Shown here: positions 1-24,948 of the stretch, in pieces | Layout: the number at the start of each line of letters is the position of its first letter | Position numbering within the stretch: the stretch's first letter is position 1 | DNA from: a virus | Virus record (IMG/VR): IMGVR_UViG_3300029797_000019 | Coordinates: 1-24,948 of that record | DNA length: 24,948 nucleotides | Reading direction: 5' to 3' (one strand) | Position numbers and translations under genes: made by a program | Notes under the pieces: generated by a model | Told to the model about the DNA's origin: nothing | The model's input: only the letters and a program-made list of their open reading frames with translations | Database searches by the model: none

Positions 1-205
1 ATTCTACATCCACCCCGCTCACATGACATTCAGAGGGTCCACCAATGGTTGTGGCTTCAAGGAACTTTATATTAATGCCAGATACGGGAACACCTGTTTC
101 TTTGACAAAAACATTCACTATGCCATCAACATCAGTCAGTTTGCTTTCAAGTTCCCGTTCAAGTGCGTATTTACGCTCCCGGATTATCTGAATTGGTGTT
201 TTCAT
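1..205 (-). CDS. Hypothetical protein, 3' end outside window
   Basis: The reading frame is open from an ATG at 205 to the left edge, giving at least 68 residues that begin MKTPIQIIRERKYALEREL. The N-terminal third is charged and probably helical; the rest looks like short beta strands. I recognise no family. The start overlaps the stop of the upstream gene by four bases (ATGA), so translation is probably coupled. The gene is incomplete because the window ends. Confidence 0.6.
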   Translation of the reverse strand, partial: MKTPIQIIRERKYALERELESKLTDVDGIVNVFVKETGVPVSGINIKFLEATTIGGPSECHVSGVDVE

Positions 206-420
206 TTATCCCCATCAACCCCACAATAATCCTTGAGCTCATCGGTCATATTTGCCGGATCTACCAAGTATCCATGCAACTCAATAGCATCATAGACGTG
301 AAAATTCTTTGGCTTATCACGCCACAACCGATCAGGTGGAGTCAGCCGGCCGTCTTCCGACTCAATCCAGCCGTTATCTTTCAACGCATTTACTCTTAAC
401 AATTTGTCTAATCCAGCCAT
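202..420 (-). CDS. Hypothetical 72-residue protein
   Basis: I chose the ATG at 420 because an AAAGGAG sequence lies seven bases before it; another ATG at 426 is too close to that site, and a GTG lies at 462. The product begins MAGLDKLLRVNALKDNGWIE and ends YCGVDGDK. It may be a small helical phage protein, but no family is recognised. It lies between an HNH gene and the partial gene at the left edge, overlapping the latter by four bases. Confidence 0.6.
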   Translation of the reverse strand: MAGLDKLLRVNALKDNGWIESEDGRLTPPDRLWRDKPKNFHVYDAIELHGYLVDPANMTDELKDYCGVDGDK

Positions 421-440
421 ATCCATACTCCTTTCACCAA

Positions 441-851
441 TTATTGTTTGTTTGAACACCAACCATCTCTTCCACCAACCGGCATACCGTCCACCCCATG
501 ACCCGTCTTAACCCGCCCATGGATCTTCTCATGACAATCCCGGCACAGACTCATCAAATTTTTAAGATCAAGCCTGAGTGACGGATCTTGTTCAACTTCG
601 ACAATATGATGAACTGTATCAGCCGCTGTCGCTCGCCCCTCTTTTAGACACATCTCGCACAACGGATTAATTGACAGTTTCATTTTTCTTACCTTGCTCC
701 ATTGCCAATCATATCCCCGCTTGCTGGCAGGCAATCTTGTATCCTGCTTCTGGCGCTTTTTTGTTACAATCGCTTTGCAATCAGGACAATATGTCTCTGT
801 TGTCAGGACGCGCTTGCACCTGCGGCAGGGTCTGGATGGAGTTGCTGGCAT
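441..851 (-). CDS. HNH endonuclease with N-terminal zinc ribbon
   Basis: The 136-residue protein has a CxxC...CxxC zinc ribbon near residues 9-25 (CRRC, CPDC). It then has the RGYDWQW-KVR segment and an HNH core: CEMC, HHIVEV, LMSLCRDCHEKIH. In tailed phages this type of HNH protein usually lies next to the terminase genes and assists DNA packaging; that role is inferred here because the terminase is not in view. The start overlaps the stop of the upstream ribbon-helix-helix gene in a TAATG junction. The C-terminus ends GWCSNKQ. Confidence 0.88.
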   Translation of the reverse strand: MPATPSRPCRRCKRVLTTETYCPDCKAIVTKKRQKQDTRLPASKRGYDWQWSKVRKMKLSINPLCEMCLKEGRATAADTVHHIVEVEQDPSLRLDLKNLMSLCRDCHEKIHGRVKTGHGVDGMPVGGRDGWCSNKQ

Positions 852-1003
852 TATTTGCTTTTCTCCCGCTCCAGATATTCCCGCAAAGCTTCTCTGACAA
901 TCTCAGCCTTGCTTGTTCGAGTATCAAACGAACGCCTTCGGACCTCTTCATACAAGTCCGAAGGCGTCATCACATACAGCGGTTTCTGGTTTTTTTTTGT
1001 CAT
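851..1003 (-). CDS. Ribbon-helix-helix (CopG/Arc-like) DNA-binding protein
   Basis: The 50-residue product from the ATG at 1003 has the layout of a ribbon-helix-helix repressor: a short strand near KPLYVMTP, then two helices ending TSKAEIVREALREYLERE. Such proteins bind operator DNA as dimers through the strand. A promoter-like TTGACA lies just upstream, so it may regulate itself and the HNH gene that follows. A longer frame from 1057 exists but would overlap that promoter. Confidence 0.75.
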   Translation of the reverse strand: MTKKNQKPLYVMTPSDLYEEVRRRSFDTRTSKAEIVREALREYLEREKSK

Positions 1004-1010
1004 GCTTTCA

Positions 1011-1038
1011 TGAATATCACAATATAAGAATATGTCAA
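1011..1038 (-). promoter_or_regulatory. Putative sigma70 promoter for the RHH gene
   Basis: On the minus strand a perfect TTGACA (1033-1038) is followed after 16 bases by TATTCA (1011-1016), a weak -10. The hexamer ATATTC occurs twice here, 16 bases apart, which could form a repressor site. The predicted transcript would be almost leaderless for the ATG at 1003, so the exact -10 is uncertain. Confidence 0.45.
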
Positions 1039-1111
1039 GCTTTAGATTGTTCAGCACAAGCCCAAACCAAAGCGATTATCCAACCAAGGAATGTCCACCC
1101 CGGCGTTGGCT

Positions 1112-1420
1112 TCAATTGTGTGGATCAATACCCATACAATTATCTTTCCAAAAAGACTCCATTGTTTTCATAATATACTCTGGAGTATGGTGATCTTCTG
1201 GAAAAAGCTCTATTTCAAAAGAATCTGCGTTTCGGTAGAAACGCCCCCTGGCTGTAAATGTTAGCTGCCCAAATACAGTAGACGGATATACGTTTACGAA
1301 ATACTTTGTATTTCCAGATCCGTCTAAAATCCTTTTTTGTAATAAACATTGTGCCCATTCTGATTCAAATCCAGCAGAATGCTTTGAGAATCCAGAATCA
1401 ATAAAATCTTTGATCTCCAT
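1112..1420 (-). CDS. Hypothetical 102-residue protein
   Basis: The frame starts with ATG at 1420 after an AAGGAC site and ends in NCMGIDPHN. The protein has an alternating beta pattern in the middle (YFVNVYPSTVFGQLTFTARG) and an acidic C-terminal helix. No family is recognised. It follows a 137-base gap that contains two hairpins and precedes the RHH gene. Confidence 0.65.
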   Translation of the reverse strand: MEIKDFIDSGFSKHSAGFESEWAQCLLQKRILDGSGNTKYFVNVYPSTVFGQLTFTARGRFYRNADSFEIELFPEDHHTPEYIMKTMESFWKDNCMGIDPHN

Positions 1421-1457
1421 CTGATTTCGTCCTTTTTAAAAGTCCAACAACAAAATC

Positions 1458-1510
1458 AAGCAGACCGGTAAAAGTCTTGCAGAAATCCGTAAGCCTATCC
1501 CCGGCTGCTT
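1458..1510. repeat. Inverted repeat AAGCAG(A)CCGG / CCGGCTGCTT
   Basis: The arms lie at 1458-1468 and 1501-1510. They pair over 10 bp with one bulged A and a 32-base loop. The loop ends CCTATCC next to the right arm, the same heptamer found at the 3' side of the elements at 6.75 and 9.19 kb, but the folding differs. There is no T-tract on the minus strand. Confidence 0.5.
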
Positions 1511-1515
1511 ATTTA

Positions 1516-1551
1516 ATGGTTATAATTCTACTATATCTCGCTTATAACCAT
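1516..1551. repeat. Perfect 10-bp inverted repeat after the MazG gene
   Basis: ATGGTTATAA (1516-1525) and TTATAACCAT (1542-1551) are exact reverse complements with a 16-base loop. It lies a few bases beyond the MazG stop codon on the minus strand. It has no U-tract, so it is more like an mRNA 3' stabiliser or a protein site than a terminator. Confidence 0.5.
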
Positions 1552-1557
1552 ATTTTA

Positions 1558-1887
1558 CTACCTATTATCCCCATCTCCATGAATAACACCACGCACACTC
1601 CTGCTTGCCAGCTTTTCAATATTCATCTGCGCGATTGCCTCCAGGCTTGCCCCGATCTGCGTTGCCAGCTCCGAAATATACCAGAGACAATCTCCCAACT
1701 CCTTTGCTATGTCTTCGGCTCGTTCATCCGTAAGAATTCCACCGTTGTCTCTCTCAAGCTTTTTTATTTTTTCAGCAACTTCGCCTGCCTCGCCGTTGAG
1801 ACCCAGCGCCGGATAATACAAACTTTTTCCACGCCCGGGATAAACTGCCGTCTCCAATGCCGCCGTTTGATATTCCGTGAAATTCAT
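1558..1887 (-). CDS. MazG-like nucleotide pyrophosphohydrolase
   Basis: The 109-residue protein has the MazG signature of a helical NTP pyrophosphatase: GLNGEAGEVAEKIKKLER around residues 29-46, then ELGDCLWYISELA around 64-76. The E-x2-E and E-x2-D residues bind magnesium in this family. MazG enzymes hydrolyse nucleoside triphosphates to monophosphate and pyrophosphate. In phages they are thought to adjust host (p)ppGpp or dNTP pools. The start overlaps the DUF6378 gene by four bases. Confidence 0.88.
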   Translation of the reverse strand: MNFTEYQTAALETAVYPGRGKSLYYPALGLNGEAGEVAEKIKKLERDNGGILTDERAEDIAKELGDCLWYISELATQIGASLEAIAQMNIEKLASRSVRGVIHGDGDNR

Positions 1888-2399
1888 CGACCCTCCTCCA
1901 CCATATCCGCAGCGATCCCCGCATACCCGACAAGATCAAGATAATTATCCAGACTCGGCTTCTGCCCTGACATCCTCGCAATCTTGAACAGCATCATCAT
2001 TTCGGCCACTTCCTTATTACTGATATTCACTTTATCACACGCAATCACGCCATTTGCCTTTAAAAATTCAGTCCAGTATTTCCCGATTAGGGCAAAAGAA
2101 TCCTCAGGCTTGCCGTATTGATCCTGCCGTTCGCCGTTGATGATGTCCAAGGCTTTCCTCAAAATCTTTCCGCGTTCTTTTTTTTCTGTATTTTCTTCCG
2201 GTTTCCAATCTCGATTGTGGCTATCCACGGCATCGTCCTCTGGTGCTAATTGATCACAAATGTACTCCGTACAATCATCCGTGCAACTAATAACGTTCCG
2301 AACAAAGTTGCTGCCGGAAATACAGCCATTGCAAGCTGCGCATGTTTCATCGTTGTTTGCACAATAATCACAAATAACTAAACTGTCTTTATTTTTCAT
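1884..2399 (-). CDS. DUF6378-domain protein with Cys-rich N-terminus
   Basis: The 171-residue protein has two parts. Residues 1-50 hold nine cysteines (CDYCANNDETCAACNGC and three more), a likely zinc-binding segment. Residues 80-171 match the phage DUF6378 pattern: ILRKALDIINGERQDQYG, then NKEVAEMMMLFKIAR and DNYLDLVGYAGIA. The biochemical function of DUF6378 is not known to me. It lies directly before MazG, with which it overlaps by four bases. An AAGGAG site precedes the ATG. Confidence 0.8.
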   Translation of the reverse strand: MKNKDSLVICDYCANNDETCAACNGCISGSNFVRNVISCTDDCTEYICDQLAPEDDAVDSHNRDWKPEENTEKKERGKILRKALDIINGERQDQYGKPEDSFALIGKYWTEFLKANGVIACDKVNISNKEVAEMMMLFKIARMSGQKPSLDNYLDLVGYAGIAADMVEEGR

Positions 2400-2402
2400 A
2401 TT

Positions 2403-2543
2403 TTACTCCTTGAATTCCATCCATTCTGCGTCCGTATCATTGACTTCAACAGCATACGGGCATGAGTATGGGTATTCGCAATCGTCTTCTACTTCGAGTA
2501 TGCACTCAAAATCTTTCCCGCATTTTTCACAAATGTATTTGAT
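2403..2543 (-). CDS. Small zinc-ribbon-like protein with ATC as apparent start
   Basis: The frame reads KYICEKCGKDFECILEV then DDCEYPYSCPYAVEV and stops at 2403, 46 codons from the ATC at 2541-2543. A perfect AAGGAG lies seven bases before that ATC, where an ATG would be expected. The only other in-frame start I found is a TTG at about 2573, inside the previous gene and without a ribosome binding site. The four cysteines suggest zinc binding; function unknown. Confidence 0.55.
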   Translation of the reverse strand: MKYICEKCGKDFECILEVEDDCEYPYSCPYAVEVNDTDAEWMEFKE

Positions 2544-2554
2544 TTTTAATCTCC

Positions 2555-2707
2555 TTAATCTAAACGAATACAAAGACGATTAGCCATTTCTTCGATTGTC
2601 TCATAATAATTAGGAGCGAACTCTCTACGTTTGTTGGCCCTCTTTATTTTTCTGCGCTCGTACTCAGCTTTACGCTTCGCTGCTTTGCTTGGATATATTT
2701 TTTTCAT
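2555..2707 (-). CDS. Small basic protein, 50 residues
   Basis: The ATG at 2707 overlaps the stop of the previous small gene (ATGA). The product is very basic in its first half (KAAKRKAEYERRKIKRANKR) and ends MANRLCIRLD. It may bind nucleic acid, but no family is recognised. It is missed by simple length filters, yet it fits the tight gene packing. Confidence 0.55.
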   Translation of the reverse strand: MKKIYPSKAAKRKAEYERRKIKRANKRREFAPNYYETIEEMANRLCIRLD

Positions 2708-2793
2708 TTCTTAAAAACATCATCCTTATGCTGTAATGCTTGCCGGGCCGCTGTGAGTGCGTTGATAATTGTGGACATAACTGGCTTGCCCAT
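2704..2793 (-). CDS. Small protein, 29 residues
   Basis: An AAAGGA site lies seven bases before the ATG at 2793. The product starts MGKPVMSTIINALTAARQAL and ends VFKK. It is one probable amphipathic helix. It fills a gap between two larger genes and overlaps the next gene by four bases. Function unknown. Confidence 0.45.
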   Translation of the reverse strand: MGKPVMSTIINALTAARQALQHKDDVFKK

Positions 2794-2804
2794 GTTAATG
2801 TCCT

Positions 2805-3005
2805 TTATTGTCCGTATTCGTAATACTCCCTTTGTAGCGCTTGCCAGGGAGACAGTCCTTTTTCAAAGTATCCATAGAAAATTAACCTCTCTTCTTCGAA
2901 CTCAGGTATAAGCAAGTACTTGAAGCAATCATCACGCCCAACAACTTGTTTGAGCCACTTTTCAAATTGTTCGGCTTTCAATCCTGTAAAATATGTTCCT
3001 ACCAT
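2805..3005 (-). CDS. Hypothetical 66-residue protein
   Basis: The ATG at 3005 follows AAGGACAAGTGAA, a fair ribosome binding site. The protein is rich in aromatic and acidic residues (EQFEKWLKQVV, FEEERLIFYGYF, REYYEYGQ). No family is recognised. Confidence 0.65.
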   Translation of the reverse strand: MVGTYFTGLKAEQFEKWLKQVVGRDDCFKYLLIPEFEEERLIFYGYFEKGLSPWQALQREYYEYGQ

Positions 3006-3017
3006 TTCACTTGTCCT

Positions 3018-3041
3018 TCAGTTATTTGAAAGATTCATCAT
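3018..3041 (-). CDS. Possible 7-residue leader peptide
   Basis: A strong CAAGGAG site lies nine bases before ATGATG at 3041, which opens only a seven-residue frame, MMNLSNN, ending at 3018. The site may be a relic of a lost gene or a tiny leader that feeds ribosomes to the next gene. Confidence 0.2.
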   Translation of the reverse strand: MMNLSNN

Positions 3042-3047
3042 AACAAA

Positions 3048-3218
3048 TCACTCCTTGTTTATGCGTTGTTGTTTCCAATACGCTTCAACCTCAGCACGCT
3101 GCTTTTCGGTCTCTTCGTTCGTAGCAGTCCGGCCAACATAATCACAATGGAGACACTCCCACACCCAACCATTCCATTCGTCAATCACCATCTGGCAATC
3201 ACAAATTGGGCATTTCAT
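3048..3218 (-). CDS. Small zinc-ribbon protein
   Basis: The ATG at 3218 follows AGGAAGAATT. The 56-residue product has a clean treble-clef or ribbon pattern, CPICDC near residue 3 and CLHCDYVG near residue 22, followed by a charged helix that ends KQQRINKE. The start lies inside the previous gene (20-base overlap). It probably binds zinc; partner unknown. Confidence 0.7.
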   Translation of the reverse strand: MKCPICDCQMVIDEWNGWVWECLHCDYVGRTATNEETEKQRAEVEAYWKQQRINKE

Positions 3219-3519
3219 AATTCTTCCTGATTTGAAATTCTTCTTTTTTTCCAGGATTCCAGTTTGACACCGGTCGCAGGTATCCGACAACGCGACTGTA
3301 AACTTCGCAATCCTGGCAGAAATCCTGACTCTTCCTGAAACACTCAGAACATTTGAACAAATATTTCCCGTAACGATTCCCGATTGCTCCGTTTTTGATT
3401 TCGATACATGTAGCGCTTGTTCTTTCAATATTCATTTGAAAGTCTTTTCCGCAATCCATGCAAGTCACGCCGATACGCGCAAAATGATGTTCTCCAATCT
3501 TATCACTTAATTCTTGCAT
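3199..3519 (-). CDS. Cys-rich protein resembling the C-terminus of anaerobic ribonucleotide reductase (NrdD)
   Basis: The 106-residue product has CMDC, CSEC and CQDC zinc pairs. The last pair is followed by EVYSRVVGYLRPVSNWNPGK, closely like the C-terminal zinc-site plus glycyl-radical region of class III ribonucleotide reductases (R-V-x-G-Y...WN-x-GK). No NrdD catalytic barrel is present, so it cannot be a full reductase. It may be a radical-domain accessory or a borrowed zinc module. Of two adjacent ATGs, 3519 has the better spacing from AAGGAG. Confidence 0.65.
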   Translation of the reverse strand: MQELSDKIGEHHFARIGVTCMDCGKDFQMNIERTSATCIEIKNGAIGNRYGKYLFKCSECFRKSQDFCQDCEVYSRVVGYLRPVSNWNPGKKEEFQIRKNYEMPNL

Positions 3520-3531
3520 CATAGCTCCTTT

Positions 3532-3999
3532 TCACAATACCCTCATAGCATATTCCAACAAACAACAAGCATCTGCCTCATTGTCGTCTGTCGGGGCATG
3601 GCCCATCTTCTTAGCAGCTTCGATCATTTCGGGCTTACCGGCGTTCCCTTTGCCAGTTGCGAACTTTTTCAGCGTACCGGTATGAACTGGCATTGTCTCA
3701 GCGCCTATTTTAGCAGACCAGGCCAAAACTTCCGTAGCCATACCTACGCATAGTTGCGTAGCCGCGCCGCCGCGATGGTGGGCTTGCTCAAAAACAACTA
3801 CGTCTACATTCCCCGACAATCCCATCATTTCGTTCAGCCATGCCCTGAGTCGCAAAAACCGCATGCCTGGAGACTCCCCTCGTTTCAAATCGAAAACTTG
3901 AACTCCTGAACTTACTTTCCCATCAATCACGCATGCCCAGCCTGTTTTTGTCGCCAGATCCAGCGATACTATGTTGATGTCAGAACGGGATATCGTCAT
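3532..3999 (-). CDS. RuvC-like Holliday junction resolvase
   Basis: The 155-residue protein has an RNase H/RuvC fold pattern: SLDLATKTGW with Asp14, VVVFEQ with Glu71, and DDNEADA near residues 138-144. These acidic residues match the metal-binding set used to cut branched DNA. It probably resolves recombination or replication intermediates before packaging. I chose ATG 3999, which has a GGAAGG site eight bases upstream; a GTG at 4008 is possible. It overlaps the SSB-like gene. Confidence 0.82.
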   Translation of the reverse strand: MTISRSDINIVSLDLATKTGWACVIDGKVSSGVQVFDLKRGESPGMRFLRLRAWLNEMMGLSGNVDVVVFEQAHHRGGAATQLCVGMATEVLAWSAKIGAETMPVHTGTLKKFATGKGNAGKPEMIEAAKKMGHAPTDDNEADACCLLEYAMRVL

Positions 4000-4276
4000 C
4001 TGATCCACCTTCCGATTCTTTGGCCTGATTATTTACAGTTGGTTCGCTTTCGCCGGTCCAGAAAATCTTTGCATTCCCGATGATAGGAAGCTTTGCCCCG
4101 GCCTGCCTCTCCTCTTGGCTCTGCGCCTGGCTAATCGTTCCGTTATCGCCGTATTCTGATACGTTCTCAGTATCGATGAATGCTGTCATGTCGGCATATA
4201 TGCCTTTTTGTCCTTTAAAAAACCTGCTCTTATCAAGTTTTGTGACATCTACTTTGAAACTTACGCCAATCTTCAT
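3980..4276 (-). CDS. SSB-like single-stranded DNA-binding protein
   Basis: The 98-residue protein starts MKIGVSFKVDVTKLDKSRFF, has a beta-rich body (YADMTAFIDTENV, LPIIGNAKIFW), then a low-complexity acidic tail ending SDDDIPF. Such an acidic, hydrophobic-ended tail is the docking tip of bacterial and phage SSB proteins. The body is not a textbook OB-fold match, so the assignment rests on layout and position directly before the resolvase. A frame extends upstream to 4333, but the ATG at 4276 has AAAGGA before it. Confidence 0.7.
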   Translation of the reverse strand: MKIGVSFKVDVTKLDKSRFFKGQKGIYADMTAFIDTENVSEYGDNGTISQAQSQEERQAGAKLPIIGNAKIFWTGESEPTVNNQAKESEGGSDDDIPF

Positions 4277-4351
4277 TTTTTTGAAATTTCCTTTTATTTG
4301 TATTGGACCACCTGTGTAATGTAGGTAACCCAATATTTATTTTTCGTAATC

Positions 4352-4531
4352 TCACTTAATGCTGATTTTCCGGTATTTTTTCATCAGTGTTGCCAGTTCG
4401 CTTGTATTTTTCCTGGCTCTCCTGGCCCCTGCTTTATTTGTGTTGGATTCTGAGTTTTTCAAGAAGTTGTTAAACTCGTTTTTAATATCTTCGCGTAAAT
4501 CTTCTACAGCACTTTCATTAAAATCATTCAT
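4352..4531 (-). CDS. Histone H1-like small basic protein
   Basis: The 59-residue product ends in a lysine/arginine-rich segment: NTNKAGARRARKNTSELATL then MKKYRKISIK. This resembles the short histone H1-like proteins of bacteria and phages (pattern NKAxGxRxRKxLxEL), which bind DNA without strong sequence preference. The ATG at 4531 overlaps the previous gene by eight bases. A role in coating or organising phage DNA is an inference. Confidence 0.6.
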   Translation of the reverse strand: MNDFNESAVEDLREDIKNEFNNFLKNSESNTNKAGARRARKNTSELATLMKKYRKISIK

Positions 4532-5183
4532 TTAGCTCTCCTTTATCTTCTATCTGATTCAACCTTTTTACTATTCCATCAATATGTTTATCCCCGGCCA
4601 TATACGCACCGATTAGTCTTGTTAGCCCTTCGGAGTCGAAATTATCATGAAGTTCAAGTTCGCCTGAATGAAGAGCAGCAACCGTCGGTAACAAAGCCGC
4701 AAATCCCGACAAAAAGCCGTCTTTTAATTCTTCAGGCTTTAGCGATGGATTGCGCTTGGCGTATGAATACCCGATTTTGACAGCATGTGACAACGTGTTT
4801 TTAATAATCAACATCATGCCCACTTGCTTCATAAGCTCTGGTGTGTAAATGCTCAGTGACTTGCTTTTTGCTTTCCAGACTGTAACAAAAGCAAGATAAT
4901 TGGAAACCGCATCATATAGTTTCCTTTCGCCATATTCGTGGATCTCTACGTTTTCATCGAGCCACCAGTCAACAAAATCAACGACAAAAGACTCCATATC
5001 GATAAACGTTACCGGCCTTTCTACGCCATGTGCTTTACAATACCTCGTCAATGCGCCGCGTATTTTACCTGCTGTATACCCAGTTTTTGCAAGAAAATCT
5101 TTTGCTTCAACATATCCGATAACGCCCTGGTACTTACGCTCAAGTTTCTTTTCGTTCTCAATAGCTGTATTTAAGTCAAACAT
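4524..5183 (-). CDS. Hypothetical 219-residue protein
   Basis: The frame starts MFDLNTAIENEKKLERKYQG after a GAGGAG site. It is mostly helical by composition, with FVVDFVDWWLDENVEIHEYG near residues 67-86 and a long hydrophobic helix in the second half (MLIIKNTLSHAVKIGYSYA). No catalytic motif or known family is seen. It lies between the coiled-coil protein and the H1-like gene, within the replication block. Confidence 0.7.
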   Translation of the reverse strand: MFDLNTAIENEKKLERKYQGVIGYVEAKDFLAKTGYTAGKIRGALTRYCKAHGVERPVTFIDMESFVVDFVDWWLDENVEIHEYGERKLYDAVSNYLAFVTVWKAKSKSLSIYTPELMKQVGMMLIIKNTLSHAVKIGYSYAKRNPSLKPEELKDGFLSGFAALLPTVAALHSGELELHDNFDSEGLTRLIGAYMAGDKHIDGIVKRLNQIEDKGELNE

Positions 5184-5194
5184 TCAAAAACTCC

Positions 5195-6376
5195 TCATAT
5201 CTCAATTATCGCGTTGTTTTCGATTCTGTCCAGCTCTTCGCTTAATTTGTGCATGATATCGTTCAACACCTCGACTGACGATGTCGGAAATCCCCCGGAT
5301 CTGTCCATGTCGTTTGTCATTAGTGTTATGTAATCCATCAAATCCTTGCCTTGCTTTTCCAACATAGACGCCCACTTATTATCGACCATTTCAGGGCTTG
5401 AAACTTCCGTCTGATTTTTCAGGTTTTCGTTTTCTTTTTCCAGCCTGGCCGTTTCTTTGTGCGCCGCTGACATTGATTCAAGGGCCTGCTTTCTCTCTCT
5501 CTCTGCTTTTTCTTGAGCCGCTTTGGCCTTATCAACTTCTTTTTGGAGTTCGGCCCGGATAGATTCCCGCAGGCTTTCTTCAACGTCTTCTTTGGCTGTC
5601 AGCACGTCTTTTTTTGCCTGCTGGAGTTCGTCTTCTTTTTGCTGTAGCTCTGCTTCTTTTTGGGCTTTGATTCTATCCGATGCAGCACCAACCATATCAA
5701 GAACACCATCCTCAGCATTCTTTAACTCTTCCTCTAACTGCGATACTCTATCCATTGTTCTTATTCTGGCGTTTTCAACGAGCAACTGAATTTTTTGACC
5801 TTCTTCCGGCAACTGTGAATAATTAAGCGCAACTGCTTTTGTGATTTTGCCATTGTCGAGTAGTGTTTTTAGATCCGGGATAAGGTTCTCGATACTTGGT
5901 TGCGTCCTGAGTTTAGCAAGCATCTTTTTTTCTTCTTTGTGCTTGTTTATCATAGAATCTATTTCCGATTCTATTACCTCTTTGTTTTCAGATGATATGG
6001 GAATTTCTTTTTGATTAATAACTATTGAACTTGTTTCACTTTGGGCAAGTTCTGCCCGGTCTTCCCCTATCTTTTTACCTAAGTATCTGATTTTATTAAA
6101 AGGCACATTTGAGAAATGGGCAAGGCTTGCCTGGAAATTATCAACTAAAGGAGCAATGTCTTTTAGTTTATCGTTCACTGTTCTTTTCGATTCACCAATT
6201 TCATTGCAAAATTGCTCCCAAGTCAAACCGCATGCTTTGTATTCTTTGCTTTCGCGAACCTGATAAAGCATTGCATATTTTAAAAGCTCGTTGTGTGCCT
6301 GATCATAATTTATTTTTTGCAGAACACCCAACGCTTTTGATTCTTCCCGTATGATATCTATCTCTGATTTTTCCAT
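5195..6376 (-). CDS. Coiled-coil protein with N-terminal DNA-binding-like domain
   Basis: The 393-residue protein has two parts. Residues 1-80 look like a small HTH-containing domain (CGLTWEQFCNEIGESKRTVN), of the sort that recognises DNA or initiates partition. Residues about 205-330 are a long charged coiled coil (ELQQKEDELQQAKKDV and similar). The C-terminus is a short acidic helix. No ATPase or nuclease motif is present. An AAGGAG site precedes the ATG and the gene abuts the LigA-related gene. Confidence 0.7.
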   Translation of the reverse strand: MEKSEIDIIREESKALGVLQKINYDQAHNELLKYAMLYQVRESKEYKACGLTWEQFCNEIGESKRTVNDKLKDIAPLVDNFQASLAHFSNVPFNKIRYLGKKIGEDRAELAQSETSSIVINQKEIPISSENKEVIESEIDSMINKHKEEKKMLAKLRTQPSIENLIPDLKTLLDNGKITKAVALNYSQLPEEGQKIQLLVENARIRTMDRVSQLEEELKNAEDGVLDMVGAASDRIKAQKEAELQQKEDELQQAKKDVLTAKEDVEESLRESIRAELQKEVDKAKAAQEKAERERKQALESMSAAHKETARLEKENENLKNQTEVSSPEMVDNKWASMLEKQGKDLMDYITLMTNDMDRSGGFPTSSVEVLNDIMHKLSEELDRIENNAIIEI

Positions 6377-6694
6377 TTATTTATCTCCTTCCTTCCGTTT
6401 TGGATACGGCCCATGTTCAACCAGGCCACTCTCAATATCTGATTTCCATTGATTAGCAATAGCCACAAGCGCACCTGGCATTTTTGCGAATAAATCAAAC
6501 CCGGACCCGGCCTGCAATGATTCAGGGTCAATCAATTCTTTGGCCCAATGCGTTACCTTGTCGAATTCGCTGTAAAGATCCAGACACAGGATATCAAAGT
6601 CATGATCCGACATAACCGAAAAGTCTTTTTCGTAATAAAGATATGACGCACAAAGATATTTAACGCAATTTTGATTTGGAATTGAACATTTCAT
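6377..6694 (-). CDS. DNA ligase LigA-related (domain Ia-like) protein
   Basis: The 105-residue protein contains YLYYEKDFSVMSDHDFDILC at residues 18-37 and AKELIDPESLQAGSGFDL further on. The YY...D-x2-MSD-x-x-FD pattern is that of domain Ia of NAD-dependent DNA ligases, which binds the nicotinamide mononucleotide half of NAD. No adenylation core is attached, so it is not a ligase alone. Free-standing copies are common in phages, with unknown role. It follows a structured element in its 5' region. Confidence 0.68.
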   Translation of the reverse strand: MKCSIPNQNCVKYLCASYLYYEKDFSVMSDHDFDILCLDLYSEFDKVTHWAKELIDPESLQAGSGFDLFAKMPGALVAIANQWKSDIESGLVEHGPYPKRKEGDK

Positions 6695-6731
6695 AAAGCC
6701 TCCCTGTAAACTTCCCTGATTTTGGGTGAGA

Positions 6732-6780
6732 GTGGGAAGACCGGTCAGGGTTCCGGTGTTCGGGAGCTACCCTATCCCAC
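6732..6780 (-). ncRNA. Putative structured RNA element, copy 1 (three-helix junction)
   Basis: Helices in plus coordinates: P1 6732-6737/6775-6780 (GTGGGA/TCCCAC), P2 6740-6744/6753-6757 (ACCGG/CCGGT), P3 6762-6764/6770-6772 (GGG/CCC). The junction strands are GTTC (6758-6761) and TA (6773-6774). A second element at 9165-9214 has the same layout with compensatory base changes. It lies between the SF2 helicase stop and the LigA-related start, so it would be in the mRNA leader of the latter. The strand is inferred from the genes. No known RNA class is recognised. Confidence 0.6.
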
Positions 6781-6812
6781 ACTTGAAAATATACAAAATT
6801 ATCTATTCAAAT

Positions 6813-8447
6813 TCAAGCACTTTCTACAACTTTCCCACAAGCCTTGCACTCAATCGTCCCGGTAACAAGTTTTGTCGTCTGTGCGCAACCACAAGCCGGG
6901 CATGAAACGGCCTTTTGCTTCCCGAGTTTGTCTTTCGCTTTTGCATATTTGACATTTTGGTGCTGGATGTATTTCAACACCTCAACGCCTGTCTTTTCTT
7001 TCGCTTTCCAGTCCATCCTGGATGACGGCTGACAGCCGAACTTTTCGCTGTATTTCATCAGCGCCCAGCCGAAACAACCTGCCCGGCCTTTTTTGTAGCC
7101 TTTGTTTTCTGCGTATTGATTGAGTTGCGCTAAAAACGATTGCTTTTCCTGCGTTGAATAGTTTTTTGCTTCTTTCCTTGTGAGCTTTTTAAGTTCGCCT
7201 TCTTCGGTTTCGATAGGTTCGATGTGTTTTGCAACGAATCCGCAGGCCGGGCATACGTGGACGCCTGCGGGTTTGAGATAGTCGCAGGACGGGCAGACTT
7301 TCGGAAGTTTTTCTTTTTTTTCTTTCTTTTTGTTTTTCGATTCGCCCTTTTTTCCGTCGTCTAACTCGTCAATGACATACTCATCCGGGAACCCCAAACG
7401 AGAGAGATTAGAGCCGTGATCCAAAACAATTGCCCGTTCTTTCCCAGGGAACAATCTTAACGAACGGCCGATCGCCTGAGTAAGCTTTATCATCGATTTT
7501 GTGGCCGTTGCCAATATTACGCATTCAACATCAGGGACATCAAATCCAGTAGTAGCAATGGCAACAGAAATCAAAACCTTGAATTTATCGTTTCTGAAAT
7601 CTTCGATTAACTTCCTTACACTACCTTCCCCTTCCTTGGGGAGATAAGCGTTTATTTCACAAGCACTTATACCGTTACGCTGAAACTCTTTCTCAAGCGA
7701 CCTGCTATGTGGAACATTGACGGAAAAAACAATGGTCTTTTTATTGTTCGCCTTCTCTCTCCAAGTTTGGACAATATCTGCAACCAGTTTCGGTTTATCG
7801 GCTGCTTTTCCAAGACCATTTTGATCATACTCACCACACTTGGTTTTAACTTTGGATAAATCTATTTGCGAAGGACCATAGGCATCATAGTCGCAAAGCA
7901 AGCCCTTATCAATAAGATGACGAACGGTAAACGGCTGAATATGTGTCTCGTATATCTTACCTAAAGCCTTTGAATATGGGCTGGCAGTTAGTCCTAAAAT
8001 AAAAGCGTCAGGATTGGCATCAAACGCCTTTAATGACCCTTTGTGTATGACATGGGCCTCATCCTGAATTATGACATCGTATTGTCCCACATGCCTACGA
8101 ACAAGAGTAGCAGCACTTGCAATCTGAACGGCACGATTCGGAAAGTATTTGGGGTTGTCTGCCTGGACGATCCCGTGACTGATACCCCACCGATCGAATG
8201 ATTTAGACGTTTGATTCACCAGTACTATGCGGTCTGCTATGAATAAGCATCTTTTGCCTTTTTCGACAGCATTTTGAATAATCTTTGCTGCAAGAGCTGT
8301 TTTACCTGCTGCGGTCGCTGCCTGGAGTATCAGCCGCCTTGAATGTCTGAACGCAGCTCTGACCTCGTTTAGCATTTCTTCCTGGATGGGCCGTAAGACA
8401 AGCTTCTCAATCTGTCTTGGGGGGTCGAATAAATTGCCACCAAACAT
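6813..8447 (-). CDS. Superfamily 2 DEAH-type helicase with two zinc ribbons
   Basis: The 544-residue protein has Walker A TAAGKT (45-50), DEAH (about 130), LTASPYSK, and motif VI QAIGRSLR (about 327). These define a UvsW/RecG-like or type III res-like SF2 helicase that uses ATP to unwind or remodel branched DNA. After a lysine-rich linker come one ribbon (CPSC...CPAC, about 383-400) and, at the C-terminus, another (CPAC...CKAC, about 517-535). Its ATG overlaps the AP2/HNH endonuclease stop by one base (TAATG). Confidence 0.9.
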   Translation of the reverse strand: MFGGNLFDPPRQIEKLVLRPIQEEMLNEVRAAFRHSRRLILQAATAAGKTALAAKIIQNAVEKGKRCLFIADRIVLVNQTSKSFDRWGISHGIVQADNPKYFPNRAVQIASAATLVRRHVGQYDVIIQDEAHVIHKGSLKAFDANPDAFILGLTASPYSKALGKIYETHIQPFTVRHLIDKGLLCDYDAYGPSQIDLSKVKTKCGEYDQNGLGKAADKPKLVADIVQTWREKANNKKTIVFSVNVPHSRSLEKEFQRNGISACEINAYLPKEGEGSVRKLIEDFRNDKFKVLISVAIATTGFDVPDVECVILATATKSMIKLTQAIGRSLRLFPGKERAIVLDHGSNLSRLGFPDEYVIDELDDGKKGESKNKKKEKKEKLPKVCPSCDYLKPAGVHVCPACGFVAKHIEPIETEEGELKKLTRKEAKNYSTQEKQSFLAQLNQYAENKGYKKGRAGCFGWALMKYSEKFGCQPSSRMDWKAKEKTGVEVLKYIQHQNVKYAKAKDKLGKQKAVSCPACGCAQTTKLVTGTIECKACGKVVESA

Positions 8448-8998
8448 TATATCAACCCCCGTTCTTTCAAAAACAAAAATGCAGACGATGAACTATCACA
8501 TTCAGGGAAATTATATTTCTTCTCTGCCTCCCATCTTGCAATCACTGCTTCTTTTTTTTTATTAAAATATCCAAGGCCTATATGTTTTCCTAAAACATGA
8601 ACAGAGGCAGTCCATTTTCTACGATTTGTATAATAACTAACACCAGTTACCCCAGAAGTGTTGTCTGTTCGGACTCCGCAATTACGAGAATTACACTGCC
8701 TGGAGACATGCCTTAAATTACACCATCTGTTATCTGAACGATCACGGTTGATGTGGTCAATATCATGCTCTGGAAAATATCCTTCCATCCACAACCAAAC
8801 AAGCCGAGCAGATTGATAATTCTTACCATGAACCATAATAACACGATACCCATGGCTATTTATATAACCAGCAACCGAATCTACAGCGACACGATTCGAA
8901 TTGGTTTTTATCCAAGTGAACACACCAGTTGCAGGGTTGTAATCAAGCAGTTCTTTCAGTCTTCCCTGTGTTAATTTTCCTTCTTTTGAAGTCCTCAT
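8447..8998 (-). CDS. AP2/HNH homing endonuclease
   Basis: The 183-residue protein starts MRTSKEGKLTQGRLKELLDY and has an HNH core (DIDHINRDRSDNRWCNLRH, about residues 80-98). It is followed by an AP2 DNA-binding domain (SGVTGVSYYTNRRKWTASV, then YFNKKKEAVIARWEAE). This is the usual architecture of free-standing HNH homing endonucleases that copy themselves into related phages. I chose ATG 8998, with AGGAG eight bases before it. It overlaps the RHH gene by 56 bases and the helicase start by one base. Confidence 0.88.
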   Translation of the reverse strand: MRTSKEGKLTQGRLKELLDYNPATGVFTWIKTNSNRVAVDSVAGYINSHGYRVIMVHGKNYQSARLVWLWMEGYFPEHDIDHINRDRSDNRWCNLRHVSRQCNSRNCGVRTDNTSGVTGVSYYTNRRKWTASVHVLGKHIGLGYFNKKKEAVIARWEAEKKYNFPECDSSSSAFLFLKERGLI

Positions 8999-9107
8999 CA
9001 ATCATTCTCCTAATGCAGTCCGACACGCTTCTTCCTTCACGCTCGGCTATCTCTTTAAGAATTAACATTTGCCTTTCTGGTAATCTAATCCCAAATGGTT
9101 TTTTCAT
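8943..9107 (-). CDS. Ribbon-helix-helix regulator (Arc/CopG-like)
   Basis: A frame of 54 residues begins MKKPFGIRLPERQMLILKEI and continues AEREGRSVSDCIRRMIDEDF, the strand-helix-helix plan of Arc-type repressors. The last 18 codons overlap the endonuclease gene in another frame, and the tail (RRKINTGKTERTA) is probably not conserved. A good sigma70 promoter lies directly upstream. It may control itself and the helicase genes downstream. Confidence 0.72.
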   Translation of the reverse strand: MKKPFGIRLPERQMLILKEIAEREGRSVSDCIRRMIDEDFKRRKINTGKTERTA

Positions 9108-9114
9108 GTTTTTA

Positions 9115-9143
9115 TTTTCTCATAAATGTTTTACAATGTCAAA
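9115..9143 (-). promoter_or_regulatory. Putative sigma70 promoter for the RHH-endonuclease-helicase genes
   Basis: On the minus strand TTGACA (9138-9143) is followed after 17 bases by GAAAAT (9115-9120). The -35 is perfect, the -10 matches four of six positions. It lies between the structured element at 9165-9214 and the RHH start at 9107. Confidence 0.5.
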
Positions 9144-9164
9144 CACAATCGTTACTTAAAAACA

Positions 9165-9214
9165 GCTGGAAGCCGGGCAGGAAGTCCGGCGTTCGGCCCG
9201 TCGGCCTATCCAGC
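9165..9214 (-). ncRNA. Putative structured RNA element, copy 2 (three-helix junction)
   Basis: Helices in plus coordinates: P1 9165-9170/9209-9214 (GCTGGA/TCCAGC), P2 9172-9176/9186-9190 (GCCGG/CCGGC), P3 9195-9198/9203-9206 (GGCC/GGCC). GTTC (9191-9194) and TA (9207-9208) link the helices, exactly as in copy 1. Both P2 loops contain CAGG. On the minus strand it lies after the stop of the gene at 9229 and is followed by TGTTTTTAAG, so here it could also act as a terminator. No known class is recognised. Confidence 0.6.
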
Positions 9215-9228
9215 GTATAATATGGAAA

Positions 9229-9480
9229 TCAGCGGAGCCGTTTTCCGCAAACATCACATTCTATTAAATTACGATTCTGTGAGTTTTCACATCCAGGACA
9301 TGATTTTTGCTCTAAGGTTTCCGTTGTATTTTCATGATTAGGATGCTCGTCAAATTTAGTAAACTTTTCGGGACAAAAAACTTCACATTCACAAACTCCG
9401 AAAAATTCTGTTGATTTACATTTTTTATGGCATTTTGGGAAAGGAACTCCCCTTAATTCACCAGGTGTCAGTTTATTCAT
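9229..9480 (-). CDS. Cys-rich zinc-binding protein
   Basis: The ATG at 9480 follows AGGAGG, an excellent site; a longer frame from 9519 has no such site. The 83-residue product has ten cysteines in three groups: KCHKKC, CECEVFC and SCPGCENSQN with CDVCGKRLR at the end. The last group is a zinc ribbon. Function unknown; it is one of many small zinc proteins in this window. Confidence 0.68.
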   Translation of the reverse strand: MNKLTPGELRGVPFPKCHKKCKSTEFFGVCECEVFCPEKFTKFDEHPNHENTTETLEQKSCPGCENSQNRNLIECDVCGKRLR

Positions 9481-9538
9481 AAGTCCTCCTAATGCCGGTC
9501 TTTTCGTCGTAGAAATCACCTATTTCAAAGATTTTCAT
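9473..9538 (-). CDS. Small 21-residue peptide
   Basis: AAGGA lies seven bases before the ATG at 9538. The frame reads MKIFEIGDFYDEKTGIRRTY and E, then stops inside the start of the next gene. The AGGAGG of the next gene is embedded in its coding sequence, so translation of the two is probably linked. Function unknown. Confidence 0.4.
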   Translation of the reverse strand: MKIFEIGDFYDEKTGIRRTYE

Positions 9539-9542
9539 TTTT

Positions 9543-9887
9543 TTATCCTTTTAGCTGCTTAATCTCCATAGCAATTGATATAATCCTGTCTAAATTTTGA
9601 TGCAATGTTTCATGGCTAACATTTACAAGATTGACAAGCTCACCGTTGAGCTTAGATATCCTACCTGCCCTGCTGAGACGATAGATGTCCTCGGCCGTGG
9701 CGATCTTTATGATGCGCGCTGGCCGCTTGCCTATGCCGTAACCCAATCTTCGATTGAATTTGCCGTTTTTCTTCGTGATGATCTGTGTTTTAGTCAGCCT
9801 TTCGACCTCATCAACAAAAGTTAATGTATGCCATCCTGTCCTTGTAATTAATACTTTATCGCCTGGTGATATTGCTTCAAAATTCAT
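9543..9887 (-). CDS. Hypothetical 114-residue protein
   Basis: An AAGGAGATAAA site precedes the ATG at 9887. The N-terminal half is beta-rich and SH3-like in flavour (PGDKVLITRTGWHTLTFVDE, ITKKNGKFNRRLGYGIGKR). The C-terminal half is helical (LVNVSHETLHQNLDRIISIA). No named family is recognised. It follows an AT-rich gap of about 150 bases. Confidence 0.65.
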   Translation of the reverse strand: MNFEAISPGDKVLITRTGWHTLTFVDEVERLTKTQIITKKNGKFNRRLGYGIGKRPARIIKIATAEDIYRLSRAGRISKLNGELVNLVNVSHETLHQNLDRIISIAMEIKQLKG

Positions 9888-10038
9888 TTTATCTCCTTAA
9901 ATAGTTTTATCGTTTTTTAAATTGAAAAACATTATATTTAACAACATGTTTTATCTTTACTGGTATATCCATACCAAAAAAACTTTAAACGCTGTTTTTG
10001 ATAGCAAAAAACTAATTCTATTGCTATTTAAAGCTTGC
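9888..10038. other. AT-rich gap with a possible promoter and a palindrome
   Basis: The gap before the 114-residue gene is very AT-rich. It holds TATAAT on the minus strand (9931-9936), but no good -35 at the right distance. A palindrome TGGTAT-ATCC-ATACCA lies at 9961-9976 and could be a protein site. No gene is seen. Confidence 0.35.
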
Positions 10039-10098
10039 TTACTGATAGTCTTCTACAACTGTGCTGCATGACGGACAAACTGAACCGTTGATTAACAT
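10039..10098 (-). CDS. Possible 19-residue peptide or frameshifted tail of the DUF1376 protein
   Basis: The frame reads MLINGSVCPSCSTVVEDYQ. It overlaps the end of the DUF1376 gene in another frame and has no ribosome binding site. The CPSC pair suggests it could be the continuation of the zinc-ribbon tail, reached by a frameshift. Confidence 0.2.
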   Translation of the reverse strand: MLINGSVCPSCSTVVEDYQ

Positions 10099-10823
10099 TG
10101 CGCCACATTGCGCAAACATTCAACCCCGCAATTAGGACAGACCGAATCATCTTCACGAATCCAGCATCCGCAGGCAGCGCACAAATCATTCTCGTTGAAG
10201 TCAGGTCTATTTTTTTCTTCTGAAAATTCAGCGCAAAAATCAGCCCCACATGTAGTACTAGAACCAACACATTCGGTACCAGAATCTGGTGCAGTTTTTT
10301 TAATATCTTGTTCTGGATTATCTCTTTCTTTCTCTGGCTCTGGTTCTGGTTCTGGATAGGTTTTGTTTTGCTTAAGCGAATCATAACCATTAGGTTTTTT
10401 TTTGCTATCCGTTTGGTTATCCGTTTGGTTATCCGTTTGGTTATCCGTTTGGTTATCCGTTTGGTTATCCGTTTGGTTATCCGTTTGGTTATCCGTTTGG
10501 TTTGCTTTAGGACGGCCACCTTTTTTGCCACTTTCACGCCGTTTTTCACGCATCTTTTTTTGCTTTTCTATAATACCTTTGGCAAGCTTTACGGCATCAT
10601 CGAAAACAAGATCAAGGGCATTTCTTTCAGACTCCGTAAAGGCACCAAACAACCTGTATTTAGCCTGATCAGAGCCCTTTGATACATACCCGTCCTCTGC
10701 TATATATGCAGAAACAACTTCCATGAATGCACCTTTTTCCTCATACGAATACCGTGCCAGCATTCCCCGGTATTCATTGCAATAATATGGGAAATGGATA
10801 AGTGGGTCTTTTGTTTTTGCCAT
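10092..10823 (-). CDS. DUF1376-family replication-associated protein with (NQTD)8 tract
   Basis: Residues 1-90 match the DUF1376 pattern (FPYYCNEYRGMLARYSYEEK, then GAFMEVVSAYI), a domain often found in phage and prophage replication proteins near helicase-loading genes. A basic segment (KKMREKRRESGKKGGRPKA) is followed by eight perfect NQTD repeats, a PEPEPEPE stretch and a C-terminal zinc ribbon (CAACGCW, CPNCGVEC). The start overlaps the upstream stop in a TAATG junction. The repeat probably forms a flexible linker of variable length. Confidence 0.8.
   Translation of the reverse strand: MAKTKDPLIHFPYYCNEYRGMLARYSYEEKGAFMEVVSAYIAEDGYVSKGSDQAKYRLFGAFTESERNALDLVFDDAVKLAKGIIEKQKKMREKRRESGKKGGRPKANQTDNQTDNQTDNQTDNQTDNQTDNQTDNQTDSKKKPNGYDSLKQNKTYPEPEPEPEKERDNPEQDIKKTAPDSGTECVGSSTTCGADFCAEFSEEKNRPDFNENDLCAACGCWIREDDSVCPNCGVECLRNVAQC
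10407..10502. repeat. Perfect 12-bp tandem repeat, 8 copies
   Basis: The unit ATCCGTTTGGTT occurs eight times without a change inside the DUF1376 gene, encoding NQTD on the minus strand. Because 12 is a multiple of three, gain or loss of copies keeps the frame. The lack of any base difference between copies suggests recent expansion. Confidence 0.95.
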
Positions 10824-11035
10824 TATTCATCATCTCCACATGAAACTACGGTAACTTTTACCCGTAGTAATCCGAAATATTTAAACATAATTGTTAAATA
10901 TATGTTCTGAATAATCGTTTTTTGATAAATTTCACATTCGCTGCTACAAAAACCATTTAACCTATATTGGAAATATGGAAAGACCGTGTACCATAATCCA
11001 CAAATTTTACACATTTGTTGGTTGTATTCAGGCAT
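10823..11035 (-). CDS. Small protein with two Cys pairs
   Basis: The 70-residue product has CKICGLW at residue 9 and CSSEC near residue 30, spaced like a small zinc finger, then a hydrophobic second half (IYLTIMFKYFGLLRVKVTVV) that could be a buried strand-helix unit. The start overlaps the upstream HTH gene by eight bases. Function unknown. Confidence 0.6.
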   Translation of the reverse strand: MPEYNQQMCKICGLWYTVFPYFQYRLNGFCSSECEIYQKTIIQNIYLTIMFKYFGLLRVKVTVVSCGDDE

Positions 11036-11228
11036 TTTCGTTTACCCTTTCTTTACTTTGAATATCAACAATATGTCGCTTTACAGTAACCCATGTAAAA
11101 CCAAGTGACCTGGCACATTCTGCCACCGTTTCGCCGGGGTTGTCTTCAAACCACGCTTTTACTTTTTCCCTGTTTTTAATCCCGCGCCGTCTCATCCCTT
11201 CTGCCTTGTCTGAATTTACTTTGATCAT
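11028..11228 (-). CDS. HTH DNA-binding protein
   Basis: The 66-residue protein carries AWFEDNPGETVAECARSLGF followed by TWVTVKRHIVDI, a classical helix-turn-helix of the replication-initiator or transcriptional type. It starts at 11228 after AAGGATGTAGC. A promoter-like sequence lies about 35 bases upstream, so it is the first gene of a transcription unit that continues into the DUF1376 gene. It may regulate early genes. Confidence 0.72.
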   Translation of the reverse strand: MIKVNSDKAEGMRRRGIKNREKVKAWFEDNPGETVAECARSLGFTWVTVKRHIVDIQSKERVNENA

Positions 11229-11264
11229 GCTACATCCTTGTGTTTGTTTTTCAATATTGAATTA

Positions 11265-11294
11265 TATATATCACAAAACAAAAAACCCGGTCAA
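11265..11294 (-). promoter_or_regulatory. Putative sigma70 promoter overlapping the terminator
   Basis: On the minus strand TTGACC (11289-11294) is followed after 18 bases by TATATA (11265-11270). The -35 shares bases with the right arm of the terminator hairpin. It would drive the HTH gene at 11228. Confidence 0.45.
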
Positions 11295-11310
11295 GAAAAC
11301 TCAACCGGGC
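11275..11310 (-). terminator. Rho-independent terminator
   Basis: On the minus strand CCCGGT and ACCGGG pair (plus coordinates 11304-11309 and 11286-11291) across a 12-base loop and are followed by TTTTTTGTTTTG. It lies just after the stop of the gene ending at 11324. Confidence 0.8.
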
Positions 11311-11323
11311 CACATTCTTTTTT

Positions 11324-11560
11324 TTACATAGAATCTAACTTATATTTCTGCTGCAACACTCGGGCCTGGTTGAAATGCCCCGGCAACTTCGCAGCATTAT
11401 CCGGGAATTTAAGACGCAAAATAATCTTTCTGCCTGTGCTGATACTGAACCTTTCTGCTTGTTCAATGTTTTCCCAGGCCCGGACAGGTGGATTGATATA
11501 ACCGCCGGATTGAGCGTATTTGCGCAACTTATTTGTCGTGCAAACGTGATATACTATCAT
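11324..11560 (-). CDS. Conserved small phage protein, possibly ADP-ribosyltransferase-like
   Basis: The ATG at 11560 follows GAGGAGGTACTC and overlaps the primase stop (ATGA). The 78-residue product starts MIVYHVCTTNKLRKYAQSGG and ends QQKYKLDSM. The N-terminal YHVCTT and the GRKIILRLKFP strand recall the small ART/KptA-like fold (YHGTT at the NAD site), but the catalytic residues are not secure. An upstream in-frame extension is only a shadow of the primase gene. Confidence 0.65.
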   Translation of the reverse strand: MIVYHVCTTNKLRKYAQSGGYINPPVRAWENIEQAERFSISTGRKIILRLKFPDNAAKLPGHFNQARVLQQKYKLDSM

Positions 11561-12552
11561 GAGTACCTCCTCACTGATTTTAAAACGGCTTCGGCCTCCC
11601 GGACAGACACCGGCGGACAGCAAGCCGCCGCCTCTTTGTGTATTTCGCTCTCCATCTCCTGCCATGACAGCCCCCTGTGAAGCATCCCGCAGGCACGCTT
11701 GAAAAGGTGATTATTCCGCTCTCCCTCCGACGCCCCATACTGACCTTTAAACTTACCTTCAATTTTAAAATCATTTTGCTTGTATTTCGGTGCGCTCCAT
11801 TGTTCCCGAGGTACCGGTGGGAACATTTCTATCAGCGTCTTGAAGTCATATTTTTTTTTAGACGTGAATATCACCCGGGTCATGTACGGCTCATGCTTTT
11901 TGTGATAGAAGCCTGGGACCCGCATTACCCTGGGAAGATCCTTCACTATCGGATCAGAATTGAATTGTGCGGCGATGCTTTCCTGAACTTGCGTGAATCC
12001 TTCAAGCATGAACATTTCATCATCTACTATCCAGTACACATGAAATTTCCATGGTGACGACTCAACGACAATCGACGGATCATATTCCCATGCCGGATAA
12101 AGCGGAGCCCCGTCAAGATCAGCAAAAACAGCACGAACTTTGATTATATCGTCAGCTTTTCGCCCGTGCCTGTTAGTTTCGTTTACACACATATAGACAC
12201 CAGCACCTTCCTCATTCAAAGCATTTAAACATTTTAGAGTGTCGTTATACTCGTTTTCGTTGCAATGCTTTATTTTCGCTAATTTTGAGTTTTTCCGTTC
12301 GCTGTCATCGTCGAACGTCTGAAATGTTTTAAGTCCCGGGAAGAATGACAAAAACTTTTTAACGTCGTTGAAGCGTTTCCGTTTGAAATGCGTGTCATTG
12401 TTATTTTCAATTGTGCGCATTTTTTCAACAAGACTTATCAATTCCGGTAGCTTATTAATCCGGTCGCCATATGGTCCTGCTTGTTCTCCACCGTCGATAT
12501 AATCCGCCATGTCTTGCGCTTTTTCCCAAAGTGCTTTATATTCTTCATTCAT
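11557..12552 (-). CDS. RepB-like DNA primase
   Basis: The 331-residue protein has VRAVFADLDGAP around residues 142-153 and SPWKFHVYWIVDD near 168-180. It then has VKDLPRVMRVPGFYHKK, the pattern of the RepB-type primase catalytic domain in which the DLD acidic residues bind metal. The C-terminus (NNHLFKRACGMLHRGLSWQE) resembles the primase C-terminal PriCT-type helix. It probably primes phage DNA replication with the helicases nearby. AAGGAAAAAAC precedes the ATG. Confidence 0.82.
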   Translation of the reverse strand: MNEEYKALWEKAQDMADYIDGGEQAGPYGDRINKLPELISLVEKMRTIENNNDTHFKRKRFNDVKKFLSFFPGLKTFQTFDDDSERKNSKLAKIKHCNENEYNDTLKCLNALNEEGAGVYMCVNETNRHGRKADDIIKVRAVFADLDGAPLYPAWEYDPSIVVESSPWKFHVYWIVDDEMFMLEGFTQVQESIAAQFNSDPIVKDLPRVMRVPGFYHKKHEPYMTRVIFTSKKKYDFKTLIEMFPPVPREQWSAPKYKQNDFKIEGKFKGQYGASEGERNNHLFKRACGMLHRGLSWQEMESEIHKEAAACCPPVSVREAEAVLKSVRRYS

Positions 12553-12565
12553 GTTTTTTCCTTGT

Positions 12566-12589
12566 GCGCCGGGTTCGTGGGCCAGGCGC
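12566..12589 (+). terminator. Hairpin with T-tract oriented against the genes
   Basis: GCGCC (12566-12570) and GGCGC (12585-12589) pair, with a few inner pairs, and TTTTTTTATTT follows on the plus strand. All genes run on the minus strand, where the hairpin lies just before the AAGGAA site of the primase gene. So it would stop antisense transcription or shape the leader. Confidence 0.5.
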
Positions 12590-12594
12590 TTTTT

Positions 12595-12897
12595 TTATTT
12601 ATTCCTTTCGTGCTTCAGGCACTCGATATAATACATATTTTCAAATTTCATTATCTCGCGTTTTTTGTATTTCTCAGTAGAATACAATGGCGTTTCGTAC
12701 GCTTTGATTACAATAGAAACAAAAGGGCTTTCCGGTCCCAGCTTATTTATGACTTTTGACATCTTTGTGTTTAGCTGTCTTAATGTCATTATTCCACCTG
12801 CCAGCTCGCCTATCTTTTCACATTTGCCGATATCGCCTGCGTATGCAGATCCCGCAACAATTATTCCTGCCGCTGCCGTTAAAAGTATTTTTTTCAT
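12595..12897 (-). CDS. Secreted or periplasmic small protein with Sec signal peptide
   Basis: The 100-residue product starts MKKILLTAAAGIIVAGSAYA followed by GD, a textbook signal peptide with an AYA-type cleavage site near residue 20. The mature part is short, helical and has two cysteines (one at residue 26, one near residue 93). No family is recognised. It sits alone between a terminator and the primase, which suggests an independent insert (moron), possibly changing the host envelope or blocking superinfection. That role is inferred. Confidence 0.68.
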   Translation of the reverse strand: MKKILLTAAAGIIVAGSAYAGDIGKCEKIGELAGGIMTLRQLNTKMSKVINKLGPESPFVSIVIKAYETPLYSTEKYKKREIMKFENMYYIECLKHERNK

Positions 12898-12962
12898 GAC
12901 TCTTCCTTTGCTGTTAACATTTATTTTGAATGTATATCATATGGATCATACGGACACACTCT

Positions 12963-13003
12963 TAAGAAAGCGCATCGGTTGCACAGGCCGATGCGCTTTC
13001 TTA
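12963..13003. terminator. Bidirectional-type terminator hairpin
   Basis: TAAGAAAGCGCATCGG (12963-12978) and its exact reverse complement (12988-13003) form a 16-bp stem with a 9-base loop. The end of each stem strand is TTTCTTA, so a U-rich run forms in either direction. It directly follows the stop of the DUF4406-like gene. Confidence 0.8.
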
Positions 13004-13006
13004 TTT

Positions 13007-13360
13007 CTATGTGTTTTTGTGACTCCAACCAATTAATTCTTTTAACCCTAAACAAACCGGCACATCTTGATCAAACGCAAATTCTATTTCCTTTTTCGTT
13101 CCTATTGAATTCTCCCAACCTGGCATAACCATCATTACGTCTGACCTCTTCAAAAATTCAAGCGAATAACGATAAAACTCTTCAACGCTGAAAACATCGT
13201 CTGGATTGTCTGTTATAAAAGTCCTGTCGTGCCACGGGCAAAATGGAGCAAATCCAAGCTTAAATAATTTTGCACACATCTTTTGACCACGGCCTATATT
13301 TTTCAACACATCGACTACATTATTTGCCGAAAATGGACCCGCTACGTAAACTACTATCAT
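13007..13360 (-). CDS. DUF4406 / nucleoside deoxyribosyltransferase-like protein
   Basis: The 117-residue protein begins MIVVYVAGPFSANNVVDVLK and has FAPFCPWHDR, a serine-containing VMPGWENSIGTKKEIEFA, then VPVCLG. This is the Rossmann-like pattern of DUF4406 and nucleoside 2-deoxyribosyltransferases (YVAGP..., D-x-x-M...S-x-GTxxE). It may act on phage or host nucleotides. It overlaps the homing endonuclease gene by four bases and is followed by a strong terminator. Confidence 0.8.
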   Translation of the reverse strand: MIVVYVAGPFSANNVVDVLKNIGRGQKMCAKLFKLGFAPFCPWHDRTFITDNPDDVFSVEEFYRYSLEFLKRSDVMMVMPGWENSIGTKKEIEFAFDQDVPVCLGLKELIGWSHKNT

Positions 13361-14067
13361 TTTGACTCCTCATTGATAAAGTCATTATTAATATTATCAT
13401 TGCTATGGACCCACCTGTGACAGTTGACACACAACAAAATTAAATTATCAATATCTGTTCGATGCTGTTTTTCTGTAAATGGTATTATGTGGTGAATATG
13501 AAATGTTGGTTTTGATTTGTCATGCTTTAGGCCGCATCTCTGACAAGTTTTCCCGCATTTTTCCCAAACCTTTCCAATAACTGAACGCCACTCAAGGCTG
13601 TTATATAAACAAGCTCTTTCACATGTAACACCTCCTTTCCAATTTGGATTTATCGAGCCATCACAATGTAGCCAATGCTTGCCATTTTTAAGGTATGGTC
13701 TTTTGCCTTTACTGGTTTTTGATATTTTGGCTTTGGTTTCGTCAGTATGTTTTATACCAAGCCTTAATTTATGACCTTTTTTGAACCAAGCGTTTTTATT
13801 CTGCCCACGTTTTCTTTTTTTTATTCCGTAATCCTTAGCCCACAGCCAAGCGGTTTTGGGGTCAACTCCTATTTCGTTCGCAATATCAGAAAAAGATCTT
13901 TCTTTATCTACATATTCTTGTTGAAACCATTCTTTTGTAAACCCTTTATCGTGCCTGTCTTTTAGTTTTTGCAAGTTTTTGCAAAGCTTAGAACAAAAAT
14001 GTCTGCTGTTTTTATTTACAGAACGCCTGTCAAATGTTTTTTTGCAATATTCGCATGTAATTTTCAT
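13357..14067 (-). CDS. HNH homing endonuclease with NUMOD3 motif
   Basis: The 236-residue protein has an N-terminal zinc site (CEYCKKTF, HFCSKLC), an HTH (SFSDIANEIGVDPKTAWLWA, about 59-78), and a NUMOD3 DNA-binding motif (KHTDETKAKISKTSKGKRP). The HNH domain follows (CQRCG, FHIHHIIPF, NLILLCVNCHRWVHS). The order is typical of free-standing homing endonucleases. The start has no clear ribosome binding site and follows a long hairpin at 14075-14125, a setting seen for other phage endonuclease genes. It has probably inserted between the methylase fusion and the DUF4406 gene. Confidence 0.9.
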   Translation of the reverse strand: MKITCEYCKKTFDRRSVNKNSRHFCSKLCKNLQKLKDRHDKGFTKEWFQQEYVDKERSFSDIANEIGVDPKTAWLWAKDYGIKKRKRGQNKNAWFKKGHKLRLGIKHTDETKAKISKTSKGKRPYLKNGKHWLHCDGSINPNWKGGVTCERACLYNSLEWRSVIGKVWEKCGKTCQRCGLKHDKSKPTFHIHHIIPFTEKQHRTDIDNLILLCVNCHRWVHSNDNINNDFINEESK

Positions 14068-14074
14068 AACTAAG

Positions 14075-14125
14075 TTTACTATATGGACAATATGTGCGCA
14101 AGCGTTTTATTGCCCATATAGTAAA
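14075..14125. repeat. 17-bp inverted repeat before the homing endonuclease gene
   Basis: Arms 14075-14091 and 14109-14125 pair at all but one position, and that one is a G-U pair in RNA. The loop is 17 bases. It starts eight bases before the endonuclease ATG on the minus strand and follows the methylase stop. It lacks a T-tract, so it could block ribosomes or processing rather than stop transcription. Confidence 0.6.
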
Positions 14126-14129
14126 TAAA

Positions 14130-16628
14130 TCAACAGGCTTTAGCTTCCATTAGGTCAAACAAAGTAGGGCAATTCTTATCTCGTTCTATTGCTTCAAGAT
14201 ATTTTACGCCATCAAGAAAAGAATCTATGTTCAACTCAACAGCTCTGCCACGTCGTCCTAACTTCAAAGCCCTATTCGGAACTGTCATTAAACCCCCGAA
14301 TGGATCAAAAACAAGTTCACCTGGCATTGAATATCTATTTATAAGCCTGTCTACTATCCCAAATTGCAAAGGGCACGTGTGTAGACTTAATTGTCTCCTG
14401 GTTTGATCACCATTTAATGTCAACATTCTGTTTATGTCTGTCCATACGTCGTCTGCATTGCTCTCTGGAGCTATCGCCATGAAAGTTGATGGTAGCCTGC
14501 CATATTCAACATCAAGCTTAGTCCCAAATTTAACATGATGTTCATAGTCATATATATTTTCAAGACTATGCTTTTTAAAAATGTCCAACATCTCTTTAGG
14601 CGTTAATTTTGAAATTGCATCAGCATCAAGTAACTTGTTCCCAGAATCTCTCCAAAAGGCATGTGCATCAATTTGCCATTGTGCCCTTGTATAATCTTCC
14701 TTTGTTTTTTCAACTCTTACGTCAGCATATGCCTTTGACCTGTCTGTTTGTGGTTTTCTGAACAACAGAATATATTCAGGAGAACCGACGCCCATTTTAG
14801 TGGCGTCTTTACATTGCTCTGTCCATCCAAGGCGGTAAGTTTGGTTGTTTTCTCTTACAACGTCTGTAACCACAGTTATCATTCCAAGATAATCAAAACC
14901 ATGTTTTATGGAGTGCATGGTTGCTTCCATGTGGAATGGTGAAACAGTCGGCACCCCTTTCCCTGTAACATTGCCAAAATTAATACCGTCCTTAGTATGG
15001 CAAGCGTATATTCGGCCAGGGTTGAGTATTCTTAGAAGATTTGGAGTTAAAAAATCCATTTGTTCCCAAAAATGGTCGTTATTTTTAGTGTGCCCAAAAT
15101 CATTATAAGACGCAGAATATTCATACAAATTTGAAAAAGGTATGCTTGTTATTATCAGATCGACTGAATTTTCATCCATCATTTTAGTTTCTTCTACACA
15201 ATCATTATGAGCGACCAAAAAGTTTTTTCCTGTGATTTCAATTCTTTTTTCCACTCCGATAGTCCTCTTGAGTTCGTTTAATTTTTCATTGTTTGAAAGG
15301 CCATATTTTTTAATGATATCGGTCATTTTCTTAACCATGACATCGTGCCGTTTCCATTTTTTTTTCAATACTTCTAAAATACCGATTTCGGAAGAAGCGT
15401 AAATGATATGAATATGGCATTCTTTTGTTTGCAAGAACCGATATACCCGGTGAAGACTTTGAATAAAATCATTGAACTTAAACCCTATACCAAGAAAAAT
15501 TGAGTTATTACAGTGCCTTTGAAAATTACACCCCGACCCCGAAAGTATTGGTTTTGTCGCAAGATATTTAAATTCACCGTTTGAAAAATCAATAACCCGC
15601 TGTTCCCTGGTATCTAAATCCTGGGAACCGTAAACATCCTTGACCCCGGGCAAAGCTTTTTTTATCGCGTGGCGCTCAACCTCTTGGTCATGCCACACAA
15701 TAAAATGGTCGTCAGGATCGGCGTTGATAATTTCGGTCATCTTTGCGATTCTGTTGTCGAGGGAATTGCGCTTCTCTTGGCTCGCTGCTTGCAATGACAT
15801 AGCAGCATCCCCAAACATTAATGATTGTCCGTCCCTCTTATCAATCCTATCTATGTCCCCGGCCATAACTTCGTGATAATGAACGTGGAGCTTTGGTAAT
15901 ATATATCCATCGTCCGGGTATCCGAGATCGCTCGGTTTTTGCAGGAAAATAGCCCATGACGATATCCACAACCAAAATTCCTTTTCCATATGCGGATGAA
16001 TTTGCAAGTTACCTGCCTTTGAAGAATCGCGTTTAAAGAAACGGGTGAGAGCCTGCCCGGTATCCATAACACCAAGAAACCCAGCATAATGTATCAACTC
16101 CTTGTAACGATTCGGCGATGGCGTAGCAGTGGCAACAAACCGATATTTAACGCCCTGGAATATGCTTAAAAACGTCTGGAACGTCTTTGACCCATAAGAC
16201 CGCAATACGCTTGCTTCATCCAGTGATACCCCATTAAATTCGTTCACATCGAGGCGGCCATCTCTAATAGATTCGTAATTTGTTATATATATTCCATCGC
16301 CGTCAAGTTCTTCCGTGTGCCGGATAAAATTTATTTCAATATTAAGCTTTTCAGCGTCTATTTTAAACTCTTGCCTGACACCAAGGGGCGCTATTATTAG
16401 CTGTTTTCCGCCTTCCTTTTTACCTATAATACGTAAGCATTCGAGCTGCATAAAAGACTTTCCAAGTCCAAACGAGGCAAATATAGCCCGGCATCCTCCA
16501 TCGATAGCCCACTTTACGATGTCCTTCTGATGTGGCTTTAACATCGAATTTATATCGTTATCATCTATTGTGAATCCTGACTTTGAGCTTATAGCAACTT
16601 TGTTTTTCAAAAAATCATTATAATCCAT
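14130..16628 (-). CDS. SF2 helicase-DNA methyltransferase fusion
   Basis: The 832-residue protein fuses two enzymes. Residues 1-430 form an SNF2/DEAD-like helicase with Walker A GLGKS (54-58), motif II LDEAS (about 136), ATATPSP (about 166) and motif VI SLHRVYR (about 391). Residues 470-832 form a beta-class DNA methyltransferase with catalytic motif SIPF (about 494) ahead of the SAM-binding FDPFGG (about 775). Usual catalytic motifs are DPPY or SPPY, so SIPF is atypical. It may move along phage DNA and modify bases to evade host restriction. AAAGGA precedes the start. Confidence 0.85.
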   Translation of the reverse strand: MDYNDFLKNKVAISSKSGFTIDDNDINSMLKPHQKDIVKWAIDGGCRAIFASFGLGKSFMQLECLRIIGKKEGGKQLIIAPLGVRQEFKIDAEKLNIEINFIRHTEELDGDGIYITNYESIRDGRLDVNEFNGVSLDEASVLRSYGSKTFQTFLSIFQGVKYRFVATATPSPNRYKELIHYAGFLGVMDTGQALTRFFKRDSSKAGNLQIHPHMEKEFWLWISSWAIFLQKPSDLGYPDDGYILPKLHVHYHEVMAGDIDRIDKRDGQSLMFGDAAMSLQAASQEKRNSLDNRIAKMTEIINADPDDHFIVWHDQEVERHAIKKALPGVKDVYGSQDLDTREQRVIDFSNGEFKYLATKPILSGSGCNFQRHCNNSIFLGIGFKFNDFIQSLHRVYRFLQTKECHIHIIYASSEIGILEVLKKKWKRHDVMVKKMTDIIKKYGLSNNEKLNELKRTIGVEKRIEITGKNFLVAHNDCVEETKMMDENSVDLIITSIPFSNLYEYSASYNDFGHTKNNDHFWEQMDFLTPNLLRILNPGRIYACHTKDGINFGNVTGKGVPTVSPFHMEATMHSIKHGFDYLGMITVVTDVVRENNQTYRLGWTEQCKDATKMGVGSPEYILLFRKPQTDRSKAYADVRVEKTKEDYTRAQWQIDAHAFWRDSGNKLLDADAISKLTPKEMLDIFKKHSLENIYDYEHHVKFGTKLDVEYGRLPSTFMAIAPESNADDVWTDINRMLTLNGDQTRRQLSLHTCPLQFGIVDRLINRYSMPGELVFDPFGGLMTVPNRALKLGRRGRAVELNIDSFLDGVKYLEAIERDKNCPTLFDLMEAKAC

Positions 16629-16638
16629 TTTTTATCCT

Positions 16639-16971
16639 TTATTTTTTTAAGTATCGATCCAGGCCCTGTGTGTACAAGCTCAAGTCCATCTCTTTTTCCC
16701 CGTCAATTGACTCTTTTCTTTTGCGCTCTATGTACTCTCTGTAAGCCCTTGAATCTATCATCTTTTTGTGTTTAATTTTACACAGATCACATCTTTTTGT
16801 TGTCGATTGCCGCGGAGTAAGTTTCATCTTAGCGTTGCAGTCGCAGCAAATAGCTTCGATGTAATCAAGCCCATAATCTTTGTGATTAGGGCACCTATTC
16901 GCTTTCTTTATTTTTACAAGGTCGCTCTTTTTTTTGTACCTGCACCCGCATTTCATCACATATACTTTCAT
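16639..16971 (-). CDS. Cys-rich zinc-binding protein, copy B
   Basis: The 110-residue protein starts MKVYVMKCGCRYKKKSDLV and has CPNH, CCDC and RCDLC pairs, then a charged helix. It is related to the protein at 18349-18804: both show CGC, CP-x-H, C-x-DC, P-x-x-ST and RC-x-x-C in the same order. It overlaps the DUF968-like gene by four bases and lies directly before the helicase-methylase fusion. Function unknown; a zinc-stabilised nucleic-acid-binding protein is plausible. Confidence 0.68.
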   Translation of the reverse strand: MKVYVMKCGCRYKKKSDLVKIKKANRCPNHKDYGLDYIEAICCDCNAKMKLTPRQSTTKRCDLCKIKHKKMIDSRAYREYIERKRKESIDGEKEMDLSLYTQGLDRYLKK

Positions 16972-17285
16972 TCGTTCTCCTTTGCGTATCGTTCTTTAAG
17001 CGCAGTGCATAACATTTGCAAGAATTCTCGCAGTTCGTGTTTAGTTTCAAAGCTATGGAAAGTTTTTTTATTCCACAAAGTCAACACTCCTTGACTGTGT
17101 TCAAACATATGACAAGTAGGACAGCACGGGATCGCGTGGTAATCGCTCGGCTTCGATCCCATACCGCCTGATAATAGCCGTTGGTGTGCTGCCTGGCATG
17201 GCCCTCCGCCGCAGATTGCGCACGGCAGAGTTCTTATAAATTCCAGGTATTTACTGTCTCTTTCCGGTTTATCTTTCGTAATCAT
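16968..17285 (-). CDS. DUF968/Ref-like HNH-fold protein
   Basis: The 105-residue protein has YLEFIRTLPCAICGGGPCQA with AHQ, then GMGSKPSDYHAIPCCPTCHM and FEHSQG. This cysteine/histidine set is the degenerate HNH fold of DUF968 and Ref-like recombination-enhancing nucleases found in phage nin regions. It lies after a NinB-like gene, as in lambdoid phages. It probably trims or cuts DNA during recombination; activity is inferred. Confidence 0.75.
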   Translation of the reverse strand: MITKDKPERDSKYLEFIRTLPCAICGGGPCQAAHQRLLSGGMGSKPSDYHAIPCCPTCHMFEHSQGVLTLWNKKTFHSFETKHELREFLQMLCTALKERYAKENE

Positions 17286-17704
17286 TTATCCTTCATTTCA
17301 TAGAAGAAATTGTCGCGCTCGTTAGGGAGCGGAATATAAACTTGCAGGTCCATAGCTGCCCAACGCCTGCAGCTTTCCAGATAGTTTTCAAATTCAGCCG
17401 TTTTCAACTTCGTAGTTGACCTGACAAACGACTTCCCGCCTTTTTCGTATGATAGAAACTGCTCTGCAAGTAGCTGATGTATCTCGTCACCGGAATACCC
17501 AGTGTGATCTGCTATCAGTTTGCATACCACTCCATGATAATAACGATTTTGCTGTATTGACCGTGTGTGCCGTACCTTCTCCGGCATGTTCCAAACATAC
17601 CTCCCGTCGGCTTGGATCGTCTGGAAGTATCGCTTGACTGAATCCCACAGACGATCTTTGCCGACTATTTTGCCATCTTTTATTTGAAAAGTTATCTTTG
17701 TCAT
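17282..17704 (-). CDS. NinB-like recombination-associated protein
   Basis: The 140-residue protein from the ATG at 17704 has RSIQQNRYYHGVVCKLIADH around residues 46-65, then TTKLKTAEFENYLESCRRWA and a C-terminal VYIPLPNE. The R-x-x-QN-x-x-Y pattern followed by a helical core and the P-x-PNE end is seen in NinB-like phage proteins, which bind single-stranded DNA in recombination. The match is partial. It overlaps the DUF968-like gene by four bases. Confidence 0.6.
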   Translation of the reverse strand: MTKITFQIKDGKIVGKDRLWDSVKRYFQTIQADGRYVWNMPEKVRHTRSIQQNRYYHGVVCKLIADHTGYSGDEIHQLLAEQFLSYEKGGKSFVRSTTKLKTAEFENYLESCRRWAAMDLQVYIPLPNERDNFFYEMKDK

Positions 17705-17705
17705 T

Positions 17706-17810
17706 TTATACAAAATCCTCTTGCATGATACGGTTGCAGGTTTTCTTGATTTTTTCGCCCACTGCGGCTGATAGTGATAGCGTGGCGAATACTTTGGTTG
17801 ATGCGTTCAT
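17706..17810 (-). CDS. Small 34-residue protein
   Basis: A GGAGGTGAA site directly before the ATG at 17810 is the strongest ribosome binding site in this part. The frame reads MNASTKVFATLSLSAAVGEK, IKKTCNRIMQEDFV and stops just before the NinB-like start. The N-terminal half may be a weak membrane helix. Function unknown. Confidence 0.45.
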   Translation of the reverse strand: MNASTKVFATLSLSAAVGEKIKKTCNRIMQEDFV

Positions 17811-17811
17811 T

Positions 17812-17988
17812 TCACCTCCATTTCTGCCCATGCAAGCAATCTGCGAATACAGCTGCGCGACCTTTTAAACAAGCCCATCGGCAGATATCATTTTGAAACG
17901 GAAATAAATTTATTGGCAACTCGATTGGATCAAATCCGGTTTTTTCGTGCCGAATTTTCTTATTTGATATAAAATTTTTATAATCCAT
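17812..17988 (-). pseudogene. Amputated helicase gene, N-terminal remnant
   Basis: The 58-codon frame begins MDYKNFISNKKIRHEKTGFD and continues FQNDICRWACLKGRAAVFAD then CLHGQKWR and stop. It resembles residues 1-58 of the fusion at 14130-16628, which also starts MDY-x-x-F and has HQKDIVKWA then GGCRAIFASFGLGKS. The frame breaks just where Walker A should begin, leaving CLHGQK. So a second, related helicase gene was deleted here except for its start. It could still be translated as a short protein. Confidence 0.65.
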
Positions 17989-18002
17989 TTATTGCTCTCA
18001 TT

Positions 18003-18194
18003 TCATATCCTCAAAGCCCCCTTGTCATGCATCAGCTTGATCCGCTTGATGTTCATCACCACGGCCTTGCTCGGGTTCCGTGTTCCAAGTTCATAATGCT
18101 CGACGGCACTTCCAGACACACCGATAAGTTCCCCGAACGTTTGGCGATTAACGCCTATGTTGTGCCTGATCTTTCTAATATCGTTTGGCTCCAT
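18003..18194 (-). CDS. XRE-family HTH regulator (Cro/CI-like)
   Basis: The 63-residue protein from the ATG at 18194 has MEPNDIRKIRHNIGVNRQTF and GELIGVSGSAVEHYELGTRN, then PSKAVVMNIKRI: a standard XRE helix-turn-helix. AAAGGAGCAAA precedes the start; a longer frame from 18224 is less likely. A strong promoter with an internal palindrome lies directly upstream, which points to autoregulation. It is a candidate early switch or repressor. Confidence 0.85.
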   Translation of the reverse strand: MEPNDIRKIRHNIGVNRQTFGELIGVSGSAVEHYELGTRNPSKAVVMNIKRIKLMHDKGALRI

Positions 18195-18207
18195 TTTGCT
18201 CCTTTGC

Positions 18208-18226
18208 TTGTGGGTTTTTACCACAA
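18208..18226. promoter_or_regulatory. Possible second operator or leader hairpin
   Basis: TTGTGG (18208-18213) and CCACAA (18221-18226) are reverse complements with a 7-base spacer, located just downstream of the -10 of the XRE promoter. It shares the GTGG/CCAC core with the operator at 18246-18258. Confidence 0.4.
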
Positions 18227-18236
18227 CATGACAAAC

Positions 18237-18265
18237 AATATACCACCCACTATGTGGGATGTCAA
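18237..18265 (-). promoter_or_regulatory. Strong sigma70 promoter of the XRE gene
   Basis: On the minus strand TTGACA (18260-18265) and TATATT (18237-18242) are separated by exactly 17 bases. The spacer contains the palindrome CCCAC-TAT-GTGGG, so a bound repressor would sit between the two elements. It is the best promoter in the window. Confidence 0.85.
18246..18258. promoter_or_regulatory. Putative operator CCCAC-TAT-GTGGG
   Basis: A perfect 5-bp palindrome with a 3-base centre lies inside the promoter spacer. Its position suits a repressor such as the XRE protein encoded directly downstream. Confidence 0.6.
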
Positions 18266-18277
18266 CAGTTAAAAGAA

Positions 18278-18319
18278 TAGCTTGTGTATCATAAAACTGA
18301 AAATATGATCCACAAGCTA
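18278..18319 (-). terminator. 16-bp hairpin, probable terminator after zinc protein A
   Basis: TAGCTTGTGTATCATA (18278-18293) and the right arm (18304-18319) pair with one mismatch and a 10-base loop. On the minus strand the stem is followed by TTCTTTT. It separates the gene ending at 18349 from the XRE promoter. Confidence 0.6.
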
Positions 18320-18348
18320 ACTTGATGTTAATTTATGATATTCAATCG

Positions 18349-18804
18349 TTAAAGATATGATCCAACGCCGTAGTTTTTTGTTGACGTGCGATACGGACCA
18401 ATTATTTCAGCAGTGGTCATTTTTTCGTACTTTTCACATCCAAGGCATGGCAAGTATTTTTTGCCGTCATGTTTAATGAGGCACTCATCCCTGTGACTGC
18501 AATCCCATGCGTCACAGGCCGCTTTGTCTTCATCGTTATAATCATCAATGCTTATCCCATACCGATATTTAAATTTAGCACGATGGTCGTTTTCTATATT
18601 TTTTATCGTTTGACACTCCTTACACCGTACCGTGCTTGGGTGCTTGGGAGTTATTTGGGTTTTGCAATCAACGCATTGCTTAATAAAATAATCAAAACGC
18701 CCATATGGATGGCGCGGGCACTGACAAGTCTTGTTTTTACCTCTTACGCGCTCATCTGCCTTTAAATGGCATCCGCAGGTGAAGACGTATATTGGTTTGT
18801 TCAT
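18349..18804 (-). CDS. Cys-rich zinc-binding protein, copy A
   Basis: The 151-residue protein starts MNKPIYVFTCGCHLKADERV and has CQCPRH, QCVDC, RCKEC, then a second cluster CDAWDCSHRDEC, CLGCEK. The first half is related to copy B at 16639-16971; the second half is extra. Of the possible starts, ATG 18804 has AGGA six bases before it. It stands just after a perfect hairpin. It probably binds zinc; function unknown. Confidence 0.68.
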   Translation of the reverse strand: MNKPIYVFTCGCHLKADERVRGKNKTCQCPRHPYGRFDYFIKQCVDCKTQITPKHPSTVRCKECQTIKNIENDHRAKFKYRYGISIDDYNDEDKAACDAWDCSHRDECLIKHDGKKYLPCLGCEKYEKMTTAEIIGPYRTSTKNYGVGSYL

Positions 18805-18817
18805 TTTCAATCCTGTC

Positions 18818-18855
18818 GTATGTCAATCTTGTTTGTACTCACAAGATTGACATAC
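18818..18855. repeat. Perfect 15-bp inverted repeat before zinc protein A
   Basis: GTATGTCAATCTTGT (18818-18832) and its exact complement (18841-18855) flank an 8-base loop. On the minus strand it ends three bases before the AGGA of the next gene. It has no T-tract. It could be a repressor operator or an mRNA stem that controls ribosome access. Confidence 0.7.
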
Positions 18856-18864
18856 AAATAATAA

Positions 18865-19671
18865 TTATTTTTGAATGTTGTCCGTGATAGCCAGCACCCA
18901 CGACTTGTTTTGTTCCCACCAGGACAGCGCATCATCGTCCATTCTGCTAATTTCATCGTTAGAAAATTCACGCAGCTTTTTGATGGGATGAAACTGGCAG
19001 CCTATTTTGATGTGTGTTGACAGAATATAAATCTCCCATCTTGATTCGATGCGAAGTAAAAAATCTGTCTTTATCCCGAATGCTTTTTTTATTGAGCCAA
19101 CGATACAACCTCCGGCTTTGATCTCCCCTCCGGCTTTGATCCCCCATCCGGCTTCGATCCCATTTCCGGCTTTGATCCCCCATCCGGCTTCGATCCCCTT
19201 TCCGGCTTTGATCCCCTCTCCGGCTTCGATCCCCTCTCCGGCTTTGATCCCCCATCCGGCTTCGATCCCCTTTCCGGCTTTGATCCCCTCTCCGGCTTCG
19301 ATCCCCCCTCCGGCTTTGATCCCCTCTCCGGCTTTGATCCACCCTCCGGCTTTGATCCCATTTCCGGCTTTGATCCCCCATCCGGCTTCGATCCCCTTTC
19401 CGGCTTTGATCCCCTCTCCGGCTTCGATCCACCCTCCGGCTTCGATTCCCCCTCCGGCTTTGATCCACCCTCCGGCTTCGATTTCCCCTCCGGCTTTGAT
19501 CCACCCTCCGGCTTCGATTTCCCCTCCGGCTTTGATCCAATTTACGGCTTTGATTGATCCAGAAACCTTTAATTTAATTTTAATATTAAGAAAATCTGCA
19601 ATCAAATCACCATCGAACTCGTAATAGAATCCATTGAATTTAACGCCGGGTGTGTGTTTATCTATAATCAT
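18865..19671 (-). CDS. Hexapeptide-repeat (beta-solenoid-like) protein
   Basis: The 268-residue protein has an N-terminal cap (residues 1-40), about 25 six-residue repeats of the form I-(K/E)-A-G-x-x (about 40-190), and a C-terminal domain that contains SRWEIYILSTHIKIGCQFHP and ends with a DALSWWEQNKSWVLAITDN helix. Regular hexads usually form a left-handed beta-helix, three hexads per turn. Lysine and glutamate often alternate and could form salt bridges between turns. A structural or binding role is likely; no catalytic residues are seen. The start overlaps the previous gene by four bases. Confidence 0.7.
   Translation of the reverse strand: MIIDKHTPGVKFNGFYYEFDGDLIADFLNIKIKLKVSGSIKAVNWIKAGGEIEAGGWIKAGGEIEAGGWIKAGGGIEAGGWIEAGEGIKAGKGIEAGWGIKAGNGIKAGGWIKAGEGIKAGGGIEAGEGIKAGKGIEAGWGIKAGEGIEAGEGIKAGKGIEAGWGIKAGNGIEAGWGIKAGGEIKAGGCIVGSIKKAFGIKTDFLLRIESRWEIYILSTHIKIGCQFHPIKKLREFSNDEISRMDDDALSWWEQNKSWVLAITDNIQK
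19104..19545. repeat. 18-bp periodic repeat array
   Basis: CCGGCTTTGATCC and CCGGCTTCGATCC units recur every 18 bases, about 24 times, and encode the hexapeptide tract. Because of the period, long stop-free frames also appear in other frames and on the other strand. Confidence 0.9.
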
Positions 19672-19898
19672 TTTAGCACCTCTCCTTCTTTCTCAAAACA
19701 ATCAATCGCGCTTTTCATCCTTGAAATCAAGTCAACGAATGCACATGTGGATTCCGGAGTATAAAAACCAGGCGTTGACTCTACCGTTTTAACTACCCAA
19801 CGATCAAAGTCATTCGCAATCGTCTGCATCATCAGCTTATCCGGACCTATCAGTTTTAGGCGTTCGGGGTCTTGATGTTTTTGGTGTTCTTCGCTCAT
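19668..19898 (-). CDS. Hypothetical 76-residue protein
   Basis: The ATG at 19898 follows AAGGAGGATGTT. The protein is acidic and helical (DKLMMQTIANDFDRWVVKTV) and ends CFEKEGEVLK. No family is recognised. It overlaps the hexapeptide-repeat gene by four bases, so the two are probably made together. Confidence 0.65.
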   Translation of the reverse strand: MSEEHQKHQDPERLKLIGPDKLMMQTIANDFDRWVVKTVESTPGFYTPESTCAFVDLISRMKSAIDCFEKEGEVLK

Positions 19899-19917
19899 AA
19901 CATCCTCCTTACTTGAG

Positions 19918-19934
19918 CCCGGCGGTGTGCCGGG
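19918..19934. repeat. GC-rich hairpin before a ribosome binding site
   Basis: CCCGGC (19918-19923) and GCCGGG (19929-19934) pair across a 5-base loop. On the minus strand it lies between the MBL-fold stop and the AAGGAGG of the next gene; the T-rich run (TTTGGTTT) lies on the plus side. Confidence 0.55.
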
Positions 19935-19940
19935 TTTGGT

Positions 19941-20648
19941 TTATGCGTTCTTGGCATATGTTGGGACTCCTGTCAGTTCCTGGATTTCTTCCACGAATTC
20001 GCTCGGGTTACCGTTGCCTGATGAAATATGTATCAAGTGGATTTCCCGGCATTGGGATAGGTCGCAGGCACCCAGAAACGCTTTGACGTTCTCAATTTCA
20101 AAGTGGCTCCTGGTAATCCTGTCCCGGATAGCCGCAGGAACAAGCCCTGCGGCTATATTTTCTTCCAGGATGGACTTTTTGTAGTTCGCCTCTATCATGA
20201 TATGCGTCAACCCGGAAAATCGATATTTGATGTAGTATGTGTCCGTAGCGAACAATAATTTATCTCCATCATCAGACTGGATTAAAAACCCATACGGATC
20301 TGCACAATCGTGTTCTGTCGGAAAGGGTAACACTGTGAACGTCCCCACCCGGAATTGCTCCAGGGCAGGGACGGTGTGCAACCGGTGCCCGGATAGCGTC
20401 AATGCACGGGCGGTACCGGAACTCATGAAGCAGTCAACGCCAGTTATTAAGAGATCCTTAACAGCTTTTGCATGGTCCCCATGTTCATGTGAGACCAGGC
20501 ACCCAGCTACCCCGGATAACTGAAAGTCAAAAGCCTGCCGGATCTCACGGAAACGGATACCTGCTTCTATCATCAAGACGCTTGAACCGTCCGTAATGCG
20601 ATAGCAATTGCCTGAAGACCCGGTGGCTATTGTCTTGATTTCAATCAT
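19941..20648 (-). CDS. Metallo-beta-lactamase-fold hydrolase (YycJ/WalJ-like)
   Basis: The 235-residue protein starts MIEIKTIATGSSGNCYRITD and has the metal motif SHEHGDH (residues 53-59), FPTEHD, LFATDTYY and HISSGNGNP. This resembles the YycJ/WalJ and PhnP branch of the metallo-beta-lactamase fold. YycJ-type enzymes are 5' to 3' DNA exonucleases, and homologues commonly lie next to phage recT genes, where they may supply the single-stranded DNA that RecT needs. It directly abuts recT. Confidence 0.85.
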   Translation of the reverse strand: MIEIKTIATGSSGNCYRITDGSSVLMIEAGIRFREIRQAFDFQLSGVAGCLVSHEHGDHAKAVKDLLITGVDCFMSSGTARALTLSGHRLHTVPALEQFRVGTFTVLPFPTEHDCADPYGFLIQSDDGDKLLFATDTYYIKYRFSGLTHIMIEANYKKSILEENIAAGLVPAAIRDRITRSHFEIENVKAFLGACDLSQCREIHLIHISSGNGNPSEFVEEIQELTGVPTYAKNA

Positions 20649-21530
20649 TTAAAAAGGCGGCACGGACTGCTCCTGGGCGGCCATTGCCTCAGCCCGTTCG
20701 TTGGCCTCAATCTCTGCCTTTTCGGCATCGGTCATACCGTCCGGACCGGGAACGTTTTTTGGTTCCGGTTCTGGTTCTTCGACATGATTTGAGTGGGCTT
20801 TTTCCTGTGGAGTGATATCAATATATTCCTGGTTGGCGTTGGCGTTGATCTCCTCCTGTACCATGGCGTCATGTCCCTTGAAATCGGCAGTATCAGAACT
20901 CAAGGCACTGGTCATTTCGATAGAAAGGGGCCCATACTTGGAAATAAGGCTTTTAAGCAGGGTCTTTTTCGCCATAGCGTCAAAATCAGATTTCCATGGA
21001 CTTGAGGACGAATTGAACGCCTTGGAGAACTTCTTGCCATGGGCCGTGACCTGTTCTTTGGTCCAGAAAATTGCCTTTTCAAAACCGTTGACCAGTTCCA
21101 TATATGCAAAGTATCCGACCACAATATCCGACGTTGGATTTCCGGCAACTTCCATTGTGCCCCGGATTTTATCAACAAGTATCTCTTCACCTTCGTAGAC
21201 AGCATCGGCGTTCAGGTGCTTGTACTGGCCTGTCCTTATTGCCAGTTGGATGAACCCTTTATACCCGACCTGAAAACTCGGCTTGTTGCCGTATGGGATG
21301 ATATATGCAAAACCCAGGTTGTTATTGATCGGAAGGTCCAGGGCCGGGGCTTTGATAGCCTCTTTTACAACAAGGTTTGGATCGCATTTTTGCAGGGCGG
21401 TGTTGTCCCCGATGAGATCTAAAAGGGAGGTGGTGAACACCCCGGCTTTTTCCCCGATACGCTGCTGAATCATCGCCTGCATACCGCCCCCTGTAATTGT
21501 TTTTCTGATTGCTGGTAAATTGTTTGACAT
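20649..21530 (-). CDS. recT: RecT single-strand annealing protein
   Basis: The 293-residue protein is a RecT/Redbeta-type annealing protein. Typical segments are CDPNLVVKEAIKAPALDLPI (about 48-67), IPYGNKPSFQVGYKGFIQLA (about 78-97) and FDAMAKKTLLKSLISKYG. RecT coats single-stranded DNA and anneals it to complementary strands. The C-terminus is a long acidic linker rich in Pro/Glu that ends SVPPF, like an SSB-type tip. It sits between a small gene and the MBL-fold gene. Confidence 0.95.
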   Translation of the reverse strand: MSNNLPAIRKTITGGGMQAMIQQRIGEKAGVFTTSLLDLIGDNTALQKCDPNLVVKEAIKAPALDLPINNNLGFAYIIPYGNKPSFQVGYKGFIQLAIRTGQYKHLNADAVYEGEEILVDKIRGTMEVAGNPTSDIVVGYFAYMELVNGFEKAIFWTKEQVTAHGKKFSKAFNSSSSPWKSDFDAMAKKTLLKSLISKYGPLSIEMTSALSSDTADFKGHDAMVQEEINANANQEYIDITPQEKAHSNHVEEPEPEPKNVPGPDGMTDAEKAEIEANERAEAMAAQEQSVPPF

Positions 21531-21531
21531 T

Positions 21532-21780
21532 TTATTTTTCTCCTATTGGTTTGTTTATAAAGTCCTCACATTCTGCAACTGTGCCGACAGGAACCACCTT
21601 ACAGATGGTAATTTTGCCATATCGATGCATCCTTTTGCCTTGCTTAACAGCGTTGAGTAAATTTGCGCTATCAGTATATGTCTCCATAATAATAGAGCCT
21701 CTTGATCGCATGTGGTCAAAATGGTCATGTTCAGAACGGACAACAAAAATATCTTTAAATGGATCGATATCTTTTAACAT
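21532..21780 (-). CDS. Hypothetical 82-residue protein
   Basis: The product begins MLKDIDPFKDIFVVRSEHDH and ends FINKPIGEK. It overlaps the ATPase stop by one base (TAATG) and lies between the ATPase and recT, so it belongs to the recombination block. It is beta/alpha in flavour, with no recognised family or active site. Confidence 0.65.
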   Translation of the reverse strand: MLKDIDPFKDIFVVRSEHDHFDHMRSRGSIIMETYTDSANLLNAVKQGKRMHRYGKITICKVVPVGTVAECEDFINKPIGEK

Positions 21781-23708
21781 TATGACGCCTCCCGGATTTC
21801 AGTTGGATTCCATGTAATGGTTTCGTAGTCAGGGTTGACAGATAAAGAAATAACCTGAGAACAAACATCTATTAAGTCCGTAACACTTTCTCGGTTGTCC
21901 ACCCATACAGGGCCACTAAAATTGAAATGCTCAGACAACGTCTGAATGATATCCAGACCTACATTGACCCTGGCGGCACTATTCAAAGCTCGGTCATATG
22001 GCACACCCTGATAAAGGATTTCGCACACCTCTTTAAGTCCTCCATTTATCTGTGTTTCAAACAGTTTAAACCGAGCCAGCTTAAACCGGGAATTGATTGC
22101 ATCTTCCAACATTTCTACTTTGCGGACAATAAACAGGTCAGTGAGGTATAGTTCTTTTTCGAGGGCCTCATACTCAGCCGCCAGGGCTTTCTCCTGGGCT
22201 TCAAGATCCGTGATCCTGCCCCGGGCCTTTCCAGCCGCCTTGTGTTCAGCCTCCTGTTTTTTCCAGTCATCAATTTGTCCATGGTACTCACTGATCCTTT
22301 CAATTATATCTTTTTCACGGATGCCGGTTCCGTTAAGTAAGCCATCAATTTTGCTTTCCAAGGCGTCTTTTTGCTTTTCCAGGGCTTCGGTATCGGCATG
22401 GGAAAATTCAATGCCGGACAGCTCTTTTTGCTTATCTGATATAGCCATGTCCAAGCCATTGATTGCGTCGTCAATGGCTTGGATTTCAACTCTTGTTTTG
22501 GATAGCTCTTTTTCTCGCTGTTCAATGCCCGCTGAAAGCTGCTTGCCCTCTTTGTTTATTTCTTTGATGCGATCTGCTTTAGCCACATTAAATTTGCTGA
22601 CAGCCGAATCAATTTGTTCTTGTGGGAGATCCTGCCCGCAGGTGGGGCAAACGGTGTTGTTTTTTGGCGTTTTGGCATTTTCGTGATGCCATCTTTCCCT
22701 CACGGACTCAACGGCCTCTTTGGATATCTCCTGGCGTCTTTCCTCTGTTTCGACACGATCTTTCAACACCTCAAGCTCGTTGTTTTTCTGGCGTTTTTCG
22801 GCTTCCAGGGTATCAATCTCTGACAATAATCCCTTTTTATTGTTTCTGTTTTGCTCATCAGCACGGGCATGATCTTTGATGATGGCCGCGTTGATTTCGT
22901 TCAATTCTACCCGGGCGGCTGAAATGGCTTCGTTGTTCTGGTTCTGCCGCAGGTTTTCCTGTTCGTCCGCCAGTTTTTTATCAAGGATATCTTTCTCTTT
23001 CTGATTAGGCGCGGCGGCATCCTTCACCATCTCCTGATTTTCTGCGATCCGGGCCGGGATTTCTTTTAATTTCTCATTGATTTTTTTCTGGCTGGCCTTG
23101 ACTTTGGCCCGGTGATTATCCACGGATACCCCGTTAAGGATTGATGTCAAAGGATATAATTTGGCGTCTGACTCAACGACGTCCTGGTCGGACACATCTC
23201 CGCACATTTCAAGCAGCATATCCCGCCTGGCTTGCCAGTGCAGGTTTGCAAATTCAAAAGGGCTTGTGACAAGCTTAAACGCATTGATATCAATCAGTTC
23301 ACCAATGCGCTGATCGTAATCTTTCTTTTTGACCTGCACCCCGCCAATAAAATGTTCCGTGGTGTGTCCGGTGAACTCTTGCGCGGCTTTACCCCTGGGA
23401 GCGGTCCACTTCTCTTTATATATCTTCATCAGCGTTACGGCAGTGCCATCTACGTCCAGGACAGCCTCTACTTCTGTTTCAAGCTTGTGGATTTCCTGTC
23501 CGTCAGCTGAAACGGGTTTCAGCTGGAAGTCGGCCTTGCCCTGGGAGTCTTTGCCGAACAGAAGATAATAAAAGGCATCCTGAATTGTTGTTTTGCCGGA
23601 TGCGTTTTTGCCAAAGATGCTTATGTCCTGTCCTTCCGGCTTAAGGGATAAGTCTGTCACTCCCTTGAAGTTTTTTAACCTTAAATATTGAATTGTTACT
23701 GTTTTCAT
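21780..23708 (-). CDS. SMC/Rad50-like AAA ATPase
   Basis: The 642-residue protein begins MKTVTIQYLRLKNFKG and has Walker A GKNASGKTT (33-41). A long coiled coil is interrupted by a CPTC zinc-hook motif near residue 354, then the signature-like NSAARVNVGLDI (about 576-587) and the Walker B-like PVWVDNRESV (about 600). This is the RecF/SbcC/Rad50 layout: two ATPase lobes joined by a hooked coiled coil. It probably handles DNA ends with RecT and the nuclease. I chose ATG 23708 because AAGGAGAAAGG precedes it. Confidence 0.9.
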   Translation of the reverse strand: MKTVTIQYLRLKNFKGVTDLSLKPEGQDISIFGKNASGKTTIQDAFYYLLFGKDSQGKADFQLKPVSADGQEIHKLETEVEAVLDVDGTAVTLMKIYKEKWTAPRGKAAQEFTGHTTEHFIGGVQVKKKDYDQRIGELIDINAFKLVTSPFEFANLHWQARRDMLLEMCGDVSDQDVVESDAKLYPLTSILNGVSVDNHRAKVKASQKKINEKLKEIPARIAENQEMVKDAAAPNQKEKDILDKKLADEQENLRQNQNNEAISAARVELNEINAAIIKDHARADEQNRNNKKGLLSEIDTLEAEKRQKNNELEVLKDRVETEERRQEISKEAVESVRERWHHENAKTPKNNTVCPTCGQDLPQEQIDSAVSKFNVAKADRIKEINKEGKQLSAGIEQREKELSKTRVEIQAIDDAINGLDMAISDKQKELSGIEFSHADTEALEKQKDALESKIDGLLNGTGIREKDIIERISEYHGQIDDWKKQEAEHKAAGKARGRITDLEAQEKALAAEYEALEKELYLTDLFIVRKVEMLEDAINSRFKLARFKLFETQINGGLKEVCEILYQGVPYDRALNSAARVNVGLDIIQTLSEHFNFSGPVWVDNRESVTDLIDVCSQVISLSVNPDYETITWNPTEIREAS

Positions 23709-23721
23709 TCCTTTCTCCTTG

Positions 23722-23925
23722 TTAAATTTCGATTTCAACCGTCCGTCTGACATCTCCGTCAGAGCCTACATACCTACGAAACCGGATAAACTTTTTAGTC
23801 CCGAAAATTAAATCAAATTTTGCCCGGTACTTCCGACATCCCTCTGCATGTCGCGGTAGGCTGTGTGTGCATTTTGCGTTTGGCCAGAATCGCTTATTTT
23901 CTTTGATACATGTATCAATATTCAT
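23722..23925 (-). CDS. Hypothetical small protein with CHC-type residues
   Basis: The 67-residue product begins MNIDTCIKENKRFWPNAKCT and has three cysteines and two histidines in its first half (C, C-x-H, H-x-x-x-C), a possible zinc site. The second half is basic and beta-rich (FIRFRRYVGSDGDVRRTVEI). A GTG at 23937 in the same frame is another possible start, with AGGAGA upstream. No family is recognised. Confidence 0.6.
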   Translation of the reverse strand: MNIDTCIKENKRFWPNAKCTHSLPRHAEGCRKYRAKFDLIFGTKKFIRFRRYVGSDGDVRRTVEIEI

Positions 23926-23951
23926 TGTCCATCCCACTTCAATACACTCTC

Positions 23952-24185
23952 CTACTCAAGCCCTGCCTGGTCCATGTCCCGGCAATCCATCTCACGGCGG
24001 TATTGGGTCATAACTTCCGCTTTTAGTTCATCGAGCCCGTATTGATCCTCAAAGTCAATTTCCTGATCACTTAGCAATGGCTTGCCGTTCCACAAAATGG
24101 CACTTATGAATACGTCATCTGTTTCAATAGTGGCTTCAACCTGAAATTTTAGGAACCCGCACTCTATCTCAGCTGTGAAATTCAT
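23952..24185 (-). CDS. Hypothetical 77-residue protein
   Basis: The product begins MNFTAEIECGFLKFQVEATI and has a strand-rich first half, then an acidic helix that ends MDQAGLE. It overlaps the upstream membrane peptide gene by four bases. No family is recognised. Confidence 0.62.
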   Translation of the reverse strand: MNFTAEIECGFLKFQVEATIETDDVFISAILWNGKPLLSDQEIDFEDQYGLDELKAEVMTQYRREMDCRDMDQAGLE

Positions 24186-24334
24186 TTATCCCTCCTATTC
24201 ATTTCATTTCCTACGACAACACATGACGCAAAAAAACCTATGGCGCCTAAAAAATTCGGTACCATTGACGATGACTCCGAAAACGCCAGAACCAGACCAA
24301 TAAACATGCACGATATATAAAATGCTATTTTCAT
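24182..24334 (-). CDS. Small membrane peptide, 50 residues
   Basis: The ATG at 24334 overlaps the HTH gene stop (ATGA). The product has two hydrophobic segments, IAFYISCMFIGLVLAF (residues 3-18) and NFLGAIGFFASCVVVG (residues 27-42), and ends NEMNRRDK, a positively charged tail. It should insert in the inner membrane as a hairpin. Roles such as lysis control are possible but unsupported. A longer frame upstream (to 24568) is a shadow of the HTH gene. Confidence 0.6.
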   Translation of the reverse strand: MKIAFYISCMFIGLVLAFSESSSMVPNFLGAIGFFASCVVVGNEMNRRDK

Positions 24335-24507
24335 TTTGCCTCCTCCTTGGTTTTCTCCCGATACAGTGCTGCCCACTGTTCCGGCACGTCTCCTCCTTTT
24401 TTCTCCCAGGACTTGATTGTTCCTGGGTGTACCCCCAGGAAAGCTGCCGCTGATACTATCGGCTTTTTTTCGTCTTTGAACTTCTTTAATATTTCTTTTA
24501 CTTTCAT
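24331..24507 (-). CDS. HTH Cro-like DNA-binding protein
   Basis: AAAGGAGAAAAA precedes the ATG at 24507. The 58-residue product reads MKVKEILKKFKDEKKPIVSA, AAFLGVHPGTIKSWEKKGGD, VPEQWAALYREKTKEEAK. The middle is a helix-turn-helix whose recognition helix is PGTIKSWEK, and VPEQWAALY is typical of Cro-like phage proteins. It may repress an early promoter. A perfect GC hairpin stands just upstream. Confidence 0.75.
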   Translation of the reverse strand: MKVKEILKKFKDEKKPIVSAAAFLGVHPGTIKSWEKKGGDVPEQWAALYREKTKEEAK

Positions 24508-24524
24508 TTTTTCTCCTTTGTTTT

Positions 24525-24546
24525 GCCCCGGGTATGATCCCGGGGC
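24525..24546. repeat. Perfect 8-bp GC hairpin before the Cro-like gene
   Basis: GCCCCGGG (24525-24532) and CCCGGGGC (24539-24546) pair across a 6-base loop. On the minus strand it lies between the stop at 24555 and AAAGGAG. No T-tract follows on the minus strand, so it may insulate the start site rather than stop transcription. Confidence 0.6.
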
Positions 24547-24554
24547 GGGTTTTG

Positions 24555-24812
24555 TTACCTGACACCATTCAAGTGACGTGCCGTTGCGATTTGCATAATT
24601 TTTTCAGCCCTGCGTCCGTACCAGGCTTCGTATTCTTCGAATTTTTCAAGCTCACCTTTCAAGATCTTGTTTTCAGCGTCCATTGCTCTCATTGCGCTGA
24701 GTTCAAAAACAAAATCTGCAAGATCATCGTCAAGCTCTGCCTCATCTTTGATAATTATTTCCTTTATGGCTCTTGCGTGAGCCGCTTGATTAACTCCATT
24801 TATTTTTTTCAT
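24555..24812 (-). CDS. Hypothetical 85-residue protein
   Basis: The ATG at 24812 follows AAGGAGCCTGGA. The product begins MKKINGVNQAAHARAIKEII and continues as charged helices (LADFVFELSAMRAMDAENKI, then a coiled-coil-like ELEKFEEYEAWYG). The frame stays open upstream into the broken MKRAHEIR gene, so a fused protein would form if that stop were read through. No family is recognised. Confidence 0.68.
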   Translation of the reverse strand: MKKINGVNQAAHARAIKEIIIKDEAELDDDLADFVFELSAMRAMDAENKILKGELEKFEEYEAWYGRRAEKIMQIATARHLNGVR

Positions 24813-24941
24813 TCCAGGCTCCTTTTTTGTTTCGGCCCAAGCCATTTCCAAACAAATTGAAAAGATGATTTAAGATGTTTTACAGTTGAATTTAGCGGCT
24901 GCTTCTCTTCTGATCTCGTGTGCTCTCTTCATTGTGTTCAT
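24813..24941 (-). pseudogene. MKRAHEIR-type phage gene interrupted by an in-frame TAA
   Basis: From the ATG at 24941 the frame reads MNTMKRAHEIRREAAAKFNC, KTS, then TAA at 24870-24872. In the same frame it goes on IIFSICLEMAWAETKKEPG. Similar small phage proteins read SE-I-x-F-x-x-C-L-K-M-AW at this point, so the TAA stands where Glu (GAA) would be. A single G-to-T change would explain it. It may be a nonsense mutation, a real short gene, or readthrough. Confidence 0.5.
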
Positions 24942-24948
24942 GGCTTGC

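Follow-up and report, generated by a model that had tools for sequence, protein, structure and literature searches.

int-alpA RNAs as putative 5′ translation leaders that join a three-way junction, a pseudoknot and a Shine-Dalgarno hairpin

With a probability that we place at roughly 0.7, the int-alpA RNA of phages and integrase-linked islands is a 5′ leader that displays the ribosome-binding site of the gene behind it. The parts of this model that sequence comparison establishes are the family membership of two elements in a viral DNA, the complementarity of the two strands of a pseudoknot, a fourth hairpin (P4), the placement of the Shine-Dalgarno (SD) sequence and the start codon, and the difference between one of the two elements and its counterpart in the relative L005.

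Two int-alpA RNAs in a viral DNA window

The window, by which we mean the whole stretch of 24,948 bases analysed here from an IMG/VR virus record, was searched with the covariance models of all 4227 Rfam families. Exactly two matches in the whole window, each to int-alpA (RF02996) on the minus strand, exceeded the gathering score: copy 1 at 9216-9149 (42.2 bits, E 9.2e-6) and copy 2 at 6782-6714 (38.8 bits, E 7.1e-5), with a cut-off of 35.8 and each match spanning the full model length, 1-71. An initial annotation had described elements at 6732-6780 and 9165-9214, and the helices, linkers and CAGG loops that it listed are all present; its view that they belong to no described RNA class gave way in the comparison with Rfam, where RF02996 accounts for both copies, an outcome that the annotation had itself named as refuting. 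Judged by these matches, the window elements are two members of the known int-alpA RNA family and not a new RNA class, and in that sense they are ordinary. Read on the minus strand, linkers GTTC and TA become GAAC and UA, and the CAGG loops become CCUG; the helices earlier called P2 and P3 are P3 and P2 of the Rfam model, because helix order reverses on the opposite strand. The three-way junction P1-P2-P3 of the family, with linkers UA, GAAAA or GAAC, and CU, is found in the covariance-model alignments and in 32 aligned relatives. Helices of copy 1 lie at 9214-9209/9170-9165 (P1), 9206-9203/9198-9195 (P2) and 9190-9186/9176-9172 (P3), and those of the predicted fold of copy 2 at 6780-6775/6737-6732, 6772-6770/6764-6762 and 6757-6753/6744-6740, respectively.

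The int-alpA RNA was reportedly described by Weinberg et al. in 2017 as a motif from comparative genomics. It is widespread and functionally orphan, and the comparison presented here supplies a concrete, testable function. The window copies resemble the Rfam entry in the three-helix junction, the linkers and a 3′ U-rich tail with terminal AGGG; they depart from it in that the entry is of type ‘Gene; sRNA’ with a covariance model that contains no pseudoknot, whereas the copies precede a ligase-like gene and a ribbon-helix-helix (RHH)-HNH module. The int/alpA neighbourhood that gave the family its name, and that the model does not require, is not found at the window copies, whose neighbours among the ORFs searched are Nlig-Ia-like, helicase, HNH and RHH genes. 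A literature search on int-alpA and RF02996 found no published function among the papers covered; the one paper that it returned, PMC12370729, names int-alpA in a list of predicted RNAs.

About 140 relatives were collected in two sets, and the pseudoknot, P4 and the start codon played no part in their selection. The first set came from three DNA-pattern scans (two viral, one genomic) together with protein searches; filtering on P1, P2/junction and P3 only gave 99 non-redundant elements, and removal of 10 doubtful or edge entries left 89 for the start-codon and promoter tests. The search pattern itself fixes part of P2 and the junction, and the conservation of those bases in the first set is in part a consequence of the selection. 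The independent set holds 49 elements that the Rfam model found in whole genomes from two bacterial orders, with the pattern unused. Viral relatives scored above the Rfam cut-off in 36 of the 36 records tested. Matches to int-alpA occur in 181 of 5426 complete E. coli genomes and in 82 of 151 sampled genomes of one bacterial order, with up to 6 copies each. Two groups of pattern matches were rejected. An apparent array with a 150-bp spacing in L071, L072 and L108 is a coding-like repeat matched by chance and not int-alpA; its repeats, at multiples of 150 bp (GAGATGAACGG...CCTAGGCCGAGTTGGCCGAA), resemble coding repeats of a repetitive protein. Matches such as L195, L237, L245, L253 and L262 did not pass the P1/P3 filter; they contain another short repeat, AGTAACTAGCCCGAAGGGCGAAGTAACT, which recurs across different genomes and is unrelated to int-alpA.

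In the alignment of 32 relatives, 94.3% of the cells in the three helices are paired, as compared to 65.7% after shuffling, with 135 cells changed on both sides versus 41, and a covariation score of 0.697 versus 0.160 (at most 0.129 when the partners are slid). Together with the RF02996 matches, these statistics bear out the initial proposal that a conserved three-helix junction with compensatory changes marks a functional RNA. The support comes from comparison of sequences and not from folding energy: the minimum-free-energy z-score is -2.09 for copy 1 and -0.54 for copy 2, uninformative for the latter, so that energy alone would miss the signal. The P2 hairpin variant of copy 2, GGGUAGCUCCC, recurs exactly in the int-alpA members L304 and L334 and is thus a recurring P2 subtype.

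We also considered whether the element acts at the level of DNA, as a site of recombination, attachment or homing or as a mobile repeat; the apparent helices would then be inverted repeats. Integrase genes often adjoin the element (29 of 79 upstream ORFs), it is located before homing-type endonucleases, and genomes carry several copies; yet the compensatory changes in the stems and in the pseudoknot described below preserve pairing and not sequence, the orientation and the distance to the SD and ATG are fixed, and the alignments inspected by reading contain no target-site duplication or flanking repeat. We regard this reading as very improbable. A folded single-stranded DNA site, which the initial annotation had allowed as an alternative to RNA, is likewise disfavoured because the promoter, SD sequence and start codon all share one strand, on which they are aligned with the element.

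A pseudoknot and an SD hairpin 3′ of the junction

In nearly every member of the family, the loop of P3 is complementary to a strand shortly 3′ of P1, with pairs that include CCCUUG/CAAGGG, CACUCAA/UUGAGUG, CACCGA/UCGGUG and ACUCGUA/UACGAGU. Variable spacer lengths kept a multiple alignment from bringing the pseudoknot strands into register, and in place of pair counts, complementarity was assessed without an alignment, by comparison with exchanged partners. In the 99 relatives of the first set, which hold 55 distinct pseudoknot strands, mean complementarity was 5.78 for the true partners, 4.21 for exchanged partners (with 4.45 as the highest of 200 exchanges) and 4.16 when the downstream sequence was shuffled; a complementarity of at least 5 was reached in 85% versus 29%. 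The 49 independent elements behaved similarly, at 5.96 versus 4.68 for exchanged partners (maximum 5.04 in 300). The conserved CCuU in the P3 loop of the Rfam model and its terminal AgGG can be read as the two pseudoknot strands, and the CAGG shared by both window loops is part of the 5′ strand as seen from the other strand. This pseudoknot may already be drawn in the int-alpA source paper.

Downstream of the pseudoknot, the start codon typically lies 25-45 nt after P1. An ATG with an SD sequence and an ORF of at least 45 codons was present within 110 nt in 80 of the 89 elements of the first set (background 19%) and in 32 of the 49 independent elements (background 18%). Leaders also possess a hairpin, P4, at this site: hairpin scores of at least 5 were obtained for 46% of leaders and, among the remaining SD-ATG starts of these loci, for 15% (p 2e-13), and the SD overlaps P4 in 66 of 67. 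Spacing is tight, with a median gap of 1 nt between pseudoknot and P4 and of 2 nt between P4 and the start codon. The predicted probability that the SD is unpaired is 0.59, as compared to 0.37 for control starts, from a calculation in which the pseudoknot cannot be represented. In E. coli 64.1, E. coli D5, the Klebsiella plasmid pKpvST101_3 and the Klebsiella phage P12620-1, the annotated CDS start, placed by independent annotators, is exactly the predicted ATG. Binding of CsrA/RsmA at a GGA motif in P4 was considered and rejected, as many P4 loops have no GGA.

A -10-like hexamer (at least 5/6) is located just upstream of P1 in 25-36% of loci, relative to a background of 2-6%, and the signal at 4/6 or better is present in only about half; this enrichment would place the transcript start near P1 in many members. 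In about half of loci, P1 directly adjoins the stop codon of an upstream ORF, in many cases an integrase, and transcription by read-through from an upstream promoter is therefore possible for some copies, too. In about 60% of the first set, the 8 nt that follow P1 include at least 4 T.

The -10-like hexamer and the U-rich tail, the latter also present in window copy 1, are what one would expect of a free-standing, trans-acting sRNA that has its own promoter and ends at P1 and the U-run, in keeping with the Rfam type; copy 1 even holds a terminator-like match at 9175-9163, from a scan that performs no better than shuffles. An sRNA would leave unaccounted for the SD and ATG that follow at a fixed short distance far more often than chance, and the pseudoknot partner and P4, which are located 3′ of the U-run and coincide in part with the ribosome-binding site. 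The T count at this position stays below 4 in about 40% of the first set, and the conserved pairing inside the leader requires no trans target. We therefore hold the sRNA to be unlikely. Somewhat less likely still is a transcription attenuator, in which P1 and the U-run would terminate transcription and a broken P1 or pseudoknot would let RNA polymerase enter the gene. Many members do have a GC-rich 8-bp P1 followed by a U-rich tract with the pseudoknot strand directly after it, but many others are without a U-run (e.g. GGCGCGGC-ACCCAATCAAGGG), P1 closes a multi-branched junction and not a simple hairpin, and P4 with its SD points to translation. On the start-codon and pseudoknot evidence, the sRNA, the attenuator and the DNA element each appear weaker than the leader. 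Several points count against the leader as well: the U-rich tract after P1 would also suit a weak terminator, the -10 signal is confined to about half of loci, a nested fold of copy 2 pairs the SD with P2, and copy 1 has no SD hairpin and a pseudoknot of only 4 bp.

Taken together, a structural model for the int-alpA leader can be put forward. A promoter would start the transcript at or near P1; P1, P2 and P3 would fold into the three-way junction, and the P3 loop would pair with the strand just 3′ of P1 to form the pseudoknot. P4 begins 0-2 nt after the pseudoknot, on which it is probably stacked; the SD is located within its loop or adjacent to it, and 1-4 nt separate the hairpin from the start codon. 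Through this fold, the core would fix and display the ribosome-binding site and insulate it from the very different coding sequences downstream. Regulation, if there is any, would work through formation or disruption of the pseudoknot/P4 stack, possibly with the help of a trans-acting factor and with an effect of either sign. We lean, by a modest measure, toward a wider form of the leader model, in which int-alpA serves temperate phages, satellites and integrase-linked islands as a translation leader that is general-purpose and transferable; its junction and previously unmodelled pseudoknot would hold the SD hairpin for whichever accessory gene comes next, and it would act as a shared switch for several operons of one element.

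The two window copies and their counterparts

Copy 2 (6714-6782, minus strand) is probably the core of a complete leader. A promoter-like site precedes it at 6788-6816, with TTGAAT (6816-6811), a 17-nt spacer and TATATT (6793-6788); site and spacing are conserved in L005, and the assignment is a consensus match only, in a region with 7 promoter-like sites versus 6.7 expected by shuffling. The predicted start of the transcript, at about 6781, coincides with the first P1 pair. The pseudoknot 5′ strand CCCUGA in the P3 loop (6745-6750) is complementary to the 3′ strand UCAGGG (6714-6719), and both strands are conserved in L005. P4, AAGUUU(ACAGGG)AGGCUU, follows at 6696-6713 with the SD AGGGAGG at 6705-6699, and RNAfold forms the hairpin in L005. 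Directly 3′ of it, the ATG at 6694 opens a gene (6377-6694, minus strand) for a 105-aa protein with an N-terminal DNA-ligase-like (Nlig-Ia) domain (Pfam PF22745, E 1.3e-10) that is 90% identical in L005. Promoter-like site, junction, pseudoknot, P4, SD and ATG are all conserved in L005, and we read 6782-6690 as the complete leader of the gene at 6694; the functional element extends past the three helices first outlined, to about 6690. In the minimum-free-energy fold of copy 2 without the pseudoknot, the SD pairs with P2, a competing structure by which the leader could be off by default.

Copy 1 (9149-9216, minus strand) presents a different picture. The -10-like TATTAT just before it (9217-9222, minus strand), which is common to L005, has no convincing -35 in the sequence. 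For its loop UCCUGC (9182-9177), neither GCAGG nor CAGGA occurs in about 140 nt downstream; the pseudoknot amounts to 4 bp at most, and the window sequence 3′ of the copy lacks the SD hairpin that is present in L005. An intact version of this leader is found at 6165-6260 of L005, where the core is 91% identical over 70 nt and continues ...CCAGCGUAUUUUUUAGCAGGAUAGCAACAGGAGGCUAAAUG, which comprises the pseudoknot UCCUGC/GCAGGA, P4 UAGC/GCUA, the SD and the helicase ATG. The window diverges from L005 right after P1, and an RHH-like ORF and an HNH endonuclease precede the helicase. The former (8943-9107, minus strand; 54 aa, MKKPFGIRLPERQ...), which was called RHH by eye, has a homologue in L003 at 74% DNA identity, and a promoter-like TTGACA-17-GAAAAT lies ahead of it at 9142-9114; this ORF falls under the usual ORF size limit and overlaps the HNH frame. 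The HNH_3 endonuclease ORF (8447-9001, minus strand; Pfam PF13392, E 2.2e-11) has an uncertain start codon. The same RHH-HNH-helicase order occurs in L003, in whose record the Rfam search gave no int-alpA match. The window helicase (ResIII/Helicase_C; 6813-8447, minus strand) is a mosaic, its C-terminal part nearly identical to L005 and its N-terminal half strongly diverged, which is consistent with recombination with an L003-like module.

The simplest reading of this arrangement is that an RHH-HNH-helicase module became attached by recombination to the 5′ half of an old leader. Copy 1 is probably the orphan core of a former helicase leader, because the recombined module took away its pseudoknot strand, P4 and SD. 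L005 and the window would then constitute a natural experiment on the loss of the pseudoknot and the ribosome-binding half from a leader. The initial annotation had placed both elements in gaps of the helicase/HNH part of the window; that location stands, and the reasons for the gaps differ, as copy 2 would be the leader of the next gene (6694-6377) and copy 1 the remnant of a helicase leader split by the RHH-HNH module.

Downstream genes and known systems

Given the leader model, the genes that follow int-alpA are of interest. The downstream proteins are mostly unknown; they fall into 57 clusters among 85 proteins, and none was found to be a conserved partner. A dedicated regulator is therefore not suggested, nor is a cognate ligand, the downstream genes being too varied. 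In E. coli, the context beside yicC reads integrase, RNA, hypothetical gene and helix-turn-helix regulator.

Translational leaders that act in cis and place a pseudoknot beside the ribosome-binding site are familiar from riboswitches and ribosomal-protein leaders. The int-alpA leader shares with them a 5′ structured domain, a loop-to-downstream pseudoknot and an SD hairpin immediately after it. Unlike them, it precedes 57 unrelated protein clusters, with no ligand known, and neither metabolite feedback nor autoregulation by one protein would therefore fit. Structured leaders also control the translation of phage homing endonucleases, for instance the ribosome-binding-site hairpins of T4 endonuclease genes. 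Here the likeness lies in the HNH, GIY-YIG or endonuclease VII-type genes that follow at least 13 of 57 viral int-alpA leaders, L094 being counted among them by its clustering with L055. The T4 hairpins are simple and gene-specific, in contrast to int-alpA, which is a conserved multi-helix RNA that also occurs in integrase-linked islands.

Should int-alpA indeed be a leader and not an sRNA, the search for its role would shift from unknown targets to the gene directly downstream, and its likely class would be corrected accordingly. It would also offer a handle on how phages and islands time their accessory genes, homing endonucleases among them. L068 has two int-alpA copies, one of them before an HNH gene, and its record G023 has three, which makes it a candidate for shared control of several operons. 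Elsewhere in the window are a RepB-type primase (11557-12552), a second HNH endonuclease ORF (13357-14067), a methylase/SNF2 fusion (14130-16628), a RecT-like gene (20649-21530) and an SbcC-like gene (21780-23753).
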